Assembly (NCBI GenBank): GCA_029259935.1
Contig: JAJDEH010000057.1
Coordinates: 30,331-94,330 of the forward strand
DNA: 64,000 nucleotides
Source of the DNA: Planctomycetota bacterium
GTDB lineage: Bacteria > Planctomycetota > Planctomycetia > Pirellulales > Pirellulaceae
Direction of reading: 5' to 3'
Below the pieces are notes generated by a model. That model was not told the origin of the DNA and did not search any database. It was given only the letters and a program-made list of their open reading frames with translations. The position numbers and the translations under genes are program-made. This document shows, piece by piece, positions 1 through 64,000 of the stretch (the first letter of the stretch is position 1; each line of letters begins with the position of its first letter).

Positions 1-2269
1 GTGGTTCCGTGGGATTCAACAATTGCTCGAGGGTCTTTTGTTGATCTTCCAGACGCCCCAGCCGTAGCTGATGAATCGCTTTCGTTCGTTGTTCCACGGA
101 AGCGTTTGCATCCACGGCAACCTGCGAAGCGCTGGCAACCAGTTCTTTCATTAAGGCTTCCGCTCGACCGCCGGTAGCGGCGGCCAGTTGCTTTTGCAGA
201 TCGCTGTCCGGCTTGGCCGCCAGACTTTCAACCAACAACTGGCTCAGGCCTTTGTCGGATTCCGTAAGCCGGCTGATCAGTTCAATGGCCGCGGCAACAT
301 CCTCGGAACGCTGCTGTCGGCCGATTTGGGCGGCCAGTTCGCGGAGTGTTTGCTTTTCTGCGTTAGCCTTCCCAAACGACTTGTCGCGGGCCAGATTGCC
401 CAACACCACGCCCGAACCCTCGGCCAAGGAACTGCGAACCGCCAATCGGAACAGGTTGTCGCCGGCGTGCTCCTTTAAGAGCTGCGTGAGCGCGGCAAGA
501 CGGCGAGGGCCGCTAAGTTCGCCCAGTGAAAACGCAAGTTGATAGCGAACGCGAAGATCGGGATCGTCGACCAGCGCATATAGTTTCGCGCGGACGGCCG
601 GCGATTGGGCGGCGAGTTTTTCAGCCAGTCGCACGGCATGTTGCCGCACGCTCGGATGCCGGTCCGCCAGTTGTTTTGTCATCACATCAGCGGAAAGAGC
701 TTGCAAGCCGTCCAAGGCGTACATCGCCCAGATGCGGCCTTCGGGAATCTTCGCCGAACCGGCCAGCTTCTCCAACGGAGCGACCGCGTCGAGATCCTGC
801 CGCTCGAACAACAACCGGGCGGCCGTCTCTCGCTGCCAGCCATTCTTACTATCGAGATGTGCCACCAGTTCCGTCGTCGCGGCCGAACCCAGTTTGGGCA
901 ACTTCGGCTGCTTGAAATCCTTCGCCACCACGCGATAGATCCGCCCCCGGTCGCGGCCACTGGTTAGGTCAAGGTGCTTTTTGACGACGGGATGCAAGCT
1001 GGCCGGATGCTCGATCACTTCGCGATACATGTCGGCAATGTATAGCGCGCCGTCGGGCGCGTTGGCGAATTGCACGGGGCGAAACCAAATGTCGCTGGAC
1101 GTAACAAACTCGCTTTTCTTATCGACGCGATGCGCTTTGAAACCGACGCCATCGGATTCGAGCCGTTTGCGGTGAATAAGATTGCTGCCGACATCGCCGA
1201 TCACGGCCCAACCGTGGTACTCTTTCGGCCACGCATCTCCGCGAAAGATTGTGATTCCGGTGGCCCCCGTAAAGTAACCCGCCGGCGTGCCGCCTCCTTC
1301 GACCGGTCCGGGCACAATGCCCTGCTTTCTCAGCCGAGTCCTCACGATTCTCCACGGTTCGATCGGGCTGCTGCGAAAAACGTCGGCTTGCGGGCCATCG
1401 CTGGCAATCATCGCCCGCGACGACGGCGCCGCCAGAAACGGATTACGAGCCACATAGCGATCTTCGAATAGCACAAACTGGGCGTGATTGCTATTCGAGC
1501 ACACGAACTTATTGCCCCACGGATCAAAGCTCATCCCGTGTTGACCGCCGCCGCTGGTCGGTTGCATATCGAGGGTCCGCGGATCAATGGAAAAGTCGCG
1601 GCCTCGCAGCGCGAGCGGCTTTTGCTTGCTCTGTTTTCCGTCGCCGGACACCACGTTCGCGCCGCTGCTGCTGGTCGCGCCATGAATCCGATTGTCCATC
1701 CCCCATTTGAAGGTGTTCAATAATCCTTGCACGTTGCCGCGACCGAAGCCCGTGAACACGATCTTGTTCACATCGGCCTTTTGGTCGCCATCGGTGTCCT
1801 TGAAGTAGTAGATGTGAGGCGGCGCGCCGACGAAGACACCGCCATCCCAACAGGTAATCGCCGTGGGCCAGGAAAGTCCATCGATGAAGACGGTGCTTTT
1901 GTCGAAGCGGCCGTCTTCGTTGGTGTCTTCCAGAACGCGGATCTGGCCAAGGTTCTTTTCGCCGTCTTCCGAATAGCCTCGCATTTCGACGACGAACAAG
2001 CGGCACTGGTCGTCGAACGCCATGGCGATTGGATCGGTTACCAGCGGCTCGGCGGCCACTTGCTCGATGCGGAATCCTTTCGCGACCTTAAAGGTAGCCA
2101 GAGCTTGCTTGGGTTCGACCGGCTTGATGCGGGGAAGTTCGGCGCTGTAATCCCGATCGACCGAGTCTTTTTTATCGTCGGCACCGAAAACGCGCGGCGA
2201 CAATGCTGACAGACATGAAACGGACAAAATCCCGAAGAACGCAAAGCAAAGGCCGATACGAAGCGGCAT
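1..2269 (-). CDS. PVC-type membrane-bound dehydrogenase with HEAT repeats (3' end outside window)
   Basis: The open frame starts at ATG 2269 and stays open to the left edge, so at least 756 residues are present and the C-terminus, where a cytochrome c domain is usual, is missing. Residues 1-30 form a signal peptide (MPLRIGLCFAFFG...). Next comes the typical seven-bladed dehydrogenase start, with KGFRIEQVAAEPLVTDP and RLFVVEMRGY, aspartate-rich DTNEDGRFD and DTDGDQKADR words and a GLSWPTAITCWDGGVFV blade. From about residue 430 the sequence becomes leucine/alanine-rich HEAT repeats (for example DPDLRVRYQLAFSLGELSG). Family knowledge: such planctomycete proteins are exported dehydrogenases of unknown substrate, often encoded beside PSD1 or DUF1501 partners; none is seen here. 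Assignment to the family is firm, substrate unknown. Confidence 0.88.
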   Translation of the reverse strand, partial: MPLRIGLCFAFFGILSVSCLSALSPRVFGADDKKDSVDRDYSAELPRIKPVEPKQALATFKVAKGFRIEQVAAEPLVTDPIAMAFDDQCRLFVVEMRGYSEDGEKNLGQIRVLEDTNEDGRFDKSTVFIDGLSWPTAITCWDGGVFVGAPPHIYYFKDTDGDQKADVNKIVFTGFGRGNVQGLLNTFKWGMDNRIHGATSSSGANVVSGDGKQSKQKPLALRGRDFSIDPRTLDMQPTSGGGQHGMSFDPWGNKFVCSNSNHAQFVLFEDRYVARNPFLAAPSSRAMIASDGPQADVFRSSPIEPWRIVRTRLRKQGIVPGPVEGGGTPAGYFTGATGITIFRGDAWPKEYHGWAVIGDVGSNLIHRKRLESDGVGFKAHRVDKKSEFVTSSDIWFRPVQFANAPDGALYIADMYREVIEHPASLHPVVKKHLDLTSGRDRGRIYRVVAKDFKQPKLPKLGSAATTELVAHLDSKNGWQRETAARLLFERQDLDAVAPLEKLAGSAKIPEGRIWAMYALDGLQALSADVMTKQLADRHPSVRQHAVRLAEKLAAQSPAVRAKLYALVDDPDLRVRYQLAFSLGELSGPRRLAALTQLLKEHAGDNLFRLAVRSSLAEGSGVVLGNLARDKSFGKANAEKQTLRELAAQIGRQQRSEDVAAAIELISRLTESDKGLSQLLVESLAAKPDSDLQKQLAAATGGRAEALMKELVASASQVAVDANASVEQRTKAIHQLRLGRLEDQQKTLEQLLNPTEP

Positions 2270-2678
2270 TGGTTTCTCCCATCACGCGGACGATAAATCT
2301 TAGTTGCCTGCTACCCAGTGTAACACGGACTGCTGGCGCTTGCCGCATCCGGCGGCGGTGACTTTCGTAGACTTCTTTGTCCTTTTTTCTAGAGAGTCGC
2401 CAAGGTTGCAGAATGACATGGACCGGTCATGGCTGGCTGAACGCCTGCTTGAATCACATTCAGCAGCGCGGTTGCTAGCTCGTACCACGCCAGGCCGATT
2501 CCGAGGGCGCATCAACGGCCACATGCAACCACGCAACGGCAGGTGCAAGCACAACTGGCCTATCGCGGCTGGCGCGATTTTGGGACACTCCGCCGCCCAA
2601 TCCGAGGGGGCGAATCTAGCTATCCGCCTCCAAGTTACCACACGGAACTTCATTACACCTTTTGGCTGGTGATCATGA
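2270..2678. other. divergent intergenic region
   Basis: About 410 bases separate the divergent dehydrogenase and glycosyltransferase genes. I see no convincing short gene with a ribosome binding site, no strong hairpin and no RNA gene. Both promoters presumably lie here. Confidence 0.5.
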
Positions 2679-3458
2679 ATGGTTGAAGTCACAGTCATCA
2701 TCCCCCAACGCAATGCGGCCGAAGCGGTCGCCGCCCAATTGTCCCAACTACGGCCGATATTGGATCGTTCCGTCGGCGACTACGAAATCGTTGTCGTCGA
2801 TGATGGATCCGACGCCGAAAACGAGGTGCCCCTCAAGAGCCTCGTCGACGGCTCTAGCGCGGTGCGCGTCATCCAGACCGGTCGACCGCTGGGAATCAGC
2901 GCGGCGTTAACCGGGGGCTTGAAGGTTGCTCGCGGCAAGACGATCGTCGTGGCGGAAGCTGGCGACAGTTACCCGGCCGAAGAAGTTGAAAAGCTGTTGC
3001 GCGGGCTGCACCGCGCCGATTTGGTGTTTGGCCGCCGACAACTTCTTGGCTTGGAAAAATTTTGGCATCGCATTACGCGCATTCCCCGCTGGTTGCTGCT
3101 CGGGCTCGACGTTCACGAGCCCAATGCATGTTTTTGGGCGGCACGTGCCGAAGCGCTGGCTGGACTGGAACTGTCTCGCGGGATGTACCGCTATCTCTCC
3201 ACCTTGGTTTCCATCCGCGGTTACCGCGTTAACGAAGTCTACGTGGACACGAAGGGGCCCAGCAAAACACTCTCGGACGCCTGGCCGAATCCGGGCGATC
3301 TGCTGTTTGCTTGGTGGCTGCAAAGACGTTGGCGCCAGCCGCAAACTCGCGAGTTGCTGGCCAGCCAGTGGTCGGACTGCGTATTTCCGATTTCCACCGT
3401 GGATGCCAAGCCAAAACTCATCGATCACCGTGACTCGACGGCCCAGAAGTCCGCCTGA
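2679..3458 (+). CDS. family 2 glycosyltransferase
   Basis: This 259-residue protein starts with the GT-A/GT2 nucleotide-binding pattern: TVIIPQRNAAEAV at residue 4, EIVVVDDGSD at about 37 and GRPLGISAALTGGLKVARG around 70-85. This resembles the dolichyl-phosphate-mannose-synthase branch of GT2. The usual aspartate of the DxD site is not clear: the region reads VVAEAGDSYPAEEVEKLL. There are no C-terminal membrane helices, so it should be cytoplasmic or peripheral. It sits 31 bp upstream of lpxB on the same strand, which suggests a role in envelope glycolipid or polysaccharide synthesis. The ATG at 2679 fits the fold; an ATG four bases earlier is closed at once by TGA. Donor and acceptor cannot be told. 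Confidence 0.82.
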   Translation: MVEVTVIIPQRNAAEAVAAQLSQLRPILDRSVGDYEIVVVDDGSDAENEVPLKSLVDGSSAVRVIQTGRPLGISAALTGGLKVARGKTIVVAEAGDSYPAEEVEKLLRGLHRADLVFGRRQLLGLEKFWHRITRIPRWLLLGLDVHEPNACFWAARAEALAGLELSRGMYRYLSTLVSIRGYRVNEVYVDTKGPSKTLSDAWPNPGDLLFAWWLQRRWRQPQTRELLASQWSDCVFPISTVDAKPKLIDHRDSTAQKSA

Positions 3459-3489
3459 TCCGGTCCGCAACCCTCGCAATTGCATTCTC

Positions 3490-4710
3490 ATGAGAATCTT
3501 CTTTTCCGTTGGCGAACCTAGTGGCGACCTGCACGGCGCGAATCTGATTCACGATCTGCGGTCTTTGCATCCCGGCATTCAGTGCGTCGGCTATGGCGGA
3601 CCGAAAATGGCCAGCGCCGGATGCCTGCTGCACGAAGATTTGACCAAGCTGGCCGTCATGTTCTTCTTGCAGGTGTTTCTCAACTTGCAGAAGTTCTGGC
3701 TGCTGATGCGGCGCGCCGACCGCTACTTCCGCGACAATCGCGTCGACGCGGTGGTATTGATCGACTATCCGGGCTTCAACTGGTGGATCGCCCGTCGTGC
3801 CAAGGCACACAACATTCCTGTTTTCTATTACGGCGCGCCGCAAATGTGGGCTTGGGCCGGTTGGCGAGTCAAAAAAATGCGCCGCTTGGTCGACCATGTG
3901 CTGTGCAAGCTGCCGTTCGAGGAAAAGTGGTACCGCGAGCGAAATTGCAACGCGAAGTTCATCGGGCATCCTTATTTTGACGAAATGTTGCGCCAGCGGA
4001 TCGACCAGTCCTTTCTCGATCAGCAGCAAGCCATCGAAGGGCCGCTCGTAACGATCTTGCCGGGATCGAGGAATCAGGAAGTGACCGATAACCTGGCCTC
4101 GTTTCTAAAAGCGGCCCAGTTGATTCACCAGCGAGTTCCCGCCGCGCGGTTCGCGATTGCCAGTTTCAACCAGCGGCAGGCCGAAGTGGCGCGGCGCGAG
4201 GCCAGCCAAGTCGATCTCCCGGTGGAAGTGTTCCAGGGCCGCACCGCCGAACTGATTCGCCTGGCCGATTGCTGCATCGCTTGTTCCGGCTCGGTGTCGC
4301 TGGAGCTCTTGTACCACGAAAAGCCAACCGTGATTCACTATCACATCAACAAGCTGATTTGGCACGGGCGCAAGGTGTTCATGCGGGTCAAGTACATTAC
4401 GCTGGTTAATCTGCTCTACACCGACCAAATCGAAGCGACCAGTTCGGCGGCGTACGATCCGGACGCGCCCGATGCGGAAGACGTGCCGTTTCCCGAATAT
4501 CTGACCAACACCGACAAGTCCGACCGAATCGCCCCCCATATTGTCCGCTGGCTGCGGGATCCGGCAGCCCGCCAGCACCGCGTTTCCCAGCTACATCAGC
4601 TCAAGGAAAAGTACTGCCGGCCGGGGGCTTCGCGTGAAGCGGCCAGTTACATCCTCACGGCGCTCGGTTTCGAAGTCGGACAGGCTCGACGATCGCCGCT
4701 GGCGGCGTAA
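3490..4710 (+). CDS. lpxB: lipid-A-disaccharide synthase
   Basis: LpxB (GT19) joins UDP-2,3-diacylglucosamine to lipid X to make the lipid A disaccharide at the inner face of the inner membrane. The 406-residue product has the expected length and motifs: SVGEPSGDLHGA near the N-terminus, YYGAPQMWAWAGWRVKKM (family APxxWAW), VTILPGSRNQEV and ACSGSVSLELLYHEKP. I start it at ATG 3490 (MRIFFSVGEPSGD). The frame stays open about 560 bases further upstream, but there it only shadows the glycosyltransferase gene. It lies 31 bp after the GT2 gene and 45 bp before the M50 gene, so the three may be co-transcribed. It supports a lipid A-bearing outer membrane in this organism. Confidence 0.93.
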   Translation: MRIFFSVGEPSGDLHGANLIHDLRSLHPGIQCVGYGGPKMASAGCLLHEDLTKLAVMFFLQVFLNLQKFWLLMRRADRYFRDNRVDAVVLIDYPGFNWWIARRAKAHNIPVFYYGAPQMWAWAGWRVKKMRRLVDHVLCKLPFEEKWYRERNCNAKFIGHPYFDEMLRQRIDQSFLDQQQAIEGPLVTILPGSRNQEVTDNLASFLKAAQLIHQRVPAARFAIASFNQRQAEVARREASQVDLPVEVFQGRTAELIRLADCCIACSGSVSLELLYHEKPTVIHYHINKLIWHGRKVFMRVKYITLVNLLYTDQIEATSSAAYDPDAPDAEDVPFPEYLTNTDKSDRIAPHIVRWLRDPAARQHRVSQLHQLKEKYCRPGASREAASYILTALGFEVGQARRSPLAA

Positions 4711-4755
4711 AATAGTGGTGGATGCAACGGATGTCCGAAAGAACGGATTTCCGGA

Positions 4756-5628
4756 TTGCATACGCCTCTAACTTTCTCGGCGGGTAATACAGTGCTTCTT
4801 GGCGAGCCGGCACGAACTGCGTACGACCTGAACTTTTCGTTGCTCGGATTTCGAGTTCGTGTCCACCCTCTGTTCTGGCTGGTTGCCCTGCTAATTGGCT
4901 TCGGCCTTACGGAGCGCAAGCCGGAAAACGTGATCATGTGGATCGCGACGATGTTCTTCTCGATCTTGCTCCACGAGTTGGGGCACGCACTGGCGTTTCG
5001 GCGGTGTGGGATTTCTTCCCACATCGTGCTGTATCATTTTGGCGGACTGGCTTGTCCCGATTCGATGTTTGGATCGGGAAAATCGCTCAATTCGCGGGAA
5101 CAGATTTTCGTTTCGGCCGCGGGGCCAGCGTTTCAACTTATTCTGGCAGCCACGGTGTTTTTCATGTTGCGCGCCACAAATCACAGTGTTCCTTATCACC
5201 TGTGGCCCTTTCCTTACGAAATGTTGTGGGGAGAGACTAAGCCCGGTCCGAACGAAACGCTAAACAACTTGGCTTTCTACTTGCTGTTCGTCAATTTCTA
5301 TTGGGCATTGCTTAACCTCTTACCCCTCTACCCCTTGGATGGTGGGCAAATTGCTCGCGAGCTTTTCACGATGCGCGATGGGTGGAACGGTGTGCGTCAG
5401 TCCTTGTGGCTCTCGGTCATTACAGGAGTGGCGGTTGCGGTGTTGGGCCTGACATATGGTCGTTTTTTCTTGGCCATCATGTTCGGATCGTTGGCATTTT
5501 CTAGTTGGCAGATGATCCGGCAAGGTGGTGGGGGCGGCGGCTTCGGTGGGGGTGGATTCGGCGGCGGTGGCGGATTTGGTGGAGGCGGCGGGACGTGGGG
5601 TAGTGGCGGCCGGCCTTGGGAACGATGA
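4756..5628 (+). CDS. M50 site-2-protease-like zinc metalloprotease with glycine-rich tail
   Basis: This integral membrane protein has the HELGH zinc motif inside a membrane segment (residues 73-77 from the TTG start) and the second M50 motif PLDGG at 194-198, which supplies the third zinc ligand Asp. About five to six hydrophobic helices surround them. M50 proteases cleave substrates within the membrane; some planctomycete relatives are unstudied. The last 35 residues are unusual: runs of GGGGGGFGGGGFGGGGGF ending in WGSGGRPWER, perhaps a flexible or self-associating tail. The start is uncertain: TTG 4756 gives 290 residues, and GTG 4792 (VLLGEPARTAYD) in the same frame is equally reasonable. 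It follows lpxB by 45 bp. Confidence 0.82.
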   Translation: MHTPLTFSAGNTVLLGEPARTAYDLNFSLLGFRVRVHPLFWLVALLIGFGLTERKPENVIMWIATMFFSILLHELGHALAFRRCGISSHIVLYHFGGLACPDSMFGSGKSLNSREQIFVSAAGPAFQLILAATVFFMLRATNHSVPYHLWPFPYEMLWGETKPGPNETLNNLAFYLLFVNFYWALLNLLPLYPLDGGQIARELFTMRDGWNGVRQSLWLSVITGVAVAVLGLTYGRFFLAIMFGSLAFSSWQMIRQGGGGGGFGGGGFGGGGGFGGGGGTWGSGGRPWER

Positions 5629-5647
5629 CGCAAACCGAGGTGCAGAG

Positions 5648-6433
5648 GTGAATTCGCCCAGCCAACCGCGTCCCAAGGTCGTTCTGTTGGGGGCCAGCAA
5701 CCTCGCACGGGGGATTTCTTCCGCGATCCAAGGGTCTCGCGAGATCCTTGGCGAGCCGCTCGACCTGTTTGCCGCCATCGGACACGGCCGTTCGTATGGA
5801 TTGACCGAAACGCGCGTTTTGGGACGCAGCTTGCCAGGAATTTTGCGATCGGGAATTTGGGAGGCGCTCGATTCGAATCCCGCCGGCCCGACTTTCGCGC
5901 TGCTCACCGATATCGGCAACGACATTCTTTACGGAGTGCCGGTCGACGAAGCGGCCTCTTGGATCGAAGAATGTCTCATTCGTTTGAAGCGCGACTCGGT
6001 CCGAATTGTGTTGACCGAACTACCTTTGGAAAGCTCGGCGCGCCTCGCGCGCTGGCAATTTTCAATTTTAAGGTCAATTATTTTTCCGAGCAGTTCGTTG
6101 CGTTTCGAAGACGCCTTATCAAGAGGAGCAAAACTTAACGAAGCGATCGTTGAACTTGCCGCGCGCCATGATGTTCACCTGCTGCGTCCTCAACTTCATT
6201 GGTACGGCTTCGATCCGATTCACGTAAGAAGTCGCGTTTTCCCGCAGGTATGGCGCTGTTTTTTTTCAACTTGGATCGATGAAGAGCCGCAAGTCGCGCG
6301 TCCGTACTCAATGCCGCGCCGCGTTTCCGCTTATCACTTGCGGCCAGAAAAACGTCGCCTGTTTGGCGTTGATCAACATCATTCGCAACCGTTTCGCACA
6401 CTCGATGATGGAACCACGCTGTCGTTTTTTTGA
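5648..6433 (+). CDS. SGNH/GDSL-type hydrolase-like protein
   Basis: I start this frame at GTG 5648, 19 bp after the M50 stop and behind GAGG-type bases; upstream codons only overlap the glycine-rich tail of the previous gene. The 261-residue product has the SGNH layout: a strand and nucleophile block VVLLGASNLARG (Ser near residue 16), DIGNDILYG as the Asn block, and YGFDPIHVRSR near residue 190 with the Asp-x-x-His pair. Such enzymes are esterases or acetylhydrolases. There is no signal peptide. The last third is visibly richer in A+T than the rest and leads into an A+T-rich intergenic stretch. Substrate unknown; family placement rests on these three blocks. Confidence 0.72.
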   Translation: MNSPSQPRPKVVLLGASNLARGISSAIQGSREILGEPLDLFAAIGHGRSYGLTETRVLGRSLPGILRSGIWEALDSNPAGPTFALLTDIGNDILYGVPVDEAASWIEECLIRLKRDSVRIVLTELPLESSARLARWQFSILRSIIFPSSSLRFEDALSRGAKLNEAIVELAARHDVHLLRPQLHWYGFDPIHVRSRVFPQVWRCFFSTWIDEEPQVARPYSMPRRVSAYHLRPEKRRLFGVDQHHSQPFRTLDDGTTLSFF

Positions 6434-6906
6434 TCGGTTACGTAAAAAGCGTATTGACAAAAGTTTGTCGATTCCTATCGTTTGTGAAATTGATTGATCG
6501 TCATTAACAACGACTGAAGATTAAGACGAAGGCGATTGAGTTTGAAACGATCTTGAAGGAACAAGATTGAAGTTCGGTTTGCTTGACTCAACTAACTCAA
6601 TGACGAATCGCACTCACAATTTTTGTTCAACAAGCGACTCATTGCTCTTGACGTTTTTTTTGTAATCAAGAAGATTTACGAATAATTCTATTGCACAATT
6701 TTTGTTGATTCGTACAACTGAATCAAAGGAGTATCGTAAACCACTTATCTTGTTGTTGATTCGTCAAGACCAATGACGCGATAAACAACGGGCTCACGAT
6801 CGAGCGAAGTGGTTTTGGATTGTCGGCGAGATGTGCTCGTTGACATTGGGGATTTGGAACCCCATGAGACGGACCTCGCCCAAACTTTTTTTACGGAGGA
6901 CGGACT
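6434..6906 (+). other. A+T-rich leader upstream of the histone-like gene
   Basis: This 473-base stretch stands out from the GC-rich surroundings by base composition. It holds many short T and A runs and two copies of the 13-mer CACAATTTTTGTT at 6615-6627 and 6694-6706. I find no coding frame with a ribosome binding site. It may be the promoter and long leader of the lysine-rich gene, a bent or protein-binding DNA site, or a remnant of foreign DNA. Confidence 0.55.
6454..6481 (+). promoter_or_regulatory. candidate sigma-70-like promoter with overlapping dyad
   Basis: TTGACA at 6454-6459 and TATCGT at 6476-6481 are separated by 16 bases, close to the sigma-70 pattern. A perfect inverted repeat, GACAAA-AG-TTTGTC (6456-6469), overlaps the -35 box and could be an operator. 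Planctomycete promoters are poorly defined, so this is a pattern match only. Confidence 0.35.
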
Positions 6907-7038
6907 GTGGCCAAGAAGAAAGCTGCTAAGAAGAAGGCGACCAAGAAGAAGGCCGCCAAGAAGACGACTAAGAAGTCGACCAAGAAGAAAGCCACTAAGA
7001 AGAAGGCCAAAAAGAAGGCCGCTAAGAAGAAGAAGTAA
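6907..7038 (+). CDS. small lysine-rich histone H1-like protein
   Basis: A 43-codon gene reads GTG GCC AAG AAG AAA GCT... to TAA and is preceded by GGAGG six bases before the GTG. The product is almost entirely Lys, Ala and Thr in repeats of the KKAAKKKATKKKA type. This resembles the tails of eukaryotic H1 and of bacterial Hc1/AlgP-like proteins, which bind DNA or RNA without sequence preference. A role in nucleoid compaction is inferred. There is no globular domain. Synonymous Lys codons are almost all AAG, and the clean ribosome binding site argues for real translation. Similar KKKATKKKA words occur in the linker near the C-terminus of the UvrA protein at 57.83-57.90 kb in this window. Confidence 0.72.
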   Translation: MAKKKAAKKKATKKKAAKKTTKKSTKKKATKKKAKKKAAKKKK

Positions 7039-7129
7039 CTCCTTGGCTGGTCGCAACTAGCCCCAAGACTGTCCGTTCTTTAGGACGGAACTTGGCCCAA
7101 GGATTTCTTCTGAAGGATCCGACGAGAAA

Positions 7130-7158
7130 GGGCCGCGGAACTTAAGTTCCTGCGGCCC
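7130..7158. terminator. strong hairpin between convergent genes, likely bidirectional terminator
   Basis: GGGCCGCGGAACTT pairs with AAGTTCCTGCGGCCC with one bulged base and almost no loop. It lies about 90 bases after the histone-like gene and 60 bases after the mrp stop on the other strand. T runs on both sides are weak. A second, smaller stem (TCCGTTCT/AGGACGGA) lies at about 7070-7089. Confidence 0.6.
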
Positions 7159-7217
7159 TAATGTTTGCGCTGTGTGAACGGCCCGATTTCGGCCGTCATT
7201 CTGGCCTGCTTGGGCCC

Positions 7218-8312
7218 CTATCCCAACACTGGCAACTGTGGTTGCGGCGGTTCTTTGGCGGCAAGTTCCGCTAGATGCTTGGACAGGTTATAGGCGATGT
7301 TGTCCAGACAGGGAGCGACGGCACTATCATCGAAATTCGCCGCGCACGTTCCTTCATCCCCGCGTTCGCGAATCTGGATATTGATGGGCACTTCCCCTAG
7401 AAAGGGGATGCCGTGCTGCTCGGCGGCAGCTCGCGCGCCGCCACGTCCAAAGATATCGTAGCGTTTGTTGCAATCGGGGCAGACAAAACCGCTCATGTTC
7501 TCCACGATGCCCATGACCGGCACATTGACTTTCTTCAGCATGTCGATGGCCCGCACCGCGTCCAGCAACGCGACTTCCTGAGGTGTGCAGACGACCACGG
7601 CACCGGTATTGCCCGGCAGTGCCTGGGACAACGACAAGGCCACGTCGCCCGTTCCCGGCGGCATGTCGACGATCAGATAATCCAACTCGCCCCAATCGCA
7701 ACTGCCTAAGAAATCGTTGATCAACTTGTGCAGCATGGGCCCGCGCCAGACCACGGCTTGATCCTACGCGATGAAGAAACCGATCGACATGACTGGCACG
7801 CCGTTCCAATCCAGTGGCTTGAGTCCTTCGGGGCCCGTCACGTCCTCTTGAGTCCCGGAGACGCCCGTCAGTTTGGGGATACTCGGCCCATAAACATCCG
7901 CATCCATCAGTCCCACTCGGCAACCGGCCCGCTTTAGCCCGTAAGCCAACGCGGTCGATATCGTACTCTTTCCCACGCCGCCCTTGCCGGACCCCACGGC
8001 AATGACATTCTTGGCGGTCAGGCCCAACTGTCCGATCTTCTGCGGTGGACGCGGGTGAATGGCAAGCTGAATGTCGACCGAGGACAACTGAGGCAACGCC
8101 TGCCGCAGATGCTGCTCGACCTGGGCCTTGACGTCTTCGCGCAATGGCGAGGAATGGGTTGTTAGACCGAGCGAAAGGGAAACCGATTGATTCCCAGTGA
8201 CCTGAACATCGCTAACCTGTTCCATTTGGACGATGCTGCGTCCGCTTTCTGGATCCTTAACTTCCGCCAGGGCCTGTTGAACCGCGGACTCGGTGACTAC
8301 CGCGTCGCTCAT
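7218..8312 (-). pseudogene. Mrp/ApbC (NBP35-type) iron-sulfur cluster carrier ATPase interrupted by an in-frame TAG
   Basis: The frame from ATG 8312 (GGAGAG ribosome binding site, MSDAVVTESAVQQAL) encodes the N-terminal MIP18-like domain and the P-loop GSGKGGVGKST at residues 107-117. At codon 183 (7766-7764) it meets TAG. The same frame continues directly with DQAVVWRGPMLHKLIN, VDMPPGTGDVALSLSQ and the cluster-binding CPDC, to the natural stop at 7218. The family normally has an acidic residue where TAG stands (SIGF..xEDQAVVWRGP), so one base change from GAG would explain it. Full length would be 363 residues, as usual. The second part starts with an in-frame GTG (7754) but has no ribosome binding site. 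It may be a real nonsense mutation, a strain variant or a sequencing error. Confidence 0.85.
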
Positions 8313-8360
8313 TGATCTCTCCACGGGAAATGGTTTGGTAATTTGATATTGATAGTGAAT

Positions 8361-8789
8361 TCAGTCGCCCCACGGCAATCGAGCCATGATCGCCTGTCTT
8401 GGAGACGTGTCTTCCACGTTGGTTGACGACAAGACTCGCCGAGAGATTGCCGCCACGGTGGCCATCTGCCGCGTGTTAAAGACGGCATGAATCGCGCCCG
8501 CTTCGCGCACGCGTGTTTCCAGGTGTTCGGTATCCGGTTGCCCCAACACAACACAATGTGCCTTCGGAAACGTCTGATTGACCAGCAGCAAAAATTCATA
8601 CACCCGCTCGGCGTTCTCGCTGGTCAACTCGACTCCGACCATGCTCGCGGGGCTTCGCTGCAATTCCGCCAAGCAATCGCGCCGAGTGCGGACCTCGTAA
8701 ACTCGAACATCCGCCGTTCCCAACTCGCGGCGCAGACCGACCGCCCATTTCCCTTTTTTTTCGAAGATCAAGACGCGGGTCGGGGGCAT
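8361..8789 (-). CDS. degenerate receiver-like domain protein
   Basis: The 142-residue product starts MPPTRVLIFEKKGKWAVGLR and alternates strands and helices like a CheY-type receiver, including a CVVLGQP strand and an AGAIHAVFNTRQMATVAAI end. The strand that should carry the phosphorylated Asp reads ASMVGVEL, without Asp, and the conserved acidic pair after strand 1 is also missing. If it is a receiver it is a pseudo-receiver that would act by binding, not phosphorylation. It lies 48 bp upstream of the broken mrp gene on the same strand. A distant relative may be the receiver-like protein at 59195-60151. Function unknown. Confidence 0.6.
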   Translation of the reverse strand: MPPTRVLIFEKKGKWAVGLRRELGTADVRVYEVRTRRDCLAELQRSPASMVGVELTSENAERVYEFLLLVNQTFPKAHCVVLGQPDTEHLETRVREAGAIHAVFNTRQMATVAAISRRVLSSTNVEDTSPRQAIMARLPWGD

Positions 8790-8919
8790 ACGGGAATCCG
8801 CCAGTTTGGTGTGACTCTGAAGCCATCGTAGAACCGACCAAGGGGATTGGCAACCGGAGCGATGTGGCGCGGGGACGCCACCAGTGTGAATGCCCCTTTT
8901 CTTGGAGAAACGGGAGATC

Positions 8920-9942
8920 TTATCCGTTGATTTCCCGCCAGCGGTCGATAACTTGCTGGGGCGTGGCGGTCCCCGTGGTGCCCAATTGCTGGACGGTGAT
9001 GGACGCTACCAAATTGCCCACGATAGCCGCTTGTTCGGCGCGACCGCCAGACAACAGCGCGGCAACGATGCCACTGGTGGCGCTATCTCCAGCCCCCACG
9101 ATATCGACAGGACCTTCCACTGGGCAGGGTGGTACTTCGACCGTCGTTCCGTCCGGAAAGGCGACAACCATGCCCTGCTCGCCCGCAGTACAGAAAACGG
9201 GACGCTTCGTCTTCTCCGTCAACCTTTGGGCGGCCACTTTAAAAGGTTCCGGTTGGTTTTGATCAATTCCCGCCGCATCGATGAGTTCTCGGTCGTTGCC
9301 TTTCAAGATCCCAAACGGAAAAGCGCCCAGTCGAGTGCGACTGTCGACAAAAACCAGTTTGTCGGGTTGTTGAATCGTCAGCTCGTGCAAACAGTTCCGA
9401 ACTTCGCTGCCGACCACGCCCCACTCCGCTTCGTTGACTTGATCCATCACGATCAAGCCGTCGACCTGTTCAAAAACCTGTTTCAAATTGTCACGGACCG
9501 CGCTAATTGTGGTTTCCGTCAGCGGCCCGCGAGTGCGGACATCCAAACGATTTAGCTCGACCCACTCGCCATCAGAATTTCGTTGAAGCGGCTTGGTGTA
9601 GGTTGGCGTCAGCCGGTCGCCTGTCCGCAGAATGAAGTCCCGCTGCACCGGCATACCGCTTAGCGACTGAAGCAAGTCATACCCATGGCCATCGTCTCCA
9701 ATGACCGTGACGGGAACGAGCTGGCCAACTCCCAGAGCCGCCAAATTATTCATGACGGTGCCGAGCGCGCCCGGAGAGTTGCGGACCGACTGGATTTGAT
9801 ACGCATCCAAGCCGGTCTCGATCGAAATCTCGCGGACTCCCGGTTCGATGTCGAGATAGCGGTCGAGGAACAAGTCCCCCACCAAGCCAATTTTCAGCCC
9901 GGAAAACGACGACAACATTGCCTTGAGCGACGACAGGTTCAT
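8920..9942 (-). CDS. PfkB-family carbohydrate kinase, RfaE/HldE kinase-domain type
   Basis: I start this at ATG 9942, which overlaps the upstream HAD gene stop as ATGA; the frame upstream of that is only its shadow. The 340-residue product has the ribokinase-fold start GLVGDLFLDRYLDI, the substrate loop SPGALGTVMNNLAALGV, RLTPTYTKPL and the C-terminal PfkB signature VDIVGAGDSATSGI with the catalytic Asp in GAGDS. The pattern best fits the kinase half of HldE (D-glycero-D-manno-heptose-7-phosphate 1-kinase); the nucleotidyltransferase half is absent. Tight coupling to a HAD phosphatase fits a kinase/phosphatase step of activated-sugar synthesis. The substrate is inferred only. Confidence 0.82.
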   Translation of the reverse strand: MNLSSLKAMLSSFSGLKIGLVGDLFLDRYLDIEPGVREISIETGLDAYQIQSVRNSPGALGTVMNNLAALGVGQLVPVTVIGDDGHGYDLLQSLSGMPVQRDFILRTGDRLTPTYTKPLQRNSDGEWVELNRLDVRTRGPLTETTISAVRDNLKQVFEQVDGLIVMDQVNEAEWGVVGSEVRNCLHELTIQQPDKLVFVDSRTRLGAFPFGILKGNDRELIDAAGIDQNQPEPFKVAAQRLTEKTKRPVFCTAGEQGMVVAFPDGTTVEVPPCPVEGPVDIVGAGDSATSGIVAALLSGGRAEQAAIVGNLVASITVQQLGTTGTATPQQVIDRWREING

Positions 9943-10757
9943 GGCACGCCCAGCATCGAGAGCAACGGGGCGAGTTGGCGGTAATCCGCGACGATCAAAT
10001 CCGCACCGGCTTCGATCAAGCGAGTTCGTTTCCACGGATTGACGCCCTCGCGAGTCTCTTCATTGCTGGCCACGCCGACAGCCAACCCGCCCACTTTCTT
10101 TATCTCTTCTATTTCCACATAGCCATCACCAACCCCAATGATCTCCCGGCCAGCCACGCCTGTTTCGGCAATGATCTTTTCGATGATCATCGCTTTTGAG
10201 AAATTTTGATAGTCGTCCAAGGCCCCGTACACTCGCGAGGAAAAATACTCATCAAATTGCAAGACCTTCAATTCGTCCTCGACATATTTCAAATCCGTAC
10301 CCGAGGCCAAGTAGAGGGTCAGGCCGTGGTCATGAAGGGCCTTCAGCAGCGAATCCGAACCGGGAACCGAAAACTCCTCGGCAGCAGCCGTTCCGCAACG
10401 CACGGCCGCGACACGTTCGCCCACCTCGGCCCACAGCCGATCGTGATAGCGATGTTTGTACTGCAGCGGCTCTAGCGGCTGGCCGCCCCGTTTTTCTACC
10501 TCGTCCGCCAGCCGAATCATCTGGTAGATCGTTTGCCGGCCCGTGAGCCGCACGACGAAGTCTTCCACCATTCGCCACAGTTCTTCGGATGATTCGCCCG
10601 ATTCGGTTTTCCGCAACTCTTCGACCATCATCGGAATCATCACCGCTTGCCAGTTTTGCCGCAGCAACGACAGGGTTCCATCGAAATCAAAGATCGCCGC
10701 CTGGAAGGGGCCGCGGGGATAGCTTTCGTTGACGATTTCGACGGACGAGTGAGTCAT
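9939..10757 (-). CDS. HAD-superfamily hydrolase (sugar phosphatase-like)
   Basis: The 272-residue protein carries the four HAD motifs: FDFDGTLSLL near residue 24 (nucleophile and acid Asp), TLYLASGTD (motif II), the Lys of NFSKAMIIEKII (motif III) and IGVGDGYVEIEEI (motif IV). A helical cap lies between motifs I and II. It belongs to the phosphoglycolate-phosphatase-like group and is larger than GmhB of the heptose pathway. Its stop overlaps the start of the RfaE-like kinase by the ATGA arrangement, so the two are almost certainly translated together. Substrate unknown; a phosphosugar made or used by the kinase is the simplest inference. Confidence 0.82.
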   Translation of the reverse strand: MTHSSVEIVNESYPRGPFQAAIFDFDGTLSLLRQNWQAVMIPMMVEELRKTESGESSEELWRMVEDFVVRLTGRQTIYQMIRLADEVEKRGGQPLEPLQYKHRYHDRLWAEVGERVAAVRCGTAAAEEFSVPGSDSLLKALHDHGLTLYLASGTDLKYVEDELKVLQFDEYFSSRVYGALDDYQNFSKAMIIEKIIAETGVAGREIIGVGDGYVEIEEIKKVGGLAVGVASNEETREGVNPWKRTRLIEAGADLIVADYRQLAPLLSMLGVP

Positions 10758-10847
10758 GGCTGGAACGGACAGTGGGAATGGAACGAAGTGGCCGTGTTGA
10801 CGATGGTACTCGACAGACTAGCCGCCGCAAGATGAGCGACGGGACGT

Positions 10848-12641
10848 CTACTTGGGCACATCTTTCTCCACCTTCGCGTCGTCATCGGGGATAATCGGCT
10901 TGGAGGCGTTCATTCCCAAGGCGGCCAGCCCGGCGATCCCGAACGCCCCCGCACAGGTCATGAAGGCCGCGTTCCAGTTTTGCGTCGGCCCTTCACCCAC
11001 GATGTAGATCAGGACCGGAGTCGCGACCGCCGCGCCCAGGTTGCCCCACATGTTCCCCCATCCCAAAACCGACGCCGTGTATTTTCCGCCGACATCTTGC
11101 ATGAAGGCCCACATGGCACCGGTGCCCATGTCGGTGGAAAACGCGACGATGGAAAACGCGAAAACGGCCAGATAAGGGGAAGGTTCAAACAGGCAGGCAA
11201 TGTAGGCCCCCATCGCGAGGAAACGCGTCAGCGCAATGGGCAGTGAACGGCCCCAACGCACTCCGACCAGCCGCGTCAAGACGTCCGTCACAAGGCCGCC
11301 GGCGAGCATTCCCGCCCAACCCACGAACAGCGGAATGGATGCCAGCACTCCGCGTTCTTCGATCGGCACCTGGTGCACGGTTTCCAAATAACGGGGTAAC
11401 CACGTTACCAAGAAGATCCAACCGACGTTGGTACACCACTGGACGAGGCAATTCATCCACATGCTGAAGCTGGTTACCAACTTGTCGAGCGGCACCACGC
11501 CCACCTTGCCGTCTACCCGGGGTGCATTCTTCGGCCGTCCTGCCGCGATGAGATCTTGCTCGGCCTGATTGCAGCTTGGATGGTCGACCGGCTTGTCCCG
11601 CGAAACGAACCAAAACAGTTGGGCGACCACGATCCCCACCAAGCCATAAGCCATCATCACATAGCGCCATCCCGCGCCGTAGACCTTCTTGATCGACTCG
11701 GGATAGGCCGCTTCCAAAATGAGCCGGTTGAGCCGTTCGATTTCGGCTTTCTTCAGGCGGTTCCGTTTGCCCTTGAGATACTTCTTGGCTTCCAAGGACA
11801 GAGGCAGCTTGGCGACCTGATCATTGGAGAACAGCTCCCTTCGACTCAGCATCTTACTCAGATCAGCGGCCAGTTGGGTGGCTTCCTTGGCGGACAATTT
11901 CGGCGCGGGAGGATCACCCTTGCGATCCTTGTTCTCGTCTCTTCGCGTCTTAACCTTCTTGTACCAGTCAAGAAATTTTTGCGATTGGTCTTGGACAACT
12001 TGTTGGCTTGGCGAAGAAAGCCCGGCGGTGACCCGGTTGCCGATTGACTTGATCGCTTGATCCTTCGGCTTGTCGACGCGCCCCTGTGTCAGTTCATAAC
12101 TAAGCCGCGGTGCATTCAGCAGATCCGTGTCCGTGATCAGCGACGACGTCGACGTGGGGACGAACTGCACGATCAGGAACGCCGTTAGTATGGGGGCCAA
12201 GAATCCGCCGATACGGCCTCCGAAGGCAATGACGCTGCTGGCAAGTCCGCGGCCCGAAATCGGTATCCATTTGCTAACTAGATTCGCGCCGGTGGGGTAC
12301 GCGCCCGCTTGGCCGAATCCGAAGCCGAGCCGCAAGGCCAACAGCGCGGCAAACACCCCCGCCAGTCCGGTCAAGCCGGTGAACAGCGACCACAACAAGA
12401 TGTACAACGTCAGCATCAGGCGAGCGCCAAAGCGATCCGTCAACCAACCGGCGGGCACTTGGCCCAGCGCGTAAGTCCAAAAGAAAGCGCTGAGCATCCA
12501 GCCGACCTGCCAATTGGTCAGTCCTAAATCTTCCTTGATGTAGATTTCGGCAAACGAGATGCAGAAGCGGTCCAAGTAGAGCAATACCGACATCAACGCG
12601 GCGACGACAACCACTCGAAAACGCACATACGAAGGATTCAC
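10848..12641 (-). CDS. MFS transporter (ACS/sugar-acid type) with a large TM5-TM6 loop
   Basis: The 597-residue protein shows the twelve-helix major-facilitator layout with the start DRFCISFAEIYIKEDLGL, the motif-A loop GWLTDRFGARLM and FGFGQAGAYPTGANLVSKW, as in the anion:cation symporter group that takes up hexuronates and similar sugar acids. Between helix 5 (GGFLAPILTAFLI) and helix 6 (WRYVMMAYGLVGI) there are about 160 charged residues (about 162-323) where ACS members have a short periplasmic loop. The enolase-superfamily gene lies 69 bp upstream on the same strand, so uptake and dehydration of a sugar acid is a sensible joint role. The substrate is not visible in the sequence. Confidence 0.85.
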   Translation of the reverse strand: MNPSYVRFRVVVVAALMSVLLYLDRFCISFAEIYIKEDLGLTNWQVGWMLSAFFWTYALGQVPAGWLTDRFGARLMLTLYILLWSLFTGLTGLAGVFAALLALRLGFGFGQAGAYPTGANLVSKWIPISGRGLASSVIAFGGRIGGFLAPILTAFLIVQFVPTSTSSLITDTDLLNAPRLSYELTQGRVDKPKDQAIKSIGNRVTAGLSSPSQQVVQDQSQKFLDWYKKVKTRRDENKDRKGDPPAPKLSAKEATQLAADLSKMLSRRELFSNDQVAKLPLSLEAKKYLKGKRNRLKKAEIERLNRLILEAAYPESIKKVYGAGWRYVMMAYGLVGIVVAQLFWFVSRDKPVDHPSCNQAEQDLIAAGRPKNAPRVDGKVGVVPLDKLVTSFSMWMNCLVQWCTNVGWIFLVTWLPRYLETVHQVPIEERGVLASIPLFVGWAGMLAGGLVTDVLTRLVGVRWGRSLPIALTRFLAMGAYIACLFEPSPYLAVFAFSIVAFSTDMGTGAMWAFMQDVGGKYTASVLGWGNMWGNLGAAVATPVLIYIVGEGPTQNWNAAFMTCAGAFGIAGLAALGMNASKPIIPDDDAKVEKDVPK

Positions 12642-12710
12642 GACAATACCGCCACGGGAAGAAGACGAGGAGGGAAGGGGACGAAGATAGTTTACTGACT
12701 GGCGCTGGGA

Positions 12711-13829
12711 TTAAGCCGCCGAAAACCGACGCAGAGCGTCACGGTCTAGTTCCACGCCCAACCCTGGGCGGTCGGAAATGGTGAGCAATCCCTCGGCGTC
12801 AAGCTGAAACGGTTCGGTAATGATCTCCTCGATGTAGGGGGCCGGCGTTAGATATTCGACGTAGTGGGCGACGGGAATTGCCGCGGCCAGATGCAGATCG
12901 GCCGCCACACCGATCGCCGTATTCCAACCGTGGCTCACGAAGCTAATATTGTGATCGTAGGCCGACCAAGCGATGCGGCGCGCTTCGGTAAGGCCGCCGC
13001 ACTTCGTGGCATCGGGCTGGACGATATCCAGCGCGCCTCGTTCGATCCAGGGCTGAAACGCCTGACGCCGGGTCAGCACTTCACCCCCAGAGATCGGCAC
13101 GGGCGAATGTTCGCGTAATTTAATGAAGCCTTCGATGTCGTCCGGCGGCAGCGCTTCTTCAAACCAACCGACATCGTAATCGGCCAGCATCTTCGACGTG
13201 TTCAGCGCCCACTTGTACCCATGCGGCCAGAACTGCTCGCTGCCTCCCGCGTCGATCAGCAAATCAACGCCGTCGCCCACGGTCTCCCGCGCGGTCCGCA
13301 CCAACAGTTCGTCAAACTTGCCGTCGCGCCGTCCGAACGGCCGCCAGCCTAGCTTGATTGCGCGAAAGCCCCGCTGGACGGTCGCCGCCAGTCGCTCGGC
13401 AAGTGGTCCGGGTTCGTCAAACAACAGCGAGCCGTAAGGTTTAATCTTGTGACGATAGTAACCGCCCAACAAACGGGCCACGGGTTGCCCGGTCGCCTTG
13501 CCCAGCAAATCCCACAGCGCGATATCAATCCCCGAGATCACATGTTCCAGCGATCCGCCGCGGCCTTGCCAAAAACAGCTCTGTCTTAGTTTCTCGCTGA
13601 CGCGTTCGGGCTCGATGGCCGATTCGTTTTCCCACAGCGGGCGCATCGTTTCGATTCCAGCCCGCACCAAGGCCGAATTCGTAAACACGCTGCCGATCCC
13701 CGTGAGGTCTTCATCGGTGATCACTTCAACGATCGCATGCAGGTCGTCTTCCGGTTCGTGCCCCTCGGGCCAGCCGCCATCGGGAGTGCCTCCCAGCAAA
13801 GGGTGCACCTGAATGTCTCTGATTCGCAT
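12711..13829 (-). CDS. enolase-superfamily sugar-acid dehydratase (mandelate racemase type)
   Basis: This 372-residue protein has the capping domain followed by the TIM barrel of the mandelate racemase/muconate lactonizing group. Metal-ligand blocks are visible: LLIDAGG, GWFEEALPP and ISGGEVL. The KLGW strand gives the Lys on one face and SHGWNT the His on the other. The pattern suggests an acid-sugar dehydratase such as those for rhamnonate or galactonate, but I cannot choose. The start at ATG 13829 (MRIRDIQVHPLLGG) fits the family. It is immediately upstream of the ACS-type transporter and probably in the same operon. Confidence 0.85.
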   Translation of the reverse strand: MRIRDIQVHPLLGGTPDGGWPEGHEPEDDLHAIVEVITDEDLTGIGSVFTNSALVRAGIETMRPLWENESAIEPERVSEKLRQSCFWQGRGGSLEHVISGIDIALWDLLGKATGQPVARLLGGYYRHKIKPYGSLLFDEPGPLAERLAATVQRGFRAIKLGWRPFGRRDGKFDELLVRTARETVGDGVDLLIDAGGSEQFWPHGYKWALNTSKMLADYDVGWFEEALPPDDIEGFIKLREHSPVPISGGEVLTRRQAFQPWIERGALDIVQPDATKCGGLTEARRIAWSAYDHNISFVSHGWNTAIGVAADLHLAAAIPVAHYVEYLTPAPYIEEIITEPFQLDAEGLLTISDRPGLGVELDRDALRRFSAA

Positions 13830-13878
13830 GGGCCATTCCGAGTTGGAGGGGAGATTGCCGGAATTGAGGCGGGGCCGA

Positions 13879-16575
13879 TCAAGGGCTTGGCTGAAACCGT
13901 TTAACTTGCTTTTGGAAATGTTCGTCCTTCGGTTTCATTTCCAGACACTCACGGGCAAGCTTCAAAGCCAGTTTGCGGTCGCCGCGGCGGAAATGTACTT
14001 CCGCCAGGGTGTCGATATAGGCCGCATTCTTGGGAACCAGCTCGACCGCCAGATTGGCGCGGCGCAGGGCCTTGTCCAAGTCTTTGTCATTCAAAGCCGC
14101 CAGCCAAGCCGCGTTGTTCAAGTGCAGCGGACTTCGCGGATAGTCGTTCAGCACAACGTCCAACCGCTTGGCGACTTTGTCGTAGACTTGATTGGCCAAG
14201 TCGTTCCAACCCGCCTCCCGCAAGTCCTTGGTGAGATCCTCGCCAAACTCGACATCGCCCGGCAGCGCCGCCAGGCTCAGCCAGATTTCACGCTCGGCGG
14301 CGGTCTGATCGCCGGCGGCAATGAACCCGCGCGCGTGAGATTTGTGAATGAGATGCGGCAGCTTCAAATAACCTTCGGGTTGAATGAAAGCACTGCTGGT
14401 CTTGAGAATACTTAGCAGCAGCTTTTCCCAATGGTCGGCGGCCAACGCTGGCTTTTCCTTGTTGATCAAATTTCCGATTTGCTGATGGGCGTGGCTGGCG
14501 TCGTAGCTGCCCGGCTCGCCCGTCCGCGCCAGCAACTCGAACTCGGCCAGCGCTTCGTCCCGCAAATCGTGGTCTCTTAGCGCACCGCCCAGTTCCCGGC
14601 GCATCAAGCCGGCAAAGGGCAGCAGGCGAGCCAAGTCGATTCGGCGTTGCCCCTCGCTTACGTTTTTCTCCGCCTTTTTCAGGGCGTGGCCGCTGAGATA
14701 AAGACCGACCGTGTTGCGCGGATAGTTGGTGTCGTTCTTCCAAGCGGTGTGGTAGTGCTCGGCGGCTTCCTGCCACTTTTCTTTCTCGGCCGATAAGTCG
14801 CCCAGTTGCATGCTGGCCTCGGCGTGTTTCTTGTCGGCGGCATTTCGCAGCAGTTCGTCCGCGTAGTCGCCGTCCAAATCGCGGCACACCTCGGCAAGGA
14901 AATAAAACTGCTGTCCTTGCAACTCCACCGCCACGGCTTTGACGCCGGACTCTATGTCCTTGACCCACTGCAACGGCTCGTCGAGCGGTTCATCGTAGAT
15001 CGACGGATAAAACAGGCGATGGATTTTCTTGAGCGTCTGCGCGCCTGACTCGGCGGCATGGTTCGCACGAAAATAGGTCCAACACATTTGGGCCAAGGTG
15101 TAGTCATCTGGGAACAGCGAGCGGAGAAAATACGGTCGATTGTGCCTGCTAATGACGTTCGCGGCGTGCTCGAACGCCTCGTCCCGCATGCCGAGGCGGT
15201 ATTCGGCCTGAGCGACGACACCCAACTGGCTGGCGTTCTTTTCATTATCCAGCTTGGCGGCCAGCAGGCTAAATCCCTGCTTGGCTTGATCCTTCAACCC
15301 AACGCGATGCAACAATCGGGCGACTTCCACGGCCAGCGGAACGAGCCGGTTGCGTTTGTCGGACTCGGTTCCAATTTTGGCCACCGTCTCTTTGAACCAC
15401 GCTTCGACCGTGGAAAAGTCTTCCAATTCGATCAGCTTCAAGGCTTCTCGATATCGGTGCTGTTCGCACAACAATTGGAAGGCGCTCCCCGGTCGAAACT
15501 CGCCCAGCAACTGTATGGCGTCGTCAAGCTGGCGGTTCGCAAACAGCGCTTCGACACAATACCAGGCGACATCCTCTTCTTCGTGCAGCAACGATAGCTT
15601 GCCAGCCGCCTTCAACGCGCCGATCGCCTTGGCGAATCTGGCTTCGTCCCCCGACAAGCGAATGCTCGCCGCCAGGAAACCAAGTTGCTCGATATCTTGG
15701 GAGGTTATGGGACTACCTTCATCCGCCTTTTTCTCATCATCCTTGGGCTTGGGAGCATCACCCGCCGGCATCGGGGCATCGGGAAACTTGGGAATTTCGC
15801 TCAACCGTGCCAAGGCACGCCAATCGCCCATTTCGTAAAGGATCTCTTGATCCAAGTCGACTGCCCGTGCTGGCTCAAGCGCGCCACCCAAGTCACCTTT
15901 GGCACGCAGCAAGTACACCAAAAAACGCTGCTGCGTCGCGTCCGGCGCGGCGGCAATGCTGGCCCGCACTTGTTCGATCTTCTCTTCGAGCTTGCCCGTT
16001 AGCAGCAGATAAGTCGCGAAGTGGCGCATGGCCGTCGGTTCGATCGCTGCCAGTTCCAGCAACTCTTCGGCCTTCTTCGTATCACCTTGGACGATGAGCG
16101 TCGGGACAATTTTTTCGACATCCCGAAGATATTGCTGAGTCAGTGTGTTCCGCAATTCTTCAGGCAGATCGGTCTGCAGTAGTTTCAGCAGCGTTCGAAT
16201 GTGGCCCTTGCTTCGCAACTGCTCCAACGCGACGCGTTTCCCTTTTTCGTCCCCGTCGCGGAATCGCAGGATGATGGCCGCCAAATCGGTGGGCGTATCG
16301 GGATAGATCCCGTATTCAAATTTTCGCAGGACTTCCTTGGCTCGGAAGGCGGCCTCACGATCATCGCTTTTGGCCGCCAGACGCAGCGCCCCTTCGGCCG
16401 CGCGGCCGGCCTTCCACAGCAACTCGCTGGCTTTCATTCGCACTGAAAACCGGGAATCCCCTAGTTCTCGGATAGCCTGCTGGATTTCTGGCGGGGAGGG
16501 GCGAATATCAACCTGGCCCGCTTGTCCCAGCAGACTCGCCTGAGTCAGCAAGACGATCGCGACTTGTGTGAGCAT
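13879..16575 (-). CDS. exported TPR-repeat protein
   Basis: The chosen start (ATG 16575, MLTQVAIVLLTQASLLGQ) gives a signal peptide and follows AGGGAAGGG; an ATG 30 bases upstream (MRQLAGKGSF) is also possible. About 898 residues follow. The first 100 resemble a HEAT/PBS-lyase-like block (LGDSRFSVRMKASELLWKAG). The rest is helical repeat of TPR type, such as PRNTVGLYLSGHALKKAEKN and, near the end, LDKALRRANLAVELVPKN and IDTLAEVHFRRGDRKLAL. It probably scaffolds protein contacts in the periplasm. Its partners are unknown, and its gene ends 49 bp upstream of the dehydratase gene on the same strand. Confidence 0.75.
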   Translation of the reverse strand: MLTQVAIVLLTQASLLGQAGQVDIRPSPPEIQQAIRELGDSRFSVRMKASELLWKAGRAAEGALRLAAKSDDREAAFRAKEVLRKFEYGIYPDTPTDLAAIILRFRDGDEKGKRVALEQLRSKGHIRTLLKLLQTDLPEELRNTLTQQYLRDVEKIVPTLIVQGDTKKAEELLELAAIEPTAMRHFATYLLLTGKLEEKIEQVRASIAAAPDATQQRFLVYLLRAKGDLGGALEPARAVDLDQEILYEMGDWRALARLSEIPKFPDAPMPAGDAPKPKDDEKKADEGSPITSQDIEQLGFLAASIRLSGDEARFAKAIGALKAAGKLSLLHEEEDVAWYCVEALFANRQLDDAIQLLGEFRPGSAFQLLCEQHRYREALKLIELEDFSTVEAWFKETVAKIGTESDKRNRLVPLAVEVARLLHRVGLKDQAKQGFSLLAAKLDNEKNASQLGVVAQAEYRLGMRDEAFEHAANVISRHNRPYFLRSLFPDDYTLAQMCWTYFRANHAAESGAQTLKKIHRLFYPSIYDEPLDEPLQWVKDIESGVKAVAVELQGQQFYFLAEVCRDLDGDYADELLRNAADKKHAEASMQLGDLSAEKEKWQEAAEHYHTAWKNDTNYPRNTVGLYLSGHALKKAEKNVSEGQRRIDLARLLPFAGLMRRELGGALRDHDLRDEALAEFELLARTGEPGSYDASHAHQQIGNLINKEKPALAADHWEKLLLSILKTSSAFIQPEGYLKLPHLIHKSHARGFIAAGDQTAAEREIWLSLAALPGDVEFGEDLTKDLREAGWNDLANQVYDKVAKRLDVVLNDYPRSPLHLNNAAWLAALNDKDLDKALRRANLAVELVPKNAAYIDTLAEVHFRRGDRKLALKLARECLEMKPKDEHFQKQVKRFQPSP

Positions 16576-16848
16576 GAATGAGCCCTTCCCTGCAAGTTGG
16601 CGCATAAAGATGGCTGGCAATAAACCACCCTATAAGTGTATTCGTCTTGGACGACGGAACCAAGCGCCAAGAGTACTGTTAGGGGGTGGCAGGGCGATTT
16701 CAGGCAAATTACCATGAAGGTACTCAGCATCCACCCTACCTACCCAATCCGTCAACTCTCGCCGCCTTTCCGTCGCCACTCTTCCACGGCGACCGAGATC
16801 CAAAGAGGGTTCCGACTCAAGATTCCATTGAAGCCGCAGGAGTTACCG

Positions 16849-17778
16849 ATGACCAGTTTTGCGAAAGCCATCCGTCCGGCATCTATTGCAAGCGTCATGC
16901 TGCTGGGAAGCCTCGTCCAAGCGGAAGGAATTTTCCCGGATAAGGCCCTCGAAAAAGCCGTGCGGCAATACGTCTTTGAAAAACGCAACAACGAAGAACC
17001 GCTAACGGAAAAAGACGTCGAAAATATTTCAACGATCATCTTCAAAGGCCACACCTACACGCTGGACGGCAAGAAAGTGCAGCGTGAGCAAAAGATCAAG
17101 GATTTGACCGGCCTCGAAAAGTGCCGCAGCTTGCGGCAGCTTGATCTGGCCGACCATGAGATTTCCAACTTGTCGCCCATCGCGGGCCTGGAACTGCTGC
17201 AATATCTGGATGTGGCGAACAATCGCGTTCAAGACATCAAGCCGATCGCGGGCCTCGAGAAATTGCAATATCTGAATCTGGAACACAACCAAATCGAAAA
17301 CATCGGCCCCCTGGCGGGACTGAAAAACATGCGGTCGTTATATCTGACGAAAAACAAGATCAAGGACATCGCGTCCCTGGCGAGCATGACCAAAGCCTGG
17401 TCGCTGTATTTGGGCGGCAACCAGATTTCCAACATTGGCCCCGTCGCCAACTTGAAGTTCTTGGACACAATTGATCTGGGCGGCAATGGGTTGTCGGACA
17501 TTTCCGCGCTGGCTGGACTCAAGCCGGCCAAGCACCTGTTTCTTGACGACAACAAGATCGCGGACATCAGCGTCTTGGTGGCGATGGCCAAGAAAGACCT
17601 CGCCGACCCAACGCAGACGAGCTTCGCTCCGTTTTGGAATGTTTACCTAAAGGGCAACCCGCTCAGTGAGGATGCCCGCGCGAAACAACTGCCCGAGTTG
17701 AGAAAACTCAGCCTTGACGACAGGCGGCCGCCGGAAAAGAAACGAGTTCGTTTCTCGCGCGGAAGATTCGACAAGTAG
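16849..17778 (+). CDS. secreted leucine-rich-repeat protein (internalin-like)
   Basis: ATG 16849 follows AGGAG by seven bases and gives a signal peptide (MTSFAKAIRPASIASVMLLG); the frame is open upstream but without a better start. The 309-residue protein begins with a cap (FPDKALEKAVRQYV, TEKDVENI) and then has at least seven 22-residue repeats of the LxxLxxLxLxxNxIxDIxPLAGL type, for example LQYLDVANNRVQDIKPIAGL. This is the SDS22/internalin class. The C-terminal tail is basic (KKRVRFSRGRFDK). Such proteins bind other proteins at the cell surface or outside; no partner is evident. It is divergent from the TPR gene. Confidence 0.85.
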   Translation: MTSFAKAIRPASIASVMLLGSLVQAEGIFPDKALEKAVRQYVFEKRNNEEPLTEKDVENISTIIFKGHTYTLDGKKVQREQKIKDLTGLEKCRSLRQLDLADHEISNLSPIAGLELLQYLDVANNRVQDIKPIAGLEKLQYLNLEHNQIENIGPLAGLKNMRSLYLTKNKIKDIASLASMTKAWSLYLGGNQISNIGPVANLKFLDTIDLGGNGLSDISALAGLKPAKHLFLDDNKIADISVLVAMAKKDLADPTQTSFAPFWNVYLKGNPLSEDARAKQLPELRKLSLDDRRPPEKKRVRFSRGRFDK

Positions 17779-17901
17779 AGTCCGATCGCCCATTCATGCT
17801 GAGTACGTTTTCGCGTAGGCGGCACGGTTTTCTTCTGGGGATTTCCCCTTGCCACGAGGGAACCTCGCGCTGAGTTGATTAGCAACCGCTACCGGACCAA
17901 G

Positions 17902-18135
17902 CTACTCTTTGTCTATCGGTTTGACCCTCGGACGTACGAGGGTTGGCCAGAAAATCAGCCAGAAGACCACCAGGGCCATGACCTCAACGCCAAATAGCTT
18001 GCCGAACGCATAGTAGCAAGCGCGACACTCCTCTTCGGTGATCTCGCCCATTTCGGTCAGCATGAATGGAATGGGATTACAGCATGTAACCACAAGAAGC
18101 AGGCAAGAGGCGATGATTGCAATCCTGAGTTTCAT
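17902..18135 (-). CDS. small hypothetical membrane protein
   Basis: A 77-residue frame starts MKLRIAIIASCLLLVVTCCN, which looks like a signal or lipoprotein segment. It goes on with a short acidic stretch rich in Cys (ITEEECRACYYAFGKL), a second hydrophobic helix (VMALVVFWLIFWPTLV) and a basic tail. The hydrophobic segments are organised like those of a real protein. The start could instead be 21 bases earlier. There is no clear ribosome binding site and I do not recognise a family. Confidence 0.45.
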   Translation of the reverse strand: MKLRIAIIASCLLLVVTCCNPIPFMLTEMGEITEEECRACYYAFGKLFGVEVMALVVFWLIFWPTLVRPRVKPIDKE

Positions 18136-18217
18136 GGCGCGGTAGGTGCCCAACATTCGAGAGACCCACGTCGACCCAGCGATGGAAAAGTGGTCAACGA
18201 ATGGGGCCTGTTATAGC

Positions 18218-18254
18218 CCGGGTGCGATTGGAAATAAAGCCAATCGGCACCCGG
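18218..18254 (-). terminator. hairpin downstream of the candidate selenoprotein gene
   Basis: CCGGGTGCGATTGG and CCAATCGGCACCCGG pair over 14 bp with one bulge and an A-rich loop. It lies 40 bases after the stop at 18294 and probably ends that transcript; the T run after it is weak. Confidence 0.55.
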
Positions 18255-18293
18255 AACGTTGTGGAATGGGGCACACCGCGGTTGCGCGGCGAT

Positions 18294-19409
18294 TCAGTTC
18301 TTATCGCTGAACGGATAGCTGGCGAACAACACCTTGCCCAAGCCGAGATAGGGATCCTCGAGATCGGCATCTAAAACATCGCGATACATCCACACCTTGG
18401 TGGCCGCGGGCGTGGTCATACCGCGTGCAAGATACTGATGCAGTACGAGCCGTCGCTGCGATTCGTTAATGCGCGTGTCCTCGGCTAGTTCCTTCCAGCG
18501 GGCAACTTCGCTCGACGGACGCAACTTCTCGTCGGACTGTTTTAGCTGCTCGATCTCCGCCGCCGAACGGGCTCGCAATACGAGCTTGAGGGGACGTTCG
18601 ACCACTCGCTTGGACCGGTTCTCTTTCAGCGACGGCAGCAAGGCCAAGGCCGGCTGGTTAGCGGCCAGCGCTTCGGCCTGCTTTCCGTGGTAGTCGCGCA
18701 GTGTCGCCTCTTGATCCGGCCCCGACGCGACCACCCAGCGATGCAATCTGGCCAGTTGGTCAAGATTTCGCTGATACGAGATGGGCTCATAAATCCCAGG
18801 AAGTATATCCAGAATGTTGCCGTCGGCGTTGCACACATACGTAGCGATGTTGCCATTCAGTGTTCGTCGAACGACTCGTCCGCCGCCGAAATCGATGCTG
18901 ACGATCGGCACTTCGCGAACGTTTTCCCATGTTGGCTCAAAGTGGTGGTTGATGAAATTGGCGATGCGGTCGTCGGAGAACAGCACGGTTCTCGCAAGTC
19001 GGGCATTCGTTCAGCAAAAGCGGTCGTCGAGGTTGCCCATCATTTGGAACAGCAACACGGGTTTGTTGCTCTTCACGCTGGCTTGCCGGGCCTCGTCCAG
19101 CGAGCCGTGCCAACGAACCTTGCCGGGCTCGACGCGCGGATTGTCGGCCACCGTCGTATGACCTGTTTCCGGTGCCTTCTCCACCAAACGCTTGATCGGC
19201 GCTTCAACGCGGAAACCCTTGGTTACGTCCAGCCGAACCTTAGGCTTGTCCACTTTGGGCTGAACCGCCGATTGTTTCACGATGTCGTTGACCGGCTTTT
19301 CGACAACGCGTTTCTTCGTGGGATCCGCGGCGGGGCGCTCGTCCGCCGGCGCGAGTTTGGCGGCGGACAACACCGTCAGCACGACAAGACTAAGGGAAAG
19401 GGACTTCAT
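18294..19409 (-). CDS. candidate selenoprotein: exported thioredoxin-like protein with in-frame UGA
   Basis: ATG 19409 (MKSLSLSLVVLTVLSAAK, signal peptide) follows GAGGAG by seven bases. Residues 25-95 are Lys/Val/Pro-rich and probably disordered. A thioredoxin-like domain follows: KVRWHGSLDEARQASVKSNK, PVLLFQMMGNLDDRFC, then UGA at codon 133 (19013-19011), then TNARLARTVLFSDDRIANFI. It continues without a break through GNIATYVCNADGNILDIL to a helical tail ending at 18294. Read as selenocysteine, the product has 371 residues and a vicinal Cys132-Sec133 pair at the place of the redox motif. A SECIS-like hairpin lies at the right distance (separate entry). Alternatives are a nonsense mutation or sequencing error. 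The selA/selB/selC/selD genes are not in this window. Confidence 0.72.
18976..18993 (-). promoter_or_regulatory. candidate bacterial SECIS hairpin
   Basis: In the mRNA sense, GAGAAC-CGUGCU-GUUCUC forms a perfect 6-bp stem with a 6-base loop. The loop begins 24 bases after the UGA, and G is its second base, followed by U. These are the features required of bacterial SECIS elements for SelB binding (stem of 4 bp or more, G in the first two loop bases, loop about 16-37 bases after UGA). The hairpin lies inside the coding frame, as in all bacterial selenoprotein genes. Confidence 0.65.
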
Positions 19410-19533
19410 TTGCATGCTCCTCGGGCTAGGGGTATTGCCTCTCATGCCTGAATAATATCATCGAATGCGGCCTCCGGCGGTAACGGCTTTGTAACCTGAC
19501 TTTTGAATGCCTACCGAAGGTTTTTTCAGTAAC

Positions 19534-19579
19534 CCGACGTGTAAGCGAGGGACGTTTTGGGCGCTCGCTTACGCGTCGG
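19534..19579. repeat. 16-bp-arm palindromic element downstream of asnB
   Basis: CCGACGTGTAAGCGAG (19534-19549) pairs with CTCGCTTACGCGTCGG (19564-19579), with one G-U pair and a 14-base loop. It lies 60 bases beyond the asnB stop and upstream of the selenoprotein gene. It may serve as a terminator. The GTAAGCGAG/CTCGCTTAC core looks like a dispersed intergenic repeat, but only one copy is in the window. Confidence 0.5.
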
Positions 19580-19639
19580 ATTGATTCGCGAGGCATTTTG
19601 CCCATCCTCGCCATCGCGAAAGGGAAGACGGGAATCGGC

Positions 19640-21553
19640 CTACCCAATCCATTCGCGCATCCAGAGTTCGAAAACGAGCAGCGACCAAAGCCGGTAGCTG
19701 TGGTCGAACAATCCGTTTTCGTGCTCGCGGACCATGCGCTCTACTTCCGCGTGTCGAAACAATCCGCGCGATCGCGCCGTGTCGTCCAGCAACACGTCGT
19801 GCGTCATTTCCTTGAGTTCGTTGCGGAACCAATGGTCGATGGGAACTCCGAATCCCATTTTTTTGCGAGTCCAGATTTCACGAGGCAGCAAATCTCCAAA
19901 TGCGGTTCGTAAGATTCGCTTGCCGACTCCACGGCGAAACTTCAGCCGGGCCGGCATCGACGCGGCCAGTTCGACAACCCGATGATCCAACATCGGCTGA
20001 CGGCATTCCAAGCTGTGCGCCATCGAGGCGATATCGACCTTGGTCATCAAATCGCAAGGCAGATAGGTCGTCAGATCGGCCAGGCTGGCGGAGGTTACAA
20101 AATCTCGTTTCGAGGCGCGCGCCCAAGCGGATTGCAAAAAGGCAAACGGGTCGGAATCGGCCAGGCTGCCGATGAAGGTTTCCGTGTAAAGTTCGGCGCG
20201 AGCCGCTTCGTTGTAAATGCCGATCCAATCCAAGTAGCGGCGTTGGGGCGGCCGGGCCAGCGCGCCGCTAAATCGCTTCACGCGTCGCAGCAGTGATTTC
20301 TGTCGCGTGGATGCAGGCAGCCGTTGCCAAACGGGCGAGGCGAGAAAGCGGTTGACCGGTCCCAACCGGTCGAGCAGCCCGGCCAGCCAAATGGCCTTAT
20401 AGCGCGGGTAGCCGGCAAACAACTCGTCGCCGCCGTCACCCGACAGCGCGACCGTGACGTACTCGCGTGTCAGCTTCGATACGTACCAAGTCGGAATCGC
20501 CGAACTGTCGGCGAAAGGTTCGTCGTAGTGCCACACCAGTTTGGGCAGCACGTCGAGGCCGTCGGGCGTGACTTGAAATTCGTGATGATCGGTCCCTAGA
20601 TGCTTGGACACCATACGGGCATACCGCGTCTCGTCATACTCCTTGACCGGGAACCCGATGCTGAACGTCTTGATCTTCTGGTCCGAATTCTTGGCCATCA
20701 GCGCGACGATCAGAGAGGAATCAACGCCCCCCGAAAGGAATGCCCCCAGTGGAACGTCGCTGCGCATCCGCATCGTGACGGCCGATTCGAGCAGCGGGCG
20801 CAGTTGCGCGGCAGCGTCCTTGGAAGTCATCTCGGCCTGGTGATTGAAGTCGGGACTCCAATAGGCTCGCACGTTCAAACAACTGTCCTCATAGACCGCG
20901 CAGTGGCCCGGCGGCAACTTGCGAACGCCGCGAAGAATCGTATTCGGATGAGGAACGTACTGATACGTAAGATACTCATCAACGGCGCAAGGATCGATTT
21001 CGCGCGACGCGCCGGGCACGGCCAGCAGACTCTTCAATTCGCTGGCAAACAGCAACCGATTCGGCTCATGCCGATAGACCAACGGCTTTTGCCCCAAGCG
21101 GTCGCGGCCTAGCACGAGCCGCCGACGGGGGGCGTCCCAGATGGCGATCGCGAACATGCCGTTTAGATGTTCGAAGCAATTCGTACCTTCATCTTCGTAA
21201 AGGTGAACGATCGTTTCGGTGTCGCTGTTGGTCCGAAACTTGTGGCCGGCGCCTTCTAGGCGACGCCGCAACGTTTCAAAATTATAGATCTCTCCGTTAA
21301 AGACGACCCACACCGTGCCGTCTTCATTCGACATCGGCTGGGCCCCACCCTCGATGTCAATGATCGACAGCCGGCGAAAGCCGAGTGCCACGCCCGGCAT
21401 CGGTTCGTACGGCGGGCGCAGGCGATATTCAAAATGGCTGCTGCCATCGTCGTCGGGCCCGCGATGGCGCAACGCCTCGGTCATCCGCTCCAAGACATCC
21501 GCCTGGATGGCAACCGCAGGATCGTTCCAAACCGCGCCGACAATTCCGCACAT
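19640..21553 (-). CDS. asnB: asparagine synthase (glutamine-hydrolysing)
   Basis: The 637-residue protein has the class-II glutaminase start MCGIVGAVWND with Cys2 as nucleophile, LRHRGPDDDG, the substrate block FNGEIYNFETLR, and the synthetase P-loop LSGGVDSSLIVALMAK followed by FSIGF and VALSGDGGDELFAGYPRYKA. It converts aspartate and glutamine to asparagine with ATP. In planctomycetes several AsnB paralogues occur, some serving capsule or exopolysaccharide modification, so amidation of another acceptor is possible. It stands alone in its orientation, with a hairpin downstream. Confidence 0.92.
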   Translation of the reverse strand: MCGIVGAVWNDPAVAIQADVLERMTEALRHRGPDDDGSSHFEYRLRPPYEPMPGVALGFRRLSIIDIEGGAQPMSNEDGTVWVVFNGEIYNFETLRRRLEGAGHKFRTNSDTETIVHLYEDEGTNCFEHLNGMFAIAIWDAPRRRLVLGRDRLGQKPLVYRHEPNRLLFASELKSLLAVPGASREIDPCAVDEYLTYQYVPHPNTILRGVRKLPPGHCAVYEDSCLNVRAYWSPDFNHQAEMTSKDAAAQLRPLLESAVTMRMRSDVPLGAFLSGGVDSSLIVALMAKNSDQKIKTFSIGFPVKEYDETRYARMVSKHLGTDHHEFQVTPDGLDVLPKLVWHYDEPFADSSAIPTWYVSKLTREYVTVALSGDGGDELFAGYPRYKAIWLAGLLDRLGPVNRFLASPVWQRLPASTRQKSLLRRVKRFSGALARPPQRRYLDWIGIYNEAARAELYTETFIGSLADSDPFAFLQSAWARASKRDFVTSASLADLTTYLPCDLMTKVDIASMAHSLECRQPMLDHRVVELAASMPARLKFRRGVGKRILRTAFGDLLPREIWTRKKMGFGVPIDHWFRNELKEMTHDVLLDDTARSRGLFRHAEVERMVREHENGLFDHSYRLWSLLVFELWMREWIG

Positions 21554-21669
21554 GCGTTTATCTTAGCACCGACCCGCGAATGGCACCCGGGGGCAGTGTC
21601 GACTTTCGTTCCGCGAACGCCGTCCTATGCTTTCTCGAATCGAAGGCCGGCTGATACTTTCCCGCATTT

Positions 21670-22101
21670 CTAAGCAACTTCGTCGACCGGGGCTTTGTCA
21701 GAAAATATCTTGTCGCGCAATGCCGTCAATTGCTTCGTGTCGAACTTTTGCGATGGCTCGACTGTTCTGGGGTCGAAACGGTCCGGAGCCAGGAATAGAT
21801 GCGCCGGCTGGGAAAGGCCGTGTTGCCGCGCCAGTTGCTTCAACATTTGCGCCTCGTGACGATCCAGCGAATGCGCGGTGCACAGGTCCGTGAATAGGCC
21901 CCGCTGACTGGTATAGCTGACGCGATCTCGAAGGTTGAAGTAGCGAACCAGTAGGTAAACGCCGACACCGACGACCAGCAGCACGACCACCAGGATGACC
22001 AGTTCCTGGACACCGTGCACGCCGCCACCACCACGCAGATTGCGCCCCATGTGTGACAACGAATTCTGATGGGCTATCAAAGAGCAGATTTGTTCGTTCA
22101 T
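21670..22101 (-). CDS. single-pass membrane protein of unknown function
   Basis: ATG 22101 (MNEQICSLIAHQNSLSHMGR) follows GGGGG by about nine bases and lies 14 bp after the HEAT-repeat gene. The 143-residue product has one strong membrane helix at about residues 32-52 (VQELVILVVVLLVVGVGVYL). A cytoplasmic basic helical domain follows (FTDLCTAHSLDRHEAQMLKQ) and a tail with FLAPDRFDP. It is probably co-transcribed with the HEAT protein and may anchor it. I do not recognise a family. Confidence 0.68.
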   Translation of the reverse strand: MNEQICSLIAHQNSLSHMGRNLRGGGGVHGVQELVILVVVLLVVGVGVYLLVRYFNLRDRVSYTSQRGLFTDLCTAHSLDRHEAQMLKQLARQHGLSQPAHLFLAPDRFDPRTVEPSQKFDTKQLTALRDKIFSDKAPVDEVA

Positions 22102-22114
22102 CCGAGTGTGCCCC

Positions 22115-23758
22115 CTACCGACTGGGTAGTTCGATGTGAGAGTCGCTGACTTCCGGCCTGGCAAGCTTCGTTGTCGCCGAATTGGAAAGCAGCCGCAGTG
22201 CACGTTCGGCCGCTTCTTGCACCATCAAACTGCGGTCCATCAGCGAGTCGCGAAGCGCGAGTCGAGCGCCGTCTGAATCACTCTTGGCCAGAGCCAAGGC
22301 CGCTTCCGCGCGTATGAAGTGGTCGTCGTCCTGCAACAGTTCGACGATTTTTTCTTGCAATTGAGAAACGGCATTCATCGCCGCCGCCGCGCCGATCGCC
22401 CGCAGTCGCCGCACGCGTGCCGCGCAAGCCAGTTCTTCCAGCAACGTCGGAACGGCCGTTGGATCGACTTTCATGACAAGGATGCCCGTGCTGACGCGAA
22501 CTGTTTCTTCCAGCATATCGAACGCCGAAAGATATCGGCGGATATTAAATTCTGGCAAACACTTTCGCGAAGCTTCGCGCAGTTCTTCGTGGGAACTGTT
22601 TAGCGCTTCGAGCAGGTGTTTCATGGCCGAAGGGATGCCTCGCTCGCGAAGTTGCAGCAAAACGTTCGCGCGAACTTGGGGATCCGGATCGTCCAACATT
22701 TCGACAACCAATTGATTGGCCTCGCTGCCCCGAAACTGGGCCAGCGCGTTGGCGGCCGCCCGCCGGCCGGGAGTGCTAGTGCCATGAATGACATGCCGCA
22801 CCACTTCGAAGGCTTCCAAGCGGTTCATGCCCGTCGCCATGACTAATTGAACGGCGGAATGCAGTTCTTCGTCGGTCAGTCGTTTTAGTAACTCCAGGTC
22901 GCCTCGCAACCATTGAACCGACGACATGCGTTTCAAATTGGCACAAGCGGCTTTCGTTGGTTCGTATCCGATCTTGGCGAGCAGATGGCGCAAGAACGGC
23001 TCGTCGTCTCGGCGAGATAGCAACTGAATCGCCGCCGAGGGTGCCTGCGGATCTTCAAGAAAAGAGAGTACCAGGCGAATGATTCCTGGGCGTTTGCTGT
23101 GAGTCAGTATATCGACGAAGGGCAGAAAGCAACTGTCATGGGGATTCTGCAAGATCCGCCTGAGCGCGGCGTTGTCTTTGCGAGCCAGCAACAAGAACGC
23201 TTCCAAGACCTCTTGCCGTCGATGCTTGATATAGCGTGCCGTCGATTCTTCCAAACTGCTCAGTGCATGCCGTCGCATCATGTGCGGATCGCGCCCGCGG
23301 CCCGACGTGCGTCGCTTGGCCACATCCTCAAAGAGCCGTTCCGCCAGGTCGATCAATGTTCGACTGACAACATCGGCGTTGGGGTTGGACGAGTCTTCGG
23401 CCGCATTAATCAGGGCGGACGTTAAATCGTATTCGCCCAGGTCGACGGCGGCCGCGCATCCATTGGTGCATTCAACGGAATCGGAACTCAGAATTGCGTC
23501 GCGGACAAGTCGCGACATGCGTCCTGGATGCGACTTCGCAATTTCTTTCCACTTCGGTTCCAGTGTTTCCCAGCGCCGAAGAAGCACCTGTTGTCCGCTG
23601 ACGCTGCGGCGTTGAAAAATCGCCGACACAGCGCCCTGTTGAATCTCGGCGCACGGCGCGTCCAGCGCCCGGACCAGCACTCCCGTGGCAGCCTCATTGC
23701 CAGTTTCTGACAACAACTTAAGAGTTGTCTCCAAGCCTCCGCTCATGTTTTTGCTCAC
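22115..23758 (-). CDS. HEAT-repeat protein
   Basis: The 547-residue protein is helical throughout, with HEAT/PBS-lyase-like repeats such as TPGRRAAANALAQFRGSEAN, DDPDPQVRANVLLQLRERGI and DDHFIRAEAALALAKSDSDG. There is no signal peptide or membrane helix, so it is likely cytoplasmic. The ATG at 23758 (MSKNMSGGLETTLKLL) or the Met at codon 5 may be the start. It is followed 14 bp later by the gene for a membrane-anchored protein, and the two may form a complex. Function unknown. Confidence 0.75.
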   Translation of the reverse strand: MSKNMSGGLETTLKLLSETGNEAATGVLVRALDAPCAEIQQGAVSAIFQRRSVSGQQVLLRRWETLEPKWKEIAKSHPGRMSRLVRDAILSSDSVECTNGCAAAVDLGEYDLTSALINAAEDSSNPNADVVSRTLIDLAERLFEDVAKRRTSGRGRDPHMMRRHALSSLEESTARYIKHRRQEVLEAFLLLARKDNAALRRILQNPHDSCFLPFVDILTHSKRPGIIRLVLSFLEDPQAPSAAIQLLSRRDDEPFLRHLLAKIGYEPTKAACANLKRMSSVQWLRGDLELLKRLTDEELHSAVQLVMATGMNRLEAFEVVRHVIHGTSTPGRRAAANALAQFRGSEANQLVVEMLDDPDPQVRANVLLQLRERGIPSAMKHLLEALNSSHEELREASRKCLPEFNIRRYLSAFDMLEETVRVSTGILVMKVDPTAVPTLLEELACAARVRRLRAIGAAAAMNAVSQLQEKIVELLQDDDHFIRAEAALALAKSDSDGARLALRDSLMDRSLMVQEAAERALRLLSNSATTKLARPEVSDSHIELPSR

Positions 23759-24150
23759 GGTGAGTGCATAATTTCGACTGCGGTCCTCTAATAGAATCTA
23801 CAACCTGATCCGCGGGGTTTACCTAAAACCACTCCTCGAACCACCTTCATCCCCGGCGCGGCGGCGAATCGTTCCCGCCAATCGTCAAGGGCTGCCCAGG
23901 CCTCCCATTCGGGCTATAAGTCGCAATGCGTCGTTCGGCACTCGCACCACGCTGCCTTTGCGAGTTGCAGGGCTTGAAACCGCCGGGGCCGCTTGATTTT
24001 CGGCTTGTCAGCAGCGAAACTGGGATTAGCACTAGGCCACCAGCGGGTCGCTTCATAACGCGAAAAAAGTACCACAAAACGAAAACTTTTGTCCGGCGAC
24101 GCGGCGCGACTCGTCCTACCACCGCATCATTCCCAATCAAGGAACGCACG
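23759..24150. other. divergent intergenic region
   Basis: About 390 bases between the divergent HEAT and small-protein genes. The plus-strand frame of the next gene is open back to 23926, but that part is Pro/Arg-rich and has no ribosome binding site. I see no other feature. Confidence 0.4.
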
Positions 24151-24405
24151 ATGTCCATTCCACTGACGGCCCCCGCCGTTTTGGACAGGGAGTTTCTACA
24201 AATTCGCGCCAAGATTTTGGAACTGGCCGCCTCGTTCGACCGATTCGACCGCGGCGATGGCTCGGTCGACGACGATCCCCGCTTACGTCGAATCCAGGAA
24301 GCCCTGGACGTCTTGCGGGAATCCAAGACCGACCGAGCGGAACAGATCCAACTCGTGTTTTCCAGAGCCTACGAGGATGATTGGCAAAAGCAGTTTGGCA
24401 TGTAG
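24151..24405 (+). CDS. small helical protein upstream of a TatD-like hydrolase
   Basis: ATG 24151 follows AAGGA by about seven bases; the frame is open further upstream but without such a site. The 84-residue product (MSIPLTAPAVLDREFLQIRA) is acidic, helical and soluble, with EILELAASFDRF-like heptads and EALDVLRESKTDRAEQIQLV. It is 106 bp upstream of the TatD-like hydrolase on the same strand and may be its partner. I do not recognise the family. Confidence 0.62.
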   Translation: MSIPLTAPAVLDREFLQIRAKILELAASFDRFDRGDGSVDDDPRLRRIQEALDVLRESKTDRAEQIQLVFSRAYEDDWQKQFGM

Positions 24406-24511
24406 CCGACCGCCGGAGCCCAGCCTTTAGGGCGCGAAGACAGACTCGCGCCTGAATTCCAACCAGCGGCGGCAGCTTAGACAACTCAAACAGCAAACAA
24501 GGCGCTGAAAC

Positions 24512-25351
24512 ATGTATTACTTCGATCCTCACATTCACATGGTGTCCCGGACCACCGACGACTACGAAACACTGGCCCGCATGGGCTGCGTGGGAATGAG
24601 TGAACCGGCGTTCTGGGCGGGCTTTGATCGCGGCAGCGTCGATGGCTTTCGCGACTATTTCCGCCAGTTGACCGAAGTCGAACCGCGCCGCGCCGCGGAA
24701 TACGGCATCCAGCACTACACTTGGCTGTGCATCAACGCCAAGGAAGCGGAGAATGTGGAACTTTCGCGCGAAGTCATCGCCATGATTCCCGAATTTATCA
24801 ACCAGCCGAACGTGCTGGGCATCGGCGAAATCGGGCTTAACAAAAACACTCGCAACGAAGCCACGATTTTCATGGAGCACTTGGATCTGGCGGTCAAATA
24901 CGATCAACAGATTCTCATTCATACGCCTCATCTTGAGGACAAGTATCAAGGAACGCGAATGATTCTGGATATGCTGTGCGACGACAGCCGCTTGGATCAC
25001 AGCCGTATCCTTGTCGACCACGTGGAAGAACACACCGTCAGAAGCGTGCTCGACGAAGGCTTTTGGGCCGGCATGACCCTGTACCCCGTCACCAAGTGCA
25101 CTCCGCAGCGGGCGGCCGATATCATCGAGATGTACGGTCCCGAGCGGCTGTGCGTCAATTCGGCCGGCGATTGGGGTCCTTCCAAACCAACGGCCGTCCC
25201 TGATTTGATCTTCGAAATGAAACGTCGCGGCCACTCGGAAAGCCTCATCCGCCGAGTGGTCTATGAGAATCCGCTGGAGTTCTTCAGTCAGAGCGAGCAT
25301 TTTCATTTTACGCCGCCGGAAATCGCTTCGACGGTTGAAGCCGACGGCTGA
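24512..25351 (+). CDS. TatD-like metal-dependent hydrolase
   Basis: The 279-residue TIM-barrel protein begins with the metal-binding FDPHIHMVSR, where His-x-His binds the first metal. It has IGEIGLNK for the bridging Glu, LIHTPHLEDK for the next His, LVDHVEE for the following one and CVNSAGDWGP for the last Asp. This is the TatD/amidohydrolase arrangement, and the sequence resembles the EboB-type branch used in some bacterial export or glycolipid gene clusters. No other ebo genes are visible here. Substrate unknown; a phosphoester or amide is expected. Confidence 0.82.
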   Translation: MYYFDPHIHMVSRTTDDYETLARMGCVGMSEPAFWAGFDRGSVDGFRDYFRQLTEVEPRRAAEYGIQHYTWLCINAKEAENVELSREVIAMIPEFINQPNVLGIGEIGLNKNTRNEATIFMEHLDLAVKYDQQILIHTPHLEDKYQGTRMILDMLCDDSRLDHSRILVDHVEEHTVRSVLDEGFWAGMTLYPVTKCTPQRAADIIEMYGPERLCVNSAGDWGPSKPTAVPDLIFEMKRRGHSESLIRRVVYENPLEFFSQSEHFHFTPPEIASTVEADG

Positions 25352-25485
25352 ATTCGAACGCCAAACCGATCCAAGATCGATCCCATTCCGCCAAGATCGT
25401 ACGCCGCCAGGAGCCCAAACATATCTTTGCTGCATATCTGGAACCCTTCGCGAATTGTGAACCCCTTGGCGACCGCGTCCTCAGC

Positions 25486-25803
25486 GTGTTACAAGCGCTC
25501 CCGGATGCGGTGCAGCGCGATTTTCTTGAGGATTCCCGGTTCCATGTTACGTTGGAAACTTTCGTACCGGGAAAGGGATGGACTCTATGGATGGCCAGCC
25601 CTGGCGCTAGTGGGAACGAGAGCCGCTGTGTCGTTTTGAGAGAACGCCTGGCCCATTGCTCCGAGTCCTTCGCCTTCTACGTGATTGCCCACGAATTCGC
25701 TCACGCGTTTCTCCGCAACGGCGGCTGGGGTGCCATCAGCGACCAGGAAGAAGCGGCCGACGCGCTGGCCGCCAGTTGGGGCTTTTGCCGCCCGACCGAA
25801 TAA
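25486..25803 (+). CDS. HEFAH-motif metallopeptidase-like protein, start uncertain
   Basis: From GTG 25486 the frame encodes 105 residues with FYVIAHEFAHAFLRNGGWG, an HExxH zinc site in a helix, followed by the acidic DQEEAADALAASWGF. This resembles the HExxH...E layout of small metallopeptidases, but it is short. The frame is open back to 25339, and the extra codons read as a plausible protein (KHIFAAYLEPFANCEPLGD). They hold no ATG, GTG or TTG, however. An AGGAG at 25409-25413 lies 9 bases before an in-frame ATC at 25423. Either a rare start codon is used or the N-terminus has been lost. Confidence 0.62.
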   Translation: MLQALPDAVQRDFLEDSRFHVTLETFVPGKGWTLWMASPGASGNESRCVVLRERLAHCSESFAFYVIAHEFAHAFLRNGGWGAISDQEEAADALAASWGFCRPTE

Positions 25804-25852
25804 CCGGTTGCTTCTCACCTGTTCCCTGAACGAACTCAAGTCGGTCCGCCCT

Positions 25853-26890
25853 TCACACAGCGGCCGCGAGCGTAAGTGCCCCCTGAACCACGACAAGTTC
25901 GTCGAACTTGGGTGGCACGATGACGAACGCGTTGACAAGCGGCGGGAATACATAGCGACGGACCTGTTTGCGCAGCGGAACATAAAACAATTGCTCGCCC
26001 ATCAAGGAAACGCCGCCGCCAACCACGATGACGTCGGGCGCGATCAGTGTCACGACCTGGGCAACCGCCCAACCTAGCGCCTGTGACGAATGTTCCAGAA
26101 CTTCACGGGCGACTTCGTTGCCCTCGGCGGCGGCCTGGCCGATCATTTTGGTCGTCAGACCATCCAAATCTTGGTCACAACGATTGAGCAGATCGGAAAT
26201 GTACTCGTCGTCGGCCTGCCGTGCCCTGGCCATGCTGAGATGCAGTTGCTCGCGGCTGGTCTGCCTTTTTGCCTGCTGCATGGATGCAAAGGGCGGCGAG
26301 ACTTCGCCCGAGATTCTGGCCCGGGCCGTCGCGGCAATACCCCAGCCGCTGGCGATCGACTCGACGGTTGCATCCGGCCGGTCGTCGTGAAGTCCCGGGC
26401 GCAAATGCCCAATTTCCGCCGCGGCGGGGCGGCCTTGCCCATGCAATTGGCCGTCGACCACCAAGCCGCCTCCGATGCCCGTACCCACCGTGACGTAAAA
26501 CACGGTCCTCGCGCCGGTTCCCGCGCCAAAGCGGGCTTCGGCCAACGACGCGCAGTCGCAATCATTGCCGAGCGATGCGGGCAAGCCGAGCGTGGTTTCC
26601 GTCCACTGGACCAATTGAAAATCGTCCCAGCCGGCAACTTGATGGCTTGTAATCACGCGGCCCGACGCTGAGTCCACGGGCCCGCCAAAGCCGTATCCGA
26701 TTCGCTCGACGTCGTGCTTTTGCATCAAGGCGCGGGCGGCGGATTCGATTTGCTCGAGGATCCCCATCGCCCCATGGTCCGCGGCGATATCGCGACGCTC
26801 GATGGCCACCAGATCCGAGCCGTCGCCGTGCCCGATGCCAAGCTGCAATTTGGTTCCGCCGATTTCGATGCCGAGAAACATGGACGTCAT
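25853..26890 (-). CDS. ROK-family sugar kinase lacking the usual Cys zinc motif
   Basis: The start at ATG 26890 lies 5 bp after the stop of the GmhA-like gene; a second Met three codons on is equally possible. The 345-residue product has the ASKHA phosphate-1 loop IGGTKLQLGIG, the substrate block SLGNDCDCASLAEARFGAG, the phosphate-2 loop VTVGTGIGGGLV and AAEIGHLRPGL at the ROK His position. The family Cys motif (CxCGxxGCxE) that follows is absent; there is only GLHDDRPDATVESIASGWGI. About 30 extra residues follow at that place. It should phosphorylate a sugar or act as a regulator. Its pairing with the isomerase suggests a joint phosphosugar route. Confidence 0.82.
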   Translation of the reverse strand: MTSMFLGIEIGGTKLQLGIGHGDGSDLVAIERRDIAADHGAMGILEQIESAARALMQKHDVERIGYGFGGPVDSASGRVITSHQVAGWDDFQLVQWTETTLGLPASLGNDCDCASLAEARFGAGTGARTVFYVTVGTGIGGGLVVDGQLHGQGRPAAAEIGHLRPGLHDDRPDATVESIASGWGIAATARARISGEVSPPFASMQQAKRQTSREQLHLSMARARQADDEYISDLLNRCDQDLDGLTTKMIGQAAAEGNEVAREVLEHSSQALGWAVAQVVTLIAPDVIVVGGGVSLMGEQLFYVPLRKQVRRYVFPPLVNAFVIVPPKFDELVVVQGALTLAAAV

Positions 26891-26895
26891 CCGAG

Positions 26896-27510
26896 TCAGC
26901 CGCCATGGGCATAGCGGCCTTCGTTGTTGATGCGGGCGAAGACATCGTTCAACACCCAGTGAAACAGGCACAGGTGGATACTCTCGACCATGCCCATGTC
27001 GTCCAGTTCCACATGCAAGCCGTCTTGCTGCATTTCTTTCAGCTTGCCGCCGCCGTAGCCGGTCAGACCAAACGTCACGAGCTCGTGGCGATTCGCCCAG
27101 TCGACGGCATTGAGAATATTGGGACTGTTGCCCGAACCGCTGATGGCGAGCAACAAATCGCCCCGTCCGCCATAGTTCATCAGTTGCTGGACAAAGATCT
27201 GGTCGTACGCCAAGTCATTTCCAACCGCCATCAGCCAGCCGGCATTATCGGTCAGACTGAGTACCTTGAGCCGCTTCTTGGATTCGTCGTGCAGGTCCGT
27301 CTCGCGAAGCGTACTCTTGCCGAGATCTTCGCTCATATGGCTGGCCGTGGTCCCGGAACCGCCGTTGCCTATGATGAAAACGAACCGGTCGTTCCGCCAC
27401 GCGTCGAAAATCAGGTCGGCCCAACGCTCGAGCTCTTTTCGGTCGATGCGGTCTAGCTCGTGGCGAAGCCGGTCGAGGTAGGCATTGGATGCCAATTGCG
27501 CGCCTAACAT
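26896..27510 (-). CDS. SIS-domain phosphosugar isomerase, GmhA-like
   Basis: The 204-residue protein has the sugar-isomerase fold of D-sedoheptulose-7-phosphate isomerase: FIIGNGGSGTTASHMSEDLG, the second loop AISGSGNSPNILNAVDWA and a C-terminal SIHLCLFHWVLND that in GmhA supplies active-site residues. GmhA makes D-glycero-D-manno-heptose-7-phosphate, the first step of ADP-heptose synthesis. The gene is followed by a ROK kinase 5 bp later, so the two are co-transcribed. The other heptose-type enzymes here (RfaE-like kinase, HAD phosphatase) lie 16 kb away. The call as GmhA itself, against another SIS isomerase, is an inference. Confidence 0.83.
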   Translation of the reverse strand: MLGAQLASNAYLDRLRHELDRIDRKELERWADLIFDAWRNDRFVFIIGNGGSGTTASHMSEDLGKSTLRETDLHDESKKRLKVLSLTDNAGWLMAVGNDLAYDQIFVQQLMNYGGRGDLLLAISGSGNSPNILNAVDWANRHELVTFGLTGYGGGKLKEMQQDGLHVELDDMGMVESIHLCLFHWVLNDVFARINNEGRYAHGG

Positions 27511-27574
27511 GCTGTCGAAAGTCTCCCAAAGCTAATTAATTAGGAATTCGGACCGTCGCGGGCCAACTTGTTTC

Positions 27575-30500
27575 TTACGATCCCTGTTGGATCGTGGAAT
27601 AGACTTTCCAACCGTCGCCGTCGGAATGCCTCCACGCTAGAATCCGATATTGATGAAAATTCGCTGGCTCGCCCGGCTTAAGGTGCGGCAGCAGCAATGG
27701 ACTCTCACGGAACGTGGCCGTCACCCGGCTGATTCCATTCGCGCCGAATTCAACATCGTCCACGGTCAACCACTGCCGCTCGAGGGCACCGCCCACGGGC
27801 AGTGCTACTTGCACCGCGACTTCCTGCTCGGGGCCGCGCCGCGAAAAAAACAATCCGAATTGCCGAATCAAGCGTAGATTTCCCAGGTAGTATTTGTAAT
27901 TGCTCGGCAGCGGAAGCCAGACTTTTTCGCCTTGGCTCTCAATCTGTTTCACGGCGTTCCCGCTTGTGAGCGTCTCCCGCAACGGTTGGCTGTTTTCTAG
28001 CAACCGGCTGTCCGAAGACAGGTAGATCGCCGTACAGTCCTCATTGGCTAGCGCGGCGGCGAAGCGGACCAGTTCGGCAACCTGTGATTCCTTTTCCGCC
28101 ACTCCGCCAATCTCCAGCCAAGCGCCCGATTCCGCCACCCGTGTTCGCAGCGCGTCCGATTCAATTTCCAGGTCCTCAATTTCGTCCGGTGAAAAAATTG
28201 GTTTTTCTCCCCAAGTGAAATAAACCGATCGATCACCGAATTGAATGACTCGAGTCACTCGCGCATCGGGCTCACCTTCGCCGGGTAGCGTGACGACACG
28301 TGCCTCGATGCCGGCTTGCTCGACCAACACATTGACTGCTTGTTCCGTCATGGGTTGGGCGTCTTGCGCGAGGAACATCACGATGCGGATCGCGTCAGGC
28401 CTGGGCAAGGGCGGAGGCACCGCTTGTCGCAGCGCCAGCAACTCGGGACTTCGCGCGAGGGCACCGACATCCTCGTCTTCGTACAGATCGGATGCGGCCG
28501 TTCGCTGTTTCTTCAAGATCTCAATCGCCCGCGGATATTGACCTAGCTTGAGATGGACCAGCGCCAAAAGATAGAGTTTCCCCTGCTCGTCGTAAACAGA
28601 TTGGGCGAAGGTTTTGGCTTGCTCGGTTTCACCCATCCGCAAGTAGCTGCGCACCAACCATTCTTGCAGCACACCAACGGTATTTGCATCCCATTCCGAC
28701 CGCCTCGCGATGTCAAACGGAGCCAGCAACCGAATGACTTGTTGGTAACGGCCTCGTTGCCAGGCGGCTTGAACTTGCATCCGAATGCATTCGGAGGAGT
28801 CGGGAAACTGTGAACGATGAAGGCTGACTAACTCTTCCCATTGACCCCACCTTTGTTTAAGAATCAAGGCTCGCCCGATGTAAGGGAACACTTCTTCGGG
28901 CGGCCCCAGTTCTCGATAAGCCAAGATCGAATCGTGAGTCGCGATACGGGCGTCGATCCATGCAGAACGGATTGCATCCCTTGTCTCCTCGTCCGACTCG
29001 TCCACGGCGCGAAACGCTCTTGAGTATGCGCCCTCGGCACCGACGTAGTCCTCTTCATGAACGCAGACACGGCCCTGGTAAAAGCCCAGCCATGGATCGT
29101 TTGGGAAATTCACGCGATGACGTTCATTTAATTGCTTCAGCGACTTCCACTTCTCCCGCCAGTAACAAAGTCGCGCCAACTGGAGAAAACTCTCTTCCGA
29201 GGCTCCTTGAGCATCATAGGCCTCCAAAACGAGTTCCGCTCCTACATGGGCTTGCGCGCGAATCGGTCCAACCAAATCCAGCGTCTCTTCATCGGAGGTC
29301 GACGCCAATTCCTTGTTGAAGAAGTCGACCGCTTCGGCATACTTTTCTTCGTTGTTGAGCAGCTTCCCAGTGTAAAACAGCAGCCAAGGATCTTGCGGCA
29401 CTTTCTTTCGGTGCTCGGCAATCAACTGGCGCAGAAGTTCATCAGTAAAGCCAGTGTATTCGTCGTCGTACAGGTCAGTCAGCAAATAGAAGGCGTTCTC
29501 GGCATCAGGCGCTTGATGGTACGCTTCGATAGTCTTTCCCGCGCGGTGCATGGCTGTGAAGTAGTGTTCCGAGTAGCTCTCGCGAACTTCGTTGTCGGGT
29601 TCACTCAGCACGGCCTTCAGGTACGCGTCGGCGGCGTCTTGCCATTGCTCTTCGATAGCATGCGCGTGCCCTTCGACTACATGTAACAGCGGTGAGGATT
29701 TTTCCTTCTCTCGTAGTGCGTCCGCGACGGCTCGTGTGCCTTCGACTTCGTCGTAAACCCAGAATCGTTCGGCCAACGACGCAGCCATATCTAATGGGTC
29801 GGAACATCGCGCCAGCGTCGAGGCGATCAAATTGTTCTTGGCTTCCTTGTCTGCCCATAGTGCGAACGAGACTAGGGCATCCTCATTTTCGGGATCGATC
29901 TCGACAAGTTGGCGCCAAGCGTCAATCGCTTGGTCCAATTGCCCCAGCGCGACGTAACTCGCCGATCGGATCTTGAGCGAGCGCGGCCCGCGGCCCGCGA
30001 ACTGCTCGTACTTGGCCGCCCAATCCAGGGCCTGTTGATAATTCTCCAATGCCAAATGCGATTCGGCCAAGACGTAGTATCCGCATGGGCAACGATCGGG
30101 GTCGAGCATTTTCTCGGCGGTCGTAATCGCCAGTTCATATTCGCCCGTCCGATACCAGGCCATGGCGATTCGGCTGTGCGCGAAGTCTTGAAACTCCGGC
30201 AAAATACGTCGCCTTTCGGCTCGGCGGATGATTTGTCGAGTCTCTTCCAAATCGTCAGAAGCATAGGACTCACTCACGTCGTCCATCACTACAATGTGAT
30301 TGTCGCTCCACGGATCGTCGTCGTGCGCTATTTGAATGGCCCAATCGGATGTCGACCGATAACCGTCTTCCAAAAACTCCCAGTCGTACAGCTTCCAGCG
30401 TCCGCCGTCGCGAACGAGCCAGAACCGCATTTCCCAACACTCCTCACCCGACCAAAGATAGGCGTAAACGAGCGACTCGCGGCCGTCGTCGCTGGGTTGC

Positions 30501-31036
30501 ACGTGCGTAATTTCGTATCTGTCCCAAACGGCGGGAATCTCCAATCCCTCTTCAATCGAAAACTCGACCTGGATCTTTTCGAAGTAATTCAGGCTTGGCG
30601 CATGGCTGCTTTGTTGAAACTCCCGAAAGTGGCGATTGGTGTCGACCAGACGGGCAAACGCCGCCGCGTCTGTTTGAGTAGCCTCGACAAGCTTGTCGAA
30701 CAAGCGGCGATAGGCGTGCATTTCGCGTTGGTTGGTCGGCAAGTCAAGCTCGGCGTCGAAAGCCACGGCCACTTCGCGGCACTTTTCCTCCACCGGCTGA
30801 TCGTCACGGGGGAAAGGAGATACCTGAGCCTGCCCGCCCTGTCCCAAGTCGTAGTACAAGATGTAACCAAAAAAACCGCAACATAAGATTCCACAGAAAC
30901 CCAAAGCCCCCACCAGAAACAACACGGTAAGCCACAAACGGCTTCGCGAAGAACGACGTGTTTCGTCAAATTCTTCGTGAGGTGGAAATTCGTAGGGACG
31001 GAATTCGTGGGGAGGTGGTGGCTGCCAGTGCGACAT
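27575..31036 (-). CDS. large membrane-anchored TPR protein
   Basis: I start at ATG 31036 (MSHWQPPPPHEFRPYEFPP), giving 1153 residues. A Pro-rich N-terminus is followed by one membrane helix at about residues 38-65 (LTVLFLVGALGFCGILCCGF). The long outer part contains a domain with aromatic strands (about residues 150-220) and then many TPRs (for example YRTGEYELAITTAEKMLDPD, LVHLKLGQYPRAIEILKKQR). A final 250-residue part has MFLAQDAQPMTEQAVNVLVE. The gene stands alone between convergent and divergent neighbours. It is probably a periplasm-facing scaffold; no specific role is visible. Confidence 0.72.
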   Translation of the reverse strand: MSHWQPPPPHEFRPYEFPPHEEFDETRRSSRSRLWLTVLFLVGALGFCGILCCGFFGYILYYDLGQGGQAQVSPFPRDDQPVEEKCREVAVAFDAELDLPTNQREMHAYRRLFDKLVEATQTDAAAFARLVDTNRHFREFQQSSHAPSLNYFEKIQVEFSIEEGLEIPAVWDRYEITHVQPSDDGRESLVYAYLWSGEECWEMRFWLVRDGGRWKLYDWEFLEDGYRSTSDWAIQIAHDDDPWSDNHIVVMDDVSESYASDDLEETRQIIRRAERRRILPEFQDFAHSRIAMAWYRTGEYELAITTAEKMLDPDRCPCGYYVLAESHLALENYQQALDWAAKYEQFAGRGPRSLKIRSASYVALGQLDQAIDAWRQLVEIDPENEDALVSFALWADKEAKNNLIASTLARCSDPLDMAASLAERFWVYDEVEGTRAVADALREKEKSSPLLHVVEGHAHAIEEQWQDAADAYLKAVLSEPDNEVRESYSEHYFTAMHRAGKTIEAYHQAPDAENAFYLLTDLYDDEYTGFTDELLRQLIAEHRKKVPQDPWLLFYTGKLLNNEEKYAEAVDFFNKELASTSDEETLDLVGPIRAQAHVGAELVLEAYDAQGASEESFLQLARLCYWREKWKSLKQLNERHRVNFPNDPWLGFYQGRVCVHEEDYVGAEGAYSRAFRAVDESDEETRDAIRSAWIDARIATHDSILAYRELGPPEEVFPYIGRALILKQRWGQWEELVSLHRSQFPDSSECIRMQVQAAWQRGRYQQVIRLLAPFDIARRSEWDANTVGVLQEWLVRSYLRMGETEQAKTFAQSVYDEQGKLYLLALVHLKLGQYPRAIEILKKQRTAASDLYEDEDVGALARSPELLALRQAVPPPLPRPDAIRIVMFLAQDAQPMTEQAVNVLVEQAGIEARVVTLPGEGEPDARVTRVIQFGDRSVYFTWGEKPIFSPDEIEDLEIESDALRTRVAESGAWLEIGGVAEKESQVAELVRFAAALANEDCTAIYLSSDSRLLENSQPLRETLTSGNAVKQIESQGEKVWLPLPSNYKYYLGNLRLIRQFGLFFSRRGPEQEVAVQVALPVGGALERQWLTVDDVEFGANGISRVTATFRESPLLLPHLKPGEPANFHQYRILAWRHSDGDGWKVYSTIQQGS

Positions 31037-31155
31037 GGTTCGACGGATTAGCGGGGCATGCAACGGGTGTCCAGGATCGGTATATTACCACATGAAACTA
31101 TGATGTGACGAATTTTCGAATCCCACGAGCCTGGGTGACCTTCAAGGAGTAGAAC

Positions 31156-31938
31156 GTGCGAAAAAGCAAAGCAGCGGCGCGGTTGCGAGCCGGCGAACCG
31201 GTACGGATGTGTGTGTTGGGACATTTCATTCCCTCGTTTATCCATCACGCTGCCCATTTCGGCTACGACTGCATTTGGCTCGATCTAGAACACCGCTGTT
31301 TTAGCGAGCGAGAAGTGCAATCGCTGTTAGCCACGTTCCATGCGGCCGACATCGACTGCCTGTTGCGGCCGCCGACGAAAGAGAAAACTCGCCTGTGCCG
31401 ATATTTGGAAGACGGCGCCAGCGGCCTGCTGGTCCCGCTGGTGTCGACGGCCGATCAAGCGCGGCAGTTGGTCGACGCCGTCAAGTTTCCTCCCGTGGGC
31501 GAACGTGGCTTGGACGGAGCGGGACTCGATTCCAATTTCTACTTACACGGCGGCCCGGGTGAATACGTCGACCATGCGAGCCGGGAATCCTTTTTGGTCG
31601 TGCAGATCGAAACACCCGAGGCCGTCCATAACGCCAGTGACATCGCTGCCGTGGAGGGCGTCGACGGCCTGTTCGTCGGACCGGGCGACTTGCAAATGCG
31701 AATTGATCGGACCGACGCCGGTGGCATGACCGTCGAAGAGGCCTATCAAACCGTGGCCCACGCCGCCGCAAAACATGGAAAAGCCTGGGGATGTCCGGCC
31801 GGCTCAGCCGAGCAAGTCGCCAAGTTGCACGGCCAAGGGGCCCAACTCATTGCTCATGGAAATGATTTTATCACGCTGATGAACATGCTGCGTAATTGCG
31901 CGGAAGATTTGGAAGCCGCTTACGGTTCATCGACTTAG
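31156..31938 (+). CDS. HpcH/HpaI-family aldolase
   Basis: GTG 31156 follows AAGGAG by six bases. The 260-residue TIM barrel has the class II HpaI pattern: FGYDCIWLDLEHRCFSERE (metal-site neighbourhood), LLVPLVSTADQARQLVDAVK with FPPVGERGL, VVQIETPEAVHN with the metal-binding Glu, and GVDGLFVGPGDLQMRI with the Asp. These enzymes cleave or form 2-keto-acid adducts such as 2-keto-3-deoxy sugar acids and dihydroxyheptenedioate using pyruvate. A link with the sugar-acid dehydratase at 12.7 kb is possible, since dehydratase products are substrates of this family, but the genes are not adjacent. Confidence 0.87.
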   Translation: MRKSKAAARLRAGEPVRMCVLGHFIPSFIHHAAHFGYDCIWLDLEHRCFSEREVQSLLATFHAADIDCLLRPPTKEKTRLCRYLEDGASGLLVPLVSTADQARQLVDAVKFPPVGERGLDGAGLDSNFYLHGGPGEYVDHASRESFLVVQIETPEAVHNASDIAAVEGVDGLFVGPGDLQMRIDRTDAGGMTVEEAYQTVAHAAAKHGKAWGCPAGSAEQVAKLHGQGAQLIAHGNDFITLMNMLRNCAEDLEAAYGSST

Positions 31939-31963
31939 TCCGAACCGCGGTACGGAGTTTGTC

Positions 31964-32533
31964 ATGAACCATGCTTCCGATTTTGCCTCATCGGCACAGC
32001 AAGCATTTCAGTTCAATAAGTCGTTGGCGGATCGCGCCATGCAGCAGCTTGGCGATGGACAGTTGCACCAAGCCCTCGATCCAAATACGAATTCGATCGC
32101 CGTCATCGCCAAGCATGTCGCGGGAAATTTGCTTTCGCGGTTTACCGAATTCTTGACCAGCGACGGAGAAAAGCCGTGGCGAAATCGCGATCAGGAGTTT
32201 GTCGATACATTCAAAAGCCGGGCGGAAATGCTGGAATACTGGGAAAGTGGCTGGAATTGTCTACACGATGCGCTGGCGGGCCTGTCGGAAAACGATTTAT
32301 CGAAATCGATCACGATCCGCGGCGAAGCACACTCGGTAGCACTCGCCGTCCATCGGGCATTGGGTCACACCGGATACCACGTTGGCCAAATCGTACTCAT
32401 CGCGCGCGTTCTGGCGAAGGACCAGTGGCAGACGCTGACCATACCAGGCGGTCAGTCAGCCACCTTCAACCAACAAGTGTGGGGGCAGACTTTTTACGGC
32501 CAAGACGATGGGCCGGACGAGTCCAACCGCTAG
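31964..32533 (+). CDS. DinB/YfiT-like four-helix protein (DUF1572 type)
   Basis: The 189-residue protein has the DinB-like bundle signature: NSIAVIAKHVAGNLLSRFTE with the first metal His, and LGHTGYHVGQIVLIARVL with the His-x-x-x-His pair. DUF1572 and DinB proteins may be metal-dependent transferases acting on small thiols, but most are untested. It starts 26 bp after the aldolase gene on the same strand, so it is probably in one operon with it. A hairpin follows at 32573-32598. Confidence 0.75.
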   Translation: MNHASDFASSAQQAFQFNKSLADRAMQQLGDGQLHQALDPNTNSIAVIAKHVAGNLLSRFTEFLTSDGEKPWRNRDQEFVDTFKSRAEMLEYWESGWNCLHDALAGLSENDLSKSITIRGEAHSVALAVHRALGHTGYHVGQIVLIARVLAKDQWQTLTIPGGQSATFNQQVWGQTFYGQDDGPDESNR

Positions 32534-32572
32534 TCAAGTCTCGCTTCGAGGCAGTTCATCAGTCAGACAATC

Positions 32573-32598
32573 ACGGGCGACACAAAACACGCGCCCGT
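32573..32598 (+). terminator. hairpin after the DinB-like gene
   Basis: ACGGGCG and CGCCCGT pair over 7 bp around a 12-base loop, 40 bases after the stop, followed by TTTG-like bases. It probably separates the aldolase operon from dapA. Confidence 0.45.
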
Positions 32599-32693
32599 TT
32601 GTCGTGTCCCTGGAAACCACGTATGATAATTGCAATCTGCAAATTACTCGTCCAATTAATACCAATTTCTGAATCGTCGAACGAATAGTTGTC

Positions 32694-33581
32694 ATGGCTA
32701 GAAAAGGCTCAGCATTCGCCGGATTGTCGGTGGCCATCGTCACCCCCTTCAAAGATCAGCAGGTCGACAGCGCGGCGCTGAAAGCACAAGTTGAATTCCA
32801 AATCGAAGCGGGCACCAAGTGCGTTTGTCCGACCGGAACGACTGGCGAATCACCCACGCTTTCGCACGACGAGCACGAACGGGTGATCTCCGAAGTGATC
32901 CATGCCGCTCAGGGACGTATCAAGGTGATGGCCGGCACCGGTTCGAACAGCACGGCCGAGGCGCTGCGTTTAACAAAATGGGCGGCCAAGGAAGGGGCCG
33001 ATGCCGCGTTGATGGTCGCTCCCTATTACAACAAGCCAACGCAGCAAGGCTTTTACGAACATTACAAGGCCGTTGCCGAGCAGGTGAGTCTGCCGCTGTG
33101 CGTATACAACATTCCGGGCCGCGCGGCGAAGAACATCGAGCCCGATACGATTGTTCGTTTAGGCGAACTGCAGAATATCGTGATGGTCAAGGAAGCTACC
33201 GGGTCGCTCGATCAAGCATCGCAAATCCTCTGCGCTTCGGACTTGACATTGCTTAGCGGCGACGACAGTTTGACGCTGCCCTTGATGTCGATCGGCGGCG
33301 AGGGCGTCATCTCGGTGGTGGGCAATATCATTCCCGCCGACATGATCCAGCTAGTCGACGCCTTTCAGTCCGGCGACGCCCAGCGGGCCATGCAGCTTCA
33401 TCACAAGTTGTTTCCGCTTTGTCGCGACATGCTGGGAATGTCGACCAATCCCATTCCCATCAAAGCGGCAATGAAAATGCTGGGGCGTGATACCGGCGAA
33501 ATGCGACTTCCCATGACTCCCCTGGACGCCGACGCGGAAGTTCGCCTTCGCAAGACACTGACAAACCAAGGCTTGCTTTAA
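32694..33581 (+). CDS. dapA: 4-hydroxy-tetrahydrodipicolinate synthase
   Basis: DapA condenses pyruvate with aspartate semialdehyde in lysine and diaminopimelate synthesis. The 295-residue protein has the family length and the key residues: Thr49-Thr50 in [12 protein letters not shown], Tyr138 in CVYNIPGR and the Schiff-base Lys166 in [18 protein letters not shown]-type start: [14 protein letters not shown]. The enzyme is expected in a cytoplasmic tetramer. No other lys genes are near. An N-acetylneuraminate-lyase-like role is less likely because of the DapA-specific GTTGES and the YNIPGR loop. Confidence 0.93.
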
Positions 33582-33610
33582 GTCGTCGCATAACCTCGTG
33601 TTCTCCCCGT

Positions 33611-33630
33611 GGCCAAGGGTGGCCAAGGGT
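33611..33630 (+). repeat. short tandem duplication GGCCAAGGGT x2
   Basis: Two identical 10-base units stand head to tail between dapA and the beta-helix gene, just upstream of its ribosome binding site. Probably replication slippage. Confidence 0.6.
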
Positions 33631-33651
33631 GAGTTAGAGGGGGTCGTTCCC

Positions 33652-35298
33652 ATGAGATTATTCGCGGTCGTGGCCGTCGTCTTGGCGAATCCCTGGTTCG
33701 CCACGGGTGACGAGCTTGAATTGCCGGCGACGCCATTGACGGGAGCCAAAGCGGCGTTGGTCCGCGCGGAAGTGGAAGCCGGGCAACGGCGAGTTTCCTG
33801 CGCCGTGCCGTCTGGATTCGAGCCGTCGCACTGTCGCCGGTGCGGCACGACTTCTGGGCGTGTGTCCGCGTTTCAAGCTACATCAGCCCGCACTGTGACC
33901 GTTGAATTAGACGGCAATGCCGCTTCTCGCGGCATCGTCACGGCGTTCTTTTGGAAACCGGACCTCGACGAGCGACGGGAAACGCCAGAGTACTTCGTAG
34001 CACCGAACGGGAAGAGCGACAACGAGGGAAGCCGTGACCATCCTTGGGACCTGAGAAGCGCGCTGGACGGCAGGCAAACGGTTCCGCCCGGTGCGTTGAT
34101 TTGGTTTGAATCGGGTACCTACTCGGATCCGCAAGGGACTCACGGCCTGGAGCGAGCCTATCGAGTTGCTTTGTCGGGTGAGAAAGGACGCCCCATTCAT
34201 ATCGCTCCCATTCCAGGCGCGATTGTCAAAATCGAAGGAGGGATCTTCGTCAGATCCAAGGGCTGGCTTTGGATTGGCGGTTTCGAGTTGCACAATGGCG
34301 ATCCGGTGCCCGGCGGCGAACCGACGCCCGGGGGAACGGTTCCGAAACCTTTGCCCGTTGGGTTCGACGAGTGGGGTGGAGCTGGAATCGGCGTGCTGTC
34401 CGGCACGGACGTTGTCATTTACAACAACATCACGTCCGGCGGTTCGCACGCCTACTCCGCTTGGAATGCCGCGCCCAGAACCGTCTTTCTCGGAAATATT
34501 GCGTTCGATGCCGGTTGGATCGGCGCCGATCGAGCCCACGGCCATTGCATCTATGCGCAAAACGCACCAAAAACCGGGGCCAAGTGGCTGCGCCACAATC
34601 TGTTTGAAATCCGCAGTCGCGCGAGTAAAGGTAATTACGGACTCCACCTGTACGTGAAGAGTACCGCTCTCGCCGAGTTCTCGGTTTGGCAAAACGCGAT
34701 TAAGGGACCGGTCACGGTCCAGTCGGGCCAGTACTGCGAAAAGATCGACTTCCGCCGCAACTGCGTGGCGTCCGTCATCACCGGCGACAGCGCGATCAAA
34801 GACGGCAGCGGAAACTCGTTTGGAAAACCCGGTTGTCCCGATCGAGACATTGTGCTGCGCGAGAATACGTTCGTGAACGGCGTCAAGCGACTGGAGAACA
34901 ACAAATGGGAAAACGTCAAATCGCATGCAAACCGAGTTGTGAAAACGGACAGCTCGTGGTGGGTCAGTGACATTGGCACGCCCCCAGCCCACGTTGTGCG
35001 AGAAAGCGGCGACTTTGTCGACTACTCAAAGGGCGGCAAAGACGAATACCGCGTCTGGGCGAACGAGATCGACTTCTCCCGGACTCACGTTGCCATCATG
35101 GACTTCGACCAAGACGGTATCGTGCATGTCGACCTCGGCAGCATACTAACTCGCGGTGATCGCTTCCGCGTCCATCACTTCAAACAAGTTTCCGGTAAGC
35201 CACAAATGTCCGGCGTCTTCACGGGAGAGTTGGTGCCAATGAAAGTGGCCGTGCCGGGCGACGCGTTGGACATGTTCGTCGTCTTTCGCTCCCGTTGA
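33652..35298 (+). CDS. secreted right-handed beta-helix protein
   Basis: ATG 33652 (MRLFAVVAVVLANPWFATG) follows GAGGGGG and gives a signal peptide. The 548-residue protein has a small N-terminal domain with a CRRCG word, then YFVAPNGKSDNEGSRDHPWD, which is the usual start of exported parallel-beta-helix (PbH1) proteins. Stacked strands follow: IKIEGGIFVRSKGWLWIGG, VVIYNNITSGG, TVFLGNIAFDAGW, LRENTFVNGVKRLEN. Members include polysaccharide lyases and planctomycete surface proteins. No catalytic residues can be assigned. The C-terminal part (DFDQDGIVHVDLG) may form a separate beta domain. Confidence 0.8.
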   Translation: MRLFAVVAVVLANPWFATGDELELPATPLTGAKAALVRAEVEAGQRRVSCAVPSGFEPSHCRRCGTTSGRVSAFQATSARTVTVELDGNAASRGIVTAFFWKPDLDERRETPEYFVAPNGKSDNEGSRDHPWDLRSALDGRQTVPPGALIWFESGTYSDPQGTHGLERAYRVALSGEKGRPIHIAPIPGAIVKIEGGIFVRSKGWLWIGGFELHNGDPVPGGEPTPGGTVPKPLPVGFDEWGGAGIGVLSGTDVVIYNNITSGGSHAYSAWNAAPRTVFLGNIAFDAGWIGADRAHGHCIYAQNAPKTGAKWLRHNLFEIRSRASKGNYGLHLYVKSTALAEFSVWQNAIKGPVTVQSGQYCEKIDFRRNCVASVITGDSAIKDGSGNSFGKPGCPDRDIVLRENTFVNGVKRLENNKWENVKSHANRVVKTDSSWWVSDIGTPPAHVVRESGDFVDYSKGGKDEYRVWANEIDFSRTHVAIMDFDQDGIVHVDLGSILTRGDRFRVHHFKQVSGKPQMSGVFTGELVPMKVAVPGDALDMFVVFRSR

Positions 35299-35696
35299 TC
35301 AGTGGCCAGTGAAGTCGCCGCGCGGTGCTGGCAATTTCGACCGAGACCATCGTATGTTACAAAGACTCGACTGCCCCGCTTTGGCAGCGTTAAGTTGGCG
35401 AATTGCCGCCTAGGAAATTCATGGTAGTCGCCAGGTGGGCAGACGGGTAAAATGAAGATATCCACGCGGGGCAAGCCTGGGGGGCGGCCATGAGTTGCAG
35501 CACTGCAACAGGGCGATCGAGAAGTTTTACTCGGTGAATTCGTGCGATTGCGATCGCTAGCTTCGCTAGCGGCAGCGCTGCGATCAACCTTTGGCAGCGG
35601 TGCCTGTTTTGCTACACTTCTCGCCCGTTTTCCAAGACTGCCTCGATGCGGGCGGTGTTCAGGAAATCGCCCGGACCCAACACTCCCTTCCTACTT
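35299..35696. other. intergenic region with a small hairpin
   Basis: About 400 bases without a convincing gene. A 7-bp hairpin CGCTAGC-TTC-GCTAGCG lies at 35555-35571, in a stretch rich in CGATCGC and GCAGCGCTGC words. Confidence 0.4.
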
Positions 35697-36692
35697 ATGG
35701 AATCACGAACGATGATGCAACGAACCGGATCGCTGACGGCTCTTCTTCTTGTCATGGGAATGCTAGTCGCCGTGCAACCGGCCGTGGCACAAGGTGATCA
35801 GCCCCGGAATCCGCGTGTTAGCCGGCGCGCGCCGTTGTTGGGTAATGGACCACAAGCTCCCTTTCCGCCGTTGCCGAAACAGCATCAAGAGTATTTGGAT
35901 CAGGTGCTGAAATATTGGGAACACAGCAGTTCGCAGATCAAACGCTATCGCTGCCAGTTTACACGATGGGAATACAATCCGGTCTTTGGACCGCGACAGG
36001 ACCCACGAACTGGCGTCACGCCGGCGAACACGATCGCCACGGGCCGGGTTCAGTTCCAAACGCCGGATAAGGGAATGTACGAAGTGCAAAAGCTGTTCGC
36101 CTACGAAGCGCCCCGGGTTGCAGGTGGCGAGCCTCAATATGTGCCACAGCAGGCCGAAGGTTTTGAAAAGTGGATTTGTGACGGCAAGTCGGTATTTGAA
36201 TTTGACTATCAACAGAAAAAGCTGCATCAACAGGAACTGCCCGCGCAGTTGCAAGGCAAGGCAATCGCCGATGGCCCGCTGCCTTTCTTGTTTGGGGCCA
36301 AAGTATCGAAAATCAAATCACGCTATTGGATCCGCGTCATCACGCCCAAAGACGTGCAAGGAGAGTACTGGCTGGAAGCCTTTCCCAAACGGGGCGAGGA
36401 CGCGCGCAACTATAAGCGGATTGAAATCTACATCGCCCAAGAAGATTTTCTGCCCAAGGGGATGCGGATCTTTCCCCCCAACTTCAACGCCAAAACGAAC
36501 CCCTCCAGCACAGCTTTCACCTTTGAAAAACGCGACATCAATTTCATCGACCCGAAGAAGTTGGACGTCTTGCAAATCTTCTCGCGGGCGTTCCATAGCC
36601 CCAATCCGCCCAACCGAGAGTGGCAGCACGTCCTTTACAACGCCAACGGCCAGGTAAAAATACTTCAAGCTGGAGCGAACCGGCAACGATAG
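35697..36692 (+). CDS. TIGR03009-type exported planctomycete protein
   Basis: The product has a signal peptide (TGSLTALLLVMGMLVAVQP) and about 300 mature residues that match my memory of the planctomycete-only TIGR03009 family. Typical words are QVLKYWEHSSSQIKRYRCQF, KWICDGKSVFEFDYQQKKLH, LPFLFGAKVSKIKSRYWIRV and IAQEDFLPKGMRIFPPNFN. The fold resembles LolA/outer-membrane lipoprotein carrier-like proteins, so a role in the periplasm is possible but untested. The start may be ATG 35697 (MESRTMMQ) or ATG 35712; neither has a strong ribosome binding site. It stands alone. Confidence 0.8.
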   Translation: MESRTMMQRTGSLTALLLVMGMLVAVQPAVAQGDQPRNPRVSRRAPLLGNGPQAPFPPLPKQHQEYLDQVLKYWEHSSSQIKRYRCQFTRWEYNPVFGPRQDPRTGVTPANTIATGRVQFQTPDKGMYEVQKLFAYEAPRVAGGEPQYVPQQAEGFEKWICDGKSVFEFDYQQKKLHQQELPAQLQGKAIADGPLPFLFGAKVSKIKSRYWIRVITPKDVQGEYWLEAFPKRGEDARNYKRIEIYIAQEDFLPKGMRIFPPNFNAKTNPSSTAFTFEKRDINFIDPKKLDVLQIFSRAFHSPNPPNREWQHVLYNANGQVKILQAGANRQR

Positions 36693-37153
36693 CGACCGAC
36701 GAGTTTTCCGACCCGGGCAAGGAACGGTGTCTCGGCCGCGGAGACGCCGCGAGACTCATTCCGCGCTCAGCGAATCAGCCGTCGTCCGTGTGCCTTTCAA
36801 TCTGTTCGGGCGGCCGCTGCAATTTCGGATTCAATTTCTTTCGCCGGCCGGTTTCTGGATCTGCTTGGTTCTCGGTGGCTGGCCGCGCGCCGCTGACTCG
36901 ATCGGTGAAGTCAAATCGGCCCGTCCAGTCGCGGCGACCGGCGAAACTGGCACACGAATTCATTTTCTCGCGGTCGCGGCCGGTCTCTGCTCACGCAGAA
37001 AAGAAGCCCGAACGTTTCTTGACACGGCGGCTCTTTGAAAGACAAAGCGGCTCTTTGAAAGAAACGCCCTCAACCTTACCCAGCCAGATGCCTACAATGA
37101 AGCATTGTACTGATCCGCACATTCAATGAACCCGCGTTTTCGGACACCCCACG
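36693..37153. other. intergenic region
   Basis: About 460 bases between the TIGR03009 gene and the Pycsar-like gene. Apart from the 20-base direct repeat listed next I see no gene, RNA or clear promoter. Confidence 0.45.
37027..37062 (+). repeat. direct repeat GCGGCTCTTTGAAAGA x2
   Basis: Two identical 16-base copies are spaced 20 bases apart start to start (37027-37042 and 37047-37062), about 90 bases upstream of the Pycsar-effector-like gene. They could be a regulator site or a slippage product. Confidence 0.55.
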
Positions 37154-37753
37154 ATGAATCAGCCTGACGCCGAACCTAAGAGTCCGTCCAGCCAAGCCAC
37201 CGACCAATCGGTCACGAAAAACCTGGAGACGGAAAACCTGATCGAAACCTACCAGATCATCGCTGAGTGGATTCGATTCGCCGATGCCAAGGCGGCGGTC
37301 GTGCTGACGGCGGCGGGCGCTTTGGCCAGTTTGCTCATTCCAACCTTTAAGCCTTTCCTCGAACGGGATCCGGGCGAGCTGCCGTTCGCTTGGTGGCGGT
37401 TTATCGTGATCGGCTTGTTCTTTGGTTGGTTGCTGGTAACAGGTGGATCATGCTTTTGGGCGTTTATGTGTATCAATCCCACGACCAACAAGGGCAAGCA
37501 TCCGGCAATTGGACGCTGCAACCATTTTCATCCCGCCGCAATTTCCGCCAAGTACTCCTTGGCCGACCACGGAAAATTCGTTTCCGATTACGAGAAACTG
37601 GGTTCTAGCGGTTTGATGCAAGAAGTTCTTCAAGGGCTGTTGGTCGACTCGCATATCTCCAGCACGAAGTACTTTCGGGTTTCTCGGGCCATCCGCATGC
37701 TGGCCGTGTCCGCGATCCTGGGGATCTTTTACTCGTTGGCGATCCAACTGTAG
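37154..37753 (+). CDS. Pycsar-effector-like membrane protein (DUF5706 type)
   Basis: The 199-residue protein has the DUF5706/PycTM pattern: IETYQIIAEWIRFADAKAAV (amphipathic helix with Trp and Ala-Asp-x-Lys-Ala), then a membrane helix VLTAAGALASLLIPTF. A second pair follows (WWRFIVIGLFFGWLLVTGG), then a cytoplasmic stretch with Cys and His (GRCNHFHPAAISAKY) and a last helix MLAVSAILGIFYSLAIQL. In Pycsar defence such proteins sit beside a cCMP/cUMP cyclase and disrupt the membrane on binding the nucleotide. No cyclase is within this window, so this copy is an orphan and its role is inferred only. Its only close neighbour is a convergent gene of unknown family. Confidence 0.65.
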   Translation: MNQPDAEPKSPSSQATDQSVTKNLETENLIETYQIIAEWIRFADAKAAVVLTAAGALASLLIPTFKPFLERDPGELPFAWWRFIVIGLFFGWLLVTGGSCFWAFMCINPTTNKGKHPAIGRCNHFHPAAISAKYSLADHGKFVSDYEKLGSSGLMQEVLQGLLVDSHISSTKYFRVSRAIRMLAVSAILGIFYSLAIQL

Positions 37754-37790
37754 TCGGCGGATGTCTGAGTCAACAACGCTCTCGGTCGGA

Positions 37791-38684
37791 TTAGTCGCCC
37801 ACGGTTCTGCGCCCGCGTAGCGTCGATTGCGTGGCGCCCGGAAGATAGACGTTGTAGCGGAGCGGAACGTCGACTCGCGCGCCTTGTTTTTGCGAAAGCA
37901 GTGCCTCGGCCGCATCATCAGTGATATTGAACGCCGTGATGAGATGCGCGTTGGGCTGGGCCTGATCCGCGGTGGAGTAGACAAGCCAGTGGTGAACGGT
38001 TTTCCCGTGGGGATCGGGAAGTGTTATCAGGTCAGTAAAATTTGAAACTGGCCGAGAAGATCGCCCTTTCCGAATCGATACGGTTTCGGAAATTCGCCGG
38101 CGTATCAGTTTGCGATAATTGAATTCAACGACCGACGAGGCCACCCAGGGCACACAGCGCCTTAGCTTGTCGATTTCTCGTCGCTGGCCCTTGAAGGCGA
38201 TGCGACCCAGAAAATACGTGAGGTTGGCCAGCAGTGATCCCGCTCGCGGAGCCGGGCCGAACAGCGACCGGTCCAGGCCCAAGCTACGCTCCAATCCCGT
38301 TTCGAGCCATCGTTCACGTTTGAACCCATAGGGCGTTTTCACCAAGCTAAACAAGTACCCGTAAGTATGCTGCAAGCCGGCATGAACCGACTCGCCCGAC
38401 ATGTCAGTCCCCGCAATCTCGCCGATTGTCGACAGGATGGACGGATGCACGATTTGCTCTCGCGCGATCTCGTCAAAATTCGTGCTCTGGCCCCACAGGG
38501 TTAGGAGGAGGTTTTGGTGGGGAACTTGGGCCAACTGACGATAGACTTGAGGGCATAGCTTCTTCAGGTCCGAAACCGCCGACCGCCCGCGCGCCTTGGC
38601 GGCAATCATGGCTTGGGCCGTTTGGGCCAATCGCTGATCCCAATTTTGCCGTGCAGTGTTTTGCCGCACTGTTTTCCGCAGCAC
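37791..38684 (-). CDS. hypothetical protein, 297 residues
   Basis: The frame starts MLRKTVRQNTARQNWDQRLA and is convergent with the Pycsar-like gene, whose stop is 37 bp away. The first 70 residues are helical and basic. The middle holds GESVHAGLQHTYGYLFSLVK and a run rich in Arg (RKLIRRRISETVSIRKGRSS). The end looks like a small alpha/beta domain (HHWLVYSTADQAQPNAHLIT, VDVPLRYNVYLPGATQSTLR). There is no signal peptide or membrane helix. I do not recognise a family, and the frame alone supports the gene; coding is likely because it is long, with normal codon use. Confidence 0.62.
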   Translation of the reverse strand: MLRKTVRQNTARQNWDQRLAQTAQAMIAAKARGRSAVSDLKKLCPQVYRQLAQVPHQNLLLTLWGQSTNFDEIAREQIVHPSILSTIGEIAGTDMSGESVHAGLQHTYGYLFSLVKTPYGFKRERWLETGLERSLGLDRSLFGPAPRAGSLLANLTYFLGRIAFKGQRREIDKLRRCVPWVASSVVEFNYRKLIRRRISETVSIRKGRSSRPVSNFTDLITLPDPHGKTVHHWLVYSTADQAQPNAHLITAFNITDDAAEALLSQKQGARVDVPLRYNVYLPGATQSTLRGRRTVGD

Positions 38685-38987
38685 CGTCGCTTGCGCTCCA
38701 CCAGAAATGATTACCTATTGCCGTTCAATAATACCTCGGTCGCCTGATTTCGGTAGTGTGGCACGGGGCAGCCCGATTGCCAATCAACGCACACAACGGC
38801 GTGCGCATGAAGATCGCCGAACCGTCCCACTCGGCCGTAGATCTCGCTCGCCGGTGAGTGACCCGCCCGCCAGATCGCTTTCGGCCAGAGTGCACCAACA
38901 ACAGAAGGGCCGGCTTCGACTTGAACGTCGAGCCGGCCCTTCTACCACTTGCCAACTTCCACCGAATTACGAGATTTATTTTGAGAC
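38685..38987. other. intergenic region holding the ompH-like terminator
   Basis: About 300 bases upstream of the hypothetical gene and downstream of the OmpH-like gene. Only the hairpin listed next is notable. Confidence 0.45.
38903..38943 (-). terminator. strong terminator hairpin of the OmpH-like gene
   Basis: AGAAGGGCCGGCTTCGAC pairs with GTCGAGCCGGCCCTTCT (17 bp, one bulged T, 6-base loop), 45 bases after the stop at 38988. On the minus strand it is followed by T/G-rich TGTTGTTGG. Confidence 0.7.
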
Positions 38988-39581
38988 CTATTGCTTGGGA
39001 CGAAGCCGCATCGCCTGCGGGTCGTTCACCTGTTTCACGACGATCTTGGTGATGTCCAAATTCTTCTGCCAAATGACGTAGCGGTTGAGGGCATTTTTGA
39101 CGCCGCCCGGATTGTCCGGATCGATTTCTTCGCTGTTGTATCGCAACACCAGATTGATTCGATACTGTTCCGAAATCATCGCCACCGCCGCGACGATCTC
39201 TTGATAGGTGGCATAGAACATTTTGGCTTCACGCTCGATGAATCCCTTTCGCTTCAGCCCCATGCGAACTTGCAGGTCCGATTGCTCCTTGGCCAGTTTG
39301 GCTTCGAGTTGCCGATACTCGGAACTGCCTTGTTTGTATTGGTTCAGTTGTTTGGCTTGATCCACGAGAATCTGACGCTTGCTTTGGATGTCGGCTTCGA
39401 AGGCTTTGACATCGGCCTTCATCGCTTCCATTTGCCGCGTGAAGCCGAGGTGGCCCTTGAAGACCTTGCCCACGTCCAACACGGCAACCATGGTGCCGGA
39501 ACCAGATTGAGCCAAGACGGCAGTGGAAGACAAGGCCGTGAACGCGGCCACCAATGAAAGTGAGAAGCGAAGAGTATTCAA
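38988..39581 (-). CDS. OmpH/Skp-family periplasmic chaperone-like protein
   Basis: The TTG at 39581 (LNTLRFSLSLVAAFTALSST) follows GGGAGGG by about six bases and opens a signal peptide, so I prefer it to the far-upstream ATG of the open frame. The 197-residue product has VAVLDVGKVFKGHLGFTRQM and then a long coiled coil (MEAMKADVKAFEADIQSKRQ, YRQLEAKLAKEQSDLQVRMG). It closes with a beta-strand INLVLRYNSEEIDPDNPGG. This is the Skp layout: a chaperone that carries outer-membrane proteins across the periplasm. It lies alone, not next to bamA or lpx genes as in Proteobacteria. Confidence 0.83.
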   Translation of the reverse strand: MNTLRFSLSLVAAFTALSSTAVLAQSGSGTMVAVLDVGKVFKGHLGFTRQMEAMKADVKAFEADIQSKRQILVDQAKQLNQYKQGSSEYRQLEAKLAKEQSDLQVRMGLKRKGFIEREAKMFYATYQEIVAAVAMISEQYRINLVLRYNSEEIDPDNPGGVKNALNRYVIWQKNLDITKIVVKQVNDPQAMRLRPKQ

Positions 39582-39860
39582 TGTTTGCCCTCCCTGGGAA
39601 ACATGGATGGTGGATTGTATGGAGCAATCGTAGCGAACACTTACCTCAAAGATCCCTTGGTTGGGAGTATCGCATGTTGCGTGCCGTTCGACGGCCCTAA
39701 TCCGCCTCGCCAGGCGTCTTGAATGACGCAACTCACTTTCTGAAAGTAAGTTACTTCGATTCAGTTTGTTGACGTCCGGCTTTCGCCGCGGAGTGACAGC
39801 AGGCCGATGGATGCAGGAACTACAAACCGATTGTAAAACTGTCGGCGGGCTGGGAATGAC

Positions 39861-40613
39861 TTACCAAGACTCCGCATCGCGGATGCTAGCAGCGGTCAGC
39901 CGGCCGTCATGCAGCGCGGAAGCCACCAGTACCGCGTTGCAGCCCGCTTCGCGGAACCGCCGCAGGTCGCCCAGGTCACGGACGCCGCCACCGGAAGTAA
40001 GTTCAATATCCGGATCCAAATCACGAAGCTGTCGGCAGAGTGCTTCGACGCCCGGTCCTGCGGTCGTGCCCACATGTGCCAGGTCGAGGACAACGAATCG
40101 TGAAAAGCCGATCGAACGGGCTTCTTTGGCGATTCCGACAGGGGATTGGTCTTTCCAACCTGAAGCGGTTGTCATCGGCTGACCGTTTTGTAGATCCAAG
40201 CTGAAGACAGGCGAAAGATCGGCCGCCGCTTCAAAAATCGAAGCCAACGACTCAGGACCAGGAACGGATTCCAGGGCAATGATCAATCGTTGAATTTCTA
40301 TTCGGGGCGAAAAACTCGAACGAACGCGGAGTACATCTTGGGGGCTGTTGATGCCTACATCGCACCAGAGTCCCAGTCCACAGTCCGCAATTCCTTGAAG
40401 ACTTTCCCAGTCGGGTGGCCCGCCGGCCAACGCGTCCAAATCAGCCACGTACACGTTTGGAAAGCCGAAGTCGGAGGCCAATGCTTGAGCGACGGTGGAA
40501 GGTCGAGCGTCCGCGGCGAAGACACTTTCGACGGGTTGGTATCGATCCCGCAACCCGGCAACTCCTCGCACGACGAGGCCTTGTTTGAGATCAATGACCG
40601 GAATGACTTGCAA
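39861..40613 (-). CDS. HisA-related TIM-barrel protein (COG1411 type)
   Basis: The TTG at 40613 (LQVIPVIDLKQGLVVRGVAG) is chosen because it begins the first barrel strand; it lies 23 bp after the upstream gene. The 250-residue protein keeps HisA-like features: IPVIDLKQG, YVADLDAL, CDVGINSPQDV, VVLDLAHVGT and LTSGGGVRDLGDL with a phosphate-binding end. It is distinct from true HisA in the loops. Family knowledge: HisA-like COG1411 proteins occur with tetrahydromethanopterin C1 genes in methylotrophs and planctomycetes. No other his or C1 gene is in the window. The cofactor role is an inference. Confidence 0.75.
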   Translation of the reverse strand: MQVIPVIDLKQGLVVRGVAGLRDRYQPVESVFAADARPSTVAQALASDFGFPNVYVADLDALAGGPPDWESLQGIADCGLGLWCDVGINSPQDVLRVRSSFSPRIEIQRLIIALESVPGPESLASIFEAAADLSPVFSLDLQNGQPMTTASGWKDQSPVGIAKEARSIGFSRFVVLDLAHVGTTAGPGVEALCRQLRDLDPDIELTSGGGVRDLGDLRRFREAGCNAVLVASALHDGRLTAASIRDAESW

Positions 40614-40636
40614 TCGAACGTCGCCTGCTACTTCCC

Positions 40637-42190
40637 TTAGAGCGGGAAGTCTTCCTTCGCGGCCGCTTTTCGATAGATCGGCATGTGGCGGTAGTACACT
40701 TCCAAAATCATTGTCGCCATGGCGGTGCAATAGAGTCGGCCGCCGCGCTCACTGCCGTGGTCTCCACCCATCGCCCAGCTACCTTCCATGTGGCCAGTTT
40801 TAGCTTGCGAATTGACCAACCAATCACGCATGGCCTCGTTCCACTTCTTCCACTCTTCGCCCTCGTAATGACGCATCACTTGGGTGGCGTAGTAGTTGTA
40901 GTACATGTTTCCGCCGCCATTGGTCTTGGAGGGGCCCAATCGACTGAGATAGGCAACGCCCTTTTGCAGTGACGGGTGTTCCTTGTCCCAACCCAAATAC
41001 ATGCGGCTTAGCAGGCCCACGGCCGTGCATGCCGAGCTACCGCCTTGGGGTCCCGTGTAACCATAAAGAGCTCCAGCGTCGCGTGAGACCGAGTCGAGGA
41101 ACTTTTTGGCACCGTGGATCGTGTTGGGGGGCACTTGCAGATAGCCCATGTGACCGCTCTTCAGTGCCATTAACTGCCAGCCCACGGCCGACGTGTCGCC
41201 CGCTTGCCGTGGCGAGTAACGCCAACCGCCACCAACGGGATCTTGCGCGCTGATGATAAAGTCGATGGAAGCTTGCGCCGGAATCGCCAGTCGCTTGTCG
41301 TGCGTCATGGCGAAAGCCTCGCATAGCACGATCGCGCACAAGCCGTGCGAGTACATACTGCCTTCGGGTTCGTTAAAGCTGCCGTCATTCTTTTGCTTAG
41401 CGCCAAGGAACATCAGGCCGGCTTCGACTTCCTTTTTGTATTTTCCTTCCAAGTGCGTTTGGCCCGCGCCGAGGAAGGGGAGCAACGCCAGCGCGGTCGC
41501 GCCGTTACGGGCTCGAACGGCGGTTCCGGCATGATCGCATTGGCCGCGGCATCTTCCCGGTCGGTGATCGAAGCTCCAGCCGCCATCAGCCATTTGATGC
41601 GCGGCCAGCCAGCGCAAAGCCGCAGCCACTGCCGCTTCGCTGCCCTTGGAACCGCCATTTTCCATGGCCAGTTTTCCGCGCATCTTCGCGCTGCCACGAC
41701 CGGAAACACCAGTCCCCGTGACCGCACCGATCTCACCTAGAAGATCATTCTTGGGAGCCGTCTTTTCGCCAAAGTCGCTCAGTTCAATCGCTACGGGCGC
41801 GACATCCAGATCGTCGGTCAAGAAGTCGTCCGTTGTCATGGTCTCGACTTGAAGGGGCTGATTCGTCATTTCAGGCCCGACGGTATTCTCAAAAGCCTGG
41901 ACGTCGACTTCCACGATGTCTTCCAGCTCGAAATCTTCTAGCTCTTCCTGAGGTTCAGGCTGAGGCACCACCAGGTTTTGAACGACCGAATCTACTTCGC
42001 TGTAGGTGAACAGTGCCAAAATAATGATCATGATTGCGTGGACAACCATGCTGATGAACCAACTGGGCACCGCCGCCAACAAGAGAAAACGCCCGCTGCC
42101 GCCTTCCGTTTCCTCAAAAGTCGGGGCCTGCATGGGGGCCGGACCTGCTTTTTTTACGGGCGGTTTTGGAGGAGGTGCTGCTGTGGCCAT
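40637..42190 (-). CDS. membrane-anchored prenyltransferase/squalene-oxidase-repeat protein
   Basis: The 517-residue protein has a Pro-rich cytoplasmic head, one membrane helix at about residues 37-62 (VPSWFISMVVHAIMIIILAL) and an acidic linker (EDFELEDIVEVDVQAFE). From residue 185 it has alpha/alpha-barrel repeats as in squalene-hopene cyclase: HQMADGGWSFDHRPG, KNDGSFNEPEGSMYSHGLCA and QDPVGGGWRYSPRQAGDTSA. The catalytic DxDD motif of cyclases is not seen, so it is probably a binding or structural protein. Such proteins are common in planctomycetes. The gene ends 23 bp ahead of the HisA-like gene. Confidence 0.82.
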   Translation of the reverse strand: MATAAPPPKPPVKKAGPAPMQAPTFEETEGGSGRFLLLAAVPSWFISMVVHAIMIIILALFTYSEVDSVVQNLVVPQPEPQEELEDFELEDIVEVDVQAFENTVGPEMTNQPLQVETMTTDDFLTDDLDVAPVAIELSDFGEKTAPKNDLLGEIGAVTGTGVSGRGSAKMRGKLAMENGGSKGSEAAVAAALRWLAAHQMADGGWSFDHRPGRCRGQCDHAGTAVRARNGATALALLPFLGAGQTHLEGKYKKEVEAGLMFLGAKQKNDGSFNEPEGSMYSHGLCAIVLCEAFAMTHDKRLAIPAQASIDFIISAQDPVGGGWRYSPRQAGDTSAVGWQLMALKSGHMGYLQVPPNTIHGAKKFLDSVSRDAGALYGYTGPQGGSSACTAVGLLSRMYLGWDKEHPSLQKGVAYLSRLGPSKTNGGGNMYYNYYATQVMRHYEGEEWKKWNEAMRDWLVNSQAKTGHMEGSWAMGGDHGSERGGRLYCTAMATMILEVYYRHMPIYRKAAAKEDFPL

Positions 42191-42820
42191 ATTGATCTCG
42201 AACCAGTGAATGGGTTTAGAATCGCATGTGACAAGACGCGACCGAATGGACGCAAACTCTTCGCGAAAAGGTTCCTACCGAAATTGTAGCAGGTGTTGCT
42301 CGGAAAAAATAAGAGATTTCCCCATAATTGGCTTCCCAACCACATCAATAGCCTAACTATTTCGCCGCGTTACGCAACCAAGAATTGTCAATCTTCGCCG
42401 TGGCTCGCTGGACTGTATGCGTTGTGACGACAATAGCGCGAGGCGACTCGTGAAATCGCCGCAAATCACTACCACCAAAAGGGTTGTTTACCCTGTCATC
42501 GCGTGAGCAGAGTTAGGTCGCGTGGTGAAGAGTTCGCCGTCGATCGGTTCAATTATTCCCCAGCGACCTCAATATTTTCGGCAACTTGCACGGGGAGTGT
42601 TGCGTCTACCTGTGATATTCGCGGTGAACATGCTGGGAAATCGGGGAATTGTACCCCCAGTAGTCAGGGTGCGGTCCGCACCCTCTCGGTCCGCGTCTCA
42701 ATTGATGGCAAGGAAAATTCCGCGCTAAAGATCCCTGCCGAAACGGAACGCAATCGCTTAGAATACACCGCTTGGTATATTCACAACGACCATGAAAATA
42801 GCTGAGTGAGGAGATTTCCG
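42191..42820. other. divergent intergenic region upstream of rpmG
   Basis: Some 630 bases with no convincing gene. It holds the palindrome at 42666-42684 and, at 42776-42781, a TATATT that could be a -10 box for rpmG. Nothing else stands out. Confidence 0.45.
42666..42684. repeat. perfect palindrome AGGGTGCGG-T-CCGCACCCT
   Basis: Nine-base arms around one T lie 140 bases upstream of rpmG. It could be a regulator site, a cruciform or a member of an intergenic repeat family; only one copy is present here. Confidence 0.5.
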
Positions 42821-43000
42821 ATGGTGGCGAAAAAAAGCGGCAAGAGCAAAAAGAAGGCCGAATCGGTGTTTCTTGTTTGCGAAGAGACGGGTGACTACAA
42901 CTATACCGTGCGGAAAAAAGCGGGCGGTGAAAAGCTAAAACTGAACAAGTATTGCCCACGTCTCCGTCGTCACACGCCGCACGTTGAGAAGAAGAAGTAG
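42821..43000 (+). CDS. rpmG: 50S ribosomal protein L33
   Basis: ATG 42821 follows GAGGAG by about eight bases. The 59-residue product (MVAKKSGKSKKKAESVFLVC) has the L33 pattern VCEETGDYNYTVRKKAGGEK, LKLNKYCPRLRRHTPHVEKK. It is a basic surface protein of the large subunit near the E site. Only one Cys is kept at each of the two usual CxxC positions, so it is a zinc-free or reduced form. The N-terminus carries an additional Lys-rich stretch. A hairpin follows the gene before recJ. Confidence 0.9.
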   Translation: MVAKKSGKSKKKAESVFLVCEETGDYNYTVRKKAGGEKLKLNKYCPRLRRHTPHVEKKK

Positions 43001-43067
43001 GCGCGGACATCCTACGCCACTGGCCTTGCCAGCGCCTTCGAAACTAGGCGGATAGATGGGCGAAACT

Positions 43068-43093
43068 ACCACGGGCCGGTCGCTGCCCGTGGT
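43068..43093 (+). terminator. hairpin between rpmG and recJ
   Basis: ACCACGGGC and GCCCGTGGT pair over 9 bp around an 8-base loop, 68 bases after rpmG and 31 bases before recJ. No T run follows, so it may attenuate rather than stop transcription. Confidence 0.45.
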
Positions 43094-43123
43094 ACATCCA
43101 ATTCAAGCCATGAAACGGACGAC

Positions 43124-44893
43124 ATGGGCAAACGCTGGCAGATCTACCCTCACGACGTCGCTCGAATTGCAAGACTTGAGCGGTCGGCGGGAATTCCTCC
43201 GATCGTCGCCCAGTTGCTAATCTGTCGCGGCATCGACGACCCTCAGACGACGGCCAAGTTTCTCGACACCAAGCTGACCAATCTTCGCGACCCGGAACAG
43301 CTTCCCGGGGTTGAACAGGCCGCGGATCTTATCCACGCCGCGATTAGCGAAAAACGTCGCATTGTTGTCTACGGAGATTACGATGCCGACGGCATGACGG
43401 GCACGGCGATTCTCTATTCTTGCCTGGACTTGCTGGGGGCCGACGTTGGTTATCACGTACCTAATCGTCTGGACGACGGGTACGGGCTAAACGACGATGC
43501 CCTCCGAACTCTTGCATCGCGTGGAGCGTCGACCATCATCACCGTCGATTGTGGGATCGCCAGCGTTTCTCAGGCCGAAACGGCGCGAGACCTCGGGCTG
43601 GAACTTATCGTCACCGATCATCACGAGATGGCAAGCAACCTGCCCGCCGCCAGCGCCATCGTCCATCCGCGGTTGCCCGGACATGCTTATCCTTTTACAG
43701 GGCTTTGCGGCGCGGGTGTCGCGTTCAAACTGGCTTGGGCTCTTTGCCAGCGGGCCAGTCAAGCCAAAAAAGTCAGCCCGCCGATGCGCGAGTTCTTGTT
43801 GCAGGCCATCGGGTTGGCGGCCATCGGAACCGTAGCCGACGTGGTCCCGTTGCTGGACGAAAATCGGATACTCGTTCACCATGGGCTGGTTAGTCTGCTT
43901 CAGCGCCCGCCCGTTGGCGTCTCGGAATTGATGAAGATTACCAAGCTGGATCAAAAACAAAGGCTGACCAGCGAGGACATCGCCTTTATGCTCGCGCCCC
44001 GGTTGAACGCGGCCGGACGATTGGGCCAAGCATCGCTGGGGGTCGAACTGCTGATTACCAAGTCGCGCGAGCGGGCGAAGCAGCTTGCCGAGTATCTGCA
44101 CCAACTAAACGTCAGCCGCGACAGCCTCGATCGCAGTGTTCATCGCGCGGCGGTAAAGCAAATCAAGGAGCGATTCGACCCCGAAACCGAACCGGCGATT
44201 GTCTTGGCGCAGCGAGGCTGGCATCCCGGCGTCATTGGTTTGGTCGCTGGCCGATTGGCGGAGAAGTATCATCGCCCCACGATTCTGATTGCCTTGGATG
44301 AACTCGGAATCAAACCAGGCAGCGGTTCGGCCCGCAGTGCTGGCGGCCTCAATCTGCACCAAGCCTTGGAATCTTGCACTCATCATCTGATTTCACACGG
44401 AGGCCACGCGGCCGCGGCGGGCCTCAAAATCGAGGAATCCAAGGTCGATGCCTTTCGCGCGGAGTTCTGGGAACACGCTGCCAGCGAAATCAGCGAAGAG
44501 GATCGGACCGCCGAACTGATCGTGGATGCCGAGGCCCCGTTGAGCCAATTAACGCTGCGAACCGTGCAACAAATTGAACAGCTTGCGCCGTTCGGAAATG
44601 GGAATCCACGGCCGGTTCTCTGTACTAGTGACGCGCGGCTGGCGGAAGAGCCAAAGTACATGGGTAGCGGCGACCGTCACCTCTCACTGAAGATCAAGCA
44701 TCACAACGTGACCTTCCGCGCGGTAGCATTTGGCAAAGCGGAATGGGCCGATGAACTGATCAAAGAAGACGGTGCCCTCGATTTTGCCTACCGCCCCATG
44801 ATCAACGAATTCCGTGGCCGGCGTAGCGTCGAACTGCAGCTTCTCGATTGGCGCGCCGCCAAGACCCGGTCGGCGGTCGAAACAACGTCCTGA
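43124..44893 (+). CDS. recJ: single-stranded-DNA-specific exonuclease RecJ
   Basis: RecJ degrades single-stranded DNA 5' to 3' in recombinational and mismatch repair. The 589-residue protein has the DHH-family motifs YGDYDADGMTG (residues 83-93), ITVDCGIAS, VTDHHEM and the DHHA1 part with RSAGGLNLHQAL and SHGGHAAAAGLKIEE, where the Gly-Gly-His motif lies. The C-terminal OB-like domain ends with FRGRRSVELQLLDWR. Length is typical. It converges with the CRTAC1-like gene, with only 20 bp between the stops. Confidence 0.94.
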   Translation: MGKRWQIYPHDVARIARLERSAGIPPIVAQLLICRGIDDPQTTAKFLDTKLTNLRDPEQLPGVEQAADLIHAAISEKRRIVVYGDYDADGMTGTAILYSCLDLLGADVGYHVPNRLDDGYGLNDDALRTLASRGASTIITVDCGIASVSQAETARDLGLELIVTDHHEMASNLPAASAIVHPRLPGHAYPFTGLCGAGVAFKLAWALCQRASQAKKVSPPMREFLLQAIGLAAIGTVADVVPLLDENRILVHHGLVSLLQRPPVGVSELMKITKLDQKQRLTSEDIAFMLAPRLNAAGRLGQASLGVELLITKSRERAKQLAEYLHQLNVSRDSLDRSVHRAAVKQIKERFDPETEPAIVLAQRGWHPGVIGLVAGRLAEKYHRPTILIALDELGIKPGSGSARSAGGLNLHQALESCTHHLISHGGHAAAAGLKIEESKVDAFRAEFWEHAASEISEEDRTAELIVDAEAPLSQLTLRTVQQIEQLAPFGNGNPRPVLCTSDARLAEEPKYMGSGDRHLSLKIKHHNVTFRAVAFGKAEWADELIKEDGALDFAYRPMINEFRGRRSVELQLLDWRAAKTRSAVETTS

Positions 44894-44913
44894 CTCTGGG
44901 GCGTCACCGTCTA

Positions 44914-47900
44914 CTAACGGGGAGACGCCAGCGATACGGGATTTTTCGCGCCTTCGATCAGCAGCAGTTCCGAGTCGGCTTTCAATCCTTCGAATTTCTG
45001 AGTCTCGCCGCTGGGCCAATGCACGATGAGTTCGTCCACGCTGTCGTGTTCGCCCAGACCGATGACCAATTGTCGCTGGTTGCTGGCCAGATGGCCGTCG
45101 CCGGCCCACAATTGATGAACCGTGGTGCGGTCGCCAAACTTTGCTTCCACAATGGTTCCGATCGCGTCCCGGCTGCTCTTCACTCCACGCAGTTTGAGCG
45201 CCAGAAAGTGGCCCGGTGATTCGGTTTTGTTAGTTAGCAGCGCGACCGGGCGCGTCTGGTGCGTGGAAACCAAGTCTTCCTTGCCGTCTCGATTCCAGTC
45301 CAAGCGGGCAATACCTCGGCCCAGCGGCTTACTCTGGAAATAGGGCCCCAGATTTTCGGCGGCCACCAACTCAAAACGACCGTTACCCAAGTCCTTCTCC
45401 GTCGCCAACAATTCAAATCGGCCGCCTCCCAAGTTTTGAAAAAATTGGGGCGGCATCTGATAGGCACCCTCCTCCTTGGAAAAATCGTCGATATCTCCGT
45501 TGGCGACGACCAGATCGAGCCAACCATCGAGATCCGCGTCCAAAAACTGAGCACCTCGGCTGGCCAGGTTAAGACTGGGGCGTTCCAGTCCAGAGACGGC
45601 GGTCATATCGTCAAACCACTTTCCGCGGCGCAGGCAGAGCGTGTTGCCGTCCGAGCCGGAACTGGTCACCAGCAGATCAAACGTACCGTTGCCATCGACG
45701 TCGCCAGCCGCGATTCCCTTACTGGCTTGCGTTCGGCCCTCGCCGTTCTGGGCCAATCCAAACTCCAAAGCATCGTCCTTAAACTCTGGTTTCTCGCCGT
45801 CGGTTTCCGTGGATCGTGTAAACCACAAATTGCGTGTTTGGTCGTTAGCGACATAAATACTGGTCGCGCCGCTCTCGTCCAATCGTCCCACGAGCGCGGC
45901 CAGACCGAAACCCGTCGGGTTTAGAATTCCAGATTCCAGCGTGGTATGATCCTCGAATCGGCCATCTCCCAAATTGAGGTACAGCTTGTCTTGAGCTGCC
46001 ACGAAACCTTCCTGTTTGGTGTTGACGTAATTGACGTCGTAGATATCCGGCAGCCCATCGCCGCTGACATCCGCCATGACACATGCTGTTGTCCAATCGC
46101 CAGAGTCCGAACCTAAACCGGCGGCTTGGGTGACGTCTGTAAAAGTGCCGTCGCCGTTGTTCCGGTAGAGCCGATTTTCTCCGAAATTTCCCACATAGAT
46201 ATCCGGAAAGCCATCGCTGTTAAAGTCGCCAATCGTTGCGCCGTGACTAAAGCCATTGTCGCCCAGTCCCGCTTCCTCGGTGACATCTTGGAAATTTCCG
46301 TCCCCCAGATTTCGATAAAGCCGATCCAAATAGTCTTGCTGGTCTTCTTGAGCCCGTGGAACTTGCTGACCTCCTTGGGGCGGCGTAAACGGACTTCCCT
46401 GCGCTAGGTAGATGTCGGGCCAGCCGTCTTGGTCGTAGTCGATTATGGCCACGCCGCCGCCGACCGACTGATAAATTGCCACCCCTTGCTGCTCTTCGGT
46501 CCGGCTGGAGAAGTACGTAAAATCAATTCCGGCCTCTTCCGCCATGTCTTCGAACGCAATCGTGGTCGAACGCTCGCGTGTCGGCGAATCGTGGTGGCTT
46601 TTCGGTTCCAGCGGCCAGGCCGGCAGTGGAAATGTCGACAGATCATCCTTGGCCGCCGGATTGACGAGTTCCATGGTGAGCGGCGAATCGGCCGTCAGAT
46701 TCTGTCGTAGATCGTTGTGTTCTTTCAGGGCGTCTTCGAGCGGCGGAAGTGTAAATCTGTGGACCCCCAGTTGGTAGGCGGATGATTCCCAATAGCGGCC
46801 CAGTTGCTTGGTCAGATTGGCTGCCCTCAGCAGCAGCGGATAGTTTTGTGCCAACGCTTGGCCGTTGGCAGCCATGGGCCACAGGTTCGAGATCGTGCGT
46901 TCCAGTTCTTGCAATAGCGTTGATCGACGGAGGAACGGGCCAGCGCGGCTGACATCATCGTGGCGAGCCAGCAAAGTGGCCAGTTGGTAGTTCGCCGCCC
47001 GGTTGTTCGGATCGCGCCGAAGCGATTCCCACAAACAGCGAATCGCTTCGCGAGGATACCCATGGTTCCGGCACCACTTGGCGTAGGCATACCACACACC
47101 GGGGTGCTCTTCGGCCGATTCGGGCAGCGCTTCCCGCCATGCATTGAACGCCTCGGGGGAATCGCTCGCGACCAGCGATCCTAAAACGGCATGGGCTTCG
47201 ACGAAGTCGGGGCGCGCTTCAATGAGTTCCCGCAACAACTTCTTGGCCGTATTCCAATCGTTGCGATTCAGCGCGCTGCGTGCCTGACCCAACATCGGAG
47301 TCTTCTCGTTGGGCGACGTCTTCAATAAGCGGTCCACTTCTTGGGGGTTGTCGTAGTATCGACTGGTATCGCCAAGTAACAACAGCGCGTGCAGCGTCCC
47401 GGGCTTCCACTCTTCCAGTTTTACAACCTCTAGCAAATGAGGTACCGCCTCCCTAGATCGCCCTTCCAGATTCATTAACCGGGCCAACTCGTGGCGTGCG
47501 GCAAACTTGTTCGGCCGCATTTCTATCGCTTTGAGGTATCGGCGCTCCGCCTCGCGAGGTTTTCCCAAGGCGACGTAAATCGTCCCAGCGATTGTGTGTC
47601 CCAGTGCCACGTCATCGGAGTCGTGATCAGGCATCGAATTAAGATAGCGGGCGGCGTCTTCCAAGTGCCCTGTCTGGTAGCAGGACTGGGCCGCGATCAA
47701 GATTGCCAACTCATCCTCCGGCAAACGTTCCAACACAGGTTCGATTATCTCACGAGCGACATCCGGTTTCCCTTCCGTCAACTCCAAGCGCGCCTGTTCG
47801 ATCAACTCCTGGTCCGAGAGGGGGGGCGTCTCCGGCTTCAGCCAGACCACGTACAAATCCACCGCCAAGATCACCGTGGCCGCGACAATTACGGTGCCCC

Positions 47901-47916
47901 AAAACCATTTATTCAT
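44914..47916 (-). CDS. TPR plus FG-GAP/VCBS plus UnbV (CRTAC1-like) protein
   Basis: The 1000-residue protein begins with a membrane anchor (WFWGTVIVAATVILAVDLYV). Residues 35-400 are TPRs (for example YVALGKPREAERRYLKAIEM). Residues 450-860 are FG-GAP/VCBS beta-propeller repeats with Asp-rich calcium loops (DYDQDGWPDIYLAQG, DFNSDGFPDIYVGNFGENRL, DADLDGWLDLVVANGD). The end is the ASPIC/UnbV domain (RDAIGTIVEAKFG, QLVIGLGEHDSVDELIVHWP). Such proteins face the periplasm or cell surface and bind calcium. A shorter paralogue lies at 49308-51695. Function unknown. Confidence 0.85.
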   Translation of the reverse strand: MNKWFWGTVIVAATVILAVDLYVVWLKPETPPLSDQELIEQARLELTEGKPDVAREIIEPVLERLPEDELAILIAAQSCYQTGHLEDAARYLNSMPDHDSDDVALGHTIAGTIYVALGKPREAERRYLKAIEMRPNKFAARHELARLMNLEGRSREAVPHLLEVVKLEEWKPGTLHALLLLGDTSRYYDNPQEVDRLLKTSPNEKTPMLGQARSALNRNDWNTAKKLLRELIEARPDFVEAHAVLGSLVASDSPEAFNAWREALPESAEEHPGVWYAYAKWCRNHGYPREAIRCLWESLRRDPNNRAANYQLATLLARHDDVSRAGPFLRRSTLLQELERTISNLWPMAANGQALAQNYPLLLRAANLTKQLGRYWESSAYQLGVHRFTLPPLEDALKEHNDLRQNLTADSPLTMELVNPAAKDDLSTFPLPAWPLEPKSHHDSPTRERSTTIAFEDMAEEAGIDFTYFSSRTEEQQGVAIYQSVGGGVAIIDYDQDGWPDIYLAQGSPFTPPQGGQQVPRAQEDQQDYLDRLYRNLGDGNFQDVTEEAGLGDNGFSHGATIGDFNSDGFPDIYVGNFGENRLYRNNGDGTFTDVTQAAGLGSDSGDWTTACVMADVSGDGLPDIYDVNYVNTKQEGFVAAQDKLYLNLGDGRFEDHTTLESGILNPTGFGLAALVGRLDESGATSIYVANDQTRNLWFTRSTETDGEKPEFKDDALEFGLAQNGEGRTQASKGIAAGDVDGNGTFDLLVTSSGSDGNTLCLRRGKWFDDMTAVSGLERPSLNLASRGAQFLDADLDGWLDLVVANGDIDDFSKEEGAYQMPPQFFQNLGGGRFELLATEKDLGNGRFELVAAENLGPYFQSKPLGRGIARLDWNRDGKEDLVSTHQTRPVALLTNKTESPGHFLALKLRGVKSSRDAIGTIVEAKFGDRTTVHQLWAGDGHLASNQRQLVIGLGEHDSVDELIVHWPSGETQKFEGLKADSELLLIEGAKNPVSLASPR

Positions 47917-48125
47917 GAGCCGTTGACTTTCATAAAGGGAGAGGGCGAAGCTGAGAAGCTATCGACAGATTACAAATCAGACGGACGAAGCTCCGCGCCT
48001 CCCGTCATGGTAATTCTTGGCCCTCAAGCACGCAATCGTCGGTCTAGGGAGCTAGCTAAACCTGTTTATACGCGGTCGCGGGCCGCAAAGTTCATCTCCC
48101 GGCGGGGCCTTCCGTCCGCGCGTCG

Positions 48126-48905
48126 TCAATTGCCGGCATCGGACTTAGTCATGTACTTCTTCTTCATCGCGCGAAACCAGCGTTCGATAGCGAAAATAAC
48201 GGCCAGTACCACCAGAGCACCGATGATTTTGGCGTACAGGCTGTCGTGTAGCATGTTTTTCAAGGGCCGCAGTTGTTCGGAAAAGAAATACATCACGCCA
48301 TTCCCCAAAACGCTGCCGGTGAAGATCGCCAGCAGCGTGGTACCACGATTCATGCCCAACAAACGCCCGAAAAACGACCCCCCAATGCTGCCGGTGGTCG
48401 AGGTCGGAAAGATGACGAACGCGACCAGACCTAGAAAGGTCGCGCGTTGCATCCAGGGCTGCATTCGCAGGATGAACTGGGCGTCGGCCACCATGCCCGC
48501 AATCTTGGCTCCGAGGAAAGGCAGTCGAAACAAGATGCCAGCGTGAAAGGCGACAAACACCGCCACCATCACGTCCATGTAGGTCAGCATGCAAAATAGC
48601 TCTTCGCTGCCGAGGGCTCGCACCAGTTCCTCGCTGCTTTCCAGCTCCTGCCCAGCCGCGGTCGAGTCGTTGCCGAACAAGATCACGAACCGACCGAACA
48701 CGAAGAACGCCGCCATGGCCGCGAGGACAAGTGTTCCCGCCTCTTGAACGCCATGAAAGGCCGCCACCAGCGCCAACAGGATCAACGTTACTAGGAAAGG
48801 TCCAACCAGCGAGAGCCACCACGTCATCGGGTAGTTCTTGCGGAACGATTCTTCGTATTGCTGAAACGCGTCCTCAGCCTCGTGTTGAATGTTCAATGCG
48901 GACAC
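48126..48905 (-). CDS. small-multidrug-export-type membrane protein
   Basis: The 259-residue protein has a cytoplasmic head (MSALNIQHEAEDAFQQYEES) and about six membrane helices. The pattern FLGLVAFVIFPTSTTGSIGG and GSFFGRLLGMNRGTTLLAIF resembles the Sm_multidrug_ex (COG2426) family, whose members are small transport-like proteins of mostly unknown substrate. FVVFGRFVILFGND-like and ELFCMLTYMDVMVAVFVAFH helices complete it. It lies between two CRTAC1-like genes on the same strand but is separated by 209 and 402 bases, so it is probably transcribed alone. Confidence 0.75.
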   Translation of the reverse strand: MSALNIQHEAEDAFQQYEESFRKNYPMTWWLSLVGPFLVTLILLALVAAFHGVQEAGTLVLAAMAAFFVFGRFVILFGNDSTAAGQELESSEELVRALGSEELFCMLTYMDVMVAVFVAFHAGILFRLPFLGAKIAGMVADAQFILRMQPWMQRATFLGLVAFVIFPTSTTGSIGGSFFGRLLGMNRGTTLLAIFTGSVLGNGVMYFFSEQLRPLKNMLHDSLYAKIIGALVVLAVIFAIERWFRAMKKKYMTKSDAGN

Positions 48906-49307
48906 GGAAGATACACCGGTGGGAAGTGCTAAACTTGCGGCACACCTGGCTTCAGGAAGAAGGGCCTGAAACCGGGCGAATGGTTAGGTTATTTGATCGA
49001 TGAAAGCTGATGCATTCAAGTCAAGTTTAGCGACCAATGGGAGAGGCGGTTAGGGAGCCCAATCGATAGCTCGTCAGGAAGGTCAAAACTCACGCGTAAT
49101 GAACTCAAGGCGAGCATCGTGGGGGTGCCGAGCATCGCAGCAGCTAAAAAACAAGCCGACCACTACGACGGGATTATTCTAGTCAACCAAGGGGCGAAAA
49201 CAACCAAAGCATGATCTTCGCTGGTGGGTCTGGGCAGACAACTCAAACCGCCATTTTGGAAGCGGCGGCGGTCCGGGGAAAGTCCTGGGCGAAGCAATGC
49301 CGCCAGA
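48906..49307. other. intergenic region
   Basis: About 400 bases. A plus-strand frame from about 49011 to 49214 has no usable ATG near its beginning and no ribosome binding site. No RNA gene or strong hairpin is visible. Confidence 0.4.
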
Positions 49308-51695
49308 TCATTTTCCGCCGAGGACTAGCGGTTTTGTGTCGATTATCGTGACGGCGTCCTCGCCCTCGACGATCTGAATCGACCGGTCCATCGCCACATC
49401 ATGAAAAGTCTGCGTCGAGTCGGAGGTTGGCCAGTAAACTTCCAGGATCTCGATTTTTTCCGCTTTTCCCAGACCGATGTTTTGCCGAAGCGGGTTACAG
49501 CCAAAGCTGCCGCCGCTGTTGACGTGACGATAAACGGAACGGGATTCGCCGTTCTCAACAAGCTGGACACGGATTTTGGCACCAATTGCCGACCGGTTGG
49601 ACCTGCGACCGACCAGTTTGACCGAAATCCAGCGGTGATCAAAGCCAGGATTCTCAAACAGAGCATCATTGAACTTGTCCGCGGGTAGTTGCCCCCCGGT
49701 TTGAACATACACATCTTGATCGCCGTCGTTATCGATATCGGCGAAGCAAACACCGTGACCCTTTTGTAGATGCCCGAAACCGCCAGCCATGGTCACGTTG
49801 GCAAAACGCTCGCCGCCTTGGTTGAGGAACATCAGGTTGGGTTGAAGTTCCCAGAAATGGACATCGCCGGTCGCCAAGTAGAAATCGAGGAATCCGTCAC
49901 CATTGATGTCGCCAAAGTTGGCCCCCATGGGCAGGGTGGGTGTGGTCAGGCCGCGTTGCCGCGCGACTTCGTCAAAGCCACCGGATCCGTTTCCACGATA
50001 CAGGGCGGCCAATTCAAATTGCATATGAGGCACGCGGCCGGCGGCGTTGGTGCCTCGCAACAAGGGGCCATTCGACTTCTTGGTGAGATCTTCGCCCAAG
50101 GCGTCGCGAGCCAGCGTCCCCACGAAGCCATTGCTGGAACTGACATACAGGTCCAGCACGCCGTCGTTGTCAAAATCCCAAAACCAAGTTGCGAACGCCG
50201 CATTGGGCCGTAGTAGATTCAACTTGGCGGCGACATCCACGAAAGACGTTCCGCCATGATTCAGAAAGAGTCGGTGCCGGGGAGGGCCAGCAGCGTACAG
50301 ATCGGGAAACCGGTCGTTGTTAATATCGCCCCAGACCGCACCCATCGAATAGTGAAGTGCGTTGGCTCCGATTGCCACGGAAACATCTTTAAATGTTCCA
50401 TCGCCGTTGTTGCGGAACAACTGAGACGGACACGAAAAATCCGGACCGGCTTCGTTGCCGACGTACAAATCCAAGTGGCCATCATTGTCGAAATCGGCCC
50501 AGGCGGCAGTTTTCGAGGGGAAGTGCGCCTCGCCCAAGCCTGCGTCGAACGTCACGTCCGTAAACGTGCTGTTGCCGTTGTTCCGCAACAACGAATTTGG
50601 ATGCCGGCCCTGCGCGCCTTGCCAAGCGCCGCGCATGATATACACGTCCAGATGGCCGTCGTTGTTGTAGTCCGCTTGGACGACATTCAACCCACCATAC
50701 AGGCCCGTCAGTCCGGCTTCCTCGGTACGGTCCGTGAAGGTTCCATCTTGGTTGTTACGAAACCACCGGCACTCGATGTCGGGGCACGAAGATGTGGTGA
50801 AAATGTCCAGGTAGTCGTCATTGTCAAAGTCGTCGACAATCGCGCCGCCCGCGTGATTAAAGGTATTCAGTCCCAGCTTGGGCGCGATGTTCTCGAAACG
50901 GGGAAAGTCAACGTCCGATTGAAAGAACTCAGTAGGAATGAGGAATTGCTTGGGAACCTGCTCCGGGTACTGGCCCAGCGTCATGTAGGCAATGTTCAGT
51001 AACCAGCGCGACGTTTCGTAGTACGGATTATCGGTGTCATCCGTATTTCCGCCGAGAATCCGCAGGAAATATTTGATCGCGTTTTTCGAGCCTTCCGGGT
51101 TCGTATGAATTCCGGCACCCTGAATCGGCAAAATGCAGCTTTCCGACGTGTGCCGCAAGCAGCAGTTCTCGGTTTCGCCGAGTCTCAGATGGGCCACGCC
51201 CAAGTAAAAGTTGATCCGCACCGACAATCCGGCAAGCTGGCGCGAGTCGGCAAACGTCACCTCTGGAAGCAGCTCGTTCGCCTGAGTTAGATGCCCGATG
51301 GCCTTTCGTGGATCGACTTCGTAACGCAATTCCGCAATGCCCGTGCTGCACAACGCCTTGAAGAACTGATCCATGTCGCCGGTGGGATCGAGCCTCGCAA
51401 GTTCTTGTTGCATTCGTTGCGACTTGCCCCGGCCGTAATAGGAATGATCTTCGTGAAGCCGCTCCTTGATTCTCTTCAGAATCGCCAACATCCGCTCGTG
51501 ACTGGCCGTCGTTCCCGAAGCTGCAAAATTGGCAGCCTTCACACCGGACGGCGGCAAGTCGGAAACTGCCGGCGAATCTTGCTGTTTATTCGCTGAGCAT
51601 CCGACCATTCCCAGAATCGTGCCAGCAATCGCCAGCGCCAGGCCCCAACTTGATGGCGCGCGCCGTGAGCCCCGAATTGGCCGCCGCCGCTGCAT
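49308..51695 (-). CDS. lipoprotein of the FG-GAP/UnbV (CRTAC1-like) family
   Basis: ATG 51695 gives a lipoprotein signal (GLALAIAGTILGMVGCSANK, lipobox MVGC); the frame is open further upstream, but without a signal peptide. The 795-residue protein has a short TPR-like part (residues 60-250) and then FG-GAP repeats (DDFDNDDYLDIFTTSSCPD, DYNNDGHLDVYIMRGA, DFDNDGHLDLYVGNEAGPDF). It ends with the UnbV domain (RRSNRSAIGAKIRVQLVENG, IEILEVYWPTSDSTQTFHDV). It is a shorter paralogue of the protein at 44914-47916. Attached to a membrane by lipid, it probably faces the periplasm or cell surface. Confidence 0.85.
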   Translation of the reverse strand: MQRRRPIRGSRRAPSSWGLALAIAGTILGMVGCSANKQQDSPAVSDLPPSGVKAANFAASGTTASHERMLAILKRIKERLHEDHSYYGRGKSQRMQQELARLDPTGDMDQFFKALCSTGIAELRYEVDPRKAIGHLTQANELLPEVTFADSRQLAGLSVRINFYLGVAHLRLGETENCCLRHTSESCILPIQGAGIHTNPEGSKNAIKYFLRILGGNTDDTDNPYYETSRWLLNIAYMTLGQYPEQVPKQFLIPTEFFQSDVDFPRFENIAPKLGLNTFNHAGGAIVDDFDNDDYLDIFTTSSCPDIECRWFRNNQDGTFTDRTEEAGLTGLYGGLNVVQADYNNDGHLDVYIMRGAWQGAQGRHPNSLLRNNGNSTFTDVTFDAGLGEAHFPSKTAAWADFDNDGHLDLYVGNEAGPDFSCPSQLFRNNGDGTFKDVSVAIGANALHYSMGAVWGDINNDRFPDLYAAGPPRHRLFLNHGGTSFVDVAAKLNLLRPNAAFATWFWDFDNDGVLDLYVSSSNGFVGTLARDALGEDLTKKSNGPLLRGTNAAGRVPHMQFELAALYRGNGSGGFDEVARQRGLTTPTLPMGANFGDINGDGFLDFYLATGDVHFWELQPNLMFLNQGGERFANVTMAGGFGHLQKGHGVCFADIDNDGDQDVYVQTGGQLPADKFNDALFENPGFDHRWISVKLVGRRSNRSAIGAKIRVQLVENGESRSVYRHVNSGGSFGCNPLRQNIGLGKAEKIEILEVYWPTSDSTQTFHDVAMDRSIQIVEGEDAVTIIDTKPLVLGGK

Positions 51696-51902
51696 CAACA
51701 AGGCAAAAAATCCGTACTTTATTTTCACAACCTTGCCCCATCCACAAAACTCGTGTGCTGTGTCTGCCTGGTGGCAATGGTTGATTTCGCCATCGGATCT
51801 GTCCGTACACACGGATTTCGAGTCACTGTCGCATGGGGAAGCTTTTTCATAGAATACCAAGTTTGTCACGGATGTGCCTCCTTTGCGCTAGTTCGCCGAT
51901 CC

Positions 51903-54900
51903 ATGCCTGCCTCGGACATCATCATTAAAGGTGCTCGCGAGCACAATTTGCGCGACGTCGATGTCGTGCTGCCACGCAACAAGCTAATTTGCTTGACCGG
52001 TGTCAGCGGTTCGGGAAAGAGTTCACTGGCCTTTGATACCCTGTATGCCGAGGGGCAGCGGCGGTATGTCGAGAGTTTGTCGAGCTTCGCGCGGCAGTTT
52101 CTGGGCCAGATGCCCAAGCCCGATGTGGATTACATCGCCGGACTCAGCCCTTCGATTTCCATCTCGCAAAAGTCCTCGGGCAACAACCCGCGCTCAACCG
52201 TCGGCACGATCACCGAGATTTACGATTATCTGCGCGTACTCTTCGCTCGTGTGGGGCAAGGCAACTGCCCCAAGTGCGGTAGAGCCATCACGGCTCAGAC
52301 CCGCGAACAAATCTTGGCCCGCATTCTCCTGCTTCCCGACGCCGCGAAGTTCAACGTGCTGGCTCCCATGATTCGTGGCCAGAAAGGCGAATACAAAGAT
52401 TTATTCGAAGACTTGTTGAAGCAAGGTTTCGTGCGGGCTCGCGTCGACGGGCAGATCGTCCAATTGACCGACAATCTGCAGCTCGACCGGCAAATGCGCC
52501 ACGACATTGAAGTGGTTGTGGATCGGCTGGCCATCAAGAAAGGGATTCGCGCGCGACTGGCCGAAGCGGTTGAACTGGCGCTGAAAATCGGCAAGGGCAA
52601 CCTGGTGATTTCGACCGAAGAATCGACATCGGACACTGTCGAAAAAGGAACGCGCGGTCGCGGTCGCAAGTCGAAGCAGCCCGGCGATATGATCTGTTCG
52701 GTCGACTATGCCTGCACTCATTGCGGCGTCAGTTTTGAACCGCCCAGCCCGCAACTTTTCAGCTTCAACAGCCCGCAAGGCATGTGTCTCGAGTGCGACG
52801 GATTGGGTCAGCTTTACTCGTTCGACACCGATTTGCTCATCCCTGATGACTCGCTCTCATTCAAGCAAGGTTGCTTTGAGCTGATTGGTCGCTGGAAAGA
52901 CATGGGCCGATGGCGGCGTCACATCTATCAAGGCGTCGCGGAAACCGTGGAACGAGTCCACGAGATGGCGGCGGGTACGATGCTGGAGACGGCGTGGAAC
53001 GACCTCTCAAACAAGGCGCGCGAGCTTTGGCTGTGGGGAACGGGCGAGTTGCACATCACTTACACGTGGCGCGGCGGGGCGTCGCCTATGAAATACGGTG
53101 GCGATTTTGCGGGGGTCATTCCCGAACTGTTATCCAAGTACCGCAACAGCAACAGCCGCATGCAAATCCGCCAGCTCGAAAAGTACATGAGCACCATGCC
53201 GTGCCCGTTGTGCAAGGGCCAGCGGCTCAACGAGCAAGGCCGCTCGGTAACCGTCACGTCGGCGCATGTGGACTTCGCGGACCAAGCCGCGCTCACCTTG
53301 CCCCAAGTTTGCGGACTGGACGTGAAGTCGGCGGCCAAGTTTTTCGAGTCGCTGAAGCTCGACAAAACAGGGGCGTTCATCGCCGAAGAAGCACTCAAGG
53401 AGATTCGCGGGCGGATTGGGTTCTTGCTGAATGTCGGGCTCGATTATTTGACCCTCGATCGAACCGCGCCGACTCTTTCCGGTGGCGAGTCGCAGCGAAT
53501 CCGGTTGGCGGGCCAGATCGGTTCGGGTTTGGTGGGAGTTCTCTACATACTCGACGAACCATCCATCGGCCTTCATCCACGCGACAACAATCGGCTGCTG
53601 AATACACTGGCACAACTGCGCGATATGGGAAATACGGTGGTCGTCGTCGAACACGACGAGGACACCATGCGGGCCGCCGATCACATTATCGACTTCGGTC
53701 CCGGCCCCGGTGTTCGCGGCGGCGAAGTGGTCGTGGCCGGTTCTCCCGACAAGGTCATCAAAACCAAACGCAGTGTCACGGGCCAATATTTGGCCGGCAA
53801 GCTGAAGATCGAAGCACCCAATCGCAATGGGCCGGGCAACGGGAAGCCGCCCGCCGCGTCGCAAGAGACCAAGCCCGTGCTGCGCATCCTGGGTGCCGCT
53901 CAGAACAATTTGAAAAACGTTGATATCGAAATTCCGCTGGGCGCGTTCGTCTGCGTGACGGGCGTTTCCGGTTCGGGCAAAAGTTCGCTGGTCAACGACA
54001 TTTTGGTCGAAGCACTGCGCCGCGACCTGAACGGTGGCGAAGGCGAACCGGGCAAGCATCAGGCGATCGAAGGGCTGGAACATCTCGACAAGATGATCGC
54101 CATCGACCAGTCGCCCATCGGCCGCACGCCGCGCAGCAATCCGGGTACCTACATCAAAGTTTTCGACGACATCCGCAACTTGTTCACGCAAATGCCGGAT
54201 TCCAAGCGCCGCGGTTACAAGCCAGGACGGTTCAGCTTCAATGTCAAAGGCGGCCGCTGCGAAGCGTGCGAAGGGAACGGCTCGAACAAGCTGGAGATGG
54301 ATTTCCTGGCCGACGTTTGGGTCACGTGCCCCGTGTGCGAAGGGCATCGCTACAACCGCGAGACGTTGCAGGTCAAATTCAAGGATCGATCGATCGCCGA
54401 AGTGCTGGAGATGGACATTCAGCAAGGCTTGGAACTGTTCCAAAACATTCCCAAAGTGCATCACAAGTTGCAGACGCTGCACGATGTGGGCCTGGACTAT
54501 CTAAAACTGGGGCAGCCTTCGCCCACGCTGTCGGGCGGCGAAGCGCAACGCATCAAGCTGGCCCGCGAATTGGTAAAAAAGAGCACCGGGCAAACTTTGT
54601 ATTTGCTCGACGAACCGACAACCGGCCTGCATTTCGCGGACATCAAACTGCTGTTGGACGTGCTGCACAACTTTGCCCAGGCCGGCAATACGGTACTGGT
54701 GGTCGAACACAATCTGGACGTGATTAAGACCGCCGATTGGGTTATCGATTTAGGCCCGGAAGGCGGCGACGGCGGCGGGCGAATCATCGCCACCGGAACG
54801 CCGGCGGAAATCATCAAGAACAAAGAATCGTACACTGGCCGCGCTTTGGCAGACGTACTCGAAGCCCGCGACGGCAACGGAAAGCCGCGGGCGGCCAAGG

Positions 54901-57900
54901 CCAACGGTACCGTCAAGCCGAAAAAGACGGCGCGAAACGGCCACCTGGCAAAGACGATTCGCGTTCAGGGAGCGAGCCAGCACAATTTGAAAGGCGTCGA
55001 CGCTGAAATCCAGCGCGACAAGATGACGGTCTTTTGTGGACCGAGCGGATCGGGCAAGAGTTCGCTGGCGATGGACACGATCTACGCCGAGGGACAGCGG
55101 CGCTATGTCGAAAGCCTCAGTTCCTACGCGCGGCAGTTCGTCAACCAGATGCAAAAACCCAAGCTCGATCACATCGAAGGGCTTTCTCCGGCGATTGCCA
55201 TCGAGCAAAAGAACCTCGGCAACACACCGCGGTCGACGGTCGGAACCGTAACCGAGGTCTATGACTATTTGCGAATTCTGTTTGCCCGTCTCGGAAAGCC
55301 CCACTGTCCCCAGTGCGATGCGGAAATCGGCACTCAAACGTCCGATCAAGTCGTCGACAAGATCATGGCCGAATCGCAGGGGACGCGGCTGTTCCTGATG
55401 GCTCCGGTCGAGATCGAAGTGGGTCGTAAGTATGATTCGTTGTGGGAAGAGATTCGCGCTACCGGCTATGTTCGTATCCGCGTCGATGGTGCAATCTATT
55501 CGGTCGATAATCCGCCGGAAATCGATCGGCGGCGAAAGCACAACGTGGAAGTGGTTTGCGATCGGATCGTCGTGAAGGCGGCAGCGCGATCGAGAATTGC
55601 CGAAAGCGTCGAAGGAGCGTTGGCGCTAGGCCGCGGCGTGCTACACGTCGCTTATCCCAGCGACGACATCCCGGAAAAGCGTTGGCGGACCGTCACCCAC
55701 AGCCAGCATCTGGCCTGCGACCGCTGTAGTCTCAGTTTTGAACCGCTGACGCCACACAATTTTTCGTTCAACAGTTATCTCGGCTGGTGCGAGGCCTGCG
55801 AGGGATTGGGGCTGCAAACCGGCGCGAATCCCGCCGCGCTGTTGAAAGATCCCAAGCTGACGTTGGCCGAAGGCGCGCTGGCGATCTGGCCCGACCTGCA
55901 AAAGCCGGTGTCGCGGATGATGTTGCAGTCGCTATCGGCCGAGACGGGCGTGCCCTTGGATGTGCCGTTCGACCAGCTTGGCGCGCGGCATCGACGCCTG
56001 ATACTACACGGCACGGGCGATCAATGGTTCGAAGTGACGGGAACAACCACCAAGAAGGCCAAAAAGAAAAGTCGCCCGCCTTTATTCCGCTTCCAGTTCA
56101 AGGGGATTTATCCGGCGGTTGAAGAAGCGTCCCGGCTGTCGCCGTCGTTCCGCTCGCGTCTCGAACAATTCGTCGACGAAGTCGAATGCACCAATTGCAA
56201 CGGCAGTCGTTTGCGCGAAGACGCGTCGGCGGTCCGGTTTCGTGGCAAGTCGGTCGATGAGTTGTGCCGGTTGCCACTGGGTGCCTTGCAAAAGGCGGTC
56301 GACGGCTGGAACCTCGATTCGCGCGATCGCAAGATCGCCGGCGAAGTGATTCGCGAAGTCAAAGCCCGCGTTCAGTTTCTCAACGACGTGGGACTGGAAT
56401 ATCTGTCGCTATCGCGCCCGGCGACGACCTTGTCCAACGGCGAAGCCCAACGGATCCGCTTGGCCAGCCAACTTGGCAGCGGCTTGTGCGGCGTGTTGTA
56501 TGTGCTCGACGAGCCGACCATCGGCCTGCACCCGCGCGACAACACGCGGCTGCTGCGGGCGTTGCACCAACTTCGCGACTTGGGCAATACGCTGGTCGTC
56601 GTGGAACACGATCGCGAAGTGATCGAGCACAGCGATTATTTGTGTGACTTCGGGCCGGGAGCCGGCAAGCACGGCGGTGAAATCGTGGCGGAGGGAACGC
56701 CGGCGCAGATTTCCAAGCGACGCAATTCCGTAACCGGACCCTACGTCAGCGGCAAGAAGGGGATTCCCGTGCCGACCAATCGCCGCGTCGCCGTATCAAG
56801 TGCCAACGGAAAGAGCAACGGCGACGCAAGATCGGCGCTGGCACATGTCGATCTGCTGGAGATCATCGGCGCGCGGCATAACAATCTGCGAAACATCGAC
56901 GTGTCCATTCCACTGGGAACCTTGACCGCGATCACCGGTCCCAGCGGTTGCGGCAAGAGTTCCTTGATCAACGATGTGCTTCATGCATCGGTGGCCCGCA
57001 CGTTGCATCGCGCGTCGACGATCCCCGGCGCTCACGAAGAGATTCGCGGGATCGAGCACATCAACAAAGTGATTCGCGTCGACCAGCAGCCGCTGGGGAA
57101 CTCGCCCAGTTCCAATCCGGCCACGTACACCGGCGTGTTCGAGTTGATTCGCATGCTGTTCGCGCAGCTTCCGGAAGCGAAACTGCGGGGATATTCGCCG
57201 CGGCGGTTCAGCTTCAACGTACCCGGAGGCCGTTGCGACGATTGCGAAGGAAACGGACAAATCTGTATCGAGATGCACTTTCTGCCCGATGTGTGGGTCG
57301 AGTGTGATACGTGTCATGGCCGGCGCTATAACCCGGAAACCTTGGCGGTCACATTCCATGGGCATTCGATCAGCGACGTACTGGAAATGCCCTGCGGCGA
57401 AGCGGTCAAGCTGTTCGAGAATATTCCCAAGGTTCGCCGGATCCTGCAGACGTTGTGTGATGTCGGCTTGGATTATTTAACTTTGGGACAGCCCGCGCCG
57501 ACACTTTCGGGCGGCGAAGCACAACGTGTGAAGATGTCCGCCGAACTGTCACGTCCTGATACGGGCCGCACGCTTTACTTGCTCGACGAACCGACGACCG
57601 GATTGCACTTCGAAGACTTGAGAAAACTGCTCGAAGTACTGCACCGGCTGGTCGATCTGGGGAACACCGTGGTCGTCATCGAGCACAATTTGGATGTGAT
57701 CAAACAGGCCGACTGGGTCCTCGACATGGGACCGGAAGCGGGCGAAGCGGGCGGATTGGTCGTTGCCGAGGGGACTCCCGAAGCGATCGTCGAACACGCG
57801 CGGAACTGGCACGCATCCAGCGGTACCGTGAAAAAGAAAGCCAAGAAAAAAGCGACCAAGAAGAAGGCCTCCAAAAAGAAGACGGCGTCGATTGCCAAGG

Positions 57901-58988
57901 CCGCCAAGCAGTTGCTTCCGTCGTATACGGGCGACGCCCTGCTAGCCATCCTCGCCGCCGGCCCGCACGAAGAACGAAAGGCCTTCGATTTTGCCGAGGC
58001 CGAGAAGCAGCGCGAAGAAGACTTGGAAATTACTCAAGTTGGCCGCGACGCCAAGATGCCGTGGGAAGCCGACGGCCGCGGCTGGCACACCAAGGATCGA
58101 GTCGGCCGCAAGGGCGAGGCTTGCCGCTGGGACGGGCGGATACTGGAACGCGTGGTCGATCGCATTCACGAACTGGGCGACTTCAGCGAAACGAATTGGA
58201 ACAGCCGGTCGGTCGTGGAAATCGCCGCCAGCAAGAAGAGCGACGGCTGGTTCTTCCATGCCATCACGGGCGAAACTTGGCTCTTGAAATTGAAGTTCCG
58301 CGCTTCCCGTGCCACGTTCAAGCGACAGGATCTCGTCGAAAAGCTGAGCTTGAAGACACTCAACCAAATGGACGAGATTCCCCAGTACAGCAACGAACCT
58401 CGCGTGAAAGTGAAGTCCGCCAAGGGTGCGTTTCAAGAAGTGGAAGTGCGTGCCTACTCGCTGGAAGAAATCGACAAGCCCGAGTTTTGGCAGTTCGTCG
58501 AGTCGGCCGCGGCCGGTTTTCAGCGGCGCACCAACGGCGAAACGGGCAGCATCGAAAGCCACATGCCGTGGAAGAAGCTCGGTCAGAAGTGGCATTTCAT
58601 GCGGAAGGGATTTCCACCCGGCAAGAAGGTTCTGTGGGCTCCCGAACTGTTGGAAGAGCTGTACGAGATGCTGTGCGAAGTCGCTCCGCAAGGCCAGTTC
58701 CTGTGGAACAATCAAATCTTGGTTCATTTGTTCGTGCCCGATCAGAAGGAACCGTGGGCCACTTTGCAAACCAAGAAGGCCCCGTCGCTCGATCTGAATG
58801 TAACCGGGCCCAAGGGATTGATCGCGCTGGGCGCACTGCAGGAACTGGGAATGGACCGCGACCTGGATGCCAAGCGTCCGGGCCAGGATGTCATCCGCCT
58901 AAGATTTCGCACCGCCGAAGACTTGCACCGAGGCGACCTGCCCGGCTTTCTGCGGCAACACTTGGAAGGACTACGGTCCAGCAAGTAA
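51903..58988 (+). CDS. uvrA: tandem-fused double UvrA with lysine-rich linker and extra C-terminal domain
   Basis: UvrA recognises bulky DNA lesions for nucleotide excision repair, normally as a dimer of 940-residue chains. Here one 2361-residue frame holds two complete copies. Copy A begins at IIIKGAREHNLRDVDV and copy B at IRVQGASQHNLKGVDA (about residue 1019). Four P-loops are at residues 33, 687, 1046 and 1679 (GVSGSGKSS, GVSGSGKSS, GPSGSGKSS, GPSGCGKSS). ABC signatures read LSGGESQRI, LSGGEAQRI, LSNGEAQRI and LSGGEAQRV, so the third is altered. Zinc-finger Cys pairs recur in both copies (CPKCGR, CEACEGNGSN, CPQCDAE, CDDCEGNGQI). At about residue 1975 comes KKKAKKKATKKKASKKKTA, then about 360 residues without similarity that I recognise. 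The start is ATG 51903. Confidence 0.93.
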   Translation: MPASDIIIKGAREHNLRDVDVVLPRNKLICLTGVSGSGKSSLAFDTLYAEGQRRYVESLSSFARQFLGQMPKPDVDYIAGLSPSISISQKSSGNNPRSTVGTITEIYDYLRVLFARVGQGNCPKCGRAITAQTREQILARILLLPDAAKFNVLAPMIRGQKGEYKDLFEDLLKQGFVRARVDGQIVQLTDNLQLDRQMRHDIEVVVDRLAIKKGIRARLAEAVELALKIGKGNLVISTEESTSDTVEKGTRGRGRKSKQPGDMICSVDYACTHCGVSFEPPSPQLFSFNSPQGMCLECDGLGQLYSFDTDLLIPDDSLSFKQGCFELIGRWKDMGRWRRHIYQGVAETVERVHEMAAGTMLETAWNDLSNKARELWLWGTGELHITYTWRGGASPMKYGGDFAGVIPELLSKYRNSNSRMQIRQLEKYMSTMPCPLCKGQRLNEQGRSVTVTSAHVDFADQAALTLPQVCGLDVKSAAKFFESLKLDKTGAFIAEEALKEIRGRIGFLLNVGLDYLTLDRTAPTLSGGESQRIRLAGQIGSGLVGVLYILDEPSIGLHPRDNNRLLNTLAQLRDMGNTVVVVEHDEDTMRAADHIIDFGPGPGVRGGEVVVAGSPDKVIKTKRSVTGQYLAGKLKIEAPNRNGPGNGKPPAASQETKPVLRILGAAQNNLKNVDIEIPLGAFVCVTGVSGSGKSSLVNDILVEALRRDLNGGEGEPGKHQAIEGLEHLDKMIAIDQSPIGRTPRSNPGTYIKVFDDIRNLFTQMPDSKRRGYKPGRFSFNVKGGRCEACEGNGSNKLEMDFLADVWVTCPVCEGHRYNRETLQVKFKDRSIAEVLEMDIQQGLELFQNIPKVHHKLQTLHDVGLDYLKLGQPSPTLSGGEAQRIKLARELVKKSTGQTLYLLDEPTTGLHFADIKLLLDVLHNFAQAGNTVLVVEHNLDVIKTADWVIDLGPEGGDGGGRIIATGTPAEIIKNKESYTGRALADVLEARDGNGKPRAAKANGTVKPKKTARNGHLAKTIRVQGASQHNLKGVDAEIQRDKMTVFCGPSGSGKSSLAMDTIYAEGQRRYVESLSSYARQFVNQMQKPKLDHIEGLSPAIAIEQKNLGNTPRSTVGTVTEVYDYLRILFARLGKPHCPQCDAEIGTQTSDQVVDKIMAESQGTRLFLMAPVEIEVGRKYDSLWEEIRATGYVRIRVDGAIYSVDNPPEIDRRRKHNVEVVCDRIVVKAAARSRIAESVEGALALGRGVLHVAYPSDDIPEKRWRTVTHSQHLACDRCSLSFEPLTPHNFSFNSYLGWCEACEGLGLQTGANPAALLKDPKLTLAEGALAIWPDLQKPVSRMMLQSLSAETGVPLDVPFDQLGARHRRLILHGTGDQWFEVTGTTTKKAKKKSRPPLFRFQFKGIYPAVEEASRLSPSFRSRLEQFVDEVECTNCNGSRLREDASAVRFRGKSVDELCRLPLGALQKAVDGWNLDSRDRKIAGEVIREVKARVQFLNDVGLEYLSLSRPATTLSNGEAQRIRLASQLGSGLCGVLYVLDEPTIGLHPRDNTRLLRALHQLRDLGNTLVVVEHDREVIEHSDYLCDFGPGAGKHGGEIVAEGTPAQISKRRNSVTGPYVSGKKGIPVPTNRRVAVSSANGKSNGDARSALAHVDLLEIIGARHNNLRNIDVSIPLGTLTAITGPSGCGKSSLINDVLHASVARTLHRASTIPGAHEEIRGIEHINKVIRVDQQPLGNSPSSNPATYTGVFELIRMLFAQLPEAKLRGYSPRRFSFNVPGGRCDDCEGNGQICIEMHFLPDVWVECDTCHGRRYNPETLAVTFHGHSISDVLEMPCGEAVKLFENIPKVRRILQTLCDVGLDYLTLGQPAPTLSGGEAQRVKMSAELSRPDTGRTLYLLDEPTTGLHFEDLRKLLEVLHRLVDLGNTVVVIEHNLDVIKQADWVLDMGPEAGEAGGLVVAEGTPEAIVEHARNWHASSGTVKKKAKKKATKKKASKKKTASIAKAAKQLLPSYTGDALLAILAAGPHEERKAFDFAEAEKQREEDLEITQVGRDAKMPWEADGRGWHTKDRVGRKGEACRWDGRILERVVDRIHELGDFSETNWNSRSVVEIAASKKSDGWFFHAITGETWLLKLKFRASRATFKRQDLVEKLSLKTLNQMDEIPQYSNEPRVKVKSAKGAFQEVEVRAYSLEEIDKPEFWQFVESAAAGFQRRTNGETGSIESHMPWKKLGQKWHFMRKGFPPGKKVLWAPELLEELYEMLCEVAPQGQFLWNNQILVHLFVPDQKEPWATLQTKKAPSLDLNVTGPKGLIALGALQELGMDRDLDAKRPGQDVIRLRFRTAEDLHRGDLPGFLRQHLEGLRSSK

Positions 58989-59194
58989 TTGTGGTGGTGC
59001 GTTTCGAGGCCTTGCGACCCGTGGTGAAGGGACCCGTGTCGGACCCAAGTGCAAGCATGACAGCACCTTCAGTGTCCGTTTCCACGGCTGCCGTTGACCG
59101 GGGCGGCTCCCGACACTACAAGACGCAAGCCCAAAAAAGGGTTCGGGCCCCGTCGTGGGCACAGGATCCGCCCTCGTTCCTCGGCAAGACAACT

Positions 59195-60151
59195 ATGGCA
59201 ACGGTTCAGGAAGAACATCGAAAACTGCCGGCAACTCCCTGGGGGCATTTGCCGCCCCGCATGCGTGTCCTGTTCGTAACCGGTTCAGGTAGAACGGGCA
59301 GTTGGCTCGCCGAAGCGTTCGCCGCCGACAGCGCGTCGGAGGTGTTCATGGTGGAAGCCGTCGGCGTTGCCAATGGCCTGGCCCGCTTGCGAGACGAAAT
59401 CTTCGACGCCGTACTGATTGGCCACGAAAGCGAACAGCTCGACGCCCTAGACTTGCTAGACGCGATTCGCGCCGGCAGTAGCGATGATCAGCCGATTATC
59501 GTGCTGGGGCAACAGAGCGAACAAGAGATGTCGGTACTCTGCTTTGAAGCCGGAGCTGACGCCTATGTCTGTGTGAATTCCACGACCACGCGGACCTTGA
59601 TCTGGCACGTGGCCCGCGCCATGGAACGGCATCAGCTTATTTCCGACAATCGCCGGTTTCAGCAGGATCAACGACATCGCCTGCAACTGGAACACGAAGA
59701 GGCGGCGCGATTACTGCTGCAACAGCGGCGGTTGATTTCGGGCTTGGAGAAAATTCGCGGCAACGAAAACATGCCCACTGAATACGGGACGGCGGGCGAC
59801 CAACAGCCACATCCATGTCCCGATCTTCCCCAGTCGCTGATCGAACATTATCGCGAATTGCTGCGTGCTTACGTGATCATGGGATCGGGAAATCTGACAG
59901 TGGAAATGAACCAGCTCACCGAGATGCTGGCCACGGCCGGCGTTACGGCCACCCAAGCGATGCTCTTGCACCTGCATGTCTTGGAAGAAATGGTCCGCGG
60001 CCTGGGCAGTCGCAGCGCACGCCACGTCATGAGTCGCGCCGATTTGCTGATCCTCGAAATGATCATCAACCTCGCCGAGGGTTACCGAGAACGCCTCGTC
60101 CAGTGCCTCACTCCGCCCAAGCAACTATCACTGCCCGGATTTGCCGCCTGA
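59195..60151 (+). CDS. receiver-like protein with helical C-terminal domain
   Basis: I take ATG 59195 (MATVQEEHRKLPATPWGHLP); the frame is open far upstream only as a shadow of uvrA, and ATG 59057 is a possible longer start. The 318-residue product has a receiver-type fold from MRVLFVTGSGRTGSWLAEAF to LIWHVARAMERHQLI. The strand that should carry the phosphorylated Asp reads DAVLIGHESEQL, with Gly instead, so it is a pseudo-receiver. A coiled linker (QQDQRHRLQLEHEEAARLLL) leads to a helical domain (YRELLRAYVIMGSGNLTVEM). It probably acts by protein binding. Its neighbour mnmG is convergent, 15 bp away. Confidence 0.72.
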   Translation: MATVQEEHRKLPATPWGHLPPRMRVLFVTGSGRTGSWLAEAFAADSASEVFMVEAVGVANGLARLRDEIFDAVLIGHESEQLDALDLLDAIRAGSSDDQPIIVLGQQSEQEMSVLCFEAGADAYVCVNSTTTRTLIWHVARAMERHQLISDNRRFQQDQRHRLQLEHEEAARLLLQQRRLISGLEKIRGNENMPTEYGTAGDQQPHPCPDLPQSLIEHYRELLRAYVIMGSGNLTVEMNQLTEMLATAGVTATQAMLLHLHVLEEMVRGLGSRSARHVMSRADLLILEMIINLAEGYRERLVQCLTPPKQLSLPGFAA

Positions 60152-60166
60152 TCCACAACCATCCGG

Positions 60167-61993
60167 CTACCCCTTCTTGCCTTCCAGGTGGACCAGCAAC
60201 AAGGTGATGTCGGCTGGCGTGATGCCGCTGATTCTGCCGGCTTGGGCAAGATTGATGGGGCGGACTCGCGACAGCTTCTCGCGTGCTTCGGCCCGCAGAT
60301 GCGAGATTCGCGCGTAGTCGAAGTGATCGGGTATCCGCTTTTCCGACATGCGGCGCTGACGATCGATGTGAACTTCCTGACGGGCGATGTAGCCCGAATA
60401 CTTGACGTCATAAACTACTTGCTCGGCCACCCGCGCGGTGACCGCCTCCAACTCCGCCAGTCGGTCGACAAGATCTTGCCAGGTGGTTTCCGGCCGTCGC
60501 AGTAGTTTCGTCAGGGTCACGCCGTCGTCGCGATTGGTTTCCAGCAATCGCATGATACGACCAATTTCCGCTTCCTTCTCTTGCAGCATGCGGTGGCGAA
60601 CATCGTCGACGAGTCCCAATTCATGCGCCACGGGAGTCAGGCGGCGGTCGGCATTGTCTTGCCGAAGCAGCAAGCGGTACTCCGCGCGACTGGTGAACAT
60701 GCGATACGGCTCGTCGACACCGCAAGTGACTAGATCGTCGACCAGCACGCCCATGTAGGCCTGTTGCCGATCCAGCATTAGAGGCTCTTTTTTCTGCTGG
60801 GCCAAAGCGGCGTTGGCCCCGGCGATCAAGCCTTGCGCGGCGGCTTCTTCGTAACCGGTGGTTCCGTTGATCTGGCCGGCAAAGTACAAGCCGGCGACGG
60901 ATTTTGTTTCCAAGGAAGGCCGCAGTTGATCGGGCGGGCAAAAATCGTATTCGACGGCGTAGCCATAGCGCATGATCTCGGCCTTTTCCAATCCAGGAAT
61001 CAGCCGGAACATCTGATCCTGGACGTCGCGCGGCAGGCTGGTGGAAACGCCGTTGACGTAGACTTCCAGTGTATTGCGACCCTCCGGTTCCAAAAACAAC
61101 TGGTGCTGTGACTTGTCGGCAAAGCGGACGACCTTGTCTTCGATCGAAGGGCAATAGCGTGGACCGCTGGACTCGATTTGCCCGGAATACATCGGCGCGC
61201 GATGCAAGTTGTCGCGAATCAGGTCGTGAACTTTTTCGTTCGTATGCGTGATCCAGCAGGGAATCTGGTCGACCTTGAAGTTGTCGGTCAAGAAAGAGAA
61301 CGGTTGAGGCTCGTCGTCGCCTGGTTGAATTTCCGTGCGCTCGAAGTCGATCGTGCGTCCGTTCAGCCGCGGCGGAGTGCCGGTCTTGAATCGTTCCAGC
61401 CGAAAGCCGAGCCGGCCCAGCGCGCCACTGATTCCCGACGTCGTTCCTTCGCCCGCGCGGCCGCCCGACGACTTGGCTTCGCCGGTGTGCATGATCGCCT
61501 GCAGAAACGTACCCGTGGTCAGAATGACGGCGGGCGCATGATAAGCCGCGTCGCCGCGAACCTGGACACCGGTCACGCAGTGTTCGCCGTCAACTTGCTC
61601 GGTCAAAATGTCTTCCACAATCTCCTGTCGTAGCGTGAGCCCCTCCTGTTCTTCGACAAGCCGTTTGACTTCGAATTGATACGCCTTCTTGTCGGCCTGC
61701 GCGCGGGGGCTGTGCATGGCGGGCCCCTTGCGGCGGTTGAGCAAACGGAATTGAATCCCGGTGGCATCGATGGCCCGCCCCATGACTCCGCCCAGCGCAT
61801 CGATTTCACGAACAATGTGCCCTTTCGCCACGCCCCCGATGGCCGGATTGCAACTCATTTGAGCCACCGTATCCAGATTCGTGGTCAACAGCACGACACG
61901 CGCCCCCATTCGCGCGGCGGCCAGCGCCGCTTCAGTACCGGCATGGCCCGCGCCGACAACGATCACATCGAACTGGTAACGGCTAGCTGTCAT
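60167..61993 (-). CDS. mnmG: tRNA uridine-5-carboxymethylaminomethyl modification enzyme MnmG
   Basis: MnmG works with MnmE to put the cmnm5 group on U34 of several tRNAs, using FAD and methylene-tetrahydrofolate. The 608-residue protein has the FAD-binding start [20 protein letters not shown], the signature [37 protein letters not shown] and the FAD-binding region [20 protein letters not shown]. It ends with the helical MnmE-interaction domain. Length is normal. A 59-codon gene lies just upstream, 12 bases before its ATG, so the two probably share a transcript. No mnmE is in the window. Confidence 0.95.
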
Positions 61994-62005
61994 GGAGATT
62001 TCATC

Positions 62006-62185
62006 CTAAGCGGCGAACCCGATTGTGTTAAGGCGGGCCAGTAGGTCACTTTGCTGAAAGTTGAAAGCAACCTCGCACTGGCACTGGCGTCTGAGTACGT
62101 CAATCAGTGTTTTATTCCGGTCGTCATTGACGCCGATCAAATCGGTACCCAACAGGGCGGCCGCTTCGAGCCATTCGGGCGGCAT
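62006..62185 (-). CDS. 59-residue hypothetical protein upstream of mnmG
   Basis: ATG 62185 follows a strong ribosome binding site, AAGGAGGACGT, with AAGGAGG four bases before the start. The frame runs 60 codons to TAG 62006. The product begins MPPEWLEAAALLGTDLIG and goes on with VNDDRNKTLIDVLRRQCQCE to a hydrophobic end (LLARLNTIGFAA). It has a short Cys-Gln-Cys motif and looks like a small helical-plus-strand protein. The mnmG start is 12 bases after the stop, so coupled translation is likely. I do not recognise a family; the clean ribosome binding site is the main evidence. Confidence 0.62.
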   Translation of the reverse strand: MPPEWLEAAALLGTDLIGVNDDRNKTLIDVLRRQCQCEVAFNFQQSDLLARLNTIGFAA

Positions 62186-62406
62186 ACGTCCTCCTTCGTA
62201 CGACGTCCGCTCCTCTTGTTCCGCCTACTCGCGAATGCATCGCTTCACGCCGGGATCGCTAACCGCAACGAATCGCCAAGGCTGGCGATGAGTTCCGGAG
62301 AGGTGCCGCCACCGCTTTTGTGGCGCATTTGCGATGCGAGTCTGTTTCGACACTCGAATTCTGATCTTGGTTCACGGGTTCGTGCTATTTGGCCGAAGTC
62401 GCAGTG

Positions 62407-63315
62407 TCACTCAACCATCGGCCCGTAGTGCTGAACTTGGCGGTTCTTGCCGAAGTTGAAAAATTGCTTGCACCGCTGAGCTTCGTCGAGGTCGCACGCG
62501 TGGACGATCAGTTCGTCATCTCGCGTTTCGCTTTTCGCCATGATCTCGCCCGAAGGAGCGACGATCGACGTGCCGCCGATTTGGCTGACTCCTTCTTCCA
62601 CTCCTGCTTTGGCGACGGCCACGACCCAACTGGCGTTGTGATACGCGCCGGCCTGGACGCACAAATGATTGTGAAAGTCGGCCAGGCGGTCCAAATGTGG
62701 ATGCTCGGGAACGTGATCGGGCGTGTTGTAACCCAACAGAATCAGTTCCGCGCCGCGCAGCGATAGAACGCGGTAAGTCTCGGGCCAGCGTCGATCGTTG
62801 CAGATACACATGCCGATGGTGCCGCCCAGCGCGGGCCAGGTATTGAATCCCAGGTCGCCGACTTCGAAGTAGCGCTTCTCAAGATTTTGAAACGGATTGT
62901 GCGGGCGATGGTCAGCGTGGCCCGGCAAATGGATCTTGCGGTGATTGCCGACGATCCGGCCCGCCTTGTCGACCAACACACAAGAATTGAACCGCCGCTT
63001 TTGTCCCGCTTCCTCGACTAGTTCGGCGTACCCCAAGTAGAAGGCGATTCCTAGACGAGCGGCTTCGTCGAACAGTGGTTGTGTTTCAGGTCCCGGCATC
63101 TGGCGTTCGAACCACGAATCGAGTTCTTCTTCGTCGTCGATCCACCAATGAGGAAAGAAGGCGGTCAACGCGCACTCGGTGAAGACGATCAAGTCGCATT
63201 CCCGGCGATGAGCTTCGCGCATCTGCTGAATCAGTCTTTCAACGACTTCGGCACGGCTGGCGGATGCCGGGATGGGGCCGCTTTGGGCCGCCGCGATGGA
63301 TAGAATTCTCGACAT
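62407..63315 (-). CDS. nitrilase-superfamily N-carbamoyl-D-amino-acid hydrolase-like amidohydrolase
   Basis: The 302-residue protein has the Glu-Lys-Cys triad of the nitrilase superfamily at exactly the positions known for Agrobacterium N-carbamoyl-D-amino-acid amidohydrolase: Glu47 (FTECALTAFFPHWW), Lys127 (GNHRKIHLPGHADHRPHNP) and Cys172 (GMCICNDRRWPETYRVL). Such enzymes remove the carbamoyl group from N-carbamoyl amino acids after hydantoin cleavage, giving the amino acid, CO2 and ammonia. No hydantoinase gene is in the window. The start MSRILSIAAAQSGP fits the family. Related carbamoyl or amide substrates remain possible. Confidence 0.88.
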   Translation of the reverse strand: MSRILSIAAAQSGPIPASASRAEVVERLIQQMREAHRRECDLIVFTECALTAFFPHWWIDDEEELDSWFERQMPGPETQPLFDEAARLGIAFYLGYAELVEEAGQKRRFNSCVLVDKAGRIVGNHRKIHLPGHADHRPHNPFQNLEKRYFEVGDLGFNTWPALGGTIGMCICNDRRWPETYRVLSLRGAELILLGYNTPDHVPEHPHLDRLADFHNHLCVQAGAYHNASWVVAVAKAGVEEGVSQIGGTSIVAPSGEIMAKSETRDDELIVHACDLDEAQRCKQFFNFGKNRQVQHYGPMVE

Positions 63316-63489
63316 GGACTTCGCTCGTTGGCAGCTTGGCGTGTAACGGAGGGTTCATCGTAAGTCGCTCCGCCGCCGATCGCCATGTCTTCCCGGAAAA
63401 AACCAGCCCCGTGGAGCGCCGTGACCGCCGGTGCTAAAGTGGATTCACAATTGCCACGGAACAACCTTTTCACCTTACCCGATTCGACC

Positions 63490-64000
63490 ATGAAGATTGC
63501 TTATTTCGACTGCATCAGCGGCATCAGCGGCGACATGACTCTAGGAGCGCTGGTCGATGCGGGCGTCGATCTGGCCGAAATTCAACACGGCATTGATTCG
63601 CTCGGCCTACCCAGTTGCCGCCTTACGCGCGAGGAGGTTACGAAGAAGGGATTCCGGGCAACCAAAGTGTCCGTCGAACACGAGCCCGAACACGCTCATC
63701 GCCACCTGCACCACATCACCGAGATGATCGACGGCAGCGTGTTGACGCCCGACCAGAAGGAGCTGGCAAAGCGGATCTTTACCCGTCTGGGCGAATCCGA
63801 GGCCAAGGTTCACGGGACCACCATTCGCAAAGTCCATTTTCACGAAGTGGGCGCGGTCGACTCGATCGCCGACATCGTCGGTTCCGCGATCGGTCTCAAC
63901 TTGCTCGGCGTCGATCGCATCGCCTGCTCGCCCGTGCCGACGGGGCACGGGACCATCGTCATCGCTCATGGCCGCGTCAGCATTCCGGCTCCGGCCACCG
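63490..64000 (+). CDS. larC: LarC-type nickel insertion protein (3' end outside window)
   Basis: The frame starts at ATG 63490 and runs off the right edge, with 170 codons visible. The start MKIAYFDCISGISGDMTLGA is the conserved LarC/DUF111 opening, followed by VEHEPEHAHRHLHHITEMI with its His-rich region and FHEVGAVDSIADIVGSAIGL. It continues with CSPVPTGHGTIVIAHGRVSI. LarC inserts nickel into the pincer cofactor of lactate racemase-type enzymes. larA, larB and larE are not visible here but may follow. It is divergent from the amidohydrolase gene, whose start is about 175 bases away. Confidence 0.9.
   Translation, partial: MKIAYFDCISGISGDMTLGALVDAGVDLAEIQHGIDSLGLPSCRLTREEVTKKGFRATKVSVEHEPEHAHRHLHHITEMIDGSVLTPDQKELAKRIFTRLGESEAKVHGTTIRKVHFHEVGAVDSIADIVGSAIGLNLLGVDRIACSPVPTGHGTIVIAHGRVSIPAPAT

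Follow-up and report, generated by a model that had tools for sequence, protein, structure and literature searches.

Whether the UGA that splits this planctomycete reading frame ends one protein or encodes selenocysteine (Sec) in the middle of another is the question raised by the locus. Within the 64,000-nucleotide stretch of DNA analysed (hereafter the window), the original prediction of a frame divided by UGA at codon 133, with coherent sequence to either side, is confirmed: we find 371 codons on the minus strand with a single internal TGA, preceded by RFC and followed by TNARLARTVLFS, as first quoted (Table 1). Judged by comparison with its relatives, namely their conserved UGA, Cys/Sec exchange, SECIS element and sel genes, the gene very probably reads this codon as Sec in what appears to be an exported redox protein. 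The upstream neighbour (19640-21553, minus strand) has MCGIVG as its first residues and resembles a glutamine-dependent asparagine synthase, which is our presumption; it does not recur beside the family, and at most 4 of the 47 TGA sequences defined below share any one cluster of flanking genes (simple ORF caller, at least 90 aa).

Table 1. Positions of the features discussed, numbered along the window.
Feature	Position	Strand	Basis or remark
Reading frame of the probable selenoprotein	18294-19409	minus	371 codons plus stop (ATG at 19409, terminal TGA 18296-18294); homology on both sides of UGA
UGA, probable Sec133 codon	19011-19013	minus	TGA in 46, Cys in 34, other in 0 of 80 loci
Cys132 codon, vicinal to Sec	19014-19016	minus	Cys in 35/47, Thr in 12/47 TGA sequences
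Cys193 codon (Sec +60)	18831-18833	minus	frequent in family, not constant
SECIS hairpin	18976-18993	minus	arms 18993-18988 and 18981-18976; loop CGUGCU 18987-18982
GAGGAG, ribosome-binding-site-like, 7 bases 5' of ATG	19417-19422	minus	by eye from the sequence
Signal-peptide-like leader, about residues 1-24	19338-19409	minus	look of the sequence and general rules
Thioredoxin-fold domain, residues 94-228	18726-19130	minus	predicted
C-terminal region, residues about 283-362, mostly helical, conserved	18324-18563	minus	alignment and predicted model

Scanning a single genome for each species gave 160 related loci, of which the best 80 were kept; 46 of these read TGA at the site and 34 read TGC or TGT, with no other codon found. 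The homologue alignment called for by the original prediction therefore places TGA or Cys at the site in 80/80 loci and an unrelated residue in none. The TGA loci, which together with the window make up the 47 TGA sequences, are titled Planctomycetota, Melainabacteria/Obscuribacterales (some titled Cyanobacteria), Armatimonadetes, Eremiobacterota and two unplaced bacteria, and the Cys loci are titled Nostoc and its kin, Acidobacteria, Myxococcales/delta-proteobacteria, Pedosphaera, planctomycetes and others. The gene thus displays the pairing expected of a bacterial selenoprotein, a conserved in-frame UGA whose place is taken by Cys in homologues. We built a tree of 83 domain sequences, masking the two active-site columns, from 46 Sec sequences (45 loci and the window, excluding L042) and 37 Cys sequences (34 loci and three proteins), and on it the Sec/Cys label changed at least four times, three of these changes being forced by well-supported branches; Cys-Cys proteins fall inside the Sec group, and L063, a Sec form from Uabimicrobium, inside the Cys group. 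No relative of the gene was found in the viral contigs scanned.

These counts bear on three other readings of the codon. If the UGA were a real stop, translation would yield a separate second protein from the GTG at 18986, which is where the mechanical ORF list and the database gene calls do begin; however, the site is never TAA, TAG or any residue other than Cys, the Cys relatives run unbroken across it and the Cys genes lack the hairpin described below, and we consider this reading very improbable. Even less credible is a pseudogene or sequencing error, for although the frame of one of the 46 TGA loci (L042) is interrupted three codons before the site, the same TGA recurs in 46 loci of several phyla with long conserved sequence on both sides. 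We give just as little weight to UGA being a sense codon genome-wide, a reading in favour of which no evidence was found: the gene itself terminates with TGA, TGA ends 12 of the 31 mechanical ORFs of at least 280 aa in the window (putative genes), and the relatives show Cys rather than one fixed other residue.

The way in which the family is represented among database proteins was also apparent from a search in which 7999 candidates were scored. It returned 102 homologues, including the window's own fragment (P0002), of which 97, judged by their first residues, begin within 12 codons after the site, while P0083 and P0098 start later and P0007, P0048 and P0075 run through the site as Cys-Cys. 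Within this search, whose length limit leaves out N-terminal fragments and in which short contigs may cut some homologues, relatives of the family in public databases are mostly pieces cut off at the UGA codon.

A SECIS-like hairpin had been proposed downstream of the UGA and is indeed present (GAGAAC-CGUGCU-GUUCUC), with a perfect 6-bp stem and G as the second base of its loop. The CGUG loop follows UGA133 after 23 bases, its first base being the 24th; this loop and its spacing agree with the bacterial SECIS model set out in the parts of PMC13188914 considered here, that is a small apical loop with G in the first two positions, 16-37 bases after the UGA. A 66-nucleotide stretch folds into the hairpin stem with an energy that is ordinary (z -0.97, with 30 of 200 shuffles folding as well), and the case for a SECIS element therefore rests on conservation in relatives. 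Six pairs in the window's register are kept in 44 of the 47 TGA sequences versus none of the 34 Cys sequences, in which the maximum is four; the exceptions are L025 with four pairs, L028 with five and L045 with two in this register, the last having a different stem in its own fold. Across 30 of the 47 TGA sequences we found changes on both sides in four of the six pairs, with 96.1% of cells paired and compensatory changes carried by L063 and L034, and pairing as high as that observed was reached in 0/500 shuffles, which leave relatedness uncontrolled. Codon choice within the stem is also distinctive: Arg in the 5' arm is encoded by AGA or AGG in 45/47 TGA sequences versus 53/452 nearby Arg codons; in the Cys genes the same codon is AGG in 10/34.

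Sec machinery accompanies the UGA form among the relatives. The 46 TGA loci come from 45 genomes, and counting sel markers over curated cut-offs we found selB in 39, tRNA-Sec in 37, selD in 40 and selA in 39, with all four in 27 genomes, three in 13, two in 3 and a single marker in 2 (G004 and G024), so that at least one is present in 45/45; the selD match itself contains a TGA in 22 of them. selB was found in 12 of the 34 Cys genomes, and its contrast between TGA and Cys genomes has a Fisher p of 3e-6, calculated on related genomes that are not independent. For tRNA-Sec the two groups differ less at the curated cut-off (37/45 TGA versus 20/34 Cys genomes) than at a 59-bit line chosen afterwards (37/45 versus 15/34, the 15 scoring at least 59.9 bits). 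A profile search of 149 genomes related to G030 matched 52, of which 16 were strong (<1e-50) and 36 only weak, the latter mostly rows with one TGA. Fourteen of the strong genomes carry TGA and two Cys; 13 of the 14 have tRNA-Sec at E <=1e-10, and the two without TGA are also without tRNA-Sec, which overall is present in 91/149. In the window itself there is no tRNA gene and no Rfam match over the gathering score, so selC does not lie in this stretch. Among planctomycetes, full Sec-insertion gene sets are described for Gemmata obscuriglobus and Isosphaera pallida in the part of PMC4807772 considered here. The relatives thus support the proposal that the UGA is read as Sec, through the Cys/TGA exchange, the hairpin and the sel genes of the TGA genomes; for the window organism we infer Sec, and likewise the chemistry and substrate of the protein.

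That the protein is thioredoxin-like, as had been suggested, is supported by its predicted fold, a thioredoxin domain of the DsbD-gamma/DsbH/AGR2 type among the families listed by VIA-align (in the same model residues 8-25 have pLDDT <50). Identity to the corresponding domains (3f9u, 2ju5, 2fwe and 9i3u) is low at 15-19%, and unlike them the window protein has no CxxC and carries an extra C-terminal helical region; a sequence-profile search of the PDB gave no match up to E 10. In the predicted model Sec133 lies immediately before helix 134-143; so modelled, it opens the active-site helix and stands in for the first Cys of a CxxC motif. The +3 position is Ala or Gly in 47/47 TGA sequences (Ala in the window protein), and accordingly neither a CxxC nor a UxxC active site was found in these 47. 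The -1 position is Cys in 35/47 and Thr in 12/47, which makes the lone selenol the constant element, and the vicinal Cys-Sec pair originally proposed is therefore true of the window protein while failing as a constant of the family. L013 and L014 have no Cys from 45 residues before Sec to the end of the protein. In the linkers either side of the thioredoxin domain we also observe a short repeated motif, K..[IV]ExP[LV][KE] (window 19290-19313, 19191-19217 and 18585-18617; also in L041, L006, L004 and L019), which by a simple pattern occurs in 0 to 6 copies per protein across 46 loci.

Taken together, these comparisons make it highly likely that the gene encodes an exported thioredoxin-fold selenoprotein with a SECIS/SelB-decoded Sec133, acting as a one-selenol oxidoreductase. 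The CGUG-loop hairpin would let SelB deliver Sec-tRNA to UGA133, and Sec133 would then sit where the attacking Cys of CxxC normally is, the second Cys having given way to Ala. The site of action would be outside the cytoplasm, export being suggested by the look of the N-termini alone, and there the selenolate may attack a disulfide, mixed disulfide or peroxide, leaving an intermediate that could be resolved by Cys132 where present, or else by a partner or small thiol. Weighing against this picture are the missing Cys at +3 and, in L013 and L014, the lack of any Cys over the stretch given above, both of which bear on the resolving step, together with the ordinary folding energy of the hairpin, the single Sec marker in G004 and G024 and the lack of a recurrent partner gene nearby. 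A selenoprotein whose Sec instead binds a metal or traps an electrophile, with no disulfide or peroxide turnover, would be in keeping with the missing resolving Cys at +3 in all 47 sequences and the missing vicinal Cys in 12; we regard this as unlikely, considering that the closest folds include the disulfide oxidoreductases DsbH and DsbD-gamma and that Sec/Cys exchange is usual at redox sites.

No Pfam or NCBIfam model describes the protein outlined above at a score over its cut-off. Pfam has no family for it up to E 1 (a match to DIM with the N-terminal piece alone, at E 0.25, was dismissed as chance), and NCBIfam returned only VPGUxxT, at 16.2 bits versus a cut-off of 275; five further members, two of them Cys forms, likewise matched no Pfam or NCBIfam model over cut-off. 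We saw no fitting entry in parts 1-2 of the 3 that make up the section holding the 119-family table of PMC13188914, and recognised no paper describing the family in a literature scope that left out most subscription papers, preprints and supplements. VPGUxxT (NF041383/NF041382; OS_HP5 in the part of PMC13188914 considered) is similar in being secreted-looking and thioredoxin-like with Sec at the presumed first Cys of CxxC, and the two overlap weakly in profile N-terminal of the site. However, the window family has no VPG before Sec, its -1 residue being Cys or Thr, and at +3 it has Ala or Gly whereas VPGUxxT has Cys or Thr. Genome G022 has, as well as the family member L022, a VPGUxxT gene (L100) that scores over cut-off and is read with Sec; two in-frame TGA codons fall within its NF041383 match. 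Thioredoxins with a UxxC site, as described in the same part of PMC13188914, similarly use Sec as the attacking residue of the fold but retain the +3 Cys that the window family does not have. Thioredoxin_7 (PF13899, gathering score 27 bits) is likely the parent superfamily, since sister and Cys forms match it weakly (L048 at 16.7 bits, L059 at 16.0 bits), although the window protein gives no match and has no second Cys.

Twelve stretches taken from the G030 relatives include sister forms as well as members of the window family: eight are of a TU-NNA type (L088, L089, L091-L095 and L099), one is LU-SAG (L090), two belong to the window family (L096 and L097) and one is its Cys form (L098). The TU-NNA type is a second selenoprotein family without a model, found in Gemmata-type genomes, and is larger than the window family. 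With L091 as query, 7993 candidates were scored and 2157 proteins matched. Among the 120 matches listed, 119 have lengths of 235-246 aa and span 71-74% of L091, as expected if they were cut after the UGA (two, P0104 and P0160, were inspected), and the listed match P0174 is full-length, its residue at the site being Cys. In 9/9 sister genes the UGA is followed by CCGTG, and when six were folded CGUGU lay in the apical loop in three and not in the other three. No NCBIfam or Pfam model scored over cut-off for L089-L092. L090 (2-1183), the third type, has one in-frame TGA and reaches 23.7 bits versus 27 for Thioredoxin_7, and its stem letters GAGGGC/GCTCTC are identical to those of L039; in the PDB it retrieved only designed repeat proteins and a dehalogenase, taken as chance.

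We lean slightly towards the view that the gene represents one of three branches ([CT]U-TNAR, TU-NNA and LU-SAG) in a large superfamily of exported thioredoxin-fold selenoproteins, centred on planctomycetes, that share a lone selenol and a common CGUG SECIS loop, the window branch occurring also in Melainabacteria/Obscuribacterales, Armatimonadota and Eremiobacterota. If so, the superfamily may rank among the larger bacterial selenoprotein groups, with databases mainly containing its fragments, and the vicinal Cys-Sec pair would serve as a resolving module that varies between members. In either case a well-supported selenoprotein family is added, with an unusual UxxA site, for which we saw no entry in Pfam, NCBIfam or the parts of the 119-family table considered. 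Our observations further suggest that in many planctomycete genomes such proteins are split by standard gene calling, and they open a direct test of whether these bacteria, common in the environment, need selenium.
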